64,000 nt of DNA from Bacillus sp. NP157 (lineage in GTDB: Bacteria > Pseudomonadota > Gammaproteobacteria > Xanthomonadales > Rhodanobacteraceae): the NCBI GenBank assembly GCA_018889975.1, contig CP076546.1, forward strand, positions 3,782,001 to 3,846,000, given 5' to 3'. Position 1 is the stretch's first letter; each line of letters begins with the position of its first letter. A model generated the notes under the pieces. The model was not told where the DNA came from and searched no databases. It saw only the letters and a list, made by a program, of their open reading frames with translations. Shown piece by piece: positions 1 to 64,000 of the stretch. The translations under genes and the position numbers were made by a program.

Positions 1-25
1 GAACGGATCGCCCTGCCATGAGCGT

Positions 26-565
26 TCAGGCGGCGGCGCGCGGTGCCCGCGACACCTTGAAGGTGATCCACAGGGCCGAGAGCAGGAAGTAGAACCCGCC
101 GAAGGCGGCATACGGGGCGAGCTCGACGAGCCCCGGCGCCTGGCCGAACGCCTTCATCGAGAAGATGACGCCGGCGAGGGCCGACTGCGCGCCGCTGATC
201 ATCATGAACACCTGGCCGCCGAGCTTGCGGCGACGGATGCCTACCGCGAGCTGGAATACCCCAGCCGCCAAAGCCCACAGGCCGAACACCAGGACACCGC
301 CGGCATTGCCGTTGTTGGCGACGCCGATGGCCATGGCAACGGCGGCGATCGCGCTGGTGATGGCGTTGACCCGCTGGCCGGGGTTGGCCGCGAGGCCGCC
401 GCTGCGGCGGGCGTCGATCAGGTTGGCGAGGGCATCCCAAGCGGGATAGAGGACCAGCAGGGTGCCGGCCAGGAGGGGTGCGGCGGGCGCGTTCAGGACG
501 ACGATCGCGACCCAGGCGAAGGCGACGAGGGCGCGGAGGAAGTAGTAGTTCTTCAGGGAGGACAT
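26..565 (-). CDS. DUF308/HdeD-like membrane protein
   Basis: A 179-residue integral membrane protein with about six hydrophobic segments and short polar linkers, plus a cluster IRRRK near residue 110. Length and hydrophobic spacing resemble the DUF308/HdeD group of small inner-membrane proteins, whose biochemical role is mostly unknown. The ATG at 565 is preceded by AAGG. It is divergent from a TetR-type regulator, and the spacer holds two matching palindromic 16-mers, one before each gene, so repression by that regulator is likely. The family assignment rests on overall pattern and is moderate; the membrane location is clear. Confidence 0.65.
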   Translation of the reverse strand: MSSLKNYYFLRALVAFAWVAIVVLNAPAAPLLAGTLLVLYPAWDALANLIDARRSGGLAANPGQRVNAITSAIAAVAMAIGVANNGNAGGVLVFGLWALAAGVFQLAVGIRRRKLGGQVFMMISGAQSALAGVIFSMKAFGQAPGLVELAPYAAFGGFYFLLSALWITFKVSRAPRAAA

Positions 566-594
566 GGGGTTGGCCTTGGGGTGAGTGGTGTCAC

Positions 595-610
595 CCTACT
601 AGTTGGTAGG
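595..610. promoter_or_regulatory. Operator-like palindrome upstream of the DUF308-like gene
   Basis: CCTACTAGTTGGTAGG has 5-bp inverted arms (CCTAC/GTAGG) and lies about 30 bp upstream of the leftward membrane-protein gene. The 16-mer at 701-716 in front of the TetR gene matches it at 13 of 16 positions. Two copies flanking a divergent regulator spacer are typical of a TetR dimer site; binding itself is inferred. Confidence 0.55.
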
Positions 611-677
611 CTAGCGGTCAAGGGCTTTGGATCTGGTTTCGTTGGGTGGGTGGATGGGCTGGAAGGGTGAGGGGTGC

Positions 678-700
678 CATCGCGCGCGGGCGCGCTCCTA
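678..700 (-). repeat. REP element (single)
   Basis: Reverse complement reads TAGGAGCGCGCCCGCGCGCGATG, one base off the window's REP consensus GTAGGAGCGCGCCTGCGCGCGA. It can form a GCGCGC hairpin and abuts the regulator's operator-like site. Similar to the REP family known from Pseudomonas and xanthomonads. Confidence 0.7.
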
Positions 701-716
701 CCTATTGGGTGGTAGG
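697..716. promoter_or_regulatory. Operator-like palindrome at the TetR gene start
   Basis: CCTACCTATTGGGTGGTAGG has 6-bp arms (CCTACC/GGTAGG) ending 8 bp before the TetR ATG at 725. Its right 16 bases match the palindrome at 595-610. The position overlapping the start region suggests autorepression. Confidence 0.5.
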
Positions 717-724
717 ATTTGGGG

Positions 725-1300
725 ATGAGCACGCAGCAGAAACTGATCGATTCGGCCCGCTTCCTGATCCAGACCCGCGGATATAACGGCTTCAGCTATG
801 CCGACGTGGCCGAGGAAGTCCAGGTCCGCAAGGCGAGCATCCATCACCACTTCCCGGCCAAGGCGGACCTCGCCAGGGCGGTGGTGGAGGAATCGCGGAT
901 GGGCATCGTCGAGCACACCAGGGGGCTCGCCGACGGCAGCTTCGACCCGACCGAACAGCTGCGCTTCTACATCGGTTATTGGGAGAAGTGCATCGCCGAC
1001 GACACGGCGCCGTTCTGCGTCGCCGGCATGCTGGCGACGGAACTCCCCACCCTGCCCGCCGACCTCGCCGGGCACGTGCGCGCGCACTTCCGCGACCTCT
1101 CGGCGTGGCTCGAGATCGTGATGACCCGTGGCGCGGCGCTCGGCCAGTTCCACGTGCATGGCTCACCGCGCGAGGAAGCGGAAGCCTTCATGTCGACCAT
1201 CTATGGCGCGATGCTGACGGCCCGCGCGTTCGGCGATGCAGGTCGGTTCGCGACGATCGCCGAAGGCGCGCTGGCGAAACTGGTCCGCCAGCCGCGCTGA
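725..1300 (+). CDS. TetR/AcrR family transcriptional regulator
   Basis: About 191 residues. The N-terminal 45-50 residues form the TetR helix-turn-helix (LIDSARFLIQTRGYNGFSYADVAEEVQVRKASIHHHFPAK), with the hallmark recognition-helix end S-I-H-H-H-F. The rest is the helical ligand-binding and dimerisation domain. ATG at 725 is preferred over an in-frame TTG two codons earlier. It is divergent from the DUF308-like gene, with a palindromic site in front of each, so it probably represses itself and that neighbour. The ligand is unknown. Confidence 0.88.
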   Translation: MSTQQKLIDSARFLIQTRGYNGFSYADVAEEVQVRKASIHHHFPAKADLARAVVEESRMGIVEHTRGLADGSFDPTEQLRFYIGYWEKCIADDTAPFCVAGMLATELPTLPADLAGHVRAHFRDLSAWLEIVMTRGAALGQFHVHGSPREEAEAFMSTIYGAMLTARAFGDAGRFATIAEGALAKLVRQPR

Positions 1301-1333
1301 TCCCGGCTGCCGCGCGTTACGCGAGATGCCGGC

Positions 1334-1663
1334 TTAGCCCGGCATCATGTTCGCGTCCATGTGGTACATCACCCAGACCGACCCGACGATGGTGATCACC
1401 ACGATGATCGCCGTGAACAGGAACGAGAGCAGCGTCCAGCCGTCTTCGCTTTTTGCATCCACGTGCAGGAAGCACGCCACGTGGACCACGATCTGGGCGA
1501 GCGCGAAGGCGAAGATCGTTGCGATCGTCGCACTGGGGCTGTGCAGCACGCCGGCCATGACCAGCCAGAACGGGATGGCCGTCAGCACGATGGACAGCGT
1601 CGAACCGACCGCGAGGCTGCGTGCGCTGCCGTGGCGCTTGATTGTCGTGGCGGAAGCGGTCAC
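1334..1663 (-). CDS. cyoD: Cytochrome o ubiquinol oxidase subunit IV (CyoD)
   Basis: A 109-residue protein with three transmembrane segments, matching the usual CyoD length. It is the small accessory subunit that helps assemble the copper-B site of the cytochrome bo3 quinol oxidase. The motif FALAQIVVHVACFLH is typical of the family. The start is a GTG overlapping the cyoC stop codon (GTGA), the fourth gene of cyoABCD on the minus strand. A longer reading frame upstream would overlap most of the cyoC 3' end and is unlikely. No cyoE (haem O synthase) follows; the next gene is on the other strand. Confidence 0.92.
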   Translation of the reverse strand: MTASATTIKRHGSARSLAVGSTLSIVLTAIPFWLVMAGVLHSPSATIATIFAFALAQIVVHVACFLHVDAKSEDGWTLLSFLFTAIIVVITIVGSVWVMYHMDANMMPG

Positions 1664-2283
1664 CGGATGACTCCCAGCAGGTAGACGAAGGTAAAGACGC
1701 CGATCCATACGATGTCGAGGAAGTGCCAGAACATCGACAGGCACATCAGCCGGCGACGGTTGTCTTCGACGAGTCCGCGTTTGCCCACCTGCACCAGCAA
1801 CACCACCAGCCAGAGCAAGCCGAAGGCGACGTGCGCCCCGTGCGTGCCGACCAGGGTGAAGAAGCTGGAGAGGAAGGCGCTGCGATCCGGGCCCGCGCCT
1901 TCGGCGAGCAGGCTGGCGAACTCGTGCAACTCAACGCCGAGGAACACCGCACCGAGCACGCCGGTAACGGCCAGCCACGCCATCGTCGCGCGCTGCCGTC
2001 CCGCATCCATCGCCAGCATCGCGATGCCGAAGGTGATCGACGAGGCCAGCAACAGCCCGGTATTGACCGCGACGAGGGTGAGGTCGAACAACTGCTTCGG
2101 GCCTGGGCCGCCGGCATAGTTGCGACTCAACACGCCGTACACCGCGAAGAGCGAGGCGAAGATGAGCGCGTCGCTCATCAGGTAGATCCAGAAGCCGATC
2201 GATGTCGCGCCGCCGGCGGCGTGCTCGTCGGCCTGGCCATGCCAGGTGCGTACCGGCGCCGGTGCGGTGGTAGATAGCGTCAT
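1660..2283 (-). CDS. cyoC: Cytochrome o ubiquinol oxidase subunit III (CyoC)
   Basis: A 207-residue haem-copper oxidase subunit III with five predicted transmembrane segments, the bacterial quinol-oxidase length. Recognisable pieces are GFWIYLMSDALIFASLF near the N-terminus and GTHGAHVAFGLLWL near residue 150. It stabilises the catalytic subunit in the inner membrane. ATG at 2283 lies one base after the cyoB stop, with AGGAG inside the cyoB end, so translation is coupled. A longer N-terminal extension is possible in frame but would run into cyoB. Confidence 0.95.
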   Translation of the reverse strand: MTLSTTAPAPVRTWHGQADEHAAGGATSIGFWIYLMSDALIFASLFAVYGVLSRNYAGGPGPKQLFDLTLVAVNTGLLLASSITFGIAMLAMDAGRQRATMAWLAVTGVLGAVFLGVELHEFASLLAEGAGPDRSAFLSSFFTLVGTHGAHVAFGLLWLVVLLVQVGKRGLVEDNRRRLMCLSMFWHFLDIVWIGVFTFVYLLGVIR

Positions 2284-2284
2284 G

Positions 2285-4282
2285 TCAGGCTCCTGCCAGC
2301 GCGCGGGTCCGCTCGCCTTCGGTCGCTGCGACCTCGGCGGCGGTGAGGGTGAAATCACGGTGGTAGTTGAAGCTGTGCACGATCGAGACGAGCACCACGC
2401 CGGCGAACGATGCCGCGGCTAGCCACCACATGTACCAGACCATCGCGAAGCCGAGCACGGTGCAGAGCGCGGCGACGATCACGCCCACCCCGGTGTTCTT
2501 CGGCATGTGCACCGGCTGGAAGCCCGTGGTAGGCCGGGTGTAGCCGTGCTCCTTCATGTCCTGCCACGCATCCAGCTCGTACACCGTCGGGGTCAGTGCG
2601 AAGTTGTATGCGGGCGGCGGCGACGCCGTGCTCCACTCCAGCGTGCGGCCCTGCCAGGGATCGCCGGTGTGGTCGCGCAGCGCCTTGCGGCGGACGATGC
2701 CCATCACGATGCTCATCACGAAGCCGAGGATGCCGACGAGGATGATCACGGCACCGACGGCGGCGACGATGAAGTACGGCCGCAGCGACACGTCGTCGAG
2801 GTGATGGATGCGCCGTGGCACGCCCATCAGGCCGACCACGTAGATCGGCGTCCACGCCACCCAGTAGCCGACGACCCAGCCCCAGAAGGCGACCTTGCCC
2901 CAGAATTCATCGAGCTTGAAACCGAACGCCTTGGGGAACCAGTAGGTCATGCCGGCGAACAGGCCAAACACCACGCCACCGATGATCGTGTTGTGGAAGT
3001 GCGCGACGAGGAACAGGGAATTGTGCAGGACGAAGTCCGCGGCCGGCACCGCCAGCAGCACGCCGGTCATGCCGCCGACCACGAAGGTCAGCATGAAGGC
3101 CACCACCCACATCATCGGCAGCTCGAAGCGGATTTCGCCGCGGAACATCGTGAACAGCCAGTTGAACACCTTCGCCCCGGTGGGGATGGCGATCACCATC
3201 GTTGCGATGCCGAAGAACGAGTTCACCGAGGCGCCCGAGCCCATGGTGAAAAAGTGGTGCAACCAGACCAGGTACGACAGCAGGGTGATCACCACCGTGG
3301 CGTAAACCATCGAGCTGTAGCCGAACAGGCGCTTGCCGGTGAACGTGGAGGTGATCTCCGAGTAGATGCCGAACGCCGGTAGCACCAGTACGTACACCTC
3401 CGGGTGGCCCCAGATCCACACCATGTTCCAGTACATCATCGGGCTTCCGCCCAGGTCGTTGGTGAAGAAGTGCGTGCCCGCGTAACGATCGAGGATCAAC
3501 AGGAAGAACGCGGCGGTGAGCGCGGGGAAGATCGCGATGGCGAGGATGTTGCTGCACAGCGCCGTCCACGTGAACACCGGCATCTTCATCATGGTCATGC
3601 CAGGGGCACGCATCCTGATGATGGTCGCCACCATGTTGATCGCCGAGAGCGTCGTACCCACGCCTGCGATTTCCAGCGACCACAGGTAGTAGTCCACGCC
3701 GGAGTCGGGGCTGTATTGCAAGCCCGCGAGCGGCGCGTACGAGAGCCAACCCGTCCGGGCGAACTCGCCGACGAACAGCGACACCATCGTCAACACGGCA
3801 CCGGATGCGGTGAGCCAGAAACTCAGGTTGTTGAGGTACGGGAAGGCGACATCGCGCGCACCGATCTGCAGCGGCATGACGAAGTTCACCAGGCCAACCA
3901 CCAGCGGGATCGCCACGAAGAAGATCATGATCGTGCCGTGCGCGGTGAAGATCTGGTCGTAGTGGTGCGCGGCGAGGTAGCCCTGGTTGGCGCCGAAGGC
4001 GACCGCCTGCTGTGCGCGCATCATCAGTGCGTCGGAGAAGCCACGCAGCAGCATGATGATCGCCAGCACCACGTACATGATGCCGATCTTCTTGTGGTCG
4101 ACGCTCGTCAGCCATTCGCGCCACAGCCAGCCCCAGCGCTTCAGCCAGGTCAGCGCGACGACCACGGCGAGGCCGAGCACGGCGACCGTGATGAAGGTAC
4201 CGACGAGGATCGGCTCGTGGAGTGGGATGGCGTCGAGCGTGAGTCGCCCGAGCAGCCCGTTGGGAGAGCTTGCAGCTTGCAT
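2285..4282 (-). CDS. cyoB: Cytochrome o ubiquinol oxidase subunit I (CyoB)
   Basis: The 665-residue catalytic subunit of cytochrome bo3, which oxidises ubiquinol, reduces O2 to water and pumps protons. The low-spin haem ligand lies in FTAHGTIM; the copper-B and Tyr cross-link region is [19 protein letters not shown]; the two copper-B histidines are in VWLHHFF; and VAHFHNTI holds the haem O and low-spin haem ligands. [10 protein letters not shown] near residue 80 corresponds to the quinol-site Arg/Asp region of E. coli CyoB. Length and the roughly 15-helix pattern are normal. It lies 69 bp after cyoA and is coupled to cyoC. Confidence 0.97.
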
Positions 4283-4351
4283 GGTCTGTCCGTGGTCAGG
4301 GGCCGCGGGCGCGCGCGGCGCCAGCGCTGGGAAAGGGAAGAGGGCGTGGCA

Positions 4352-5383
4352 TCAGTGGGCCGCGTGCGCGGCGTCACCCATCGGCGCGTCCGCCATCGGC
4401 ATGGGCATAGGCATCGGCATCGCCGCATGCCCGGCGCCATCCTTCGTCGCGTCGAGGCGCATCAGCTCGTTCTTGCATGGCGTGCCGGGGGCGACGCAGA
4501 GATTCAGTGCACGCTGGAACAGATCGGTGGAGACCTGGCCAAAGTGCATCACCGGGACCTTTTCGCTCGGCGCGTCCAGCGCGAGGTAGCGTTCGGTCGA
4601 CAGCGCGTCCGGCGATGCCTTGACGCGGGCGATCCACTGGTCGAAGCCGGCCTGGTCCATGCCGTGCAGCCGGAAACGCATGTCCGTATAGCCCGCACCG
4701 GTGTAGTTGCCGGAGTAGCCCCAGCTGTCGCCGGGCTGGTTCAACACCGCGTGCAACATCGACTGCATGCCGGGCATCGCGTAGATCATGCCGGCCAGGG
4801 TTGGCGCGTAGAACGTGTTCATCTGGCTGGTCGAGGTGATCGTGAAGCGCACCGGGACGTCGACCGGCAGGGCCAGCTCATTGACCGTCGCGACGCCCTG
4901 GCCGGGATAGATGAACAGCCACTTCCAGTCCATCGCGACGACCTGGATATCCAGCGGCTTCGTACCGGCCGGGATCGGCCGGCCTTCGCTGATGCGATCC
5001 AGCGGCCTGAACGGATCCAGCGTATGCGTCGTAACCCAGGTGATCGCGCCGAGGATGCCGATGATCACCAGCGGGATCGTCCACACGACCAACTCGATGC
5101 GGGTCGAATGAGTGAAGCCCGGATCGTAGGCGCTTGGGTTGCGACCCTTGCGATAGCGCAGGGCGAAGGCCACCGTCATCGCCAGCACCGGCACGATGAC
5201 CAGGAGCATCAAGCCCGTGGCGACGAGGATGAGGTTGCGTTCGCGGAGGGCGATGTCCCCGGTGGGATTCATCACCACCATGTCGCAACCCGCGAGGAAG
5301 GGGAGCACGGCCGCCGCAGCAGCGCGTCTTGCCCATTTTGTGGCGAAAGATTGACCGGTCATGAGGGGCAAGGCTAGGCCCAT
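4352..5383 (-). CDS. cyoA: Cytochrome o ubiquinol oxidase subunit II (CyoA) with Met-rich tail
   Basis: About 343 residues. A lipoprotein signal ends in the lipobox LAGC, followed by two transmembrane helices and a cupredoxin-like periplasmic domain (MNTFYAPTLAGMIYAMPGMQ) without the CuA ligands, as expected for a quinol oxidase. The start is uncertain: ATG 5383 has a G-rich stretch upstream, ATG 5362 gives a shorter signal peptide. The C-terminus ends in an unusual tail of four or more Met-Pro repeats plus His residues, encoded by a near-perfect hexamer repeat around 4390-4430. It is the first gene of cyoABCD. Confidence 0.93.
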   Translation of the reverse strand: MGLALPLMTGQSFATKWARRAAAAAVLPFLAGCDMVVMNPTGDIALRERNLILVATGLMLLVIVPVLAMTVAFALRYRKGRNPSAYDPGFTHSTRIELVVWTIPLVIIGILGAITWVTTHTLDPFRPLDRISEGRPIPAGTKPLDIQVVAMDWKWLFIYPGQGVATVNELALPVDVPVRFTITSTSQMNTFYAPTLAGMIYAMPGMQSMLHAVLNQPGDSWGYSGNYTGAGYTDMRFRLHGMDQAGFDQWIARVKASPDALSTERYLALDAPSEKVPVMHFGQVSTDLFQRALNLCVAPGTPCKNELMRLDATKDGAGHAAMPMPMPMPMADAPMGDAAHAAH

Positions 5384-5401
5384 GCCCCCCAAGCGGTTTT
5401 G

Positions 5402-5415
5402 ATCCTGCGCAGGAT
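5402..5415. promoter_or_regulatory. Perfect 14-bp palindrome upstream of cyoA
   Basis: ATCCTGCGCAGGAT is a perfect palindrome about 20 bp upstream of the cyoA start, in the 70-bp gap between the tolC-like 3' end and cyoA. Position and symmetry suit an operator for the cyo operon; the binding protein is unknown. Confidence 0.4.
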
Positions 5416-5454
5416 TCGACGCGTGCTCGCCGCCTGCGTCGTCCTGTCACGTCA

Positions 5455-6813
5455 TTACTGCAACAACCGATTGATGTCCTCCACATCCTTCAACTGCGCC
5501 GTACCCACCGTCCGCTTCAGCAACAACTTGTTGAGGATGAACTGGTGCCTCAGCGCCGTGTACTGGTTACGCACCTCGGCAAGGATCTGGATCGCAACCA
5601 CCACGTTGGTCAGGCTCTGCGTGCCGATGTCGTAACCGGCGCGCAGCGACGCCAGCGACTTCTTCGCCGCATCCACCGCATCACGCGCATCGCTCACCTG
5701 CCCGACACCAGCGGTGACCAGGTTGAAGTAGTTGACCGCGTTGCGCGCCGTCTGCCGGCGCAGCGTTTCCAGGTCGCTCTGGTCTTCGTCACGCTGGTGC
5801 AGCGCCTGGCGTACCTGCGACTGGGTCAGGCCACCGCTGAACAACGGCACCGACAACACCAGGCCGACGGTGGTACTGCCCGGGCCGTAACCGGCACCGC
5901 CGCGATACGCGTTCGACCACGCACCGAGTTTGTCGTAGCCCACGGAGAGGTTGATCGTCGGCAGGTGGCCGCTGCGTGCCGCGTTCACCGAGTGTTCGTC
6001 GGCGCTCACCAGGTGCGTGGCAGCGACGACATCGGGATTCGTGTGCATCGCCTCCTCCACCCATGCGTTCGCATCGTTGGGCGAAGGCGGATCGAGTGGC
6101 ATGTCGTCGCGCAGTGTCTTCAGCGTGCCGGGTTCCTTGCCGGTCAGCTGCTGCAGCGCGCGGCGCGCGTCCTTCAATGCGTTCTCCGCATCCACGCGCG
6201 ACGACTTGATGAACAGGTAATACGCGCGTGACTGGGTCAGGTCGGCCTGCGGGGCGAGGCCCTTGTCGTTCAACACCGTCGCCTGGTCGTACTGCTGCTT
6301 GTACGCGTCTTCATAGGATTTGAAGACTTCGAGCTGGTCCTGCGCCACCAGTACGTTGAAGTAGGCCGTGGCGGAACGGACATAGAGATCCTGCAGCTCG
6401 CCTTCGTAGGTCGCGTCCTGCGACGCGGCCGTCTGCTTCGCCTGGCGTTCGCGCGCGAACTTCGACAGGTCGACCACGGTCTGGTCGAGGTTGAGGGTCA
6501 GGTCGCGCTGGCGGCTGTGCCCATCGGTCGTGTTCGTGTTCGGCGTGCCGTCGCTGTTCGTCGCGCCCGAGTAAGCCGGGTGGAACTGCTGCAGGCTGAG
6601 GCCGGCGTTCAACTGCGGCAGCAAGGCGGCCCGAGCCTGCGGCACGCCTTCGGCCACCACCAGCCGCCGCGCATCCGCGCTGGCCAGCACCGGGTCGTTG
6701 GCGACTGCTTCGCGATAGATGTCCATCAGGTCTTCGGCGCTCGCCACGGCGGGAAGGCCGCCGGCCAGGGCCAGCAAACCGGAGAGACAGGCCGAGAGGG
6801 TTTTCGTTTGCAT
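5455..6813 (-). CDS. tolC: TolC family outer membrane protein
   Basis: A 452-residue outer-membrane efflux channel subunit. It has a Sec signal peptide (cleavage near VASA-ED), then DLMDIYREAVANDPVLASA, the usual TolC N-terminus, followed by two repeats of long helices and short beta-strands. It is the trimeric exit duct for type I secretion and tripartite drug efflux. ATG at 6813 has AGGGA upstream; a longer frame to 6867 lacks a signal peptide at its front. No inner-membrane pump gene is adjacent, as for many stand-alone tolC genes. It lies directly upstream of cyoA on the same strand. Confidence 0.9.
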   Translation of the reverse strand: MQTKTLSACLSGLLALAGGLPAVASAEDLMDIYREAVANDPVLASADARRLVVAEGVPQARAALLPQLNAGLSLQQFHPAYSGATNSDGTPNTNTTDGHSRQRDLTLNLDQTVVDLSKFARERQAKQTAASQDATYEGELQDLYVRSATAYFNVLVAQDQLEVFKSYEDAYKQQYDQATVLNDKGLAPQADLTQSRAYYLFIKSSRVDAENALKDARRALQQLTGKEPGTLKTLRDDMPLDPPSPNDANAWVEEAMHTNPDVVAATHLVSADEHSVNAARSGHLPTINLSVGYDKLGAWSNAYRGGAGYGPGSTTVGLVLSVPLFSGGLTQSQVRQALHQRDEDQSDLETLRRQTARNAVNYFNLVTAGVGQVSDARDAVDAAKKSLASLRAGYDIGTQSLTNVVVAIQILAEVRNQYTALRHQFILNKLLLKRTVGTAQLKDVEDINRLLQ

Positions 6814-7061
6814 GGGTGTTCCCTGGACGCACGGAGGCTTCCCGGCGGGGAGCAACTCCCGTGCCACGTCGAGGGGCGCGGCGTAGGCCGCTGTTTCTTA
6901 GAGTGTTTATCGGCAGGCCCTGGACCGGGCCAGCGGTGCTGGGCGTGTCCGCGGACAGGCCGGGGCGGACAACGGCGGTCACCGCCCGTTCGGGCCCGCC
7001 GCCATCGACGCCTGCAGGCGGGCCCCGCGGGAGCGGATCCCGCGAGGCCGGCCGTGGGCTG

Positions 7062-7796
7062 TTACCAGGGCAGGGTCTTGCCCAGGTAGGTGAACGTGCC
7101 CGAAGGGCCGTTCGCGTCGAGCAGCGCCATCTGCACGCTCGACTTCGCACCGGTCGGCACGTCGATCTCGCCGTGACCGCCGTTCATTTCGGTCTGCACG
7201 TAGCCCGGGTGGATCGCATTGACCTTCACCGGCGTATCGCGCAGCTCATAGGCGAGGTGGATGGTCCACGCATTCACCGCGGTCTTCGACACGTTATAGG
7301 CCGGGATCTTGAAGCCGTAGATCGACGAGGACGGATCCAGGTGCATCGCGATCGAGCCGAGCTGGCTGGACACGTTGACGATGCGGCCGGCCGGCGAGGC
7401 CTTGATCAGCGGCAGGAAGGCCTGGGTGACTTCGACCACCGCGAACAGGTTGGTGTCGAACGTGGTGCGCCAGGTTTCGATCGACTGCTCGGACGGCTTC
7501 TTGTCCAGCGCGTCGACGAGGATGCCCGCGTTGTTCACCAGGATGTCGAGGCGGCCATAGGTGTCGGCGACCGTCTTCGCCGCCGCGGCGATCGATGCCG
7601 GGTCGGTCACGTCCAGCACGATCGGCTCGACCGGCAGGCCTTCGTCCTGCAGCTTCTTCGCCGCTTCCTTCGTGCGCGCGGCATCGCGGCCGGCAAGCAG
7701 GGTCTTGATGCCGGTGGCGGCCAGCTGGCGGACGGTTTCCAGGCCGATACCACGGGTCGCGCCGGTGACCAGGGCCACCTTCTGTGCGTCGTTCAT
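7062..7796 (-). CDS. Short-chain dehydrogenase/reductase
   Basis: A 244-residue classical SDR. The NAD(P)-binding motif TGATRGIG is near residue 10, the structural NNAG motif near residue 90, the catalytic Ser in NVSSQLGS, and a Tyr-x3-Lys (YNVSK) near residue 160. An Arg in AGRDAAR after the second strand suggests NADPH preference. The C-terminal part is the usual substrate loop. ATG at 7796 matches the family start; upstream in-frame codons would give an atypical extension. The substrate cannot be told from sequence; carbonyl reductase-like enzymes are closest. Confidence 0.88.
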   Translation of the reverse strand: MNDAQKVALVTGATRGIGLETVRQLAATGIKTLLAGRDAARTKEAAKKLQDEGLPVEPIVLDVTDPASIAAAAKTVADTYGRLDILVNNAGILVDALDKKPSEQSIETWRTTFDTNLFAVVEVTQAFLPLIKASPAGRIVNVSSQLGSIAMHLDPSSSIYGFKIPAYNVSKTAVNAWTIHLAYELRDTPVKVNAIHPGYVQTEMNGGHGEIDVPTGAKSSVQMALLDANGPSGTFTYLGKTLPW

Positions 7797-7986
7797 TGCT
7801 GTGTATCTCCCAAGCAGTGGTGAGCGGATCGAATCGTTGCCTTCGACCTGAGGGCATCGCTGGTGCATCACAACCGTCGCGATGGCATTCGCTGTCCACC
7901 GCGGCGGGGGCATGGCCGTTAGCAGCGTGGCAGCGGCCCCCGCGCCGCGCCGCATCCCTTCGTCGACCACCGCCAGAACCCACCCC

Positions 7987-8661
7987 ATGCCACGCATCCC
8001 CCAGCGCGCCCTTACCCACGCCGCCATCTATGTCGGCCTGCTCGTCGCGGGCTGCGCCAGCAACCGCATGCTGCCGCTGAAGCCGGCACCGGATACGCCC
8101 GTCGACCTCAGCGGCCAGTGGCAGCTCGACCCCTCGCGCAGCCAGGATCCGTCGACCGCCGGGAACACCTCCGCTGGCGGTGTCGGTGGCGGCCATCACG
8201 GGCATGGGGGCCACGGCGGCGGCGGGATGGGCGGTGGCGGGTTCGGCGGCGGTGGTGGTGGCGGAATGGCGGGTGGCGGTGGCATGGGCGGCGGTGGCGG
8301 TGGCCAGCACGGCCATGGTGGTGGCGGTCCCGACGGCAGCACGCGCCAGCTCGCATGGCCGGTCAGCATGACGATCAGCCAGGACGCCACGACCCTGCAC
8401 ATGGTCAACGACGGCGTCCACCGCGACCTGCCGCTGGTATCGCAGCCCGCGAAGGATGCGCACGGCATCGCCACCGGTTGGTACGACAGCGAGTTCGTCG
8501 TCGAGTCCGGCGGCGACGGCCGCATGCAGGTCACCCAGCGTTACTCGCTGTCGCCGGATCGGCACCAGCTTTCCGTACGGACCGAGATTGGTTCGAAGCA
8601 GCGTTCCGAACCGGTCACGGTGTGGCGGGTGTTCAACCGGGTGACGCCGGACGCCCACTGA
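7987..8661 (+). CDS. Gly/His-rich putative lipoprotein
   Basis: A 224-residue protein with a signal peptide and lipobox LVAGC near residue 23. A PVDLSGQWQLDPSRS segment follows, then a roughly 50-residue low-complexity stretch of Gly with His and Met (HHGHGGHGGGGMGG and similar). The C-terminal 100 residues look like an ordered beta-rich domain (WPVSMTISQDATTLHMVNDG...). The LSGxWxLDPxxS pattern recurs in envelope proteins of this bacterial group. The Gly/His/Met run could bind metal or serve as a flexible linker. No function is known to me. An upstream ATG at 7882 lacks the signal peptide at its front. Confidence 0.75.
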   Translation: MPRIPQRALTHAAIYVGLLVAGCASNRMLPLKPAPDTPVDLSGQWQLDPSRSQDPSTAGNTSAGGVGGGHHGHGGHGGGGMGGGGFGGGGGGGMAGGGGMGGGGGGQHGHGGGGPDGSTRQLAWPVSMTISQDATTLHMVNDGVHRDLPLVSQPAKDAHGIATGWYDSEFVVESGGDGRMQVTQRYSLSPDRHQLSVRTEIGSKQRSEPVTVWRVFNRVTPDAH

Positions 8662-8691
8662 CGCCGCGCCCGCGGGCGCTGCACGCACTCG

Positions 8692-9549
8692 CTAGCGCCG
8701 GCCTACCAGTGCGCCGATGGCCTCGTCGACTGAGGTCGTGCCCTTCGTCGTCCCTGCGCCGAAGGCGATCCAGCCTTCGTTGAAGCCATCGACCATGCGC
8801 ATCCGCGGCGTCGGGTTGTGCATGCCTTCCGCCCTGAAGCGCGCTTCCCATGCGTCGCGCGGCACGATGCGTGCCTTTACGTCGTGTCCCAGCACCCGGG
8901 CCAGCGCGGCGGCGAGGTCGTCGGGGCTGGTCCTTTGCGGGCCTTCCAGTTCGACGATGCGCACGCCTTCGCTGGGCTCGCCGAGCAAGCGCGCCGCCGT
9001 TTCGCCGACGTCCTTCGTCGCGACCATCGCGATCTTCCGGTCGAGCGGGGCGAGGAAGCTGTCGATGACCCCGTGCTTACGCGCGGCGTCGAGGTCCCAC
9101 TGGGTGTTCTCGATGAACCAGCCGGCGCGCAGGAAGGTCACCGGCATCGGCAACGTGGCCAGGACGTTTTCCATCCGGCCCAGCCGCGAGAGCAGGTTCG
9201 GCTCGGCGGCCTGGGCACCGATGGTCGACAGGACGACCACGCGGCCCGGCTGGGCGGCGAGGAGCGCGGCATGGATGCTGTCGATGACCGGGTCGGCGGC
9301 CGTGAGGAAGTCCACGGCGGGGTCGAACGCCGGCGGCAACAGGATGAAGACCGCTTCGGCGCCTTCGAAGGCACGGGTCAGTGCCGGCGTGTCGTCGAGC
9401 GCGGCGACGGCGACCTCCGCACCGCGGTCGAAGAAGCGTTCCGCACGGGCCGCGTCGCGGACGACGGCGCGGAATGGCTTGCCTGCGGCGAGCAGCGCAT
9501 CGGCGAGCGCACCGCCGACCTGGCCGGTGATACCGGTAATGGCGTACAT
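8692..9549 (-). CDS. NmrA-like NAD(P)-binding protein
   Basis: A 285-residue atypical SDR. The glycine motif is ITGITGQVGGALADALL at the N-terminus, with a second-strand Arg (VVRDAAR) favouring NADPH. It resembles the NmrA / quinone oxidoreductase 2 group (NAD(P)H-dependent reductases or redox sensors). The classical Tyr-x3-Lys motif is not obvious, typical for NmrA-like proteins. ATG 9549 is preceded by GAGGAGAAAG, a strong ribosome site. It is divergent from a LysR regulator starting at 9697, which probably controls it. Confidence 0.85.
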   Translation of the reverse strand: MYAITGITGQVGGALADALLAAGKPFRAVVRDAARAERFFDRGAEVAVAALDDTPALTRAFEGAEAVFILLPPAFDPAVDFLTAADPVIDSIHAALLAAQPGRVVVLSTIGAQAAEPNLLSRLGRMENVLATLPMPVTFLRAGWFIENTQWDLDAARKHGVIDSFLAPLDRKIAMVATKDVGETAARLLGEPSEGVRIVELEGPQRTSPDDLAAALARVLGHDVKARIVPRDAWEARFRAEGMHNPTPRMRMVDGFNEGWIAFGAGTTKGTTSVDEAIGALVGRR

Positions 9550-9696
9550 GGTCTTTCTCCTCGGTTCGTGGGGACGGAGGGAAAGATAGGCCCGTGGCTT
9601 TCGTGACTGAAGCGACGAACGGGCAGTTCTTTAGTGATCTTTTGTCACGACTGGACGTGGTAGAACCATGCCATCACCGCCCATCGACGACCGCCC

Positions 9697-10608
9697 ATGA
9701 CCACCGACACCCGCCTGCTCGGCAACCTTTCCATCCTCGTCTCGGTGGTGGATACAGGAAACTTCGCCCGCGCCGCGGAGGCCCTCGGCCTGACCCCGTC
9801 GGGCGTGAGCCGCGCGGTCGGCCGGCTCGAGGCGCGGCTGGGCGTGCGCCTGCTGCACCGGACCACGCGCTCGGTGACGCTGACCGACGAGGGGCAACGG
9901 CTGTATGCGCAGGTCGGCCCGCTGTTGTCCGGCCTGGAAGATGCCGCGCTATCCGCCGCCGGCGACGCCCAGGGCATTCGCGGCCGGCTGCGGGTAAGCC
10001 TGGACCCGATGTTTTCCTGGCAGGTGATCGCGCCGCGCCTCGGTGAGTTCCTCAGCCGCTATCCGGACCTGCAAATCGAGATCATCACGCGCGACGAACT
10101 GGGCGACCTCGTCGCCGATGGCATCGACGTGTCGGTGCGTTTCTGCGAGCCGCCGTCGTCGTCGCTGGTCGCGCGCAAGCTGCTCGACACGCGGGTGCTC
10201 ACTGTCGCCGCACCGTCGTACATCGCCGCGTTCGGCAAGCCAAAGGCGCCCGCGGACCTCGCGTCGCATCGCTGTATCCAGTTCCGCGATCCGGTCACGC
10301 GGCGGCCGTTCGACTGGGAGTTCCACCGGCGCGGCAAGGTACTCGCAGTACGCACCGAAGGCCCGTTGCTGGTCAACGACTCCGGCACGATGTATTCGGT
10401 CTGCCTCGGTGGCGCCGGCATCGCGCAGGTGCTCGCGGTGAGCGTGCGCGATGCGCTGGCCGACGGACGCCTGGTCGAGTTGTTTCCCGAGTGGACGGGT
10501 GAGACGTTCCCGCTCTACGCGTTCTATCCGTCGCGCCGCCATGCATCGCCCAAGGTGCGCGCGTTCGTGGATTTCTGCGTGGAGCTGGCGGGCGCCGGGC
10601 ACGCCTGA
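9697..10608 (+). CDS. LysR family transcriptional regulator
   Basis: 303 residues. The N-terminal winged helix-turn-helix (FARAAEALGLTPSGVSRAVGRLEARLG) is followed by the RTTRSVTLTDEG turn typical of LysR proteins and a C-terminal periplasmic-binding-like co-inducer domain. It resembles the AaeR/DsdC-type subgroup common next to oxidoreductases. It is divergent from the NmrA-like gene across a 147-bp spacer, the classic LysR arrangement with the target gene opposite. Confidence 0.92.
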   Translation: MTTDTRLLGNLSILVSVVDTGNFARAAEALGLTPSGVSRAVGRLEARLGVRLLHRTTRSVTLTDEGQRLYAQVGPLLSGLEDAALSAAGDAQGIRGRLRVSLDPMFSWQVIAPRLGEFLSRYPDLQIEIITRDELGDLVADGIDVSVRFCEPPSSSLVARKLLDTRVLTVAAPSYIAAFGKPKAPADLASHRCIQFRDPVTRRPFDWEFHRRGKVLAVRTEGPLLVNDSGTMYSVCLGGAGIAQVLAVSVRDALADGRLVELFPEWTGETFPLYAFYPSRRHASPKVRAFVDFCVELAGAGHA

Positions 10609-10634
10609 CGGCCCGGCGCCCGCCGCACGGTGCG

Positions 10635-11804
10635 CTAAGGCTCGATGCCGCGCTTCTCGCCTTCGAGGAAGTGGCCGAAGGCCGCCAGCGGACGGATGCG
10701 ATCGCAGACGATCTTGGTGATGGCCAGCATCGGCACGGCGAGGATCGCGCCGGGCACGCCCCACATCCAGTCCCAGAACAACAGCGAGATGATCACCAGC
10801 ACCGGGTTGAGCGTGAAGCGGCGCGCCAGCAGCATCGGCGTGATCGTCTCGCCTTCGATCACGTGGATCGCACCGTAGAGGATCATCGGCATGAAGGCTT
10901 TCCACAGCGGATCGAGGCTGAGCATGCCCACGCCGAGGAAGGTGACCAGGCCGACCAGCGGACCGAGGATCGGCACGTAGTTGAGCAGGAAGGCCACCGC
11001 ACCCCACAGCACGGCGTCGGGCAGGCCGAGCGCCCACATGGCCAGGCCGGTCACCACGCCCACGGCGGCATTCATCACGGTGATGGTGACGAGGTAGGAC
11101 GACACATCCGACTCGACCTGCTGCGAGATGTCGATGACCTGGCGCTTGTCCTTGAAGCGCGGCATCACTTCGACCAGCCGTCGCAGGAAGGTGTCGCCGG
11201 AGTTGAGCAGGAAGAACAGGACGAGGAAGGTGGTCAGGAATTCGGAGGCGAAGGTCTGCACGCCGGCGAGGATGGTCGACTGGATATCGGTCGCGCTGGC
11301 CGGCGCCGCGCTCGCTGCGGCCGGTGCCGCATGGCCCGCGTCACCCGCGCCGACCATGCCCTTGGCGTGGTCGATCATGCCCTTCAGGCTATCCAGCGGG
11401 CCGCTGACCACTTTCACCCGCTCCTGCAGGCGCGGCAGGCCTTCGGGCAGGCGCTTCGCCCAGTTCGCCGCCGGGCCGCTGAGCGCGCTGCCCAGTCCAC
11501 CAAGGATGCCGAACAAGGCGACGATCATCAGCAACGAGGCCAACACGCGCGGTACCCGCATCCGCTCGAACAGCCGCATCACCGGCTGCAGCAACAGCTT
11601 CAGGATGAAGGCCAGCACCACCGGCAGGATCACCTCGCGGGCGACGAACGAGGCCGCCAGCATGGCAAGCACGAACAGCCCACCCAGGAAGACCGTCTTC
11701 GGGTCGCTGGGCAGGGGCATCTCGGCATCGTCGACCGCTGCGTCGAGCGCGTCGGAGACCTTGGGTTCGACGGTAGGCGCCGTGTCGGGTGTTGGGCTGT
11801 GCAT
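10635..11804 (-). CDS. AI-2E family (PerM-like) permease
   Basis: A 389-residue polytopic protein with an acidic cytoplasmic N-terminus, eight or so transmembrane helices, and the conserved late region GAVAFLLNYVPILGPLVG and NPVLVIISLLFWDWMWGVPGAILAVP that marks the AI-2E transporter/PerM family. Family members export varied small molecules or exchange ions; autoinducer-2 transport cannot be assumed. An Ala-rich periplasmic insertion (about residues 150-180) is unusual. ATG 11804 is chosen because sequence upstream looks non-coding. It is divergent from a small membrane-anchored protein. Confidence 0.88.
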   Translation of the reverse strand: MHSPTPDTAPTVEPKVSDALDAAVDDAEMPLPSDPKTVFLGGLFVLAMLAASFVAREVILPVVLAFILKLLLQPVMRLFERMRVPRVLASLLMIVALFGILGGLGSALSGPAANWAKRLPEGLPRLQERVKVVSGPLDSLKGMIDHAKGMVGAGDAGHAAPAAASAAPASATDIQSTILAGVQTFASEFLTTFLVLFFLLNSGDTFLRRLVEVMPRFKDKRQVIDISQQVESDVSSYLVTITVMNAAVGVVTGLAMWALGLPDAVLWGAVAFLLNYVPILGPLVGLVTFLGVGMLSLDPLWKAFMPMILYGAIHVIEGETITPMLLARRFTLNPVLVIISLLFWDWMWGVPGAILAVPMLAITKIVCDRIRPLAAFGHFLEGEKRGIEP

Positions 11805-11945
11805 GGATTCCCCCGGATCGTGCGGTAAGCGATGCGGAGTGGAACATGCAGGGTGAGCGAATCGCGTGAAGGCGATGCCATCGCGCGGATGATCCCGTAT
11901 GGGTACGATCCAGCCTATCCAATGCCTCGACAAGGACACTCCGGC

Positions 11946-12428
11946 ATGAAGTCTGTTTTCCTGCTCCTCGGCGGCATCGTGCTCGGCGCCATCGCCATGG
12001 GCGCCCTCGACCGCCACGCCTCGCGCGTCTATGCCGAGGCCACCACCATGCAATCCGCGCAGGTCCTGACCGATAACGCCGTCCATGCCTACGGCGAGGG
12101 AAAGCTGGAGCAGGCCGCGGCGTTCGCTAAAGCGTCCAACGCCATCGCCTTGCTGGACCGTGACGCGTGGGACCTGGCATGGCCGTTCCAGGTCGCGTGG
12201 TGGAGCGTCGATGGCCGCGACAAGACGCGGCTCGACGCCAACTACAACGCCTACCTGGCGGCTTACCTGTCCGCCCGCATCGGCGATGCCCAGACGGCCG
12301 ACACCTACTACAAGCTGTTCGACCAGACCGACTGGACGCGCGAGCGACTGGATGCGTCCGCCGCGCGTTACCTGGACACGGCGTCGCAAGCCATGCGCGA
12401 AACCGATGCGCGAACCGGGTCGCCGTGA
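11946..12428 (+). CDS. Membrane-anchored hypothetical protein
   Basis: A 160-residue protein with one N-terminal transmembrane helix (SVFLLLGGIVLGAIAMGAL), followed by a helical domain reminiscent of a pair of TPR-like hairpins (AYGEGKLEQAAAFAKASNAIALLDRD). I do not recognise a family. ATG 11946 is preceded by AAGGA at a good distance; an ATG eight codons upstream is less well placed. It converges with the S41 peptidase gene, whose stop lies one base away, and is divergent from the AI-2E permease. Confidence 0.65.
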   Translation: MKSVFLLLGGIVLGAIAMGALDRHASRVYAEATTMQSAQVLTDNAVHAYGEGKLEQAAAFAKASNAIALLDRDAWDLAWPFQVAWWSVDGRDKTRLDANYNAYLAAYLSARIGDAQTADTYYKLFDQTDWTRERLDASAARYLDTASQAMRETDARTGSP

Positions 12429-12429
12429 C

Positions 12430-13869
12430 TCAGTGCAAGCCGGCGATCCACCGTTCCAGCGCCGCGGTGTCGGCGAGGTCGCCTTCGTACGGATAGCGCG
12501 GCACCCACGGCACGTTGCTTCCGCGCGGGCGGCCGCGATAGACCTTCATGGCGACGGCCAGTGCGACATGGCCGCTGGGTAACGTGCGCTGGCGGATATC
12601 CATGTAGGCCGTGTCGGCACTGGTTTCCTGGCCGACATGGATCGCGCCGAGGGCGAGGAACAGATCGGCGGCGTCCAGGCAGGCCGAGGCACATCCACTG
12701 TCGGTGACCATGTAGATGCGCGCGTGCGTGGCGGGCGGCTTCGGTGTCGGCGGCGCGGGATCGCTCACTTCGCTGTAGAACGGCTGCCCATTCGCCATCG
12801 CCGTTTGCATGCCGGCGATGGTCGTCTTTGCCCAGGTGATGTTCCCGGCGGGGGAGTCGGGATGCGCCGACCACATGGCCAGGTAGGTTTTGATCTGGGT
12901 GATGTTGTCTTTCGAGGCACGCCAGTCGACGCGCTTCGGACTGAGGTTGACCGCACGCGCCGCCGGCGTTCCCCAGAGCGCCGCCGCGATGCCATCGCCC
13001 CAACGGGAATCGCCACCGTCATTGCCACGCAGGTCGAGCACCACGCGTGGAGCGGCAAGGATCGTCGCGCGCTGCGCCTGCACCCGTGCGATCAGTGGCT
13101 CCAGCGCTTTGGCCGCCGCGTGCTCGAGGTTACCGTCGAAGTCGCTGAGGGCGATCCACACCGTGCCGTCCGGCAGCGTGCGCATGCCGATCGGTTCGGC
13201 CTTGCGTTGATAGGCTGCGGCAAGGCGCCTGCCCAGTTCGCCCTGGTCGATCGGATGCCACGCGAGGTCGACTTCGTGCTGTTCGCCGTCGTAGGCGAAA
13301 GTGCAATGCGTGGGACGCTGGATCCACGGGTTACCGATATCGGTGAACAGACGCCGCCCGCGTACCACGCGCGACGCATGCAGGCTCCATCGACCGCCTA
13401 CGGAACCGATGTTGTCGGCGGCAAGGGTGGCCGCGTCCTTGCCGTCGCAACCGACAAGCAACGCACCGAGCGGCACGGGTGCATCGTCGGCGCGCGTCAC
13501 CACGCGTTGTTCGTCCTTCGCGTTGAACGCGGTGAGGAAGCCCGGCCAACGGGTTTCAACAGGTGGCTCCTTGATGCCTTCCGGGACGAACACGCCGAGG
13601 TGGCCGTCGTTGAACACCGCCGAGTAGGCCGCCAGCGCGTAGAAGTAACCCGTGTAGTCGGTCGTCTGCTCCGCGCGTTGCAGCGCGAGCGCCAGCCCCT
13701 GGTCGTTCTTCGCGGCGAAACCGGGGTTTTCCGGATCGACCGGGCCCGGGTGGTTCACGGCGATATCGTCGTGCATGGCCTGGGCATCCATGCGCAGGCT
13801 GGCGGCCCAGTCCTGTGCCGAGGCGGCGGGCAGCGCGAGCAGCAACGCGGCGGCGAGCAGACACTTCAT
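12430..13869 (-). CDS. S41 family (C-terminal-processing type) peptidase
   Basis: A 479-residue exported protein with signal peptide MKCLLAAALLLALPAASAQ. The C-terminal half carries S41 fold motifs: VVLDLRGNDGGDS near residue 285 and TDSGCASACLDAADLF near residue 390, where the Ser is the expected nucleophile. No clear PDZ domain is present. It is probably a periplasmic or secreted Ser protease. ATG 13869 follows GGGATCC. A decayed copy of its first 30 codons and promoter lies at 16362-16498, on the far side of an ATPase/HNH module, so this gene forms one border of that insert. Confidence 0.8.
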   Translation of the reverse strand: MKCLLAAALLLALPAASAQDWAASLRMDAQAMHDDIAVNHPGPVDPENPGFAAKNDQGLALALQRAEQTTDYTGYFYALAAYSAVFNDGHLGVFVPEGIKEPPVETRWPGFLTAFNAKDEQRVVTRADDAPVPLGALLVGCDGKDAATLAADNIGSVGGRWSLHASRVVRGRRLFTDIGNPWIQRPTHCTFAYDGEQHEVDLAWHPIDQGELGRRLAAAYQRKAEPIGMRTLPDGTVWIALSDFDGNLEHAAAKALEPLIARVQAQRATILAAPRVVLDLRGNDGGDSRWGDGIAAALWGTPAARAVNLSPKRVDWRASKDNITQIKTYLAMWSAHPDSPAGNITWAKTTIAGMQTAMANGQPFYSEVSDPAPPTPKPPATHARIYMVTDSGCASACLDAADLFLALGAIHVGQETSADTAYMDIRQRTLPSGHVALAVAMKVYRGRPRGSNVPWVPRYPYEGDLADTAALERWIAGLH

Positions 13870-13988
13870 ACCGGATCCCTTTGGTCGTGGCTTGGGCCAT
13901 CGCGTTGTCGTGTGACTGCGCAGAGCATTACCGACAACCCAAGTTTCGATTTTGTCGCGAAAGTGTCCGCGCTTGTCAAAACACGGGG

Positions 13989-14717
13989 TCACTTTTTTGC
14001 TCTCCTGATCGAATTTGCTACTGCCGCGCAAACATCGGCTGTTTGATTAAACGTGAGTTCGCCCAATGCGCCAACCATCCACGAAAGCGCACCTTGCTGT
14101 CGTCGCGCGTTGATCCGCTCTTCCATCGCGCGCCTTTCTAGGAGCGCCAATGCATTGAGATCAAGCCCTCTAACCGTTCGCCTTCCTTTGGCAGTACGCC
14201 ACCGATAAATCCAGCCTTTTAGAATCGTTATATGTTGACTGTATCGGTCGTGATGAGGGTGCAGCCACCGATAGTCACTTTCCGATACCGGAAGCGATGA
14301 GGGCGAAGGCGAGATATTCTTCAATACCTGGCTGATTCTGCTTCCAGGATCAGGAAACACGTGCTTCGATACCTTCGCTTTGATCAACGATTGAAAATGA
14401 CGATACGCGCGATATTTCTGTGTGTTGCATGTCGCGCAGCTCAAGCCAAGGTTTAGAATTTCGAAGCGATATTCTGGAAAAGACGCCTTCTCCAGTACAT
14501 GTTCAAGGTGGGTCACGTTGTCATCCGAAAGATGCCGCCTACAGTAGCAACATCGACCGTGCTGTGCTCTGCGCAGATCGGCTTTCAAATTCACCTTGAA
14601 GGCGCGCACGACGGTGGCATTGCTGTCCCAATCGAAGCGAAGCAAACGCGCCATAGTGACATTGCCCGTCATTGTCGGAGAAGGAGAAATATGTTCGAAG
14701 CCTGGACGAATAGTCAT
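13989..14717 (-). CDS. ptuB: HNH endonuclease, Septu PtuB-like
   Basis: A 242-residue protein with an HNH/zinc-ribbon core: CCYC (residues 56-59), LEH with the catalytic-type His at 73, and LSCATCNTQK (94-101). This layout matches HNH effectors paired with ATPases in Septu systems and in some retrons (PtuB). The start ATG overlaps the stop of the upstream ATPase gene (ATGA), so the two are translationally coupled. Base composition is clearly more AT-rich than neighbours, indicating transfer. No reverse transcriptase is nearby, arguing against a retron. Predicted role: nucleic-acid cleavage in anti-phage defence. Confidence 0.75.
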   Translation of the reverse strand: MTIRPGFEHISPSPTMTGNVTMARLLRFDWDSNATVVRAFKVNLKADLRRAQHGRCCYCRRHLSDDNVTHLEHVLEKASFPEYRFEILNLGLSCATCNTQKYRAYRHFQSLIKAKVSKHVFPDPGSRISQVLKNISPSPSSLPVSESDYRWLHPHHDRYSQHITILKGWIYRWRTAKGRRTVRGLDLNALALLERRAMEERINARRQQGALSWMVGALGELTFNQTADVCAAVANSIRRAKK

Positions 14718-16090
14718 ACTTCACCCAGACTGATTAGTGCATCAATCACCTCAACGAGCGGATCGCCCTCGTCCAGTCTGATTCGAATGCTTGAAAGCTC
14801 CTTCTGCAGAGCTTCAAACTCCGACGATTGATGCTCGTTACGCTCTACGAGCCCTACCGCCTTTTGAACAACGTCGACGATAGCTTTGTTTCTACTTGAA
14901 GCAATGCCAAATTGTTCGAAAAGGATCTGGTCAGAAGACTTACCATAGGCTGCTTCGCCGGGCTCGCTCGCCTCGGGGGCGTCCATATCTACTACTGCCG
15001 CATCTTCAGGCGCATTCGAAACAATAAGCGGCGAGTGCGTGGCTGCAATCAAATGGCAGTCTCGGTGATCTTGAACAAGTGAAGAGAGCAAATCCATCAA
15101 TTGAAGTTGCCATTGTGGATGCAAGCTTCCCTCGGGCTCATCGATCAAGAGGACGGCGTCATCTGCCACCGCAAACAGCGCGCCCATCGCAACTGTGAAG
15201 TAGTGGAACTCGCCTGAGCTCAGTTCAAAAATCGATATTGATTTCGAGGTCTCAAATTTATTCGCGTTATGAAGCGGACGAACCTCAATATCAAGAATGC
15301 GAAGATAGTCATTCATTAGACCGAGCCTGATCGCACCCGGAGAGATCGCTACCTTGCCACTGTTTACCAAGGGATCTTCTCCTCCGAGGCTCAGCACGCT
15401 ATGACGCCCTCCGGCGCGCACAAACTCGTCGAGGTTTTCAAAATCGTCGTAATGAGTTGTTGAGAGGATGTACGCGGCGCGTTCTTTCGAAACTCGCGGT
15501 CCTTTCACCCCTTCATCCGCTTGAGATCGAGTCCCACTAGCAAGCCGCTGCATGTATCGGAGTGTGTACTGATCTCTAATAAGCTTGCGATTGAGATGGG
15601 TCGATGTTTCGACCCTGGCGCTTAGTACAGCAGAGAGACCTATCGTCTTCAGTGATTCTGAGAACACCGGGTGAGAGAAACGCGCCCAATTCTCCTCAGC
15701 AAGCATGAGGGGAAGAAGGGCCTCCATGGGCTCCCTTCTACTCAGGAGATTCGCGCCAACTAGCTGTCCGAAATATAGATAGTTTGGCTTGTCAAAATCC
15801 GTGGGCCTGCCGCCCTTCGACTTTGCCGGAAATCGATCCACAGCGGAGCCGGAGAAACATATAACCCGCGTACTACCGGTATCGACCGAAGGCTTTACAA
15901 GCTCCACGGAATCCAAATGGTCCGATGAAATCAGAGAAGAGACGATTGTCTTGAGTAAGGTGCTTTTCCCCGAGCCATTTCTCCCCGTAACAATCGTCAC
16001 CGCGGATTCGCTACCCTGGGTTGGCAATAGGAGAATATTCGTTTCTGGCCCGTTCTTCGGTCGCAGCCATACCGACTCAATCCTTGGCAT
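14714..16090 (-). CDS. ptuA: ABC-type AAA ATPase, Septu PtuA-like
   Basis: A 458-residue soluble ATPase of the AAA_15/AAA_21 (SMC/RecF-like) type. Walker A GRNGSGKST is at 36-44, the signature LSSGE at 290-294, Walker B LLIDEPEGSLHP with Asp-Glu at 317-318, and the H-loop ATHSP at 351-355. No TOPRIM domain is seen, so it is not an OLD nuclease. Paired with an overlapping HNH gene it fits PtuA of Septu, where the ATPase and nuclease form one complex. ATG 16090 has GGGA upstream; a longer frame to 16159 is less likely. Confidence 0.77.
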   Translation of the reverse strand: MPRIESVWLRPKNGPETNILLLPTQGSESAVTIVTGRNGSGKSTLLKTIVSSLISSDHLDSVELVKPSVDTGSTRVICFSGSAVDRFPAKSKGGRPTDFDKPNYLYFGQLVGANLLSRREPMEALLPLMLAEENWARFSHPVFSESLKTIGLSAVLSARVETSTHLNRKLIRDQYTLRYMQRLASGTRSQADEGVKGPRVSKERAAYILSTTHYDDFENLDEFVRAGGRHSVLSLGGEDPLVNSGKVAISPGAIRLGLMNDYLRILDIEVRPLHNANKFETSKSISIFELSSGEFHYFTVAMGALFAVADDAVLLIDEPEGSLHPQWQLQLMDLLSSLVQDHRDCHLIAATHSPLIVSNAPEDAAVVDMDAPEASEPGEAAYGKSSDQILFEQFGIASSRNKAIVDVVQKAVGLVERNEHQSSEFEALQKELSSIRIRLDEGDPLVEVIDALISLGEV

Positions 16091-16361
16091 TTTTTCCCTT
16101 TGTTCGCGTGTGATCGCTTGGTGGGAGCGGCCCGACAATGTTGCTACGAAATGCAACACGAGCCTTTGAGCTTCTGACTTGTGATGTCTTGACGTGTTCA
16201 GCCGTAGGCGCCTCTCTCTTTGTTCGAATGGGAGGCGTCTCCGACTGGCTAGCGAGGGCTCCGAAAGGCTGACACGAACTCTCGCTGTTGCCGTAGTTCA
16301 TCGTCAAGGTTTTACCGTCCCATATCCATACGGCGGATTGAGGCACCGTCGTTCTGCGTCG

Positions 16362-16452
16362 TCTGGGCATCCATGCGCTGGCGGGTTGCTAAGTGCTGTG
16401 CCGAGGCGCTAGGCAACGCTAGGAACAGCCCAGCAGCGAGGAAAGACTTCAT
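16362..16452 (-). pseudogene. Decayed 5' end of an S41 peptidase paralogue
   Basis: Reading leftward from the ATG at 16452, the first residues are MKSFLAAGLFLALPSASAQ, then RMDAQ, closely parallel to the intact peptidase at 13869 (MKCLLAAALLLALPAASAQ then RMDAQ). The match stops after about 30 codons and the frame ends soon after. An 18-bp identical core, ACTTCATACCGGATCCCT, spans both start codons, and similarity continues some 40 bp upstream. This is a gene remnant bordering the ATPase/HNH insert on its right. Confidence 0.75.
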
Positions 16453-16624
16453 ACCGGATCCCTGTGGTAATGGCGTGTGCCATCGTCGTTATGGCGGGTG
16501 TGTGCGTCAAGGGCCCAAGGTCGTTGCGGCCCCTTGTCTGTCGGCGCATGATCCACCAAGCGAACGGCCCAGCCACGACGACTGCCTACCGGACATCACG
16601 ACCAGCGTAGCGAAGGAGGAAGGG

Positions 16625-17356
16625 ATGCGCACGACCCGATCGATGTGTGTCGCTGCACTTGTGTCATTTCTCAGCACATTTTCCGCCATGGCCGCGGATA
16701 CCTATCCGCGCATGGCCCCGATCGATGCCTATCTGATGAGCCGTGCCGACGAGATCGCGCTGGCGAAGAGCGCCGCGCCACCGTCGGTCTCCGATCACGC
16801 CACGGTGCTCGTCATGACGCGCACGGGTTACGAGACGGCGTCGACCGGCACCAACGGATTCGTCTGCCTGGTCGAGCGCGGTTTCGCGGGCGCGCCGGAC
16901 TGGAACGAGCGCTGGAATCCGAAGATCCGCGCGCCGGCCTGCCTCAACCCACAAGCCGTGCAGTCGATCCTGCCGATCGACACGCTGCGCACCCAGATGA
17001 CCCTGGCCGGCAAGTCCGATGCCGAGATCTGGACCAGCATCAAGGCGAAACTGCACGGCAAGGCGATCCCCTCGCTGGCGTCGGGCGCGATGTGTTTCAT
17101 GATGTCCAGGGGCGCCTATCTCACCGACATGGGCGAACACCACATGGCGCATGTGATGTTCTACATGCCGTTCAAGGAGGGTGCCGAGTGGGGCGCCAAC
17201 CTGGACGGTTCGCCGGTGATGGGCGGCAATTACTGGTTCTTCGCACCCGAACACGCGAAGGATGCCGCGGCCCTGCCGCCGGTCTCCGTGCTGCTGGTGG
17301 GCACCAGCACCTGGTCGGACGGGACGCCCGCACCGCCGCCCGCCATGCCGCAATAA
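16625..17356 (+). CDS. Secreted hypothetical protein
   Basis: A 243-residue protein with a signal peptide (cleavage near SAMAADTYP). The mature part contains ATVLVMTRTGYETASTGTNGFVCLVERGF and later HHMAHVMFYMP; I know no function. Two or three Cys (in FVCLV, PACLN, AMCFM) could form a disulphide in the periplasm. A strong ribosome site (GGAGGAAGGG) decides ATG 16625; the frame is open further upstream into the peptidase remnant, which is fortuitous. It lies just right of the accessory ATPase/HNH block, with GC back to the chromosomal norm. Confidence 0.78.
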   Translation: MRTTRSMCVAALVSFLSTFSAMAADTYPRMAPIDAYLMSRADEIALAKSAAPPSVSDHATVLVMTRTGYETASTGTNGFVCLVERGFAGAPDWNERWNPKIRAPACLNPQAVQSILPIDTLRTQMTLAGKSDAEIWTSIKAKLHGKAIPSLASGAMCFMMSRGAYLTDMGEHHMAHVMFYMPFKEGAEWGANLDGSPVMGGNYWFFAPEHAKDAAALPPVSVLLVGTSTWSDGTPAPPPAMPQ

Positions 17357-17425
17357 GGCGCGCCGGGCGGCCTGCAAGCTTGATAATTGCTGCAATGCAC
17401 TAATATTCAGGGCATCCCCTACGTG

Positions 17426-18289
17426 ATGCCCCTGATGATCGATCTCATTGCCATCGACATGGACGGAACGCTCCTCGATTCCGCCCATACCATCCCCACC
17501 CGGGTAAAGGACGCCATCGCGGCTGCCCGTGCCCGGGGCGTGCGCATCGTGCTGGCGACGGGCCGACCGTTCTCGGGTATCGAGCTTTACCTCGAAGAGC
17601 TGGGCCTCGCCGGCGATGCGGACTACTGCATCACCTTCAACGGTGCCGTGATCCAGAACGCCTCGGGCAGCAAGGTCATCGCCGAGACGACGCTCGGCTA
17701 CGACGACTACATCTACTGCGAGAAGGTGGCACGCGAGCTCGGCGTGCATTTCCACGTGCTCTACGAACGCAGCATGATGACGCCGAACGCGGACATCAGC
17801 TCGCACACGGTCCGCGACGCCTACATCTCGCGCACGCCGCTGATCTATCGCTCGGTCGAGCAGGTGCAGCCGGCGTGGCGCTTCCGCAAGTTCATGATGG
17901 TCGACGACGCCGCCGTGCTCGATCGCGCCATCGCCCACCTACCGCCGGAAATGACCGAGCGCTACACGGTGGTGAAAAGCGCCGCGGACTTCCTCGAGAT
18001 CCTGCATCCGGAAGCCGGCAAGGGCCGTGCCCTCCAGACGCTGGCCGCGCAGCTGGGCGTTCCGGCGGAACGGATCATGGCGATCGGCGACCAGGAGAAC
18101 GACCTGGTCATGCTCGAGTTCGCCGGCGTCAGTGTGGCGATGGGCAACGCGATCGACAGCGTCAAGGCCGTCGCCGACCACGTGACCGCCACGAACAATG
18201 AAGCAGGTGTCGCGCTCGCCATCGAGCACTACGTGCTGTCGGACGATGCCGACCGGTCAGCGGCTCGGCGGAAGGCTGTCGGCCAGTGA
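17426..18289 (+). CDS. yidA: HAD superfamily sugar-phosphatase (YidA)
   Basis: A 287-residue Cof-type HAD phosphatase. Motif I DMDGTLLDSAH is at the N-terminus, motif II near LATGRPFSG, a cap-insertion domain of type C2 in the middle, and motif IV GDQENDLVMLEFAG near residue 220. Long stretches resemble E. coli YidA (DYCITFNGA, FLEIL, IMAIGDQEND), a phosphatase of sugar phosphates such as erythrose 4-phosphate and mannose 1-phosphate. The start is uncertain between ATG 17426 and ATG 17435; the family starts close to the second. The C-terminus is about 18 residues longer than in E. coli and overlaps the convergent LysR gene. Confidence 0.9.
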   Translation: MPLMIDLIAIDMDGTLLDSAHTIPTRVKDAIAAARARGVRIVLATGRPFSGIELYLEELGLAGDADYCITFNGAVIQNASGSKVIAETTLGYDDYIYCEKVARELGVHFHVLYERSMMTPNADISSHTVRDAYISRTPLIYRSVEQVQPAWRFRKFMMVDDAAVLDRAIAHLPPEMTERYTVVKSAADFLEILHPEAGKGRALQTLAAQLGVPAERIMAIGDQENDLVMLEFAGVSVAMGNAIDSVKAVADHVTATNNEAGVALAIEHYVLSDDADRSAARRKAVGQ

Positions 18290-19174
18290 CGCGCACCGCG
18301 TGCGGAGGAAGTCACGCAATTGCGTGATGGCGGGCGTGAGCCGCGAGCGATGCGCGCAGACGAGGTTCAGTGGCGAGGGCTCGCAATGGGCGTTCGGAAA
18401 CACTTCCCGTAGCCGGCCCGCGGCGAGGTCGCGGATCAGGTCCAGTCGCGACTTGTAGATCAGGCCTTCGCCCGCCACCGCCCAGCGACGCACCGCATCG
18501 GCATCGTCGCTCACGCGATTGCCCGAGACGGTGACCGTCTTGTCGCCGCCGGGCAGCGTGAAGCGCCAGCGTTCATGCACCTGTTCGCTCCAGACGAAGC
18601 GCAGGCAGTTGTGGCGACGCAGGTCGTCCACGCTCGTCGGCACGCCATGCTGTTCCAGGTAGGCCGGCGCGGCGCACAGCGAACGCCGGTTGTCCTCGAT
18701 CAGCGACATGGCCACCAGCGACGAATCCGACAGGGGCCCATAGCGCACGGCGGCGTCGACGGGATGCCGGACAAGATCGGTCGCGCGATCGCTCAGGCGC
18801 AGATGGATCGACAGACCCGGGTGGCGGTGCTGGAACTCGTCCAGCCAGCCCAGCAACACGTTGCGGCCGAAATCGGAGGAGACGGACAGGCGCAGCGGGC
18901 CGGTCAATGCTTCCTGGGTCTCGGCCAGCGCCTGCCTGCCCTGGATCTGGGCGTCCAGCATCGCGCGGGCATGCGGCAGGTAGCGTTCGCCATCTTCGGA
19001 CAGCTGCATGTGCCGGGTGGACCGGGTGAACAACCGCGCGCCGACCGCCTTCTCGAGCCGCTGCACGGCCACGCTGGCCAGGCCGGGCGCGACATTCAGC
19101 TGCCTGGCGGCCTCCGAAAAGCTCCCTGCTTCAACGGTCTGCACGAACATCTGGACGTCGTCGAGCCGGATCAT
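18257..19174 (-). CDS. LysR family transcriptional regulator
   Basis: 305 residues. The N-terminal helix-turn-helix (SFSEAARQLNVAPGLASVAVQRLEKAVGARLF) and the RSTRHMQLSEDG turn are standard LysR, followed by the effector-binding domain. Its 3' end overlaps yidA by about 33 bp in convergent orientation. It is divergent from an MDR oxidoreductase starting at 19270 across 95 bp, so it most likely regulates that oxidoreductase operon and itself. Confidence 0.92.
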   Translation of the reverse strand: MIRLDDVQMFVQTVEAGSFSEAARQLNVAPGLASVAVQRLEKAVGARLFTRSTRHMQLSEDGERYLPHARAMLDAQIQGRQALAETQEALTGPLRLSVSSDFGRNVLLGWLDEFQHRHPGLSIHLRLSDRATDLVRHPVDAAVRYGPLSDSSLVAMSLIEDNRRSLCAAPAYLEQHGVPTSVDDLRRHNCLRFVWSEQVHERWRFTLPGGDKTVTVSGNRVSDDADAVRRWAVAGEGLIYKSRLDLIRDLAAGRLREVFPNAHCEPSPLNLVCAHRSRLTPAITQLRDFLRTRCASLADSLPPSR

Positions 19175-19269
19175 TTTCCCGATTCCGCAGAAAGTGTTAA
19201 CGATGCAGGCCGATTTTTACTCGATTCCGATAAAGACACAATGAAGCCTTTCCTGCCCAAAGGATCTCC

Positions 19270-20280
19270 ATGAAAGCGATCGGATTCTCCAGCAACGAGC
19301 GCGTCGACCACCCGGATGCGCTGCGCGACTTCGACCTCCCCGAGCCGACCCTGCGCGAGCACGACATCCTCGTCGAGGTGCGGGCCGTGTCGGTCAATCC
19401 CGTCGACACCAAGGTTCGCCGGAATGGCGATATCCCCGCCGACGGCCCGCGCATCCTCGGTTGGGACGCCGCCGGCATCGTCCGTGCCACGGGTCCTCTG
19501 GCGACGCGCTTCAAGCCGGGCGACCGCGTCTGGTACGCCGGCGACATCACCCGGCCGGGTAGCAATAGCGAGCTGCACGCCGTCGACGAACGCATCGTCG
19601 GGCCGATGCCGCGGTCGCTGGATTTCGCCGAGGCGGCGTCGCTGCCACTTACCGCGATCACCGCGTGGGAACTGCTGTTCGATCGCCTCCGCGTGCACGA
19701 AGCCGACCCGACCGACAACGGCGTGCTGCTGGTCACCGGTGCAGCGGGTGGCGTGGGCTCGATCCTGACCCAACTTGCCCGTCGACTCACCGGACTGACG
19801 GTCATCGGCACGGCATCGCGACCGGAAACCCGCGAGTGGGTGCTGGAGCACGGTGCGCACCACGTGATCGATCATCGCAAGCCGTGGGCTGCGCAGCTGG
19901 AAGCGCTGGGTATCGAGCACGTCGATTACGTCGCCGGCCTCAACGAAAGCGCGGGCTACGTGCCGCAGATCGCCGAGGTGCTTCGCCCCGAAGGCCAGTT
20001 CGCGCTCATCGACGATCCGAAGAACCTCGACATCGGGCCGTTCAAGACGAAGTCGATCTCGATCCACTGGGAGCTGATGTACACCCGCCCGATCTTCACG
20101 ACCCGCAGCATCGCGCGCCAGCATGCCTTGCTGCGTCGCGTGGCGGAGCTCGTCGATCGCGGCGACCTGGTGCATACGCTCACGCGTCGCATCGATGGCT
20201 TCGATGCCGCCGGCTTGAAGGCAGCGCATGCGCTGGTCGAGGCTGGCAGCATGATCGGCAAGGTCGTCGTCGTTCGCTGA
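19270..20280 (+). CDS. Zinc-type alcohol dehydrogenase-like / quinone oxidoreductase (MDR family)
   Basis: A 336-residue medium-chain dehydrogenase/reductase. The N-terminal GroES-like fold contains VSVNPVDTKVRRNGD, and the Rossmann domain starts at LLVTGAAGGVGSILTQLA. The catalytic zinc Cys/His set of true alcohol dehydrogenases is missing, as in ZADH2/QOR-type NADPH reductases. It probably reduces quinones or enals with NADPH. AAAGGATCT precedes ATG 19270. It is followed after 21 bp by an HbpS-like gene, likely the same operon, and faces a LysR regulator. Confidence 0.88.
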   Translation: MKAIGFSSNERVDHPDALRDFDLPEPTLREHDILVEVRAVSVNPVDTKVRRNGDIPADGPRILGWDAAGIVRATGPLATRFKPGDRVWYAGDITRPGSNSELHAVDERIVGPMPRSLDFAEAASLPLTAITAWELLFDRLRVHEADPTDNGVLLVTGAAGGVGSILTQLARRLTGLTVIGTASRPETREWVLEHGAHHVIDHRKPWAAQLEALGIEHVDYVAGLNESAGYVPQIAEVLRPEGQFALIDDPKNLDIGPFKTKSISIHWELMYTRPIFTTRSIARQHALLRRVAELVDRGDLVHTLTRRIDGFDAAGLKAAHALVEAGSMIGKVVVVR

Positions 20281-20301
20281 TCGGTTACAGGACACTCTCC
20301 G

Positions 20302-20739
20302 ATGAATGCACCAGTGAACGTGAAGACCGTCGCTACCCATGGGCTTAGCCTGGAAGCGGCTTACGCCCTGCTGGCCGAGGCACGCCGTGCCTGCGAAGCA
20401 CGCGGCTTTGCACCGACGATCGCGATCACCGACGCGGGAGGCCATCTGCGTGTGCTTGAGCGCGCCGACTCGGCGCCATTCCTCACCGCCGAGGTCGCGG
20501 CCGACAAGGCATGGACGTCGGCGTCGTTCGGGCTATCGACGCATGACTGGAACCGCTACATGGGCGAACCCACGGTCGCCCCGCTGGCACACCACCCACG
20601 GCTGATGCCCGTGGGCGGTGGCTTGCCGATCTATGTCGACGGTGCGCTGACCGGTGGTATCGGCATTTCCGGCGGGACGTCGGTGCAGGATCACGAGGCG
20701 GGGGAAGACGCGCTTCGTGCGCTGGGGCTGCTGGCCTGA
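20302..20739 (+). CDS. GlcG/HbpS family protein
   Basis: A 145-residue single-domain GlcG/HbpS protein. The typical features are AITDAGGHLRVLERADSAPFLT, a Lys-Ala-Trp (DKAW) before TSASFG, and the C-terminal LPIYVDGALTGGIGISGGT with EDALRALG. Members bind haem, act as redox sensors or have unknown metabolic roles; no signal peptide is present here. It is the second gene behind the MDR oxidoreductase (21-bp gap), suggesting a shared redox or electrophile response under the divergent LysR regulator. Confidence 0.88.
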   Translation: MNAPVNVKTVATHGLSLEAAYALLAEARRACEARGFAPTIAITDAGGHLRVLERADSAPFLTAEVAADKAWTSASFGLSTHDWNRYMGEPTVAPLAHHPRLMPVGGGLPIYVDGALTGGIGISGGTSVQDHEAGEDALRALGLLA

Positions 20740-20851
20740 TTCGTCTTTCCGGGAAGGCGATGCCAGGGAAGGCTGCTGACAATTCCAGGTAGTGGGGGGT
20801 GGTATTCCTTGGCGGGAACGTTCTTCCCACACTGCCTTCAAAGGAAACCCC

Positions 20852-21235
20852 ATGGTTGCCCTGTCGCCCACCGCCCTCGACGCCTTCCTCACCCAGCAAG
20901 ACGACGCGCCCATCGTCATGCTGAACCTGATCCGCTTCGAGCCCGATGGCGGGCGCGAACGGTACCTGCAGTATCTCCAGATGGCCCGGCCGATCCTGGC
21001 GCGGTTCGGCGCGAGGATCGTGTTCGGCGGCGATGGGCTTGCCGTGCTTACCGAGGGGGATACGCAGGGCTGGGATGCCGTCGTGCTGGTCGAGTATCCG
21101 AACCGGACCGCGTTCAAGACGATGGTGGCCGATGCGGAGTATCAGGTGGCTTTCAAGGTCGGTGTTTCGGCGATTGCGGATATTGTTTTGCAGCCGACCA
21201 AACCCTTTGGAGATGTCGTCTCGACTGGCCAGTAG
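20852..21235 (+). CDS. DUF1330-like protein
   Basis: A 127-residue small alpha/beta protein with a ferredoxin-like dimeric barrel pattern. Typical pieces are APIVMLNLIRFEPDGGRERYLQYLQMARPI and the later WDAVVLVEYPNRTAFKTMVADAEYQ, which match DUF1330-type proteins of the EthD/NIPSNAP-like superfamily. AAGGAAA precedes ATG 20852, ruling out the longer in-frame GTG/ATG starts. The role is unknown; relatives are often found near catabolic or redox genes. Confidence 0.8.
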   Translation: MVALSPTALDAFLTQQDDAPIVMLNLIRFEPDGGRERYLQYLQMARPILARFGARIVFGGDGLAVLTEGDTQGWDAVVLVEYPNRTAFKTMVADAEYQVAFKVGVSAIADIVLQPTKPFGDVVSTGQ

Positions 21236-21275
21236 TTGACGTGCAGCCAGCGTGCCGCTCGTGGCGCCGGAAAAG

Positions 21276-21605
21276 CTACTTCTTCGATACTTTCTTTTTC
21301 GGCACGGGCAGCTCGCTGGCGGTAACGATCATGAGCTTCGATAGCCAGTCACGGTCGTCCCACTTGTCGCCCGGGACGAGAATGCACGGCTTCGCGCCTG
21401 GATAAGGAAGGCCTTCTTCCCACTTACCGAGGAAGGCCTTGCCTCCATCGGTCGGCTTGACGAAAAGCTGGTCATCCGCGATCAAGGCAATCACCTTTTC
21501 GCCGTGATAGATCGCATATTCACCGAACATCTTTTTCGCCGAGACTTTGCCGAGCGATGAAAGCTGGTCGAGGATGAAGTCTGCCGTGCGTTGCTGTGAG
21601 CCCAT
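21276..21605 (-). CDS. TfoX N-terminal domain protein
   Basis: A 109-residue protein with only the TfoX/Sxy N-terminal domain: FILDQLSSLGKVSAKKMFGEYAIYHGEKVIALIADDQLFVK, followed by a Lys-rich C-terminus. The full Sxy competence regulator has a second domain that is missing here, so a role in natural competence is not implied. GGGGGAAAC precedes ATG 21605. It lies immediately left of the radical SAM remnant that borders the second accessory island. Confidence 0.9.
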   Translation of the reverse strand: MGSQQRTADFILDQLSSLGKVSAKKMFGEYAIYHGEKVIALIADDQLFVKPTDGGKAFLGKWEEGLPYPGAKPCILVPGDKWDDRDWLSKLMIVTASELPVPKKKVSKK

Positions 21606-21665
21606 GTGTTTCCCCCTCGTCGCCCTGCGCAGTGTCGGTGATAAACGGTATCGCGATGCGCGATG

Positions 21666-22130
21666 TCAGAACAGCTCCCCTTGCGGCGAAACAATCCGCG
21701 GCGCCACGAACCGCGACGTATCCAGCACCGTATCCCACGCCTTGTGCAGCTCCGCCGTCCGCGTGGCCATCTGCACCTGCTTGCGAATGACGTCTGCGAA
21801 TACCAACACCACGTTGCGTTCGGCCATCGGCGCGAGGATGCCCAGGGCGCGTTCACTAAGCGTGTTCTTGGTAACGTTGGTGAACTTATGCTTGCATTCG
21901 TTGAGCGGCGCCAGCGCCCCACGCGTGAACCGCCATTGCTTCTCGACCGGCCGATACGGATCGGTTCTCCTGCCGATTCTGACCGGTTTGCGAATGTAGT
22001 TCATCTTCGCCGGATCGCCGCGCAGAAGCTCAACGAGGTTGGTCTTGGTGAACAGCTTGGCCTCGAAGTCTAGGCCGGTCGTCAGGTTGAGTCAGCCGTG
22101 CGAGGGGCGGGCGTAGCAGTGGATTCAGCG
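21666..22130 (-). pseudogene. Decayed partial copy of PA0069-type radical SAM gene
   Basis: This stretch aligns with the 3' two-thirds of the intact gene at 27510-28592. It keeps the shared C-terminus (DTSRFVAPRIVSPQGELF) but lacks about 390 bp internally, joined in frame at a Val-Phe found at both edges (VF-ADVIRK). In the left part the Fe-S motif CIYC has its first Cys codon changed to TGA and a further TGA follows, so it cannot work. The first 69 bp after the 3' end match the intact gene perfectly. It marks the left edge of the accessory island. Confidence 0.9.
21682..21750. repeat. 69-bp perfect direct repeat, left copy
   Basis: Starting TGCGGCGAAACAATCCGCGG, this 69-bp stretch is identical to 27526-27594. 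It covers the 3' coding end of the radical SAM gene and its decayed copy. The two copies bracket a low-GC island of about 5.4 kb. Confidence 0.9.
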
Positions 22131-22471
22131 ATGCAGCGATGCCGCGATGCCGTAGCGTGTTCAAACCTTTTCTGAAGTGCCCATTTCTGAACAAGCTATT
22201 GGTTCGAGATCGACACACTCTAGGACCGGGATGCTCGAATCGCCCTCGATGTTCGGCAGGATCGCAGACGATAGCCTCCTCACCCCTTACCACGTTGAAT
22301 CCCAGCTCTTCTATCATCACGCGCGTTGAGTTCATCGGAGAGCCGCTGAATAATGCACGACGGCTTGCGCGATGAGGCATCAGGACCAGACTTGTGGCAC
22401 TTAGCCTCAAGATCGAGGACGATTATCAGCTTGAGAAAGAGGCGCGAACTGACCCGTGGAGAGCCTAATTC
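22131..22471. other. Intergenic island edge without a clear gene
   Basis: This 340-bp spacer between the radical SAM remnant and the PD-(D/E)XK-like gene shows no convincing gene. A short open stretch ending at 22469 (LSLKIEDDYQLEKEARTDPW) reads like real protein but has a stop just upstream, so it may be the broken end of a lost gene. GGAGA at 22453-22463 is the likely ribosome site for the next gene. Confidence 0.4.
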
Positions 22472-23242
22472 GTGGATGCTAAAGAAATCACAAGGCGAAT
22501 CTGTGCTGGCGTACTAAATGCTCTGGATACTAAGCGACTACTTTTTGGCATCGAGGGCGACAGCACCAATAATCCGGAGCTTCGTCCAGAGTACATTACG
22601 ACAATCGAAGTAGCCAAGTCGCTCACAGATATCGATCATGATGTCTGTGTCGAGGCTCCTATGAAGGATCTGCGTGCGATTGCTCTTATCTTCTCGATGT
22701 TGAACGAGCAACCCGGCGAGGTACGAGAAGAAATACGGGCGAAGTATCTTTTCGGAAAGAAAGATAGTAAGCGCTTGGATGTCTTGGTAATGCCGGGGGG
22801 TGTGACCGGCCTTCCGTTGCTTATGGTCGAAGCTAAGCTGAGTGTTGGCAATTTCTCTGGCATCAAGAAAGACATAGATCGACTGATCAGGATATTCGAT
22901 ATGTTCAGCGAAGTCGGCGCGTTTAAACCTGGAAGGACGCTATACGCTGCGGCGGTATTTCACGAATGGATCGAGGGTAGTGATGGCGGACGCGCAAGCG
23001 AGGCTGGTGCGCGAACGGTAGCAGACATTAAGTCGTACTTATGCACCGTCCAGCACGGCCGTCCATGGCTTTACACAAACGCCGCCCTGCTTGACACAGC
23101 AGCACTGATTGTCCCGGCCGTCACTTACGTGGAGTCGTATCCGGACGACACGTACGAAGAAGTTCTCACGAGGAAAAGCCTTACCTTTCTCCCAGGCCTC
23201 GTGTTGATGGGTATCAGCCCAGACGTTTCCGACGCGTTCTAG
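22472..23242 (+). CDS. PD-(D/E)XK nuclease-like protein of accessory island
   Basis: A 256-residue protein starting at GTG 22472. The core RLDVLVM followed by PLLMVEAKLS gives Asp103 and Glu120-x-Lys122, the spacing and hydrophobic strands of a PD-(D/E)XK nuclease active site. An acidic Glu in the first helix region (IEVAKSL, Glu46) could complete it. Composition is AT-rich compared with the chromosome. It is convergent with the DUF4145 gene. I recognise no named family; a restriction-like or defence nuclease is the best guess, though nuclease-fold proteins can be inactive. Confidence 0.6.
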   Translation: MDAKEITRRICAGVLNALDTKRLLFGIEGDSTNNPELRPEYITTIEVAKSLTDIDHDVCVEAPMKDLRAIALIFSMLNEQPGEVREEIRAKYLFGKKDSKRLDVLVMPGGVTGLPLLMVEAKLSVGNFSGIKKDIDRLIRIFDMFSEVGAFKPGRTLYAAAVFHEWIEGSDGGRASEAGARTVADIKSYLCTVQHGRPWLYTNAALLDTAALIVPAVTYVESYPDDTYEEVLTRKSLTFLPGLVLMGISPDVSDAF

Positions 23243-23404
23243 CGGTAGTCTCCATCGAACTTAATCGCTGTGTGGATTCCTGAGTGGGCGCGGCGATGCG
23301 GAATCCGGCAGCTGCGCTAGGTACATTTCCATTCGGTTCGCTACGCATCGGTGCAGACGTAAACTGGTCGTTGTCCAAAGCTTCAGGCGAGTAATATCCT
23401 TGCC

Positions 23405-24154
23405 TCAATTCGCAATGCTGTCTTCAACCGACGGCATTAAATTCCCCAGCTCTTGCATGGCTGGCTCGACCGGGGCCTCCTTTCTTGGAAGCCTTTTCAG
23501 TTCATTTTGACTCACGCGCTTTAACGTATAGACCTGTTCAAGCATGTGGTCGATCACTGAGAAGGCCGCAGTCACCTGTTTCGGCGTCGCCTTCTCTGCG
23601 CTGTGAGTCGCGCTGTTGCCTAGCTCTCTGATGGCATGCAGGCACTGCTCGCCATCCTCGGTGATGAGTGATCGCTCGCGGAGCTTGGTTATCTTCTTGT
23701 CAAGGTCGCGACCTTTAACGTTTAGGACTCTACAGAAAGTTTCGACGATATTCCTGATGCCTTGACCCGTCAGGACCATGAGCCCTCCATCGAAGGCCTT
23801 GATCGTTTCGCGATAAATCTCAGCAAGCTCGAAAGGCAGTTGCCATATCTCCGCGCGCGGTGTGTAAACATTGCGATGAGGATACTGCTCGCGCGTCGTC
23901 AAATATTCTTCTGAACGAGGATCGTAGTCCTCAGAGTTTGTCGAAAGGCGCTGAAAGGACAGCTGATCGCAGCCCTGACACTGGACAATCATGTTTTCCT
24001 CTGTCCAGTGGTAGACGTAGCCTGGGGAGTGTTCGCTTCCATGCTCCGTCACACCGGTTATCCTTCGATGCCATGTTTCAACGCGGCAGCGATTGCATGA
24101 GTGTTTAAATCGTTCACCTTCACCCGTAGCCTCATATCGTGTTGTTGCGCTCAT
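23405..24154 (-). CDS. DUF4145 domain protein with zinc ribbon
   Basis: A 249-residue protein. The N-terminal zinc-ribbon pairs are CNRC (about 20-23) and CQGC (about 59-62), followed by a helical DUF4145 domain: GGLMVLTGQGIRNIVETFCRVLNVKGRDLDKKI, then CLHAIRELGNSATHSA. The last motif (R-x-L-G-N-x-A-x-H) is the DUF4145 hallmark shared with HEPN-like proteins. DUF4145 proteins are often found in restriction and defence loci; the role here is not known. It lies downstream of the three-gene operon on the same strand, 92 bp away, so may be its last member. Confidence 0.78.
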   Translation of the reverse strand: MSATTRYEATGEGERFKHSCNRCRVETWHRRITGVTEHGSEHSPGYVYHWTEENMIVQCQGCDQLSFQRLSTNSEDYDPRSEEYLTTREQYPHRNVYTPRAEIWQLPFELAEIYRETIKAFDGGLMVLTGQGIRNIVETFCRVLNVKGRDLDKKITKLRERSLITEDGEQCLHAIRELGNSATHSAEKATPKQVTAAFSVIDHMLEQVYTLKRVSQNELKRLPRKEAPVEPAMQELGNLMPSVEDSIAN

Positions 24155-24246
24155 AATCTCATCCTTCCCTGTGCAGCCTTGTGTCTGGCAACGGCGCTAT
24201 CATCGACTGTCTCATGACTTCGTGGTCTCTGCCTTATACGTGATCA

Positions 24247-24930
24247 CTACATCACCGCTTGACCCAAGGTGTCTCTGAGAATCTGCACAACTATCTGCTC
24301 CTCGTTTCCAAATCCTTGGACGGAGGCGACTGCATCTCGCGCGAGTATGACGGCTCCGCGCCTATCGGACGTACGACGTGCCTTTATCTTATCGATCGTA
24401 TGGGGTTTCCGCCCGACAAGATCAGATACCGAATCGACGACGTTACCAGTACCGGAAAGCACCGCCTTGGCTGATATGCTTGGCGTGATTCTGATTCCTG
24501 ATAGCTGAAGTGATTCAACGCGCCATGCCTCGCCAGAATTTCGTTCAAGCAGGCGCAGCCACTGCAATGCGTCGACGCGTGATTGTTCCACGGTCAATCG
24601 AAAACCACAGACCTCAGATAGCGAGGAGATGAGTACGTTCGACGATCTAGGCTCGTTCACCATTTCCAGGATGGACTCGCCCGTATTCGCAACGAATGCG
24701 TACTGCTTATACTGAATCTGATGAGTGGTGAACTCTTCACCGAAAGGATCAATGTCAGTTATATCGAACTCTAGGCGCTCAACGTACCTGGCTTCGACGT
24801 ACGTCTTTCTTACGCGGTCGACGACAAATCCTGATGCTCGTTCGGGGTCGAATGGGTTTGTACGTAGTCCTTTTGCTAGCTTCGAGGCGTCCATGGGCCA
24901 AGAGGCTGCCATCCAGCGGTGACGAGTCAT
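24247..24930 (-). CDS. Island operon protein C, unknown
   Basis: A 227-residue protein, third gene of a compact operon; its ATG lies one base after the stop of the preceding gene. There are no transmembrane segments, and the pattern is mixed alpha/beta: FVVDRVRKTYVEARYVERLEFDITDIDPFGEEFTTHQ, a region likely to form beta-hairpins, and a C-terminal helical part. I see no catalytic motif. The start could be an internal Met (residue 13) instead. Coupling to genes with nuclease-like features suggests a structural or specificity subunit, which is inference only. Confidence 0.6.
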   Translation of the reverse strand: MTRHRWMAASWPMDASKLAKGLRTNPFDPERASGFVVDRVRKTYVEARYVERLEFDITDIDPFGEEFTTHQIQYKQYAFVANTGESILEMVNEPRSSNVLISSLSEVCGFRLTVEQSRVDALQWLRLLERNSGEAWRVESLQLSGIRITPSISAKAVLSGTGNVVDSVSDLVGRKPHTIDKIKARRTSDRRGAVILARDAVASVQGFGNEEQIVVQILRDTLGQAVM

Positions 24931-24931
24931 G

Positions 24932-26047
24932 CTATTCGTCGCTCCCTATCGGCGTCACGTCCAATGCCTCTGCCTTCGCAAGGCTGCTTTCGGCTGCAGC
25001 TTCCAACAATAAAAGTAGCTGCTTTCTCTCTCCATCTTGCGGCGGTCGCTGCGATTTATTGTAGCTGCCATTAGCAAAAGCTGTTACGCCAGTGACACCG
25101 TATTTGAACCCCGTACCATCGGCCTTGCCTTCGAATGCTGCTTCAAGGGACAGAATGTGGGGAGGTTTTTCGTTCCGTACGGCCCGCCAGGAGATGGATG
25201 TCACGAAAAAACCCTTCGCAATTAGGTCCTGAAACATGCTCGACGCGACCAGATTGTCCCCACTCAGTGCCACATGCTTCACGATACCCAGCATTTCCTG
25301 TTCGGCAGCTTTGTTTTCTTCGATTGCTACGTCGAGATCATCCGCGTGAGCGGTGCCAGCTTGCAAAGTTGCGACACGAACTCTCGTGACCGTTTGAAGC
25401 TTATGTCCAGCGATGCTCACGATGAGGCTGGTGAAAAACGCCGTCCTGGCTTCGGGAGTTCCGAGGTGGGACACGCGGATTTCTGATGTTGAGATCTTCG
25501 GTCTAGAAGTTTCACTTAAGATTCGATTGATTTGAGCGACAATCGTCCGTGACTTTTCCGTGGCGGGAATGCGGACTACCGTCTTTCCTCCTTCGTTGGA
25601 GAAAGATAGCTCGGCATCACGCAGGGTCTTCTGTAGAAGACGAGTTCTCGAATACTCCGTCTCCTCGTAACCGACGGCCATGATCAACTCAGTGGTTCCG
25701 CGTTTTCGCGCAGCCACATCGTCGCGGGGGTTCAGCCCGTGGTACTTGGCTATGGCGTCTCGTAGTTCGCTCTGCGAAACCTCTTCCGAAAGGGTTACGG
25801 TAGCCATACGCTCACCTCGACGTGACGGCTCCCCACGTTTTATCATGCCAGCGACATCGTGGAAGTCATGTTGCAGGAGCGACAAGCGGTCCGCTAACGT
25901 CTCGCGAGACTCTCGGTGCGAGTAGAAGATTCCGCGATCTCTCCCTAATTCATGGAGAACGCTCGGAGTCAGACGCTGCTTGGATGCCTGCAAGAGATCG
26001 TATATGTCCTTGTCGGTGGCGAACGGGATTGATGGCGGCTTAGACAT
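24932..26047 (-). CDS. Island operon protein B, unknown
   Basis: A 371-residue soluble protein. Residues 8-60 form a small helical domain (DIYDLLQASKQRLTPSVLHELGRDRGIFYS, then ETLADRLSLLQHDFHDV) that looks like a SAP/HeH-style nucleic-acid-binding hairpin or winged helix. The rest is mixed alpha/beta, with a TRVRVATL strand and a C-terminal Gly/Lys-rich part (FKYGVTGVTAFANGSYNKSQ). No nuclease or ATPase motif is visible. Its ATG overlaps the end of the upstream gene by 8 bp and its stop is one base from the next start, so all three proteins are probably made together and act as a complex. Confidence 0.62.
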   Translation of the reverse strand: MSKPPSIPFATDKDIYDLLQASKQRLTPSVLHELGRDRGIFYSHRESRETLADRLSLLQHDFHDVAGMIKRGEPSRRGERMATVTLSEEVSQSELRDAIAKYHGLNPRDDVAARKRGTTELIMAVGYEETEYSRTRLLQKTLRDAELSFSNEGGKTVVRIPATEKSRTIVAQINRILSETSRPKISTSEIRVSHLGTPEARTAFFTSLIVSIAGHKLQTVTRVRVATLQAGTAHADDLDVAIEENKAAEQEMLGIVKHVALSGDNLVASSMFQDLIAKGFFVTSISWRAVRNEKPPHILSLEAAFEGKADGTGFKYGVTGVTAFANGSYNKSQRPPQDGERKQLLLLLEAAAESSLAKAEALDVTPIGSDE

Positions 26048-27083
26048 AATCCATTCCTACCGTGACCTCAGAAAATACGGCTTGGACCTGATTCAGATTG
26101 TCGATCTTGATTGCTTCGACCTGTAGCCGGAATTCGCTCTTTTTCTGAGATAGATTAGCGCCGTCACTGGACCCTGATTCCGCCGGCTCGTAATTTGCCA
26201 CGTAGCGCTGACAAGCTCGTTGGAATACGGCCTTAGTGTGCTGCGCGGCGTTCAGCGTTCGAATACGGATTTCCGCTGATCCGATCAGTTGATAGTGGCG
26301 AAGATAGTCGAGAAGGTACAGAAACTCTTCTTCGGAATCACCTGCACGCCGGTAGTAGATTAGGATGCCTTCAACCGCCGTCAGTGGGCGGCGGTACTGC
26401 ATGATGATCCATGGGCCGGTTAGCATCTCGAGTGTTGCGGCCTTGGCCTGATCTCTCTGCACGTTCGCGTGCCTGTCGAGATCCGGGTAATAGAACCTGC
26501 AGTGCTCGTACATAGGCACGCTGTCGTCGCCTTTACGCCCGCGCAGCTGGCGAATATCCATAGCCACGTTGTTTATCCAGAATACGTCTTCTGGCCCGAA
26601 TACCGCGATAGAAGTGCCTTCGGCTAGGTCTAACTTTTCGTTGCGGTAGCCTGCTAGGTGCGTTCCGAAATCCTTATCGTATTGCCCGTCGTGGTTGTAG
26701 ATGAAAAGGAGGCCTCGGACGTTTGGTGTGTGTCCTTCGTGTAAGTAGTTTTCTTGCCACGATTCGCTTGTCTCGGCGCACATGGCCTGTCGGGCAAGGC
26801 TACGCAAGGCTCCTTGGACAGATGCGCTAGTTATCGTTTTTTTTCCGTAGCTCTTGAGGTCGCAATGCACGTAGGTACGGCTTCTCGAGTACGGCTCGTC
26901 GTAGTAAAAGACAACGTCCGCTGGATGCGTCTCTGTGCCATGCAGCTCTGGCACACTGCAAGCCCAGTTGATGTTTTTCGGACCTACTCGCTCCCACATG
27001 AATTCGCCAAAGATGTCGTCGGCTAGGCGCTCAGCCATCTTGGCCTTGTTTTCGTTTTCCCCTGCCATCCTCGCTATCCCCAT
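26040..27083 (-). CDS. Island operon protein A, PD-(D/E)XK-like
   Basis: A 347-residue protein leading the three-gene operon. Residues 45-90 read VPELHGTETHPADVVFYY, then YVHCDLKSYGKK: Asp56 followed after a hairpin by Asp75-x-Lys77, the strand-turn-strand layout of a PD-(D/E)XK nuclease with Glu46 as a possible helix acid. The C-terminal half is alpha/beta without a known motif. The start is uncertain: ATG 27083, 27068 and 27038 are all possible, the last with AAGG upstream. Composition is AT-rich. A nuclease effector of an uncharacterised defence-type system is the leading hypothesis. Confidence 0.62.
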   Translation of the reverse strand: MGIARMAGENENKAKMAERLADDIFGEFMWERVGPKNINWACSVPELHGTETHPADVVFYYDEPYSRSRTYVHCDLKSYGKKTITSASVQGALRSLARQAMCAETSESWQENYLHEGHTPNVRGLLFIYNHDGQYDKDFGTHLAGYRNEKLDLAEGTSIAVFGPEDVFWINNVAMDIRQLRGRKGDDSVPMYEHCRFYYPDLDRHANVQRDQAKAATLEMLTGPWIIMQYRRPLTAVEGILIYYRRAGDSEEEFLYLLDYLRHYQLIGSAEIRIRTLNAAQHTKAVFQRACQRYVANYEPAESGSSDGANLSQKKSEFRLQVEAIKIDNLNQVQAVFSEVTVGMDYV

Positions 27084-27509
27084 CCATTAGATGTACAGCT
27101 ATTTGCCGATTTTTCACCTTCCTTTCCGCTGATGGTCTCAGCGCACGTCGGAACGTTTCTGGAAGGTGATATCGCCCCTACCGCTCATACGAGCCCACAT
27201 CAAGACGGGCAAGTGCCGTCTCCCCCTGTCCAATCCTACTGCTTATCGATTCAATTTTTCCCGAGCGCCCTTCGGTACGCAAATGTAGATTTGCGACATC
27301 CCACGGACGGTATGGATGCGTCGCGTGCGCGCGCATGGGACAAACCCGAGCTATGTCCCATCGACTGCGCGGTAGCAATCATCTGGTCCTGGGGCCGTCC
27401 GCCGGCGGCCCGGATTTCGAATGTATCGGTATATACCAGAAACCAAACTACGATCTCATCGGGGCGCTTAGCTAGAAATGCTGCTTTCGGATCTGCTTAC
27501 TCAACATGG
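27084..27509. other. Spacer with likely operon promoter, no gene
   Basis: These 426 bp separate the island operon start from the radical SAM 3' end. No reading frame looks real. The stretch contains the 10-bp palindrome GGTATATACC (about 27428-27437) and a GC-rich inverted repeat near 27395-27415 (GGGCCGTCCGCCGGCGGCCC). The leftward operon promoter must lie near 27090-27200. Confidence 0.45.
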
Positions 27510-28592
27510 TCAAAACAGCTCTCCCTGCGGCGAAACAATCCGCGGCGCCACGAACCGCGACGTATCCAGCACCGTATCCCACGCCTTGTGCAGCCCCACC
27601 TTGCGGGTAGCCACCTGCACCCGCTTGCGGATGATGTCCGCGAACACGCCCTGCCCGCGCATGCGGGTCGCGAAATTACTGTCGTAGTCCTTACCGCCAT
27701 TCATCTGCTGGATCAGGCTGATGATGTGCGCGGCGCGATCGGGGTAGTGCAGTTCCAGCCACTCGCGGAAGAGCTGCTTCAGTTCATGCGGTAGGCGCAC
27801 GCAGGTGTAGCCAATCGAGTTGGCGCCGTTTTCCGCGGCACGCTCGATGATGCCTTCCACGTCCTTCTCGTTAAGCGCCGGGATGATCGGCGCGACCAGC
27901 ACGCCCACGGGCACGCCGGCGTCGCGTAGCGACTTCACCGCCTGCAGGCGACGATGCGGAGCCGATGCACGTGGCTCGAGCTTCGACGCGAGCTTGTTGT
28001 CGAGCGAGTTAACCGATACGAACACCTGGACGAGGTTGCGTTCGGCCATCGGCGCGAGGATGTCGAGGTCGCGCTCGATCAGCGCGTTCTTCGTCACGAT
28101 GGTGCACGGATGGTTGCACTCGTTGAGCAGCGCCAGCGCCGCACGGGTCAACCGCCATTGCTTCTCGATCGGCTGGTACGGATCGGTGTTGCTGCCGATA
28201 TTGATCGGCTTGCAGGTGTAGTTCTTCTTCGCCAGCTCACCGCGCAGGATCTCGGCGAGGTTGGTCTTGGCGAAGAGCTTGGTCTCGAAGTCGAGGCCGG
28301 CCGACAGGTTGAGGTAACCGTGCGAGGGGCGGGCGTAGCAGTAGATGCAGCCGTGCTCGCAACCGCGATAGGGATTCAACGCCTGGTCGAAGCCGATGTC
28401 CGGTGAGTCGTTGCGCGAGATGACGCTGCGCGCGAATTCCTCGCGGACGCTGGTGGCGGGGCGGCGGTCGTCTTCCTCGCGGTGCCAGCCGTCGTCCTCG
28501 GCCTGGTAACGCGTGGATTCGAAGCGGCCCTCCGGATTGGAGGCGGCACCGCGGCCCTTGTGCAGGCGGGTCATGGGGATGGGCTCTGACAT
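27510..28592 (-). CDS. PA0069 family radical SAM protein
   Basis: A 360-residue radical SAM enzyme. The Fe-S cluster motif CEHGCIYC is near residue 78, followed by YARPSHGYLNLSAGLDFETKLFAK, a signature of the SplB/PA0069 group. The barrel continues with INIGSNTDPYQPIEKQW. The reaction is not established for this family, though relatives include spore photoproduct lyase-like proteins. The last 25 residues are shared with a decayed copy at 21666-22130, and 69 bp of its 3' end are repeated there exactly. The intact copy borders the accessory island on the right. Confidence 0.9.
   Translation of the reverse strand: MSEPIPMTRLHKGRGAASNPEGRFESTRYQAEDDGWHREEDDRRPATSVREEFARSVISRNDSPDIGFDQALNPYRGCEHGCIYCYARPSHGYLNLSAGLDFETKLFAKTNLAEILRGELAKKNYTCKPINIGSNTDPYQPIEKQWRLTRAALALLNECNHPCTIVTKNALIERDLDILAPMAERNLVQVFVSVNSLDNKLASKLEPRASAPHRRLQAVKSLRDAGVPVGVLVAPIIPALNEKDVEGIIERAAENGANSIGYTCVRLPHELKQLFREWLELHYPDRAAHIISLIQQMNGGKDYDSNFATRMRGQGVFADIIRKRVQVATRKVGLHKAWDTVLDTSRFVAPRIVSPQGELF
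27526..27594. repeat. 69-bp perfect direct repeat, right copy
   Basis: Identical to 21682-21750, inside the 3' end of the intact radical SAM gene. Similarity continues beyond it at a lower level into the gene, so the repeat is the best-conserved part of a longer duplication. Confidence 0.9.
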
Positions 28593-28678
28593 GTGTACAA
28601 ATGTACGTCATGTCAGTCTCACTGGCTACGACACGGCCTGTTTGGCTAAGCTCGGGTGGGAGGGCACAAGGAGATGCC

Positions 28679-29101
28679 ATGTTACGACCACTAACGCTCT
28701 GCTTTACAACGATTTTCCTCATCGGATCGCTGCCCGCCCACGCCCAGCTCAATCCGTCGCAGAAGGCCCAGGCCCAGCAGGACATCGACCGTCAGCTGAA
28801 GGCGTTCAAGCACGATCCGAGCGCGACGACACCGCCGCCGAAGCTGAAGGCGTCGATCCACAACGCCACGCCGGAACAGTACGACGAGTACAAGAAGCTG
28901 AAGAAGGACGCGCAGGGGCGGTACGTCAACGATCCCAACGACCCGCGTAGCCCGCTCTACCAGCTGGGCCCCAAGCAGGAGGCCAGCGGGCGGTACAACC
29001 CCGCGGATGGCGGGGTGAACCATCGGTCGGATTGTGCCCAGCGGCCGCATCCGGAACTGGATCCGTGGTGCCGGACGTTGTCGCCGTCGTTGGGGCGGTG
29101 A
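28679..29101 (+). CDS. Small secreted protein, unknown
   Basis: A 140-residue protein with a signal peptide (MLRPLTLCFTTIFLIGSLPA, cleavage after AHA). The mature part is polar and charged (QLNPSQKAQAQQDIDRQLKAF, then EQYDEYKKLKKDAQGRYVND) with Pro/Asp/Arg-rich loops and two Cys near the C-terminus. I recognise no family. AAGGAG is well placed before ATG 28679. It is divergent from the radical SAM gene across a short spacer. A REP element follows at 29132. Confidence 0.72.
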   Translation: MLRPLTLCFTTIFLIGSLPAHAQLNPSQKAQAQQDIDRQLKAFKHDPSATTPPPKLKASIHNATPEQYDEYKKLKKDAQGRYVNDPNDPRSPLYQLGPKQEASGRYNPADGGVNHRSDCAQRPHPELDPWCRTLSPSLGR

Positions 29102-29131
29102 GTGGAACGGTCGCGCCGGGGCGCGCCCCAA

Positions 29132-29156
29132 TGTAGGAGCGCGCCTGCGCGCGATG
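29132..29156 (+). repeat. REP element (single)
   Basis: TGTAGGAGCGCGCCTGCGCG continues with CGATG; it folds into a GCGCGC-loop-GCGCGC hairpin. It lies between the convergent 3' ends of a small secreted protein and the MHS transporter, where it may act as a transcript-end structure. Confidence 0.8.
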
Positions 29157-29166
29157 CCCCTATCGA

Positions 29167-30831
29167 TCAATGCTCCAGCGGCGCGTCCTTCGTCTCCCGC
29201 ACAAAGAACAACCCCACCACGAACGTCATCAGCGCAACGATCACCGGATACCAGAGCCCGTAATAAATGTCGCCCTTCCACGCCACCAGCATGAAGCCGA
29301 TGGTCGGGACGAAGCCGCCGAACCAGCCGTTGCCGATGTGGTACGGCAGGCTCATCGAGGTGTAGCGGATGCGGGTGGGGAACATCTCCACCAGCCAGGC
29401 GGCGATCGGGCCGTAGACCATGGTCACGTAGATAACCAGCACAGCCAGCAGCAGCACCAGCATCGGGTAGTTGCTCTGCGCCGGGTCGGCCTTGGCCGGG
29501 TAGCCTGCAGCCTTCAGCTGGTCGTCCACCTTGCCGGTGAACGCCTTCTGCTGCGCGGTGAACGCCGCCTTGTCGACGCCCGCGCCTTCGAACGACTCGA
29601 TCACCTCGTCGCCGATCTTCACCGTCGCCAGCGTGCCCGACGGCGCCGCCGCGTTGCTGTACGGGATGCCCTTCTTCGCCAGCACGCTCTTGGCCACGTC
29701 GCAGGAGCTGGTGAAGGTGTGCTTGCCGACCGGGTCGAACTGGAAGCTGCACGCATTCGGGTCGGCCGTGACCACCACCGGTGCCGTGGCGGCAGCGGCT
29801 TCGATCGCGGGGTTACCGAAGTGGGTGAGGCCCTTGAAAATCGGGAACATGGTCAGCGCCGCGATCAGGCAACCGGCCAGCACGATCGTCTTGCGTCCGA
29901 TCCGGTCCGACAGCCAGCCGAAGAACACGAAGAACGGCGTGCCGATGAACAGCGCGCCCGCGATCAGCAGGTTCGCCGTGGTCGGGTCGATCTTCAGGCT
30001 CTGGGTCAGGAAGTACAGCGAGTAGAACTGGCCCGTGTACCAGACGACGGCCTGGCCGGCGGTGGCGCCGAGCAGGGCGAGGATCACCAGCTTGAGGTTC
30101 TTCCACTGGCCGAACGCTTCGGTCAGCGGCGCCTTGGACTGCTTGCCCTCGGCCTTCATCTGCTGGAACACCGGTGACTCGTGCAGCTGCATGCGGATGT
30201 AAACCGACACGCCGACCAGCAGGGCCGAGATCAGGAACGGGATGCGCCAGCCCCAGGCATCGAACGTGTCGGCGCCGAGGCCAAGGCGCGTGCCGAGGAT
30301 CACCAGCAACGACAGGAACAGGCCGAAGGTGGCGGTGATCTGGATGAAGCTGGTGTACAGGCCACGCTTGCCGTTCGGTGCGTGCTCGGCCACGTAAGTC
30401 GCCGCGCCACCGTATTCGCCGCCGAGCGCGAGGCCCTGCAGCAGGCGTAGCAGGATCAGCAACACCGGTGCGGCCACGCCGATCGTGTTGTAGCCAGGCA
30501 AGGCACCCACCAGGAAGGTGGACGTACCCATGATGATGATGGTGACGAGGAAGGTGTACTTGCGGCCGATGAGGTCGCCGATACGACCGAACACGATGGC
30601 GCCGAACGGGCGCACCGCGAAGCCCGCCGCGAACGCCAGCAGCGCGAAGATGAACTGGCTGGTGTCGTTCAGTGCGGTGAAGAATTGCTTGCCGATGGTC
30701 GCGGCGAGCGAGCCATACAGATAGAAGTCATACCATTCGAAGACGGTGCCCAGGCTGGACGCGAAGATCACGCGTTTGTGGCTGGTACCGATGCTGCCGT
30801 CGGCACGCATGCCGGATGCGGTGGTTGCCAT
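29167..30831 (-). CDS. MHS family MFS transporter with large periplasmic loop
   Basis: A 554-residue, 12-helix major facilitator of the metabolite:H+ symporter (ProP/KgtP/ShiA) group. [10 protein letters not shown] is in helix 1, the loop motif [12 protein letters not shown] follows helix 2, and [16 protein letters not shown] is in helix 5. A roughly 100-residue periplasmic insertion with a Cys pair (about residues 345-445, including [12 protein letters not shown]) lies between helices of the second half; MHS proteins of normal size (430-450) lack it. It lies 12 bp downstream of a DcaP-like porin, probably one operon, and opposite acs. An organic-acid substrate is likely. Confidence 0.88.
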
Positions 30832-30843
30832 GGGGACTCTCCG

Positions 30844-32325
30844 TCAGAACTTGTACATCGCGTTGAGGGTGTACTCGTTGCCGGTGTCCGTCTGGCGGCC
30901 GAGGCCATTGGTCGTCGTCGAGTTGAGTTTGGAATGGATCAGTTCGCCGCTGAAGTCGAACGGCCCCGTGCTGTACTGCAGGCTCAGCGCCTGCTGGCGG
31001 TTCTTCAGCAGGCCCGCGGTGTTCGCCGCGCGCCAGGCCAGCACGTCGCCTTCGTTCGGCTTGCTCTCGGAAGCGAACGCGTAAAGCGTCCAGTGCTTGT
31101 CGAACTTGTAGCCGACCTGGGCCCAGTAGCCCTTGTCCTTGATGTCGCCGAACTGAGAGAGGTCGCCGAACAGCTGGCCGATCGCGTTGCCGGTGTAGAG
31201 GGCGCCCTTGACGATGAAGTTGCCGGGCATCCACATGCCGCCCAGTTCCACGGCGGTGCTCTTGATGTTGCCCTTGATCGGCGTGACGGTGTTGCCGTCG
31301 ACACCATGCAGGTCCACGCGGCTGTAGTGGCCGGCGAGGAAGACCTGCCAGTCCTTGCCCTTCGCCGTGAGGCGTGCCTGGATCTGTGGCTTGAAGCCCG
31401 CGTTGCCGGCGGTGAGGTAGTTGGTGGTCGCACCCGGGCCGTTCCAGCTGCCCTCGTAGGCACCCAGGTCGAAGCGCCACTTCACGCTGCTCTCGGAGCC
31501 CTTGTTGAGGTCCTGCATCCAGGTGATGCCCGGGTAGCGCCAGCCGATCAGGCCGGTGCCGTAACCCAGCGGGAAGGCGATGTGCGACAGCGACTGCGGT
31601 ACGTAATCGAGCGGGAACAGCAGCTGCCACATCTGGCCGATGCGGAAGGTGGTGCCCGAGTCGACGTTGCTGATGTCCATGTAGGCCTGGCGCAGGCGCT
31701 GTTCCGGCTGCGAGCCCGCGTAGGCGCCGGTGCCGTTGAAGCCGCCGAAGAAGTCCATCTCGAGGCGACCGGAGCCGGTCCAGTTCTCGTTGAACCTCGC
31801 CCCGGTGAAGTCCAGCCAGAAGCGCGTGTTACGCACGTCCACGCCGGTGATCGAATTGGCCTTGCCGGCCGAGCCGGGCAACGGGTATTCCGCATTCTGG
31901 CCGTTGCCGTACTGGTAGTTGCCGTCCTGCTTGAAGCCGCTGACGTTGATGAACCCGTGCAGGGCAAGCGATACGCCCGGCGTGGTGCCGGTGGTGAAGC
32001 TCGGCTTGGCCGGCACGGCGGCCACGGTCTTCTCGACCTTGGTGACCTTCTCGTCGGTGGCCTGGGCCTGGGTCTGCGCGGCCTGGGCCGTGCTCGCCGC
32101 CTCGGTGGTCGCGGTCTTCTGCTCCTGGATCATCGCTTTCAGTTCGGCCAGCTGTTCTTCCAGCTGGTTCACCCGTTGCTCGAGCTGCGCCTCGCGACTC
32201 GTGGTCTTTTTCGACTTGGCCGACTGCGCGTGTGCGAGGTCCGGCATCGCTGCCATCGGCAGCATGAGCGCGCAGGCAACGCTGAAGGCGATGGCCTTGC
32301 GGCCACCGGAATGCGTGGTCTTCAT
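30844..32325 (-). CDS. DcaP-like outer membrane porin
   Basis: A 493-residue protein with a long signal peptide, then a coiled coil of about 30 residues ([19 protein letters not shown]), then a 16-strand-like porin with alternating hydrophobic strands ending in the aromatic MYKF, the outer-membrane sorting C-terminus. The coiled coil plus barrel layout matches DcaP-type porins for dicarboxylates and other organic acids. ATG 32325 follows a GGAGAC-like site. It is upstream of the MHS transporter on the same strand and divergent from acs, suggesting coordinated carboxylate uptake and activation. Confidence 0.85.
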
Positions 32326-32392
32326 CAGTGGTCTCCCCAACCCTTGGCACGCCGAGCATGTGACAGGGGCGTCAGCGCATCCATTCGCCAAA

Positions 32393-32407
32393 GGTCGAAC
32401 CTCGACC
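32393..32407. promoter_or_regulatory. Operator-like inverted repeat in porin-acs spacer
   Basis: GGTCGAACCTCGACC has 6-bp arms around ACC and lies near the middle of the 171-bp spacer between the divergent porin and acs genes. This is where a shared activator such as the CrbR-like regulator would act. The assignment is inference. Confidence 0.4.
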
Positions 32408-32496
32408 AAAGTCGTAAAGGGTTCGCATCCGCGTGTTGCGCTGCGACGTTACACTCAGTGCCCACGCCCCACGAACGTATCGACGCAGGAGCCAGC

Positions 32497-34437
32497 ATGT
32501 CCGAGATCCACCCGGTTGATCCCGCCTTTGCCGCCAGGGCGCGTATCCGCAAGGACGACTACGAGCGCATGTACGCGCAGTCCGTCCAGGATCCGGAGGG
32601 CTTCTGGAAGGGCATGAGCGAGCGCCTCGACTGGATCGTGCCGCCGACGAAGATCAAGGACGTCTCCTTCGACCCCAACGACCTGCACATCCGCTGGTTC
32701 GAGGACGGCCAGCTCAACGTGGCCGCCAACTGCCTGGACCGGCACCTGGCGACGCGTGGCGACAAGACCGCCATCATCTTCGAGGGCGACGACCCCAACG
32801 AGTCGCGCAGCCTGACCTATCGCCAGCTGCACGCCGAGGTCTGCCAGTTCTCCAACACGCTGAAGAACCTGGGCGTGGTCAAGGGCGACCGCGTGGTGAT
32901 CTACCTGCCGATGATCCCCGAGGCTGCCGTGGCCATGCTGGCCTGCGCCCGCATCGGTGCGATCCATTCGGTGGTGTTCGGCGGCTTCTCGCCGGATTCG
33001 CTGGCCAGCCGCATCGCCGATTCGAAGGCCAAGCTCGTGGTCACCGCGGACGAAGGCTGCCGCGGCGGCAAGAAGATCCCGCTGAAGGCCAACGTCGACG
33101 AGTCGCTGACCCGGCCGAACACCAACAGCGTGGAGACCGTGATCGTGGTCCGCCGCACCGGCGGCGCCATCGCCTTCCAGTCGCCACGCGACCGCTGGTA
33201 CCACACGCTGATGGAAGGGCAGTCCAGCGAGTGCCCGGCCGAGCCGATGAACGCGGAAGACCCGCTGTTCACCCTGTACACCTCCGGCTCCACCGGCTTG
33301 CCCAAGGGCGTGCTGCACACCAGTGGCGGCTACCTGGTCTACACCAGCCTCACCCATGAACTGGCCTTCGACCTGCGCGAAGACGACATCTACTGGTGCA
33401 CGGCCGACGTGGGCTGGATCACCGGCCACAGCTACGTGGTGTACGGGCCGCTGGCGAACGGCTCCACCGTGGTGATGTTCGACGGTGTGCCGAACTATCC
33501 CGATTTCAGCCGCTTCTGGCAGGTCGTCGACAAGCACAAGGTGACCCTGTTCTACACCGCGCCCACGGCGATCCGCGCCCTGATGCGCGAGGGCGACGCG
33601 CCGGTGCAGAAGACCTCCCGCAAGAGCTTGCGGATCCTCGGCACGGTCGGCGAGCCGATCAATCCCGAAGCCTGGAACTGGTATTACCGGGTGGTGGGCG
33701 AAGAGCGCTGCCCGATCGTCGACACCTGGTGGCAGACCGAAACCGGCGGCTTCCTTATCACGCCGTTGCCTGGCGCGATCGACCTGAAGCCCGGCTCGGC
33801 GACGCTGCCGTTCTTCGGCATCAAGCCGGCCATCGTCGATGCCGAAGGCAAGGTCCAGGACGGTGCGTGCAGCGGCAACCTGGTCATCACCGATTCGTGG
33901 CCGGGCCAGATGCGCACGGTGTACGGCGACCACCAGCGCTTCGTCGATACCTATTTCAAGGCGTACCCGGGCAACTACTTCACCGGCGACGGCGCGCGCC
34001 GCGACGAAGACGGTTACTACTGGATCACCGGCCGCGTGGACGACGTGATCAACGTCTCCGGCCACCGCATCGGCACGGCGGAAGTGGAGAGCGCGCTGGT
34101 GGCGCATCCCAAGGTCGCCGAGGCCGCCGTGGTCGGCTGCCACCACGACATCAAGGGACAGGGCATCTATGCCTTCGTGACGCTCAATGCGGGCGAAACG
34201 GGTAGCGACGAGCTGAAGAAAGAGCTGATCGCCGGCGTGCGCAAGGAGATCGGGCCGATCGCCGCACCGGATTACCTGCAGTGGGCGCCGGGCCTGCCGA
34301 AGACGCGTTCGGGCAAGATCATGCGCCGCATCCTGCGCAAGATCGCCGAGAACGCACCCGACCAGCTCGGTGACGTGTCCACGCTGGCCGATCCGGGCGT
34401 GGTGAAGAACCTGGTGGAAGAAAGACTGATCAAGTGA
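32497..34437 (+). CDS. acs: Acetyl-CoA synthetase
   Basis: A 646-residue AMP-forming acetate:CoA ligase, the standard size. The adenylation loop [10 protein letters not shown] is near residue 268, the substrate pocket WWQTETGG near residue 413, and the C-terminal acetylation motif [11 protein letters not shown] contains the Lys that protein acetylases (Pat type) target to switch the enzyme off. It activates acetate for the TCA/glyoxylate routes. AGGAG precedes ATG 32497. The frame is open far upstream, but that part is the shadow of the porin and transporter. Its stop overlaps the start of a CrbR-like regulator. Confidence 0.98.
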
Positions 34438-35096
34438 GCGATGTACTGATCGCCGATGACCATCCGCTATTCCGCGACGCCTTGCAGCGTGCGGTTCTGG
34501 CGGCGCTTCCGGATGCCACTGTGCATACGGCCGACAGCGTGCCGGCGTTGTTCTCGCTTATCGAGTCGCTGCCGGACGCCGACCTGCTGTTGATGGACCT
34601 GCACATGCCGGGCGCGCGCGGCTATTCCGCGCTCGCCCACATCCGCGGGCAGTACCCGGGTTTGCCGACCATCGTGGTCTCCGGGCATGAAGAAGCGCAG
34701 GTGGCACGCCGCGCGCTCGCGCACGGTGCGTCGGCGTACATCCCGAAGTCGGCCGCCGTGGACGACATCGTCCAGGCCGTGCGTACCGTGCTCGATGGCG
34801 ACGTGTGGCTACCGCACCAGCTGATGGGCGGGACGGTGGAGCTGAAGCCGGACGAAGCCGATGTCGCCGCGCGCGTCGCCTCGCTCACGCCGCAGCAGTT
34901 CCGCGTGCTGAACATGATCGCCGAAGGGTTGCTCAACAAGCAGATCGCTTACGACCTTGGGGTTTCCGAGGCCACGGTGAAGGCGCATATGACGGCGATC
35001 ATGCGCAAGCTGGGAGTGTCGAACCGCACGCAGGTTGCGCTCGCGGCGTCGCATCTGGATGTCGAGAAAGAAGCGTTCCCCGGCACCACCGAGTAG
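34434..35096 (+). CDS. crbR: NarL/LuxR-type response regulator (CrbR-like)
   Basis: 220 residues. The N-terminal receiver has an acidic pair in IADDHPLF and the phosphorylatable Asp in LLMDLHMPG (about residue 54), and the C-terminal LuxR helix-turn-helix is [22 protein letters not shown]. The start GTG overlaps the acs stop (GTGA), so it is translated with acs. CrbR is the partner of CrbS in the acetate switch of Vibrio and Pseudomonas, where it activates acs. The convergent SSS-fused kinase supports this identity; direct proof is lacking. Confidence 0.85.
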
Positions 35097-35215
35097 GAGC
35101 GCGCCTGCGCGCGAATGCTTCTTGCGCGCCGGTTCAACCTTGTAATCTTTTTCCACAATCACGCAATAAATAAACGTCCCTACAAGAACCCTTCGCGCGC
35201 AGGCGCGCTCCTACA
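35093..35215. repeat. Inverted pair of REP elements (BIME-like)
   Basis: A forward REP (35093-35114) and a reverse REP (35192-35215) face each other across about 77 bp, between the convergent crbR and crbS genes. Paired inverted REPs can form a long hairpin that blocks exonucleases or ends both transcripts. Confidence 0.8.
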
Positions 35216-35231
35216 GGGAGCCGGCGTGGTA

Positions 35232-38200
35232 TCAGGCGGCGTGGGTACCGGTGCGTTTCGCCAACGCGACAAGCATCGCGCGTAGCGCTGCCGGCTTCAC
35301 CGGCTTATGCAACAGCGGATAGCCCATCTCGCGTGCCCGCTGTTTCAGCTCCGTGCTGCCGTCCGCGGTAACCATCGCCGCCGGCGGCATCGGTGACACC
35401 TGCTCGCCGATCATCTGCAGCGCGGCGAGTCCGTCCAGGCTTTCACCGAGGTGGTAGTCGGCAAGGATCAGGTCGACATGCGTTTCGCGCAGGATAGCCA
35501 GCGCCGCGTCGACATCGAGCGCGACACGACAGTCCACGCCCCATCGACCTAGCAAGGCCTTCATCCCGTCGAGGATGCTCTCGTCGTTATCCAGGCAAAG
35601 CACCGTCAACGGCAGTTGTTCACCGCCGGGCCTGGCGACGGTCGCCGTGCGTTTGCGTGCCGTCGGTTCGGCACGCGGTACGGTGATGCTGAACGCGCTG
35701 CCATGGCCAACCCGCGAGCGTAGCCCGAGCCGGTGGCCAAGGATGCCGGAAAGTCGATCGCAGATGGAGAGGCCCAGGCCGAGGCCTTTTTCACCCCACG
35801 GCGAAGGCCGGTCGATTCGCTGGAACTCGCCGAAGATCCGCGCCTGTTGTTCGGCCGCGATGCCGGGGCCGCTATCCCACACTTCGATGCGCACATCCTT
35901 GCCATCGCGACGCACGCCGAGCACGACGCCGCCCGAGCGGGTGTATCGCAATGCATTGGACAGGAAGTTGGCGACGATGCGACGCATCAGCTGCGCATCC
36001 GAGCGTACGGCAAGCGTCGTGGGAATGACGCGCAACGTGAGGCCACGCTGTTCGGCGACGACCGCGAACTGTTGACGCAACGAGTCGAACAGATCCGCAA
36101 GCGCGAACGGTGCGATCTCGGGTCGATAGCTACCCGCATCCAGTCGCGATACATCGAGCAGTGCATCGAGCAAGTCTTCCGCGGCACGGAACGACGCGTC
36201 GATACGCTCGGCAAGCTGCGCCGCTTCGCCATCGAGGCCAGGATGCTGTCGCAGCGCGGAGGTGAACAGGCGTGCCGCATTCAGCGGCTGCAACAAGTCA
36301 TGGCTCGCCGCCGCAAGGAAGCGCGTCTTCGATGCGTTGGCGGCCTCCGCTTCGCGGCGTGCGATCGCCGTCGCATCGAGTGCTTCGGACAGCTCCGCCG
36401 TGCGATCGGTGACGCGTTGTTCGAGCGTTTCGTTCGCATCGATCAACGCGAGCTCCGCGTGCTTGTAAGCCGTGACGTCGGTGAACGTCGTCACGAAGCC
36501 ACCGCCCGGCAGCGCGCGACCGCGCATTTCAATTACCGTGCCATCGGGACGCACGCGCTGGAACAGATGCGGCGAACCCGCGCGCATGTAGCGAATGCGT
36601 TTCGCGACGTGCTCGTCGACCTCGCCGGGACCACACTCGCCATGCTCGGCGTTCCAGCGGATCAGGTCCGCCACCGGCAAGCCGACGTAAACCATGCCTT
36701 CCGGATAATCGAACAGCTCGAGGTAGCGTCGATTCCAAGCGACGAGGCGCATGTCGCCATCGACCACGCTGATGCCTTGCGACACGTTCTCCAGGGTCGT
36801 GGAGAGCAGCTCGCGATTGAAGCGAAGTTCCTGCGACGCTTCGTCCATCAACGCCATGGCTTCGGCGATATCCAGGCCCGTGCCGGAGAGGGCTCCCATC
36901 AACATGCGCCGCGCGCTGGCGGCACCGACCGCGCTGGCCAACAGGCGCTCGGTGAACTGGATCAGCGGACGATCGGCCGCGTCGGTCGGCGACAGCGTGA
37001 TGCCGTGGCGCTGGCCGTACTCGTGGAACGCGCGCTGGGTGACCCGGTCGCCGACGATGCGCCCGGCGATGGTACCGAGGTCGCGCACGGTGACGCGGCC
37101 ACGCCAGTCACCCGCACCGCTGACGCTGCGTACGAAGGGGTCGACGAACAGCGCCGCATGCAGGCGTTCGGCAACACTGGGACGAAAGCGCAGCGATATG
37201 AAGACCAGGCAGCCGACGTTCGCGAGCAAGGACCAGAAGGTGCCGTGCGTGACCGCTTCCCAGCCGGAAAGATGGAACAGTTCGGTCGGTCGCAACCAGG
37301 CGAAGCCGAACGGGCCATCCTGCATGATCGCGCTCGACAACCAGCCGGCGCGAATCATCGCGGGAAGCAGCAAGGTGTATGCCCACGTGGCGAAGCCGGC
37401 GAGCAGGCCGACATACACACCGACGCGACTCGCGCCACGCCAGTACAGCGCGGACACAATCGCGGGTGCGAACTGTGCCACGGCGGCGAACGAGAGCAGG
37501 CCGGTCGCAGCAAGGTTTTCCGCGCCGGCGATGATCCGGTAATACACGTAGGCCATCGCGGCGAGGCCGACGATCGCGATGCGGCGGATCAGCAACACCA
37601 TGTGCGAGAGGTCGCCGCGCTGCTCGAGGCGCAGGCTGCGGATGCGTAGCAACGCCGGCATCACCAGGTCGTTGCTGATCATCGTCGCCAGCGCGACGGC
37701 GGCGACGATGACCATGCCGGTGGCGGCGGAGAATCCACCCACGAAGGCGAGCAGGGCCATGCCCTTGCTGCCGAGTGCGAGGGGAAGATTGAGCACCCAG
37801 GCGTCGACATGTCCCTGGGTTACCGAGGGCAGGCCCAGGCCGGCACTGACGATCGGCAGGACGCCGAGCGAGATCACCACCATGTAGGCCGGGAACAGCC
37901 AGCGCGCACGACGCAGGTCGCGTGGGTCTTCGCATTCCACGACGCCGATCTGGAACTGGCGCGGCAGGCAGAACATGGCGCAGAACGCGAGCAGGGTTTG
38001 CGCGACGAAGCCTGGCGGCATGCTGCCTTGTTCGACCTGCATCACCGGCGCGCGCAGTGTCTCGACCAGCCCCGGTCCGTGCAGGTAGGCGTAAAGCGCA
38101 ATGCCGACGAAGGCGAGCAGCTTGACCAGCGATTCGACGGCGATCGCCAGCATCATGCCGTGGTGATGTTCCGTCGCGTCGATGTTGCGCGTGCCGAACA

Positions 38201-38711
38201 GGATCGCGAACACGGCGAGGAGGGCGGCACACCACAGCGCGGTGTCGCCGAACCACCAGTTCGATCCCTCGCCGAGCACGTTGAACGACATCGCCACCGC
38301 TTTGAACTGCAGGGCGATGTACGGAATGATCGCGACGACGGCGATGATCGCCACCAGCGCGGCGAGGCCATGCGACTTGCCGAAGCGCGCGGCGATGAAG
38401 TCGGCGATGGAGGTGATGTTGCGCTCGCGCGCGACGAGGACCAGCCGCTGCAGCAAGCCGAAACCGAAGACGAACAGCAGCAGCGGGCCCAGGTAGATCG
38501 GCAGGTAGGCAAGGCCCGAGCGCGCGGCCGTGCCGACGGCGCCGTAGAAGGTCCACGACGAGCAGTAGACCGCCAGCGCGAGGCTGTAGACCACCGGGCG
38601 CAGGCGCGGCTGGCGGGGGTAGAGCGGCCGGCGGTCGCCGAGGTACGCGATCCCGAACAACAGGCCGACGTACAGCAGCGCTACCAGCAACAGAAGCCAG
38701 CCTGCGATCAC
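35232..38711 (-). CDS. crbS: SSS-fused hybrid sensor kinase (CrbS-like)
   Basis: A 1159-residue protein. Residues 1-480 form a 12-13-helix sodium/solute symporter domain with the SSS motif FIAARFGKSHG. A linker of the STAC type follows, then a PAS domain (about 640-770), a short coiled coil, a histidine kinase (phospho-His in AAASHDLLQPLNAA, N-box NFLSNALRYT, G-box EKGLGLGLSICDRLSG) and a C-terminal receiver with phospho-Asp in LILADYHLG. This architecture is that of CrbS/CbrA-like kinases; CrbS controls acs with CrbR. Converging on crbR and acs, it completes an acetate-responsive system. Confidence 0.88.
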   Translation of the reverse strand: MIAGWLLLLVALLYVGLLFGIAYLGDRRPLYPRQPRLRPVVYSLALAVYCSSWTFYGAVGTAARSGLAYLPIYLGPLLLFVFGFGLLQRLVLVARERNITSIADFIAARFGKSHGLAALVAIIAVVAIIPYIALQFKAVAMSFNVLGEGSNWWFGDTALWCAALLAVFAILFGTRNIDATEHHHGMMLAIAVESLVKLLAFVGIALYAYLHGPGLVETLRAPVMQVEQGSMPPGFVAQTLLAFCAMFCLPRQFQIGVVECEDPRDLRRARWLFPAYMVVISLGVLPIVSAGLGLPSVTQGHVDAWVLNLPLALGSKGMALLAFVGGFSAATGMVIVAAVALATMISNDLVMPALLRIRSLRLEQRGDLSHMVLLIRRIAIVGLAAMAYVYYRIIAGAENLAATGLLSFAAVAQFAPAIVSALYWRGASRVGVYVGLLAGFATWAYTLLLPAMIRAGWLSSAIMQDGPFGFAWLRPTELFHLSGWEAVTHGTFWSLLANVGCLVFISLRFRPSVAERLHAALFVDPFVRSVSGAGDWRGRVTVRDLGTIAGRIVGDRVTQRAFHEYGQRHGITLSPTDAADRPLIQFTERLLASAVGAASARRMLMGALSGTGLDIAEAMALMDEASQELRFNRELLSTTLENVSQGISVVDGDMRLVAWNRRYLELFDYPEGMVYVGLPVADLIRWNAEHGECGPGEVDEHVAKRIRYMRAGSPHLFQRVRPDGTVIEMRGRALPGGGFVTTFTDVTAYKHAELALIDANETLEQRVTDRTAELSEALDATAIARREAEAANASKTRFLAAASHDLLQPLNAARLFTSALRQHPGLDGEAAQLAERIDASFRAAEDLLDALLDVSRLDAGSYRPEIAPFALADLFDSLRQQFAVVAEQRGLTLRVIPTTLAVRSDAQLMRRIVANFLSNALRYTRSGGVVLGVRRDGKDVRIEVWDSGPGIAAEQQARIFGEFQRIDRPSPWGEKGLGLGLSICDRLSGILGHRLGLRSRVGHGSAFSITVPRAEPTARKRTATVARPGGEQLPLTVLCLDNDESILDGMKALLGRWGVDCRVALDVDAALAILRETHVDLILADYHLGESLDGLAALQMIGEQVSPMPPAAMVTADGSTELKQRAREMGYPLLHKPVKPAALRAMLVALAKRTGTHAA

Positions 38712-38802
38712 GGATGTGGGTCCCTGGATGTCACCGGGCCATTCTACCCAGCGCGCGTGCGACCGCGGGCCCGGATGGGGCCATTCGGGCTAGCATGGGC
38801 GG

Positions 38803-39429
38803 ATGGCCTTTAACGTTCCCGCGCTGACCGATACCGAGATCCACGTCTGGCAGTTGCCGTGGGCCACGGATGCCGCGAGTGCGCCGATGATCCACGACTT
38901 GCTCGCGGGCTATGCCGGGCCGGATGCGCCTGCGGTGGCGCGTGGGGAGCACGGCAAGCCGCATTTCCCGGGCGATGCCGGGAGCCTGGGTTTCAGCTGG
39001 ACGCACAGCCAGGACACGGCGCTGTTTGCCGTGGGCCGGGGCACACCGGCCTTCCAGGTTGGCGTCGACGTGGAGCGGGTGCGCCCGCGTGCCCGCGCGC
39101 TGGAACTGGCGTCGCGATTCTTCGCGCCCGGTGAGACCGCATGGCTACGCAGCCTCGCAGGGGACGACGTGCTGGCCGGATTCCTGAGCCTGTGGACGGT
39201 GAAGGAAGCCGTGCTGAAGGCCCATGGCGGCGGCCTGTCGTACGGTCTGCACCGGGTTGAGTTCGCCCCCACGGCGGCGGGCGGCCTGGCAGCGTCCGCC
39301 TTCGACGGGGACGTCGGGCCGGCCAGTGCCTGGCAGATCCACCGCCTCGGCCTGGGCGAGGGCCTGGTCGCTTCGGTGGCCTGGCGGGGTGCGTCGCGCA
39401 GCGTCCGCGTCTTCACATATCCGCTTTGA
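38803..39429 (+). CDS. Sfp-type 4'-phosphopantetheinyl transferase
   Basis: A 208-residue enzyme that moves the phosphopantetheine arm from CoA to a carrier-protein Ser. The two metal/CoA motifs are VGVDVERVRP (about residue 85-95) and FLSLWTVKEAVLKAHGGGL (about 125-145), in the Sfp rather than the AcpS order. It is likely to activate carrier proteins of nonribosomal peptide, polyketide or fatty-acid pathways. No such cluster is visible here. The start codon lies in a short gap after the divergent crbS, and a hairpin-rich leader of pdxJ follows. Confidence 0.88.
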   Translation: MAFNVPALTDTEIHVWQLPWATDAASAPMIHDLLAGYAGPDAPAVARGEHGKPHFPGDAGSLGFSWTHSQDTALFAVGRGTPAFQVGVDVERVRPRARALELASRFFAPGETAWLRSLAGDDVLAGFLSLWTVKEAVLKAHGGGLSYGLHRVEFAPTAAGGLAASAFDGDVGPASAWQIHRLGLGEGLVASVAWRGASRSVRVFTYPL

Positions 39430-39483
39430 ACCTTTCCCCTCCGGGGCGTGTCTTACTTGGCGTGTGTGTGTGAGCCGTGGAGT

Positions 39484-39503
39484 GCGCCACAGGGATGTGG
39501 CGC
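39484..39503 (+). promoter_or_regulatory. Perfect 8-bp hairpin in the pdxJ leader
   Basis: GCGCCACA and TGTGGCGC are exact complements around a GGGA loop. It lies 24 bp before the terminator-like hairpin of the same leader, so the two could be part of one attenuation device. Confidence 0.5.
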
Positions 39504-39526
39504 GTTATGCTGGGACGACAGTCATT

Positions 39527-39559
39527 GCGCACGTCGCGTTTTGCGGCGTGCGTTTTTTT
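39527..39559 (+). terminator. Terminator-like hairpin just before pdxJ
   Basis: CGCACGTCGC, a TTTT-containing loop, and GCGGCGTGCG pair over 10 bp with one G-U, followed by a run of seven T. This is a textbook intrinsic terminator, ending 11 bp before the pdxJ ATG. It could end the phosphopantetheinyl-transferase transcript or attenuate pdxJ. Confidence 0.75.
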
Positions 39560-39570
39560 ACGGACAGTCG

Positions 39571-40314
39571 ATGACCCTACTAAGCGTCAACCTCAACAAG
39601 ATCGCCGTGCTGCGCAACTCGCGTGGCGGCACCGAACCCGATATCGCGACCGCGGCCAATACCTGCATCGATGCAGGCTGTGGCGGCCTGACCGTGCATC
39701 CGCGCCCGGACATGCGCCACGTGACGCCGGCCGACGTGCGGACCCTCGCCGGACTCCTGCGTGGACGGGTCGAATACAACATCGAAGGCAACCCCTTCGC
39801 AGGCGCCCGCGGCGCGTATCCCAGCCTGATCGAACTGTGTCGCGAGGTAAAGCCGACCCAGGTCACCCTGGTGCCGGATGGCGACGGGCAGATCACCTCG
39901 GACCACGGTTTCGACCTCACCAAGGACATCGAGACGCTGAAGCCCGTGGTTGCCGCGTTTCGCGAGATCGGCTGCCGGGTGAGCGTGTTCGTCGATGCCG
40001 GCGCGGAAGGTTTTGCCGACGCGGTGGCGATCGGGATCCAGCGCATCGAGCTTTATACCGGGCCGTATGCGCAGGCATTCCATGATGGCGATGCGCGGGT
40101 CGAGCTGGCTTCGTTCGCGGAGACGGCGCGGCGTGCGCAGAAGGCCGGGCTCGCGGTGAACGCGGGGCATGATCTTAGCCAGGCGAACCTGGGGACGTTC
40201 AAGTCGGCGATTCCTGGGTTAGCCGAGGTGTCGATTGGGCATGCGTTGATTGGGGAGGCGCTTTACCAGGGGTTGGCGAATACGGTGCGGGGGTATCTGG
40301 AGATTCTGTCGTGA
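39571..40314 (+). CDS. pdxJ: Pyridoxine 5'-phosphate synthase
   Basis: A 247-residue TIM-barrel enzyme that condenses 1-deoxyxylulose 5-phosphate with 3-amino-2-oxopropyl phosphate to make pyridoxine 5'-phosphate. Conserved pieces are the start [19 protein letters not shown] (substrate phosphate and Asn), HPRPDMRHV near 43, the catalytic EGNP around residue 73, VTLVPD near 103, and GHDLS near 198. ATG 39571 gives the standard length. In xanthomonads pdxJ adjoins the tonB-exb cluster, as here, in convergent orientation with a bidirectional terminator between. Confidence 0.97.
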
Positions 40315-40320
40315 TCTGGG

Positions 40321-40382
40321 ATCGCGCGCAGGCGCGCTCCTACAGGGGTGCGGCTGCCTTGTAGGAGCGCGCCTGCGCGCGA
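40321..40382. repeat. Close inverted REP pair (BIME-like)
   Basis: Reverse REP at 40321-40344 and forward REP at 40360-40382, 15 bp apart, after pdxJ. Together they can fold into one long stem-loop in the pdxJ 3' end. Confidence 0.85.
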
Positions 40383-40417
40383 CCCCAAAACACGGCGGCG
40401 CAGCCGCACCATCGCCC

Positions 40418-40450
40418 ATAAAAAAACCCCGCCAATCGGCGGGGTTTTTG
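40418..40450. terminator. Bidirectional intrinsic terminator pdxJ / exbD
   Basis: CCCCGCC-AATC-GGCGGGG with a run of A on the left and a run of T on the right forms a terminator usable on both strands. It serves both the rightward pdxJ and the leftward tonB-exbBD operon. Confidence 0.9.
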
Positions 40451-40473
40451 GTTTTACCGGACAGACCGATCGG

Positions 40474-40881
40474 TTACTGCGCGTTGACGAAACCGATCTT
40501 GGTCAGGCCCTGGCCCTTCGCGTCGGAAAGCACGCGAGCCACGACCTCGTACTGAACCGCGTCATCCGCGTCGATCTGCAGTTCCGGCTGGTTGCTCTGC
40601 TGGGCGATCACCGCGATCTGGGCGCGGAGGCCCAACTCGTCAACCGGCGTATCGTTCCAGTACAGCGAACCATCCTGGCGGATCTGCAGCCGGACGGGAT
40701 CCGGCGGCGTTTCTGGCTGGACGATGTTCGGATTCGGCTGCGGAAGATCGATCTTGATCTTATGCGACAGCATCGGAGCCGTGATCATGAAGATGATCAG
40801 GAGCACCAGCATCACGTCGACGAGCGGCGTGACGTTGATGTCCGACATCGGGCCACCGGAATTACCTGAGCTGAATGCCAT
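40474..40881 (-). CDS. exbD2: ExbD-family biopolymer transport protein (second copy)
   Basis: A 135-residue protein with one N-terminal transmembrane helix, VMLVLLIIFMITAPML, whose preceding Asp in PLVDV is the proton-carrying residue of ExbD. A periplasmic domain follows. It starts close to the first exbD stop (about 5 bp). Two ExbD genes after ExbB is the tonB-exbB-exbD1-exbD2 arrangement described in Xanthomonas campestris, where exbD2 is needed for some functions but not for iron uptake. It energises TonB with ExbB. Confidence 0.93.
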   Translation of the reverse strand: MAFSSGNSGGPMSDINVTPLVDVMLVLLIIFMITAPMLSHKIKIDLPQPNPNIVQPETPPDPVRLQIRQDGSLYWNDTPVDELGLRAQIAVIAQQSNQPELQIDADDAVQYEVVARVLSDAKGQGLTKIGFVNAQ

Positions 40882-40886
40882 CGTCC

Positions 40887-41300
40887 TTACTCCTTACCAG
40901 TCGACATGAAGCCGACGTGGACCATGCCGGCGTCCTTGGCATCGCCAAGGATCTTCTTCACCACCTTGTACTCGGTGGTGCGATCGGCACGGATCTGGAG
41001 TTCCGGCTGCGGCGACTTGGCCGCCGCAACCGCAAACTGGGCCTTCAGTTCAGCCTCGCTGACTTCGCCGTCATTGAGGAAGTACGTACCGTCCGGCTTG
41101 ACCGCGAGATCCATCGGTTCCACCGGGGTGTCATCCTTAACGTTCGGATTAGCCTTCGGCAGATCGATCTGGACCTTATGGGACATCAGCGGTGCCGTGA
41201 TCATGAAGATGATCAGCAGAACCAGCATCACGTCGACGAGCGGCGTGACGTTGATTTCTGACATCGGCCCACCGGAGTTGCCCCCGCTGCTCATAGCCAT
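40887..41300 (-). CDS. exbD1: ExbD-family biopolymer transport protein (first copy)
   Basis: A 137-residue ExbD with the same N-terminal start (SEINVTPLVDVMLVLLIIFM) as its neighbour and a distinct periplasmic half, so the pair arose by duplication followed by divergence. Together with ExbB it uses the proton gradient to drive TonB. It starts 19 bp after the exbB stop. The two proteins may form mixed or alternative complexes. Confidence 0.93.
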   Translation of the reverse strand: MAMSSGGNSGGPMSEINVTPLVDVMLVLLIIFMITAPLMSHKVQIDLPKANPNVKDDTPVEPMDLAVKPDGTYFLNDGEVSEAELKAQFAVAAAKSPQPELQIRADRTTEYKVVKKILGDAKDAGMVHVGFMSTGKE

Positions 41301-41319
41301 GGGTCAATTCCTCTAGCGA

Positions 41320-42066
41320 TTACTTCGTGCCTTCGACACGGGCGCCGGTGGCGAAGAAGTCGTGCAGGTCATGCGCGAATTCGTCGAACTGGGCGTAGGT
41401 CAGGCGGTTCGAGCGCATGAAGAAGTTGTACGCAAGCACGGCCGGGATAGCGGTGAACAGACCGAACGCGGTCATGATCAGAGCTTCACCCACCGGGCCA
41501 GCGACCTTATCCATCGAAGCCGAACCCGACGCTGCGATACCGATCAGGGCGTGGTAGATGCCCCACACGGTACCAAGCAGACCGATGAACGGTGCCGACG
41601 AACCGACCGTGGCGAGCAGGGTCAGGCCACCTTCCAGACGCAGGCTCTCGCGAGCCACGGCCTGGCGCAGTGCGCGGTCGATGAATTCCGAACGCGACAG
41701 CGACTCGGCGAGACGACCACCAGCAGCCTGCTGGTGATGCGCAACGGCCGAAGCGGCATCGAGCGCGATCTTCGAGAACGGTTCGCCCTTCGGCTGCTCT
41801 TCGAGCATGCGAATGGCTTCCTGGGTCGACGCGGTGTTCCAGAAGCCCTGCATCACCTTGTCGGCGCGCGAACGCACCATGCTGTTACGGATGAAGTTGG
41901 CGACGATGAAGTACCACGAGAGCACGGACATCGCGACCAGCACCACGAACACGATCCAACCGAGTGCATCGAAGTTGTGGATAAGGTGGTCGAAGCCCAT
42001 CTGCTTGAGGGCGTCGGCATTGGAGTTACCTGCCGGAGCAGGCTGAGCGGAGGTGTCTTGCAACAT
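41320..42066 (-). CDS. exbB: ExbB family motor protein
   Basis: A 248-residue MotA/TolQ/ExbB protein with three transmembrane helices: one after residue 35 and two in the C-terminal half. Family features include VGSSAPFIGLLGTVWGIYHALIG near residue 155 and EALIMTAFGLFTAIPAVLAYN near 200. It forms the pentameric channel around ExbD. The short N-terminal extension and large cytoplasmic loop are normal for xanthomonad ExbB. It is 55 bp after tonB. Confidence 0.95.
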   Translation of the reverse strand: MLQDTSAQPAPAGNSNADALKQMGFDHLIHNFDALGWIVFVVLVAMSVLSWYFIVANFIRNSMVRSRADKVMQGFWNTASTQEAIRMLEEQPKGEPFSKIALDAASAVAHHQQAAGGRLAESLSRSEFIDRALRQAVARESLRLEGGLTLLATVGSSAPFIGLLGTVWGIYHALIGIAASGSASMDKVAGPVGEALIMTAFGLFTAIPAVLAYNFFMRSNRLTYAQFDEFAHDLHDFFATGARVEGTK

Positions 42067-42121
42067 AACGCTACCCTTGGGAAGTCAAGCGTGAACTTAA
42101 AAAGTTATAAGCCGTGGGGGC

Positions 42122-42784
42122 TTACAGCTGGTTTAGGTTGAACGTAACGGGGACACGTGCATAGCCTTCGACGGCCGCACCGCCTCGCTTGCCCGGGTTG
42201 AATCGCCAGTTCCTGGCCGCATCCTGCGCTGCCTTGTCCAGTTCGCGGAAACCGCTCGACTGGTCGATCTGGATGTCTTTCGGTGTGCCGTCGACAGCCA
42301 CGAGGACCAGAAGTACCACCGTACCTTCATGCCGTTGGCGAACCGCCTGCGGCGGGTACTTTGGCGGGTTGCGCTGACGGTACGACAGATTTTCGCTCGG
42401 CGCGATATCCGACGGCGGTGCAGGCGGCGCGGGAGGCGCCGGCGGCGGAGCCGGGACAGGATTCGAGCTCGCTTCCTCGACAGCCGGCGGCGGCGGTGCC
42501 GGCGGCGGAGGTGTCGGAGGCGGCTTCACCTGCTGGATGATCTTCGGCGGCGGTTGCTTTGGGGGCTCCGGCGGCGGCGGCGGGGGAGGGGGCGGGGGCG
42601 GCGGCGGCTCGATGAAGTCGACCTGCACGACCTTATCTTTCTGCTTTTCCGCAGTCTTCGGCGGCGCCATGGGCGCGACCAAGACGAGGAATGCGAACGA
42701 GTGCAGCGCAATGGCTACTGCCAATGCACTGGTGCGCCCCCAACTGAACGGCGCTTGGCCGGTTGATTCGTTACTTGAGGCCAT
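42122..42784 (-). CDS. tonB: TonB energy transducer
   Basis: A 220-residue protein with an N-terminal anchor helix (ALAVAIALHSFAFLVLVAP, carrying the His needed to contact ExbB/ExbD), a long periplasmic Pro-rich spacer with a run of 13 Pro, and the C-terminal TonB fold (YPPQAVRQRHEGTVVLLVLV... FRELDKAAQDAARNWRFNP). It transmits proton-motive energy to outer-membrane receptors for siderophores, cobalamin and, in this group, many carbohydrates. It is the first gene of tonB-exbB-exbD1-exbD2. The Pro codon run at about 42580-42605 is a length-variable GC tract. Confidence 0.96.
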   Translation of the reverse strand: MASSNESTGQAPFSWGRTSALAVAIALHSFAFLVLVAPMAPPKTAEKQKDKVVQVDFIEPPPPPPPPPPPPPEPPKQPPPKIIQQVKPPPTPPPPAPPPPAVEEASSNPVPAPPPAPPAPPAPPSDIAPSENLSYRQRNPPKYPPQAVRQRHEGTVVLLVLVAVDGTPKDIQIDQSSGFRELDKAAQDAARNWRFNPGKRGGAAVEGYARVPVTFNLNQL

Positions 42785-42975
42785 CAGTCACTATCAAGAG
42801 CTAATCAAGCGGAAGTGAGCCCGCTGCTTCCCGACGCCCGGCAAATGACACTGCCTGAACGTACGTTTCTGCAAGCGGAAAAGAAGCAAGTTACACCAGC
42901 ATATAGCGTTTGTATAGCACCTGAAGGGAAGTTCGCGGGCATGCCTGCAAGCCCCCTTCTGGCACTTTACAAGGC

Positions 42976-44274
42976 TTACTGGTTACCTGCGGTTTTCAAC
43001 CAGGCATTGGCCTTGGCAGACGTCTCAGGGTCTTGTGCTGCGAGCTTCATGTCCGCAACGGCACCCTGCTTGTTCTTCTGACCACGCTTGGCTTCCGCGC
43101 GCACCATATAGGCCTGGCCCTTATGCTGCACGCCCTTGCTGATGGCGTCCGTCGCCAGCTTTTCAGCGGCGGCGTATTTGTTTTCCTGGAGCTGCACGCG
43201 TGCTGCCTTGAGCGCCGGCTCGCCATTGGTGGCGAGGCCCGCGGCCTTGGAGTACGCATCGGCCGCGGCCGACATGTTGTCCGCGGTGATCGCCGCGTCG
43301 CCCATGAGCATGTACGTTTCGGCGCTGGGCTTGACCACGCCCTTGGTCATGCCGTCCTGGAGGACCGCGGTCGCCTTCTGGGCGTTGGTCTTCTGGCGGG
43401 CTTCGTTGTCCTGGCCGTCGATCAGGTAGACCTTGGCGAAATTGATGTACTGCTTTTCGTCCTTGATCGCGCCGGCCGCCTGGGCCTTCTCGAGAAGCGC
43501 GATGGCTTCCGGATACTTCTGCGCCTGGATCAGGGCGGACGTCGCGTTGTTCAGCGCCGTCGCGTCGTTCGGGTTCTTCTGCAGTTCGTCAGCCGCCATC
43601 GAGGCCGCCTTGTCGCCCTGGCCGGTTTCCGAATAGCTGGCCATGAGGATCTGGTCCCACGACGCCTGCGGCTTCGCGTCCGGCATCGACTTCGCCTTGG
43701 TCAGCGCAGCGATGGCTTCCGGGTACTTCTCGAGGCGGTAATCGATGTTGCCTTCGAGGCCGTACGAATCGGCGGTTTCCTTCTTGCCTTCCGCGCGCCA
43801 CGACTGCAGCGTCTGCAGGGCCGGGGCGTACTGCTCATCGGCAACCTGGAACTGGGCAAGCATGTACTGCAGCTGGAAGTAGGTGTCGTTCGGCAGCACG
43901 CCGATGTCCAGCGCCTGCTTGAGCTGCACGATGGCGCCCTTCACGTCGCCGTCGTTGTACTTCATGTTGGCCAGGCCCTGGAGGGCGAGCGCCTGCGCGT
44001 ACTTGCTGCTCGTGCCCGAACCATCGGCCAGCGGGGTCAGCAGCTGGGTCGCCTTGTCCTTGTCGCCGTTATTCGCAGCGTCGAGGCCGTCGTTGATGGC
44101 CTTCTGGTCCTTCTCACTCTTCAGGTCGAGCTTGGGTTCCTGGCGAGTGGCGTTCGGGTACAGCGCTTCTTTCTTGTCCTTGGGAGCGGTGTCACGCGCG
44201 ATGACGGCGCCGCTGGCAAGAGAAAGTGCGATCGCGGTAGCGAGCGCCATCTTGATGAAGGAACCCTGTTTCAT
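42976..44274 (-). CDS. TPR-repeat periplasmic protein
   Basis: A 432-residue exported protein with a signal peptide (MALATAIALSLASG near the start) and then at least six TPR-like helical pairs (for example YAQALALQGLANMKYNDGD, ATALNNATSALIQAQKYPEA, ETYMLMGDAAITADN). It probably scaffolds protein contacts in the envelope. ATG 44274 with GAGGT upstream is chosen; the longer frame begins inside a leader. It stands alone upstream of tonB on the same strand, with a 191-bp spacer, and near gyrB. Confidence 0.85.
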   Translation of the reverse strand: MKQGSFIKMALATAIALSLASGAVIARDTAPKDKKEALYPNATRQEPKLDLKSEKDQKAINDGLDAANNGDKDKATQLLTPLADGSGTSSKYAQALALQGLANMKYNDGDVKGAIVQLKQALDIGVLPNDTYFQLQYMLAQFQVADEQYAPALQTLQSWRAEGKKETADSYGLEGNIDYRLEKYPEAIAALTKAKSMPDAKPQASWDQILMASYSETGQGDKAASMAADELQKNPNDATALNNATSALIQAQKYPEAIALLEKAQAAGAIKDEKQYINFAKVYLIDGQDNEARQKTNAQKATAVLQDGMTKGVVKPSAETYMLMGDAAITADNMSAAADAYSKAAGLATNGEPALKAARVQLQENKYAAAEKLATDAISKGVQHKGQAYMVRAEAKRGQKNKQGAVADMKLAAQDPETSAKANAWLKTAGNQ

Positions 44275-44491
44275 TGACTGACCTCGGTTTAAGGAGTCGT
44301 CGCACACGGAGGTGCTCCGGGGGACTACAGAGGTTACCCTGATTCGATTCCTAAGAACAAGTCGCAGTGCGATAAAAAAGAATAACCAAAACAATGACTT
44401 GTTAGAAGAATGTTTGTACTGACCGATTTAGGGTGATTTCTGGCCCTTGAAATCGGCTTTTACATCCACCCTACGGCGGCGAACGGTGGGT

Positions 44492-44528
44492 AAAAAAAAC
44501 GCCCGGCCATCTTGCGACAGTCGGGCGT
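44492..44528 (-). terminator. Intrinsic terminator after gyrB
   Basis: On the minus strand ACGCCCG pairs with CGGGCGT over 7 bp across a 16-base loop and is followed by eight T (AAAAAAAA on the plus strand, 44492-44499). It lies 37 bp after the gyrB stop. Confidence 0.8.
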
Positions 44529-44564
44529 GTGAGCCGCGTGATCCTGCGAGGCTGACGACGATCG

Positions 44565-48156
<3,592 letters not shown>

Positions 48157-48244
48157 TCCCGCCCTTACCCGTGCCAAAACGAACAACGCCGGGGTGTCGA
48201 AGACATCCCCGGCGTCGTGGGCCGAACTTTACCTTGTCACCCGG

Positions 48245-49345
48245 TCAGAGGCGAAGCGGCATCACCACGTGGCGCGCTTCGTCGTTGCCCTCTTCCTGCA
48301 ACAGGCAGCTGGACTGGGCATCGCGCAGGTTGAGGCGGACCTTCTCACCGCGCAGCGCACCGAGTGCGTCCAGCAGGTAGCCCACGTTGAAACCCACCGC
48401 GAGGTCGCTGACCGAGGTCTCGGCTTCGACTTCTTCCTGGGCTTCTTCCTGCTCCGGGTTGTGCGCCACGATCTTGATGTGGCCCGGCTGCAGCTCGAGC
48501 TTCACGCCGCGGTATTTCTCGTTCGACAGAATGGCCGCGCGTTGCAGGGCACTGCGCAGCACATCGCGCTCGATCGTGGCGGTCTTGTCGGCGCCGAGCG
48601 GGATCACCGCTTCGTAATCCGGGAAACGGCCATCGATCAGCTTCGACGTGAACTGCACGCCGCCACGGCGGACACGCAGGTGGTTGCGACCGAATTCGAG
48701 CTCGACGGTGCCCTCGCCCGATTCGAACAGGCCGATCAGCTCATTCACGCCCTTGCGGGGAATGATGATCTGGCGACGTGCGGAGACGGAGCTTTCCAGG
48801 CGCGTTTCCTTCAGGGCCAGGCGATGGCCGTCGGTCGCCACGCAGCGCAGCGTGTGTTCCTGCAGGTCCAGCAGCATGCCGTTGAGGTAGTAGCGCACAT
48901 CCTGGTTCGCCATCGCGAAGGCCGTGCGCTCCATCAGGTCGCGCAGAACATCTTCCGGCAGCGTTACCCGCTCGACCAGCTCGATTTCATCGATGGTCGG
49001 GAACTCACCCGCCGGCAGCGTCGCCAGCGTGAAACGGCTGCGACCGGCATTCAGCGCGATGCGATCGCTGTTGAGCTTGACGTCGATCTTCGCACCGTCG
49101 GGCAGTGCGCGAACGATGTCGAACAGCTTGCGCGCCGGAATGGTGATTTCGCCTTCCTGCACGGCATCGGCGGCGGTGGTCGCCACCATCTCGACTTCGA
49201 GGTCCGTGCCGGTGAACGAAACTTCGCTACCGGAGGCACGCACGAGGAGGTTGGCCAGCACCGGCAGCGTCTGGCGGCGTTCGACAACGCCCACGACTTG
49301 CTGCAGGGGTTTTAGCAGTACTTCCCTCTGGATGCTGAATTGCAT
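48245..49345 (-). CDS. dnaN: DNA polymerase III beta sliding clamp
   Basis: A 366-residue clamp subunit with three similar domains. Features are MQFSIQREVLLKPLQQVVGVVERRQTLPVLANLL at the start, DGHRLAL in the second domain, and a C-terminal MPLRL hydrophobic-pocket end. It encircles DNA and tethers the replicase. GGAG-like bases precede ATG 49345. It lies between recF and the origin spacer; the dnaA gene is 214 bp upstream. Confidence 0.98.
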   Translation of the reverse strand: MQFSIQREVLLKPLQQVVGVVERRQTLPVLANLLVRASGSEVSFTGTDLEVEMVATTAADAVQEGEITIPARKLFDIVRALPDGAKIDVKLNSDRIALNAGRSRFTLATLPAGEFPTIDEIELVERVTLPEDVLRDLMERTAFAMANQDVRYYLNGMLLDLQEHTLRCVATDGHRLALKETRLESSVSARRQIIIPRKGVNELIGLFESGEGTVELEFGRNHLRVRRGGVQFTSKLIDGRFPDYEAVIPLGADKTATIERDVLRSALQRAAILSNEKYRGVKLELQPGHIKIVAHNPEQEEAQEEVEAETSVSDLAVGFNVGYLLDALGALRGEKVRLNLRDAQSSCLLQEEGNDEARHVVMPLRL

Positions 49346-49559
49346 GCGTCCCCTACTCCTGCTTTTAATGTTTTTAAGATTTATATAGTGGTTGTTGTTA
49401 GGCCTGTTGATATCTTGAAAAGTCCGATTTCATCTTACTTTTCAGCATGTTATTGCTTGATATCGACTGACTTCCAACGACGGTTTCGTGTGGGTGATCT
49501 GTGGATAACTTCGAGGGTCAAAACCGTCCTCAGTTCATCCACCTATTATCCACAGGTTC
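49346..49559. other. oriC: Likely chromosomal origin oriC (dnaA-dnaN spacer)
   Basis: This 214-bp spacer contains two exact DnaA boxes in inverted order, TGTGGATAA at 49500-49508 and TTATCCACA at 49546-49554, a weaker one (TTCATCCAC, 49534-49542), and an AT-rich segment at about 49365-49470 (TTTTAATGTTTTTAAGATTT and more) suitable as a DNA unwinding element. Genes run away from this area on both sides. Placing oriC here rather than at rpmH is inference from boxes and known xanthomonad synteny. Confidence 0.7.
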
Positions 49560-50930
49560 TCAGCCCGTCAAGATACGAATCAACTGTTCCCAGTCCTGGC
49601 GCATACGCACGTCCTTTTCGCAGAAACCGCGGATGGTCCGGCACGCATGGAGCACCGTCGTGTGGTCGCGGCCACCGAACGCCTCACCGATCTCCGGCAG
49701 GCTGTGCTCGGTCAATTCCTTGGACAGGGCCATGGCGACCTGCCGCGGGCGCGCCAGGGAGCGCACACGGCGCTTGGAGAGCAGGTCGGACAGGCGAACC
49801 TGGTAGTAGTCGGCCACCGTCTTCTGGATGTTCGGCACCGTGACCGCCTGCGCATGCGTATTAAGCAGGTCGCGCAGGGTTTCCTCGGCGAAGTCCGTGG
49901 TGATCGAACGCCGGTAGAAGTTAGCTCGCGCCGCCAGCGTATTGAGCGCGCCTTCCAGGTCGCGCACGTTGGAACGGATCCGCTTGGCCAGCAGCATGGC
50001 CACGTCCTCGGACAATCCCATGTCCTTGTCCGCCGCCTTGGACAGCAGGATGGCCGCGCGCGTCTCGAAGTCCGGCGGCTCGATGGCCACGGAAAGACCC
50101 CAGCCCAGGCGCGACTTCAGCCGCGGCTCGAGCTTGTCCAGCTCCTTCGGATAGCGGTCGCAGGTCAGGATGATCTGCTGCTTGGCTTCGAACAGCGCAT
50201 TGAAGGTGTGGAAGAACTCCTCCTGCGTGGTGTCCTTGCCGGCGAAGAACTGGATGTCGTCGATCAGCAGCGCATCCACCGAACGGAAGCGACGCTTGAA
50301 GTCATCCATGTTCTTTTGCTGCAGGGCCTTGACCATGCCGCTGACGAACTGCTCCGAACGCAGGTAAAGCACCTTCGCTTCGGGATTGTTCTGCAACAGC
50401 AGGTTTCCGGCCGCATGCATGAGATGGGTCTTGCCCAGGCCGGTGCCGCCGTAAAGCAGCAGCGGGTTATAGGCGCGGCCGGGATTCATCGCCACCTGCA
50501 TGGCCGCGGCCTTGCCGAGCTGGTTGGACTTGCCTTCGACGAACGTTTCGAAGGTGTAGTGCGGATCCAGGTTATGGACGTGCACGGGCTCGGGCGTGGG
50601 CTCGTACGTGCGGGCCGGTGCCGTGGACGGAGCAGGAGCGGGCGCGCTCGCAGCGATCGACGACGCCGGGCGTGCCGGTGCCGGGCGCGCGCCATGCGAA
50701 CCCACTTCGAGGCGGACGGGCAGGGGATGCCCGGCCAGGTGCTCGATGATGGCTTCGATCCGCACCAGGAACTGCTGCCGCACCGTGTCGAGCGAATAAG
50801 GGTTTGGCGCATACAGGTACAAGCCCGTGCCGTCTTCCCTGGCCTGCAAGGGCATGAGCCAGGTATGGACGTCTTCGGAGCTCAATTCGCCATCAAGACG
50901 CTCGAGACAGCGCCTCCAGAGATCACTCAT
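49560..50930 (-). CDS. dnaA: Chromosomal replication initiator DnaA
   Basis: A 456-residue initiator. The N-terminal domain is [27 protein letters not shown]; domain II is Ala/Pro-rich; the AAA+ domain has Walker [14 protein letters not shown] and Walker [13 protein letters not shown]; and the C-terminal DNA-binding helix is [16 protein letters not shown]-DnaA binds the boxes in the spacer just downstream and melts the AT-rich region. It is divergent from rpmH. Length is normal. Confidence 0.98.
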
Positions 50931-51057
50931 CGGGTATTCTTTGCCACAGCGTGAAGGGGCGCTTGCGCGCGGGGTGGACGATGAAGTCTACCAGCGTTCC
51001 GCCCCACCCTCCGGACCGGTGCCGCCCGGCACGCCGCGTAGTCCCCTGCCCAACCGG

Positions 51058-51087
51058 TTGACATCCTTCGGGAATGTCCCGCATACT
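51058..51087 (+). promoter_or_regulatory. Sigma-70 promoter of rpmH
   Basis: TTGACA (51058-51063), 18-bp spacer, then CATACT (51082-51087), about 38 bp before the rpmH ATG. The -35 is perfect and the -10 matches four of six consensus bases. This serves the strong rpmH-rnpA-yidC-mnmE transcript. Confidence 0.75.
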
Positions 51088-51125
51088 TCTGGGCCTTTTT
51101 CTATCTTCACCCGGATGTAAGCGCC

Positions 51126-51260
51126 ATGAAGCGTACTTTCCAGCCCAGCAAGCTCAAGCGCGCCCGTACGCACGGCTTCCGCGCCCGGATGGCCACGGCC
51201 GACGGCCGCAAGATCCTGAACGCGCGCCGCGCGAAGGGTCGCAAGCGCCTGATCCCGTAA
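51126..51260 (+). CDS. rpmH: 50S ribosomal protein L34
   Basis: A 44-residue basic protein, [20 protein letters not shown] at the N-terminus and RKRLIP at the end, the normal L34 length and sequence. It binds 23S rRNA in the large subunit. It is first in rpmH-rnpA-yidC-mnmE and divergent from dnaA. Confidence 0.97.
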
Positions 51261-51274
51261 GCGGTTCGACGGTC

Positions 51275-51655
51275 GTGCGAGCCGCAGCCCTGCCGCGCGA
51301 TGCGCGGCTACGCCGCGCCGCCGACTTCGCAGCCCTGCGAACTGTCAGCGGTCGCCTCGGCGGCCGCTGTTTTCTTTTGCGTTTCGGAAACAACGACGAA
51401 AGTACCGCCCGGCTCGGCCTGGCGATCTCGAAGCGGTGTTCCAAGCGCGCGGTCGATCGCAACCGGATCAAGCGCCTCGCGCGTGAGGCGTTTCGTCGCG
51501 CCCGTCCCGACCTGCCGCCCGTCGACATCCTCGTCATGGCCCGCGATAGCGCGGTCCAGGTCGACGGTGCCGACCTGCTGGCCGAACTCGACGCCCTGCT
51601 CCGCCGCATCAAGCCGTTGAAGCGAGAGGGTGCCGACGGCACAATCGCGCGTTGA
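51275..51655 (+). CDS. rnpA: Ribonuclease P protein component
   Basis: A 126-residue basic protein starting at GTG 51275, 14 bp after rpmH. The family signature is KRCSKRAVDRNRIKRLAREAFR near residues 60-80; the early part LRRAADFAALRTV is the usual start. It helps the RNA catalyst mature tRNA 5' ends. Longer frames upstream overlap rpmH. No yidD gene is seen between it and yidC, which is a small deviation from the common rnpA-yidD-yidC order. Confidence 0.93.
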   Translation: MRAAALPRDARLRRAADFAALRTVSGRLGGRCFLLRFGNNDESTARLGLAISKRCSKRAVDRNRIKRLAREAFRRARPDLPPVDILVMARDSAVQVDGADLLAELDALLRRIKPLKREGADGTIAR

Positions 51656-51717
51656 CTTCTTTACCGCCCGCCTGCCCGGCCAACCGCCGCGGCGCCTAAC
51701 GGATCTGGCTCAAGCTG

Positions 51718-53412
51718 ATGAATCAAACGCGCACGCTCCTCTTCTTCGCGCTCATGTTCGTGGCGTATGTGCTGTGGACGCAGTGGGAGCAGGACTACGG
51801 TCCCAAGCCGCCTGCCCAGGCCACACCGGCAGCCCAGGTCGACGGCAAGCCCGCCGCCGACGGCAGTGTCCCCGGTGCCACCGGCCCGGCGAACGTCCCG
51901 TCCGATTCCGCGGCCGCTCCTGCCGGCAAGGCCGAGCTGGTCACCCTGCAGAACGACGTACTGCGCCTGACCATCGATACGCGCGGTGGCAGCGTCGTCC
52001 GTTCGGAACTCCTTTATTACCCGAACCAGCCGGTGACCCGGAACAATCCGACGCCGCCGCCGGCGCGCCTCCTCGACGACGACGCGAAGACCTTCTTCGC
52101 CGCGCAGGACGGCCTGGTCAGCAATAACGGCGCGGCGCCGGACCATCGCGCGCTGTTCCACGCCGAGAAGACCCAGGTGGTGATGGCCAACGGCGAGAAG
52201 TCGGTCAGCCTCGACCTCACCTGGTCCGACCCGTCGGGCGTGAAGGTGACCAAGCGCTACACGCTCAAGCGCATGGACTACGTGGTCGACCTCGACCAGC
52301 GCATCGAAAACGGTTCGCAGGCCACCTGGACCGGCAACGCCTACCAGCAGCTGCAGCGCGCACCGGCCGAGAAGGCCAGCTGGTTCAAGTCGTACACCGA
52401 CCCGGCCCAGCACAGCTTCCTCGGCGCCGGCTGGTACAGCCCGGATTCCAAGTTCGAAACGCTGAACTTCGCCGACTTCCAGAAGAAGCCGCTCAACCGC
52501 CCGATCACCGGCGGCTGGGCGAGCATGCTGCAGCACTACTTCCTGGTCGCGTGGATTCCGCCGGCCGACCAGGCCGTGACCTACAGCACCAACATCGTCG
52601 ATCCGAATTCGGCCACGCCGCGCTATCTCGTGCGCGCCTTCGGGCCGGCGATCCCGGTCGCCCCGGGCCAGGCCGCCGACAGTGTCGCCCGCCTTTATGT
52701 CGGTCCGCGCCTGCAGGGCACGCTCGACGCGATCGCGCCGGGCCTCGACCTGACCGCGAACTACGGCTGGCTGACCATCATCGCCACCCCGCTCCACTGG
52801 CTGCTGTCGCAGCTGCACGCCATCAGCGGTAACTGGGGCGTGGCCATCATCCTGCTGGTGCTGCTGATCAAGGCCGCCCTGTTCAAGTTGACCGACGCCC
52901 AGTTCCGTTCGGGTGCCCGCATGCGCAAGCTCCAGCCGCGCGTCCAGGCCCTGAAGGAGCGTTACGGCGACGACCGCATGAAGATGCAGCAGGCGATGAT
53001 GGAGCTGTACAAGAAGGAGAAGGTGAATCCGATGGCGGGTTGCCTGCCCATCCTGATCACCTTCCCGATCTTCATCGGCCTGCTCCGCGTGCTGTCGGAA
53101 TCCATCGAACTGCGCCACGCGCCGTTCTTCGGCTGGATCCATGACCTCTCGGCGCCGGATCCCTTCTATGTGCTGCCGGTGCTCTACTTCCTGGTCACCC
53201 TGCTCACCCAGCGGATGATGCCGACGGCGGGCATGGATCCGACCCAGGCCAAGATGATGAAGGTGATGCCGCTGATCTTCGGCGTGTTCTTCGCCTTCTT
53301 CCCGTCTGGCCTCGTGCTGTACTGGACCGTCAACGGTGCGACCAGCCTGCTCCAGCAGTGGTGGATCAATCGCAGTGTCGACCAGCAGCACGAAAAGGCT
53401 CGCACGGCATAA
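51718..53412 (+). CDS. yidC: Membrane protein insertase YidC
   Basis: A 564-residue insertase of the large gram-negative type. It has an N-terminal transmembrane helix, a periplasmic beta-sandwich domain of about 300 residues, and the five-helix core that begins LHAISGNWGVAIILLVLLIKAALFKLTDAQ, with GCLPILITFPIFIGLLRVL and a C-terminal tail. It inserts and folds inner-membrane proteins with or without Sec. ATG 51718 opens with the typical TRTLLFFALMFVAYVLWTQWEQ. It is followed five bases later by mnmE. Confidence 0.97.
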   Translation: MNQTRTLLFFALMFVAYVLWTQWEQDYGPKPPAQATPAAQVDGKPAADGSVPGATGPANVPSDSAAAPAGKAELVTLQNDVLRLTIDTRGGSVVRSELLYYPNQPVTRNNPTPPPARLLDDDAKTFFAAQDGLVSNNGAAPDHRALFHAEKTQVVMANGEKSVSLDLTWSDPSGVKVTKRYTLKRMDYVVDLDQRIENGSQATWTGNAYQQLQRAPAEKASWFKSYTDPAQHSFLGAGWYSPDSKFETLNFADFQKKPLNRPITGGWASMLQHYFLVAWIPPADQAVTYSTNIVDPNSATPRYLVRAFGPAIPVAPGQAADSVARLYVGPRLQGTLDAIAPGLDLTANYGWLTIIATPLHWLLSQLHAISGNWGVAIILLVLLIKAALFKLTDAQFRSGARMRKLQPRVQALKERYGDDRMKMQQAMMELYKKEKVNPMAGCLPILITFPIFIGLLRVLSESIELRHAPFFGWIHDLSAPDPFYVLPVLYFLVTLLTQRMMPTAGMDPTQAKMMKVMPLIFGVFFAFFPSGLVLYWTVNGATSLLQQWWINRSVDQQHEKARTA

Positions 53413-53416
53413 CCCC

Positions 53417-54760
53417 GTGAGCCACGGCACCGACACCATCGCGGCCATCGCCACCGGCGCCGGCGCGGCCGGTGTCGGTGCCGTTCGCATTTCTGGCCCG
53501 CTGGCACCGGCGATCGCCGAAACGATGCTCGGCCGCACGCCGAAGCCACGCCACGCACACTTCGCTGCCTTCCGCGATGCGCATGGCGACCTGATCGATC
53601 GCGGCCTGCTGTTGTTCTTTCCCGGGCCGGCCTCTTTCACCGGCGAGCACACCCTGGAACTCCAGGGCCACGGCAGCGCGGTGTTGCTCGACGCCCTGCT
53701 TCGCCGCTGCATCGACCTGGGTGCACGGCTTGCCCGACCCGGCGAATTCACCGAGCGCGCATTCCTCAACGGCAAGCTCGACCTCGCCCAGGCGGAGGCC
53801 GTGGCCGACGTCGTCAGCGCTACGTCCGAAGCAAGTGCCCGGGCCGCGCTGCGTTCGATGGAAGGCGTGTTCTCGGCGCGCGTGGATGACCTGCTCGCGG
53901 AGATGATCGCGTTGCGCGTGCACATCGAAGCCGCCATCGACTTCCCCGAAGAAGAAATCGATTTCCTCGCCGATCCAGTCATCGGTGAGCAGCTCGCGTC
54001 GCTGCGCACGAACCTCGATGCCTTGCTGGTGGAAACGCGCCGCGGCGTGCGTCTCAATGACGGCATCACTGTTGCGATCGTCGGGCGGCCCAACGCTGGC
54101 AAGTCGAGCCTGCTGAATGCGCTGGCCGGCGCCGAGCGCGCCATCGTCACCGACATCGCCGGCACGACACGCGATGTCCTGCGCGAGGCGATTCGCATCG
54201 ACGGCGTATCACTCGAACTTGCCGACACGGCAGGCTTGCGCGAATCGGACGACATCGTCGAACGCGAAGGCATCCGTCGCGCGCGTGCGCAGCTCGAGCG
54301 TTGCGATGTCGCGATCCTGGTCACCGACGAACAGCATGCGTCGCAGGACCTCGGCTTCTTCGAAGGAACGCCCGCCCATGCGGCGCGTATCGTCGTGGTC
54401 AACAAGATCGACCTGGGCGCAACGCCCGCGCATCGTGAAGCCGCGGTCGGTCACGAGACACTGTGGTTGTCTGCACGCACGGGCGATGGTCTCGATGCAC
54501 TGCGAACCATGCTTCGCGACCTGGCCACCGCCGGTGCGGGTGATGGCGCATTCAGTGCACGTCGCCGTCATGTCGTCGCACTCGAACAAGTGCAGGCGCA
54601 CCTGGCGACCACCGCGGATGCATTGCATGGATCACACGCGGGTGAACTGGCTGCGGAAGAACTCCGGCACGCACAGCAGGCGCTTGGGGAAATCACGGGC
54701 GCTTATTCGTCCGACGATTTGCTAGGGGCTATTTTTAGTTCGTTCTGTATTGGGAAGTGA
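53417..54760 (+). CDS. mnmE: tRNA modification GTPase MnmE
   Basis: A 447-residue protein starting at GTG 53417, four bases after the yidC stop. The N-terminal tetrahydrofolate-binding domain is followed by a G domain with GRPNAGKSS (G1), DIAGTT (G2/G3 region), DTAGLR and NKID (G4). It ends in FCIGK, with the Cys that is essential in MnmE. With MnmG it makes the carboxymethylaminomethyl group at U34 of several tRNAs. The downstream toxin gene overlaps its 3' end by 26 bp in the opposite direction. Confidence 0.97.
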   Translation: MSHGTDTIAAIATGAGAAGVGAVRISGPLAPAIAETMLGRTPKPRHAHFAAFRDAHGDLIDRGLLLFFPGPASFTGEHTLELQGHGSAVLLDALLRRCIDLGARLARPGEFTERAFLNGKLDLAQAEAVADVVSATSEASARAALRSMEGVFSARVDDLLAEMIALRVHIEAAIDFPEEEIDFLADPVIGEQLASLRTNLDALLVETRRGVRLNDGITVAIVGRPNAGKSSLLNALAGAERAIVTDIAGTTRDVLREAIRIDGVSLELADTAGLRESDDIVEREGIRRARAQLERCDVAILVTDEQHASQDLGFFEGTPAHAARIVVVNKIDLGATPAHREAAVGHETLWLSARTGDGLDALRTMLRDLATAGAGDGAFSARRRHVVALEQVQAHLATTADALHGSHAGELAAEELRHAQQALGEITGAYSSDDLLGAIFSSFCIGK

Positions 54761-55265
54761 CCGTCGAGCACTGTTCGTCGATGCGACGAAAGCCTCGATA
54801 GCAATATCGTTGCACTGGCTCGGAAACGGTTCGTCTCCACGTACCTGAGAGATCGAACGGGTTGATGAGATCAAGCCCGCATCCATCGAAATCCCTGACG
54901 TCGCGGGTTGCAAGCGCAGCACCCCGAGAGCGCGCAATGGCCGCGATCATCGCGTCGCATGGATGTATCGGCCGGCCCCTCACCTTACGTTCGGCAAGGA
55001 TCATTGCGTAATGGTGAGCGGACCATTGGTCGAATACCAACGTCTTCGCACCGAAGGTCTCGTCGAGCAGCTTGAACGTCGACGCTTCCAACTCACGTCG
55101 TCGGCTTCCGTCCGGCAAGCAGAAGAGACCCACAAGAGCTTCAGCCCTGGTGATTGACGTAAGGAAAACATCGTCGTCAGTTAATCCGCCGAACCACGTC
55201 GCCACGGCGCGATCGGGCGATTGTTTGCCCAGTTCGGAGATGATGTTCGTATCGAGGATAATCAT
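54735..55265 (-). CDS. PIN-domain toxin, FitB/VapC type
   Basis: A 176-residue PIN ribonuclease toxin. The acidic residues are in IILDTNIISELG, ITRAEALVG, HPCDAMIAAIA and ATRDVRDF, the four positions that bind Mg2+. FitB-type VapC normally ends near LINPF (about residue 138); here about 35 more residues follow, overlapping the mnmE 3' end by 26 bp. The extension could be read-through into former intergenic DNA. It is paired with an RHH antitoxin 11 bp upstream. Predicted to cut tRNA or mRNA when released. Confidence 0.88.
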   Translation of the reverse strand: MIILDTNIISELGKQSPDRAVATWFGGLTDDDVFLTSITRAEALVGLFCLPDGSRRRELEASTFKLLDETFGAKTLVFDQWSAHHYAMILAERKVRGRPIHPCDAMIAAIARSRGAALATRDVRDFDGCGLDLINPFDLSGTWRRTVSEPVQRYCYRGFRRIDEQCSTVTSQYRTN

Positions 55266-55276
55266 ATCGCGACCAC

Positions 55277-55579
55277 TCAGTCCTTCCTGGTACCGGTGAG
55301 GCGCTTCTGCACCTTGTCGAAGTGGTCGTTGAGCCGCTGCTCCGCCTCTTCGTCGCTTAGGTCATCGAGGTAGCTGAAGTCGTTCCACAGATCGAGCAAC
55401 CAGGTCTGGTCGCGATCGCCAAAGGCACCCTGGCATTCCGTTCTGACCACGCTGGTTGTCAGGTTGTAAATAACCGACTGCAAGATGTAGAGCGCTTCTA
55501 CGTCGGCAGTTCGCCCATGCTCAGCGGCGCGAGTTTCGAGCTCGGCGATGACATGCTTGTCTTTGATCGTGATAGTCAT
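55277..55579 (-). CDS. FitA-like ribbon-helix-helix antitoxin
   Basis: A 100-residue protein. The N-terminal ribbon-helix-helix is MTITIKDKHVIAELETRAAEHGRTADVEALYILQSVI, typical of FitA/VapB antitoxins, followed by an acidic toxin-binding tail (WLLDLWNDFSYLDDLSDEEAEQRL). It neutralises the PIN toxin downstream and represses the operon. ATG 55579 is favoured; a second ATG three codons upstream is possible. The order antitoxin-toxin with an 11-bp gap is normal. Confidence 0.85.
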   Translation of the reverse strand: MTITIKDKHVIAELETRAAEHGRTADVEALYILQSVIYNLTTSVVRTECQGAFGDRDQTWLLDLWNDFSYLDDLSDEEAEQRLNDHFDKVQKRLTGTRKD

Positions 55580-55759
55580 GGTCAGCATATTGACTCGGCA
55601 AAGCGTCGTCGCCTACGCGGCGTAGTACGCCAATCTGAGTAGGCTTTGGCTGACAAAGCGATACGGCTTGTAAGGTTTTGGTTGCACCAACGGATGACCG
55701 ATGCGTCCGAAGTGCTGAGTGCCTAGAGTGGCCTTTGACGGCATTCATGGAGAGCCATC

Positions 55760-56944
55760 GTGAGAAAATGTGTCGCCACCATCCTGGCAACCGCGCTGTG
55801 TTTGATATCGGGCATTGTCTCTGCTGATGGAAATCAGTTCCGTTTTCTCGACGAACCGGGCCCGCTACCCGTAGGCCTGCGAATAGAGAACAAGACCGAC
55901 CCCTCGCGTCCTTTCCGTCCCAACGACGCATCTGCCCACACGGTACCCAGGCCCTATCAGATCCTTGTCTGGTATCCGGCCGCAGCCGTTAGCGGCACGC
56001 CCCTGACCGTCGGCGACTATGCCGCGCTATTCGATACCGAGCTCGATGCCAGCGCGCCAGGTAATACGGGTAGCCGGTGGCGCAGGCAATTGGCGTCGAC
56101 GTCGGCGGTTCGCCTGCGGGCAGCGAAAAACGCCGCGCCTGCGATGCGCCGCTTCCCGGTCGTGGTCTACACACCGAGCGATTCGTCTGTGTCGTGGGAA
56201 AGCGCGGACGTGTGCGAGTACCTCGCCAGCCACGGCTATGTCGTCGTGGCGAGTCCATCCATGGGCGAGGCATCGCGCGACATGACGGACGACCTGCCGG
56301 GGATCCGGGCACAAGCGCGGGATGTGTCATTCCTCATCGATTACGCGACGTCGTTGAGAAACACCGACGCGTCGCGCGTCGCCGCGATGGGATTCAGTTG
56401 GGGCGGCCTCGCCAACCTCTTCGCCGCGGTACGCGATCCAAGGATCAAGGCGCTCGTCAGCATGGAGGGTAGCGAGCGCTATTTCCCGGGGCTGGTGAAG
56501 CACTCGGGCGACGTCGATCCGGCGCGGATGCGGATCCCGCTGCTGTACTTCACCGAGAGCGACGCGAACCTTCTGGAGCGCCTGGACAAGTACGACGACA
56601 GCCCGGCTACCGATCGCACTGGGCCAAACGTGCTGAACGCGTGGACCCAAGGTGACCTGGTGACGGCGACGATGCTAGGCATGTCCCATGGCGAATTCAG
56701 CGCCATGTTCCAGCGCCGGAAAAGCGATGCGGATTTCGCCGAAGACCAGGTTGCCGACTACGGACGCGAAGACGTCAACACGAGCTACGCCCTCGTCGCA
56801 CGCTACGCATTGGCCTTCCTGGACGCCTCACTGAAGGGCAAAGGTGATCGGGCGGAGCTCGGCAAGACGCGTGCTCCGCCTGCCCACTTCCTCGGGATGA
56901 CGTTTCGAAAGGCCACGGCGCCCGAGGGCGTGACGGACCGATAG
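55760..56944 (+). CDS. Exported alpha/beta hydrolase (dienelactone hydrolase-like)
   Basis: A 394-residue protein starting at GTG 55760 with a signal peptide (cleavage near VSADGNQ). The nucleophile elbow GFSWGGLA is near residue 215, and a strand-helix oxyanion region RFPVVVYTPSD precedes it. Late His candidates are in MSHGEFS. A periplasmic esterase or peptidase-like hydrolase is likely; the substrate is unknown. It is divergent from the toxin-antitoxin pair. Confidence 0.82.
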   Translation: MRKCVATILATALCLISGIVSADGNQFRFLDEPGPLPVGLRIENKTDPSRPFRPNDASAHTVPRPYQILVWYPAAAVSGTPLTVGDYAALFDTELDASAPGNTGSRWRRQLASTSAVRLRAAKNAAPAMRRFPVVVYTPSDSSVSWESADVCEYLASHGYVVVASPSMGEASRDMTDDLPGIRAQARDVSFLIDYATSLRNTDASRVAAMGFSWGGLANLFAAVRDPRIKALVSMEGSERYFPGLVKHSGDVDPARMRIPLLYFTESDANLLERLDKYDDSPATDRTGPNVLNAWTQGDLVTATMLGMSHGEFSAMFQRRKSDADFAEDQVADYGREDVNTSYALVARYALAFLDASLKGKGDRAELGKTRAPPAHFLGMTFRKATAPEGVTDR

Positions 56945-56955
56945 GACGTTCCTGC

Positions 56956-58182
56956 CTAGCAAGCCGCCGTAGCCGCCGCTTCGCTGGTCTTCCGATCCAC
57001 TGCGACCGATACCGCCCAGAGCAACAGACCACCCAGTGCGAGCGCGCTGCCGACCCAGCCCGGTGAGGTCCAGCCGTAGCCGCCCGCGATGGCGAGGCCG
57101 CCGAGGAACGGACCGAGGGCATTCGCCGTGTTGAACGCGGAGTGGTTCAACGCCGCGGCCAGGGCCTGGGCGTCGCCGGCGACGTCCATCAGGCGAGTCT
57201 GCAGGACCGTGCCGAGCGCACCGCTGATGCCGATGAAGAACACGGCGATGCCAAGCGTCCACACGTTGCCGGCCGTGAACGGAAAAATCGCGAGGATCAC
57301 CAGCGCCCACAGCAGCAGGGCACCCGCCGTGCGCATCAGCGCGCGATCGGCGAACACAGGGATCACCATGTTGCCGAGGGTCATGCCGATGCCGAACACG
57401 CCCATGATCCACGGCACCGTGCTGAGCGGCATGTGGGTGACGCTGAGCAGGATGTCGGCGAGATACGTGTAGACGGCGAACATGCCGCCGAAGCCGATCG
57501 CACCGATCCCCAGGGTTATCCACACCTGCGGACGCTTGAGCGCGCTGAGTTCGCGCAACGGGCTGGCCTTCGGATCCGCCGGCGTATTCGGCGCGAACGC
57601 GAGCACCGCGCTCATCGTGGCGATGCCGAGCAGCGCGACGAGGGCAAAACTCCAGCGCCAACCCACCGCCTGGCCAAGCCAGCTGGCGAGCGGCACACCG
57701 GCGATGGTGGCGACGGTCAGGCCGAGGAACATCTGCCCCACCGCGCGCGTACGCCGGTTGGGCGGGACCAGCGAGCTGGCGACCAATGCAGCCACGCCGA
57801 AGTAGGCCCCGTGCGGCAGGCCGGCGAGGAAGCGAAACAGCAGCATCCAGTGATAGCTGGGCGACAGGCCGGTCAGGCCGTTGAACAGGGTGAACATCGC
57901 CATGAGCAGCAGCAGGAGCCTGCGCCGCGCCATCCGGGCGCCGAGCACCGTGATGATCGGCGCGCCTACCACCACGCCGAGCGCGTAGGCGCTGATCGCG
58001 TGGCCGGCGGTCGGTGCGTCGATGCCGAGGCCTTCCGCGAACAGCGGCAGCATGCTCATCGAGGCGAACTCGGTGGTGCCGATCGCGAAACCGCCCACGG
58101 CCAGGGCGAGGATGACGAGGCCCACGTGGGGCGCGCGGACGGGCGGGGTGCCCGGATCGAGTGCGGGGGCTGCGGAAGTCAT
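56956..58182 (-). CDS. MFS transporter, DHA1 family (AraJ/YdhP-like)
   Basis: A 408-residue, 12-helix drug:H+ antiporter-1 type. Signatures are AVGGFAIGTTEFASMSMLP in helix 1, the loop motif GARMARRRLLL, and GLPHGAYFGVAALVAS in helix 5, a pattern seen in AraJ/YdhP exporters of sugars or small toxic compounds. ATG 58182 is preferred to 58230, whose extra residues are Pro-rich and look non-coding. It is convergent with the hydrolase and transcribed in the same direction as the LysR gene to its right. Confidence 0.9.
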   Translation of the reverse strand: MTSAAPALDPGTPPVRAPHVGLVILALAVGGFAIGTTEFASMSMLPLFAEGLGIDAPTAGHAISAYALGVVVGAPIITVLGARMARRRLLLLLMAMFTLFNGLTGLSPSYHWMLLFRFLAGLPHGAYFGVAALVASSLVPPNRRTRAVGQMFLGLTVATIAGVPLASWLGQAVGWRWSFALVALLGIATMSAVLAFAPNTPADPKASPLRELSALKRPQVWITLGIGAIGFGGMFAVYTYLADILLSVTHMPLSTVPWIMGVFGIGMTLGNMVIPVFADRALMRTAGALLLWALVILAIFPFTAGNVWTLGIAVFFIGISGALGTVLQTRLMDVAGDAQALAAALNHSAFNTANALGPFLGGLAIAGGYGWTSPGWVGSALALGGLLLWAVSVAVDRKTSEAAATAAC

Positions 58183-58277
58183 GGGGGACAGGCCTGGGAC
58201 GGGGGCGGGCGCCGTGGTGCAGCGCAACATGGGGATAGTTTACGCCTGCGTGCCGGGGGCGGCCAGTTCGATTGGGT

Positions 58278-59198
58278 TTACGGTGTGTTGGCGGGGGGCG
58301 ACGGGGGCGACGGGGGATCGCGGAGATATTCGATGAGAGCGCGCAGGGCTGAAGTGACGCGGCGCTGGCGGGGGTAATAGAGCATGAAGCCCGGGTATGG
58401 CGGGCACCAGTCTTCGAGCACGCGGACCAGGCGTCCGTCGCGGACGTAGTCTTCGACCTGCTCGTCCAGCACCAGGGTGAGGCCAACGCCGGCCACGGCG
58501 GCGTCAATCGACACGCAGAAGTCGCCGAAGGTGCAGCGACCGCGGACATCCAGCTCGAGTTTGGTGTCGCCCTGCTCGAATTCCCACTTGTAGAGCCGCC
58601 CGCTGGGGAAGCGGAAGCGGATGCAGTCGTGCTGGAGCAGGTCGTAGGGGTGCTGGGGCACGCCGCGCCGGGCCAGGTATGCCGGCGACGCCACGCAGGC
58701 GCCCCTTTGCAGGCCGCCGAACGGCACCGCGATCATGTCCTCGGGCACCGCCTCGTGGAAGCGGATGCCGGCGTCATAGCCGGAGGCGACGATGTCGATC
58801 ATCCCGTCGTCGTCCACGGCTTCGAAGTGGATATCCGGATAGGTGGCCAGGAAACCCGGCAGGAGCGGTGGCAACAAGAGTTGTCCGGCCACCCGTGGCA
58901 TGTTCACGCGGAGCGTCCCGGCGGGATGGGCGCGGAAGTCATTCATCTCCTCCAGGGCGTCGCCGACATCGCGCAGCGCCGGCTGGAGCCGTTCGAGCAG
59001 GCGCTGCCCTGCTTCGGTCAGCGACACGCTGCGGGTCGTCCGGTGGAACAGGGTGACGCCCAGCCGTTCTTCGAGCCCACGGATGGCGTAGCTGATGGCC
59101 GACGTCGACAGGGTCAGCTCCGCGCCGGCCTTGCGGAAGCTGGCGTGGCGGGCGACCGCTGCGAAGGCGGCGAGGTGCGAAAGATTATCGGGACGCAT
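58278..59198 (-). CDS. LysR family transcriptional regulator
   Basis: A 306-residue regulator with the winged helix-turn-helix RKAGAELTLSTSAISYAIRGLEERLGVTLFHRTTRSVSLTEAG and a LysR substrate-binding domain. ATG 59198 gives the standard N-terminus; the longer frame to 59306 overlaps the divergent dehydrogenase leader. It is divergent from the zinc alcohol dehydrogenase starting at 59309, its probable target. Confidence 0.92.
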   Translation of the reverse strand: MRPDNLSHLAAFAAVARHASFRKAGAELTLSTSAISYAIRGLEERLGVTLFHRTTRSVSLTEAGQRLLERLQPALRDVGDALEEMNDFRAHPAGTLRVNMPRVAGQLLLPPLLPGFLATYPDIHFEAVDDDGMIDIVASGYDAGIRFHEAVPEDMIAVPFGGLQRGACVASPAYLARRGVPQHPYDLLQHDCIRFRFPSGRLYKWEFEQGDTKLELDVRGRCTFGDFCVSIDAAVAGVGLTLVLDEQVEDYVRDGRLVRVLEDWCPPYPGFMLYYPRQRRVTSALRALIEYLRDPPSPPSPPANTP

Positions 59199-59308
59199 GA
59201 TTATCAAGAATACCTCAACGATACGTCCAAATAATCCCGTTGGCGCGCCAGATTGTTGAGGGTTATTGTTCCCCGCTTTCCACGATCCCCACGCAGAGGA
59301 TGACACCC

Positions 59309-60361
59309 ATGTTTGAAGTCCACGGTTTTGCCGCCAAAGACGCCACGTCCGACCTCGTGCCGTTCACCTTCAACCGCCGTGACGTCGGTCCTCACGACGT
59401 CCACATCGACATCCTCTTCAGTGGCGTGTGCCACTCGGACCTGCACCAGGCCAAGGGCGACTGGGGTAATTCGACCTTCCCGATGGTGCCGGGCCATGAA
59501 ATCGTCGGCCGCGTGAAGGCGGTTGGCTCGGAAGTGAAGAAGCTGAAGGTCGGCGACTACGCCGGCGTCGGCTGCATGGTCGATTCCTGCCGTACCTGTG
59601 AGTCGTGCAAGAAGGACCTCGAGCAGTACTGCCAGGTCCACACCAGCTTTACCTACAACGGTACCGAGCAGGACAAGAAGACCCCGACCTACGGCGGCTA
59701 CTCGACCGACATCGTCACCGAAGAGCGTTTCGTGGTGAAGATCTCGGAGAAGCTCGACCTCAAGGCGACCGCACCGCTGCTGTGCGCCGGCATCACCACT
59801 TACTCCCCGCTGCGCCACTGGAAGGTGGGCCCGGGCCAGAAGGTCGGCGTGATCGGCCTCGGTGGCCTCGGCCACATGGGCGTGAAGTTCGCCAAGGCGA
59901 TGGGTGCCCACGTCACGATGATCACCACCTCGGAATCGAAGGGTGCGGATGCCAAGCGCCTCGGCGCCGACGCCGTGCTGGTGTCGAAGGACGAGAAGGC
60001 GATGCAGGCCGCGGCCTCGCAGTTCGACTTCCTGCTCAACACCGTGCCGGTCAGCCACGACATCCTGCCGTACCTCATGCTGCTCAAGCTCGACGGCACG
60101 ATGGTGCTCGTCGGCGCCCTCACCCCGCTCGATGCATTCCCGGGTGGTGCGCTCATGCTGCCGCGTCGCACCGTCGCCGGTTCGGCCATCGGTGGCATGG
60201 CTGAAACGCAGGAGATGATGGATTTCTGCGCCGAGCACAACATCGTGTCCGACATCGAAGTGGTCGACATGGCCTCGATCAACGAGACCTACGTGCGCCT
60301 CGCCAAGAACGACGTGCGCTACCGTTTCGTGATCGACATGGCGACGATGCCCAAGGGCTAA
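59309..60361 (+). CDS. NAD(P)-dependent zinc alcohol dehydrogenase (YahK-like)
   Basis: A 350-residue MDR enzyme. Catalytic zinc ligands are in FSGVCHSDLH, GHEIVGRV and later CAGITTYSP; structural zinc Cys residues lie in CRTCESCKKDLEQYC; and the NADP-binding motif is GLGGLGHMGVKFA. It resembles YahK/CAD-type NADPH-dependent aldehyde reductases with broad substrates. GAGGA precedes ATG 59309. It is divergent from a LysR regulator across 110 bp. A REP and a large hairpin follow. Confidence 0.93.
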   Translation: MFEVHGFAAKDATSDLVPFTFNRRDVGPHDVHIDILFSGVCHSDLHQAKGDWGNSTFPMVPGHEIVGRVKAVGSEVKKLKVGDYAGVGCMVDSCRTCESCKKDLEQYCQVHTSFTYNGTEQDKKTPTYGGYSTDIVTEERFVVKISEKLDLKATAPLLCAGITTYSPLRHWKVGPGQKVGVIGLGGLGHMGVKFAKAMGAHVTMITTSESKGADAKRLGADAVLVSKDEKAMQAAASQFDFLLNTVPVSHDILPYLMLLKLDGTMVLVGALTPLDAFPGGALMLPRRTVAGSAIGGMAETQEMMDFCAEHNIVSDIEVVDMASINETYVRLAKNDVRYRFVIDMATMPKG

Positions 60362-60384
60362 ACCCCCGCAAAAAACGACCGAAC

Positions 60385-60407
60385 GTAGGAGCGCACCTGT
60401 GCGCGAA
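60385..60407 (+). repeat. REP element, variant
   Basis: GTAGGAGCGCACCTGTGCGCG then AA: differs from the window consensus at two paired positions (GCGCAC/GTGCGC), so the stem is preserved by compensatory change. Confidence 0.75.
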
Positions 60408-60428
60408 CCCTCGAACGGTTGAGGGCGA

Positions 60429-60474
60429 ATGAGGCCATGCACCACATCTAGCCAGCTGTGGTGCATGGCCTCAT
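60429..60474. other. Perfect 18-bp inverted repeat (large hairpin)
   Basis: ATGAGGCCATGCACCACA and TGTGGTGCATGGCCTCAT are exact reverse complements around a 10-base loop (TCTAGCCAGC). It lies in a 254-bp spacer after the alcohol dehydrogenase. There is no T run, so it is not a classical terminator; a cruciform or regulator site, transcript-end structure or small-RNA element are possible. Confidence 0.85.
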
Positions 60475-60504
60475 CCATATCCATCCCCTATATCCCAAAC
60501 GCCA

Positions 60505-60534
60505 ATCCCAATCACCGATCCCAATCACCGATCC
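60505..60534. repeat. Short tandem repeat, 13-bp unit
   Basis: ATCCCAATCACCG is repeated twice exactly plus ATCC, 31 bp after the large hairpin, in the same spacer before the MBL-fold gene. Confidence 0.8.
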
Positions 60535-60615
60535 AACGCCGGGCGATCGCGCGCAGTCGCGCAGTCGGATGTGGCCGTGGTGCTAAGGTAGCGACGTCAC
60601 CAGGGAGCCCACGGA

Positions 60616-61797
60616 TTGAAACGGTTCTTTCGTTACCTCGGCTACGTTGCCGTCCTGCTCGTCGTGTTCCTCGCCATCGTTGCGATCAGCGCGTGGCCCA
60701 ATATCGGTACGTTGCCCAAGGGTGAGTTCCTCACCCGCGACGAGCAGTCGCCGGAATGGCATGGCCAGCAGTTCGAGAACCCGCAGCCGATGTTCTCCAA
60801 CCTGCGCGGTGGCATCTGGCAGATCTTCAGGTCACGGCCCGGCGAAGAACCGGATGCACCGGTGCCGACCGTCGACTCATCGGCCGCCTACAAGACGCCG
60901 CCCGCGAGCGGATTGCGCGTCACCTGGTTCGGCCATTCCTCCATGTTGCTGGAGATCGACGGCACCAATGTCGTGGTCGATCCGTTCTGGAGCGAGCGCA
61001 CATCCCCGTTCCCCTGGCTCGGCCCGAAACGCTGGTACCCGCCACCGGTGGCGATCGATCACCTGCCGCGCGTGGACGTGGTGGTGATCTCGCACGATCA
61101 CTACGACCACCTGGACCGTGCTTCCGTGCAGGCGCTCTACGAGCGCGGCGCGCGTTTCATCGTGCCGCTGGGAATCGCCTCGCACCTGGTCGGCTGGGGC
61201 ATTCCCTCGGAGCGCATCACCCAGCTCGACTGGTGGCAGGAGGCGCGTGTCGGCGGACTGACCATCGCGTCCGTGCCTTCGCGCCACGCGTCCGGCCGGC
61301 TGAGTGCGCGCAGCGACCAGACGTTATGGACCGGCTATGCGCTGGTCGGGCCACGCCACCGCGTCTTCTATTCCGGCGACACCGGCATGAACGACAGCTT
61401 CCCCGAGGTCGGCGAACGCTATGGCCCGTTCGATGTCGGGCTGATCGAGGCCGGCCAGTACGACGCGCAGTGGCCCGACTGGCACCTTGGCCCGGAGCAG
61501 GCGATGCTCGTGGGCCAGGAGGTCCGCGCGCGCACCCTGATTCCCGTGCACTGGGGCCTGGTCAAGCTCGCCCACCACGCGTGGACCGAGCCGCCGGAAC
61601 GCTTCCTCGCCGCGGCGAAGTGCAGCCATGCGGACGTGCTGATCCCCGAACCGGGGCAGGCCGTGGAACCGACGACTCATCCGGTGGTCCCACGCTGGTG
61701 GCCATCGCAGCCATGGTCGACCCGGACGCAAACGCCGATCGTTGCCTCGAAGCACGGCAGCCCGGACGACACCTACGCCATACCGGCATGCCCCTAG
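60616..61797 (+). CDS. MBL-fold metallohydrolase, membrane anchored
   Basis: A 393-residue protein starting at TTG 60616. An N-terminal transmembrane helix is followed by a metallo-beta-lactamase fold: WFGHSSMLLEIDG, the metal motif HDHYDHLD (around residue 160), a late GDTGMND and VHWG. This resembles the UlaG/RomA and NAPE-PLD-like groups acting on lipids or lactones; no substrate is certain. It is followed by the DUF6624 gene after 29 bp, perhaps one operon. Confidence 0.85.
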   Translation: MKRFFRYLGYVAVLLVVFLAIVAISAWPNIGTLPKGEFLTRDEQSPEWHGQQFENPQPMFSNLRGGIWQIFRSRPGEEPDAPVPTVDSSAAYKTPPASGLRVTWFGHSSMLLEIDGTNVVVDPFWSERTSPFPWLGPKRWYPPPVAIDHLPRVDVVVISHDHYDHLDRASVQALYERGARFIVPLGIASHLVGWGIPSERITQLDWWQEARVGGLTIASVPSRHASGRLSARSDQTLWTGYALVGPRHRVFYSGDTGMNDSFPEVGERYGPFDVGLIEAGQYDAQWPDWHLGPEQAMLVGQEVRARTLIPVHWGLVKLAHHAWTEPPERFLAAAKCSHADVLIPEPGQAVEPTTHPVVPRWWPSQPWSTRTQTPIVASKHGSPDDTYAIPACP

Positions 61798-61826
61798 GCA
61801 CGCCACCCGAAGGGAGGGATACCACC

Positions 61827-62624
61827 ATGCATCACCTGTTCGTACGTCGCGCCGCCCTGGCCGCCCTGTGCCTGGCCGCGTCCGGTGCCGCTTTCGCCGA
61901 CGCAAAGGACGATGCCGTCAAGGCACGCTGCCCCGCCGTCGAAGCCTGGGGCGAGAAGATGGCCAAGGCCCATCCGGCGTTATCCGAAGAAGGCCTCGCC
62001 CGCGACGACAGTGCTGGCGGGCTCACCGATCCGGACATGCGCAAGGAACTCGACAAGCGCGCCGCGGCCGACCAGTCGACCCGGAATGCATGGATCGCCT
62101 CGCCGCAGGACAAGTCGCGCTTCGAGGCGATGGACAAGGTCGACAAGGACAACCTCGCCTGGATGAAGACGAACTTCGCAAAGAACGGATTCCCGCACGC
62201 GAACGCGGTTGGCCTGCGTGGCGTCGCCGACGCCTTCATCCTCGTGCAGCACGCCGTGGGCGACGTACCGTTCATGGCGGCGATGCTTCCGCAGGTGCAG
62301 GCACGCGGCGAAGCGGGTGAACTGAAGAAGAGCGACGTCGCGATGCTCATCGACCGCGTGCTGCGCAAGCAGGGCAAGCCACAGCGTTACGGCACCCAGT
62401 ACATGAGCACCAACATGTCGAACATGGCCGACATGAAGATGGATCCCACCGAAGACATGGCGAAACTCGACGAACGCCGCGCGAGCATGGACCTCATGCC
62501 GCACGCCGACTACGAGTGCGCACTGAAGATCTTCTACGCCCCGGATGCTCCGGCGACGCCGGCACCCTCCCCGGCGCCGCAGACACCGCCTTCGGACGCT
62601 GGCGCGCGTCCGCCAGGGCACTAG
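61827..62624 (+). CDS. DUF6624-like secreted protein
   Basis: A 265-residue exported protein with a signal peptide (cleavage near AFADAKD). The core has NLAWMKTNFAKNGFPHANAVGLRGVADAFILVQHAVGD, then DRVLRKQGKPQRYGTQ, features of DUF6624 proteins of unknown function. The C-terminus is Pro/Ala-rich. AGGGAGGG precedes ATG 61827; the longer upstream frame is the shadow of the MBL gene. It is convergent with the RtcR gene, with a 4-bp overlap. Confidence 0.8.
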   Translation: MHHLFVRRAALAALCLAASGAAFADAKDDAVKARCPAVEAWGEKMAKAHPALSEEGLARDDSAGGLTDPDMRKELDKRAAADQSTRNAWIASPQDKSRFEAMDKVDKDNLAWMKTNFAKNGFPHANAVGLRGVADAFILVQHAVGDVPFMAAMLPQVQARGEAGELKKSDVAMLIDRVLRKQGKPQRYGTQYMSTNMSNMADMKMDPTEDMAKLDERRASMDLMPHADYECALKIFYAPDAPATPAPSPAPQTPPSDAGARPPGH

Positions 62625-64000
62625 CCCGCCGCAGCCACGGCCTCCCAGTTGAGGCCATAGCGCGCGAGGTATTTGCGCAGGCGATCCGCGTCGTTGGTGC
62701 TCGCGCGTTTCGCCCGCGATGCCGCGAATAGCTGCCGGCCTGCGTCGGAAACGCTGCGGCAACGCCGGCAAACCCGGATGACCTGAACCAGCTGCAGGCG
62801 GTCGAACAGGTCGATGTCGTCCGCCGCGTCGCCGAGCAGCTCGCGCAGCACGTCGCCCTCGCCTTCCTGGCGCCAGAGCCGGCGCAGCCGGGCGATCTCT
62901 TCGTCGACGCAGGCCTCGTTGATGCGGCCGGCAGGTGCCAGCGTGGCCATGCGCATGACCGAGGCACCGAGGTCGCGGAAGTTGCCCGTCCACGTGGCGT
63001 CGCCCGACACGGCGAAGGCGAGATAGCGCGTCCTCGCCTCCTTGTTGAACGTCACGCGGCGGTTCTCGTCCCGTGCAAACCGGTCTAGTTCGTAATCGAG
63101 GTTCGGCTCGATGTCTTCCATGCGCTCGGCGAGGCCGGGCAGATGGAACGACCAGATGTTGAGTCGCGCATACAGATCGTCGCGGAAGCGGCCCTCCGCC
63201 ACGCGCTTGCCGAGGTCGCGATTGGTGCCGGCGATCAACTGGAAGTCGCTGGACACTTCGCGATCGCCACCGACCGGCAGGAAGCGCTTGTCTTCCAGTG
63301 CGCGTAGCAACATCGCCTGCTCGTCGGCACCGAGTTCGCCGATCTCGTCGAGGAACAGCAGGCCCTTGTCCGCGCTGCGCAGCAAGCCGGCGCGTTCGCC
63401 CGCGGCACCGGTGTAGGCACCCTTCACATGGCCGAACAGCGCGCTCATCGCGCCGTCGCCGCGCAACGTCGCGCAATTGACCTCGACGAAACGGCCGGTG
63501 CGTTCGCGCCGCGACTGCCTGAGTTCGAACAGGCGCCGCGCGAGCTGGCTCTTGCCGGCACCGGTCGGGCCCATCAACAGGATCGGCGCGGACGAGCGGC
63601 TGCCCACGGTTTCGATCTGGTCGATCATCCGGTTGAACGCGGGGTTGCGCGTGGCGATGCCGCTCTTCAGGTGGCTGCGGTCTTCCAGCTGTTCGCCCTG
63701 GAAGCGCTGGGCGAGGCGATCGTAGCGGGACAGGTCGAGGTCGATGACGCTCAGCTCGCCGACGCTGGCACTGACGCTTTCGTTGCGCGGAGGCGACGCC
63801 TGCAGCAGGCGGCCGGGCAGGTGCCGGCTTTCGGTGAGCAGGAACAGGCAGATCTGCACCACGTGGGTGCCGGTGGTGATGTGGAAGTAGTAATCCTCGG
63901 CCTCGAGGTCGAACGGGTAGGCCCGCGCGAACGCGTACAGCGTCTCGTAGACCGACTCGAAGTCCCAGGGATTGTCGATGTAGGTGTCATGCACCCGCAC
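62621..64000 (-). CDS. rtcR: RtcR, sigma-54 activator of RNA repair (partial)
   Basis: 459 residues visible; the N-terminal start lies beyond the window end. The first part (residues 1-150 here) belongs to the RtcR regulatory domain, a CARF-like sensor of RNA-derived ligands (YYFHITTGTHVVQICLFLL). The AAA+ domain follows with Walker A MGPTGAGKS, the sigma-54 contact GAYTGA, Walker B LLFLDEIGEL, and a C-terminal DNA-binding region. RtcR drives rtcBA, RNA ligase and cyclase, in other bacteria. The rtcBA genes are not in view. Confidence 0.93.
   Translation of the reverse strand: MRVHDTYIDNPWDFESVYETLYAFARAYPFDLEAEDYYFHITTGTHVVQICLFLLTESRHLPGRLLQASPPRNESVSASVGELSVIDLDLSRYDRLAQRFQGEQLEDRSHLKSGIATRNPAFNRMIDQIETVGSRSSAPILLMGPTGAGKSQLARRLFELRQSRRERTGRFVEVNCATLRGDGAMSALFGHVKGAYTGAAGERAGLLRSADKGLLFLDEIGELGADEQAMLLRALEDKRFLPVGGDREVSSDFQLIAGTNRDLGKRVAEGRFRDDLYARLNIWSFHLPGLAERMEDIEPNLDYELDRFARDENRRVTFNKEARTRYLAFAVSGDATWTGNFRDLGASVMRMATLAPAGRINEACVDEEIARLRRLWRQEGEGDVLRELLGDAADDIDLFDRLQLVQVIRVCRRCRSVSDAGRQLFAASRAKRASTNDADRLRKYLARYGLNWEAVAAAG

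Follow-up and report, generated by a model that had tools for sequence, protein, structure and literature searches.

Judged by homology, three closely packed genes in a low-GC island of Bacillus sp. NP157 are an ordinary, diverged member of a named anti-phage system, 3HP. The predicted folds of their products suggest how it might work: we give a probability of roughly 0.5 to a mechanism in which two of the proteins (B and C) form a heterodimeric DNA clamp that positions or licenses the third, the predicted PD-(D/E)XK nuclease A, on phage DNA. The genes lie in a 64,000-nucleotide stretch of contig CP076546.1 (hereafter, the window), with the following layout:

26040..27083, minus strand: gene A (Hp1), 347 aa, predicted PD-(D/E)XK nuclease
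26853..27059, minus strand: codons E9 to K77 of A, putative active site (E9 ... H53-P54-x-D56 ... D75-L76-K77)
24932..26047, minus strand: gene B (Hp2), 371 aa, helical N-terminal domain and predicted RdgC-like fold
25823..26047, minus strand: residues 1-75 of B, N-terminal domain, helical in the predicted model
24965..25822, minus strand: residues 76-361 of B, predicted RdgC-like two-repeat region
24247..24930, minus strand: gene C (Hp3), 227 aa, predicted RdgC-like fold across almost the whole chain

Genes A and B share 8 bp, and 1 bp lies between B and C; the coordinates, lengths and junctions in the original prediction were all exact when checked against the ORFs. Between 22 and 27 kb every kilobase has a GC content of 0.528-0.537, the two kilobases flanking the island have 0.59 and values further out are mostly 0.63-0.69, so the low-GC island described earlier is real (~53% GC against mostly 63-69% around it).

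What identifies the trio as 3HP? Each protein matches one PADLOC model (copy of 2023) and no second model at E values up to 1: A matches PDLC03004 Hp1 (E 8.6e-54, residues 6-298), B matches PDLC03005 Hp2 (E 4.4e-32, residues 8-355) and C matches PDLC03006 Hp3 (E 3.6e-12, residues 4-205). In the window and at homologous loci, the three genes are adjacent on a single strand in the order Hp1-Hp2-Hp3, which is the 3HP layout. Pfam has no match for A and chance-level matches only for B and C, and NCBIfam has none for any of the three, which explains why no families were recognised at first reading. The trio falls into PHROGs families without a function (7059, 6531 and 5850), with A matching phrog_7059 at E 5e-94.

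That 3HP is the three-gene P2-hotspot system of Rousset et al. 2022 (PMC9122126) we infer, firmly, since the term “3HP” is absent from the text of that article as available. First, a Vibrio phage record labels a homologous trio Rst_3HP__Hp1/2/3. Second, a P2-like prophage on an E. coli plasmid has a trio that gives full-length matches to the Hp1-3 models (792, 820 and 520 bits). Third, an E. coli chromosome has an 87% identical trio between the portal and replication endonuclease genes of a P2-like prophage, which we take to be gpQ and gpA. The available passages of PMC9122126 place the P2 hotspot between gpA and gpQ. Fourth, the same passages report protection of E. coli against P1 by a three-gene system in which no domain is clearly predicted. 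Fifth, a table row in the available part of PMC10855318 cites the same reference for 3HP as for PARIS and DUF4238. The original prediction took the trio for an undescribed phage-defence system and stated beforehand that this would be refuted if the trio strongly matched a named system. Such a match was found (PADLOC E 9e-54, 4e-32 and 4e-12), and together with the P1 passage, the Rst_3HP phage label and the E. coli trio it rules out a new system. The phage-defence reading itself survives: homology to 3HP and the P1 protection reported for the E. coli system (PMC9122126, as available) support an anti-phage function. In the available portions of other articles, 3HP appears under “Unknown” mechanism in P. 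aeruginosa (PMC10855318), is mostly prophage-borne in Salmonella (PMC11305592) and is mentioned for Vibrio europaeus (PMC12824646). The window trio is like 3HP elsewhere in matching all three models, in gene order and in tight packing; it differs from the E. coli trio in sequence (34%, 25% and 20% identity for A, B and C) and in its location, a chromosomal island next to a radical-SAM gene rather than a P2 hotspot.

The three genes form one unit. Loci were collected by A, so the counts say that B and C follow A and not the reverse. There were 178 sources (177 loci and the window); an A ORF was obtained in 177, and 167 of these have all three genes. The ten incomplete loci are two short own-genome excerpts, seven cut by a contig end, and one from Nannocystis (L072) in which B was found and C was not recognised. 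Removal of the own-genome excerpts (L001 and L005) and of loci with identical Hp1, with near-identical copies kept, left 155 distinct A proteins including that of the window; removal of loci with fewer than 2200 bases downstream left 144. B follows A in 144/144 of these and B plus C in 143/144, which answers the co-occurrence check proposed with the original prediction. With distances measured to the first possible start codon, A and B overlap or lie within 12 bases of each other at 147 of 148 junctions, and B and C overlap or lie within 14 bases of each other at 146 of 148. This tight packing is not chance. A mirror-tree test with 136 loci also gave correlations, with a null that ignores shared ancestry, such that block inheritance alone could give them.

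A is predicted to be a PD-(D/E)XK-type nuclease on the strength of its motif. In the classic PD-(D/E)XK pattern, an acid in the first helix is followed by PxD and then D-x-K. Each of the residues E9, H53, P54, D56, D75, L76 and K77 is conserved in 153 of the 155 distinct A proteins, and so is the E...D...(D/E)-x-K core (E9, D56, D75 and K77); H53-D56 falls within peptide patterns used to help collect homologues, so D56 is partly selected, whereas E9, D75 and K77 lie outside those patterns. The Asp56...Asp75-x-Lys77 arrangement noted earlier is present, and the nuclease assignment drawn from it stands as a prediction by motif, supported too by RefSeq, where “PD-(D/E)XK nuclease domain-containing protein” is the name given to an E. 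coli homologue. Two phage records annotate A homologues as “nuclease related protein.” The nuclease reading rests on the motif because an alignment with Mrr_cat fell in a stricter shuffle test. The first Mrr comparison (P 0.017) had placed D56 and K77 of A on Mrr residues; in the stricter test, which tried Mrr_cat and NERD, 69 and 60 of 120 shuffled controls scored as high as the A profile, and membership of A in either family was not upheld. The A profile had no match among PDB sequences, and a Pfam scan of 86 A family members gave weak, scattered matches.

For B and C, confident predicted models point to RdgC-like folds. RdgC is the best structural match for residues 76-361 of B and for C over almost its entire chain, and both proteins match the solved RdgC structurally over most of the chain. 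The small helical N-terminal domain of B proposed earlier is present in the model, with helices at residues 12-21, 28-37, 48-56 and 62-72. The accompanying statement that no named family was recognised for B or C gives way to their identification as Hp2 and Hp3 in PADLOC and to these predicted folds. By sequence, identity to RdgC is ~10%, the window's B and C have no match to PF04381 (RdgC family) at E values up to 1, and PF04381 is not among the matches listed for other members (25 of 123 families for B and 25 of 45 for C). RexA is not among the best 50 structure matches listed for B or C, which excludes nothing. The large alignments held 89 of 95 selected B proteins, 99 of 104 C and 85 of 88 A, each with the window's own protein added; a locus with a partial Hp1 (L017) was excluded from the first alignments. 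Pfam scans of 90 B and 100 C family members gave scattered weak matches, including DUF4518 in 18 of the 90 (E up to 1; best 1.5e-5), relevant to the helical N-terminal domain of B, and CENP-L in one of the 100 (E 0.0074). Ten B members scanned individually added nothing firm, and B and C profiles had chance-level matches only among PDB sequences. B and C were also considered as sequence paralogues, and the initial hint (P 0.023) was not upheld, with 19 of 120 shuffled controls scoring as high in a stricter test.

How might these proteins act together? The presence of two different RdgC-fold chains encoded beside a nuclease suggests a B:C clamp that brings A to DNA. In the available portions of PMC11077077, RdgC forms ring-shaped DNA-binding dimers, Iml3-Chl4 is a horseshoe-shaped heterodimer on DNA, and RexA, which acts in phage exclusion by lambda, is structurally homologous to RdgC, forms dimers and binds DNA non-specifically. 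We infer the pairing of B with C, the DNA binding, the cleavage by A and the trigger. Under the clamp mechanism, Hp2 and Hp3 would form a heterodimer that embraces DNA and would load either on phage DNA or on an intermediate of replication or recombination created by infection. The loaded clamp would then position or license Hp1, which would cut the DNA, and the helical N-terminal domain of Hp2 would provide an extra contact, to Hp1 or to the trigger. Protection could be direct or abortive. A narrower version, in which an RdgC/CENP-L:N-type heterodimer topologically embraces phage DNA or forks and hands them over to Hp1, is offered tentatively; to our knowledge, this would be the first known defence system with a nuclease steered by such a clamp.

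The likely shape of the clamp can be considered from the models. Strands 140-152 and 155-161 of B, and 66-82 and 87-91 of C, are linked by short turns. We take these pairs to correspond to strands 4 and 5 of the RdgC centre domain, between which RdgC has two tip helices (PMC11077077, as available). Because short turns join the corresponding strands of B and C, a clamp that is open like the Iml3-Chl4 horseshoe would be more likely than a tip-closed ring like that of RdgC, a comparison made by element order and not at residue level.

The same structure matches bear on two other readings. Hp2:Hp3 could be a built-in antitoxin or sensor that holds Hp1 inactive until infection frees it to cut host and phage nucleic acid, an abortive outcome. 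Although RnlA is among the matches to C, RdgC and Iml3/CENP-L rank above it and align over nearly all of C, and we consider the antitoxin reading somewhat unlikely. Alternatively, RdgC/TBP-like saddles could grip RNA rather than DNA, with the complex targeting tRNA, mRNA or a replication primer. This seems quite improbable, given that the best, full-length structure matches (RdgC and Iml3/CENP-L) are DNA binders and that DNA is the main substrate of PD-(D/E)XK enzymes.

The clamp-nuclease proposal differs from the closest known systems related to B and C. RdgC is a homodimer, whereas 3HP probably uses two different chains; RdgC may carry a two-helix tip, whereas B and C appear from element order to have no long insertion there; and B has an additional helical domain. 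The kinetochore pairs Iml3-Chl4 and CENP-L-CENP-N are eukaryotic, unlike bacterial 3HP, and we know of no nuclease partner for them, again unlike 3HP. They share the fold family of B and C, and form DNA-binding heterodimers of two different members (PMC11077077, in the part available). Lambda RexA is RdgC-related, as B and C are predicted to be, and belongs to a phage-borne exclusion system in which it binds DNA (PMC11077077, same portions), but RexA is a homodimer with RexB as its system partner, whereas 3HP pairs a predicted nuclease with two RdgC-like chains.

What are the implications for 3HP? First, where “3HP” appears in defence-system annotation, it could be read as one predicted nuclease of the PD-(D/E)XK type together with two clamp proteins resembling RdgC. 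Second, the system gains a concrete, testable mechanism proposal; we did not find its protein folds or mechanism stated in the open-licence literature, which does not establish their absence from print. Third, the predicted kinship of two 3HP proteins to RdgC, RexA and kinetochore proteins links phage exclusion with the evolution of DNA clamps. If the clamp-steered reading is true, RdgC, RexA, 3HP and the inner-kinetochore Iml3-Chl4 would be one DNA-embracing family that originated, or was put to use, in phage conflict before it came to serve at centromeres.

A was absent from the other 60 of 61 genomes searched, and among 369 genomes drawn from the class the Hp1 model found only the genome of the window. 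Wider scans gave 126 relatives on genome contigs and 98 on viral ones, the best 80 of each being retained. Relatives occur in 8 of 50,697 phage records and 21 of 72,556 plasmid records. At megablast sensitivity, 18 of the 5426 complete E. coli genomes have a match, which covers 80% or more of the trio in 17. In a tree, 76 A proteins carry ten phylum labels, and Pseudomonadota need 7 changes, which is no proof of transfer; the Caldiserica (L083) and Lutibacter (L054) proteins are near-copies of those from other bins and may come from stray contigs. Carriers include filamentous (Tubulavirales) and P2-like phages. In Pseudomonas phages 54-4 (L006) and 99-2 (L009), 3HP is at one end of ~13 kb filamentous phage records, a large cargo for such small phages, and an IMG/VR contig with an A homologue (L002) has a Zot-like gene, judged by eye. 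Enterobacter and Klebsiella plasmids (L015 and L018) carry a branch of 3HP in which Hp2 is longer (415 aa) and Hp1 is ~30% identical to that of the window.

The trio might instead serve its mobile element, through exclusion or by controlling recombination, and protect against phage only incidentally. This would fit the homologues carried by filamentous phages, P2-like prophages and plasmids, some of which adjoin integrase genes; that RdgC itself lowers RecA activities (PMC11077077, as available) points the same way. This reading is improbable, since the cloned E. coli three-gene system is reported to protect against P1 (PMC9122126, as available) and none of five island proteins scanned with Pfam is an integrase.

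The neighbouring genes had been cited in support of a defence module, and this part of the original prediction fails: judged by the loci scanned, they do not belong with the trio. The DUF4145 gene is real (23405-24154, minus strand; Pfam E 4e-14) and is possibly a separate defence gene. Its product also matches PADLOC PD-T7-4 (E 2e-6) and phrog_1305, “DNA binding protein.” Across the scanned trio loci it has one weak match outside the window (L152, E 0.0003), and it has none in phage records. The gene at 22472-23242 (plus strand, 256 aa), described as another PD-(D/E)XK-like gene, does have a D...EAK motif by eye, but its matches in Pfam, PADLOC, NCBIfam and PHROGs are at chance level. It is single-copy in its own genome and matches nothing at any other scanned trio locus. 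Both genes were thus rejected as parts of the module.

The island is bracketed by an intact radical-SAM gene and a decayed copy:

27510-28592, minus strand: intact radical-SAM gene (Pfam E 2.5e-17; weak spore-photoproduct-lyase match)
21665-22129: decayed partial radical-SAM copy, 83-89% identical to the intact gene

Among 22 other genomes of the genus, 8 have a partial copy ~1-20 kb from the full gene, at >80% identity (G002, G003, G007, G011, G012 and G013) or ~75% (G004 and G014). The recurrence of partial copies, with varied genes between them and the full gene, suggests that the radical-SAM gene borders an insertion hotspot, one without a tRNA (a search of the window with ARAGORN gave no tRNA gene). 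At the same hotspot, G002 has a gene set resembling an ABC-three-component defence locus, by eye (L210:5567-9206). A second low-GC patch, ~8 kb from the trio, holds a complete-looking Septu pair (13989-16159, minus strand):

14714-16159, minus strand: PtuA (PADLOC E 1.5e-117)
13989-14717, minus strand: PtuB, HNH-like (PADLOC E 9e-85)
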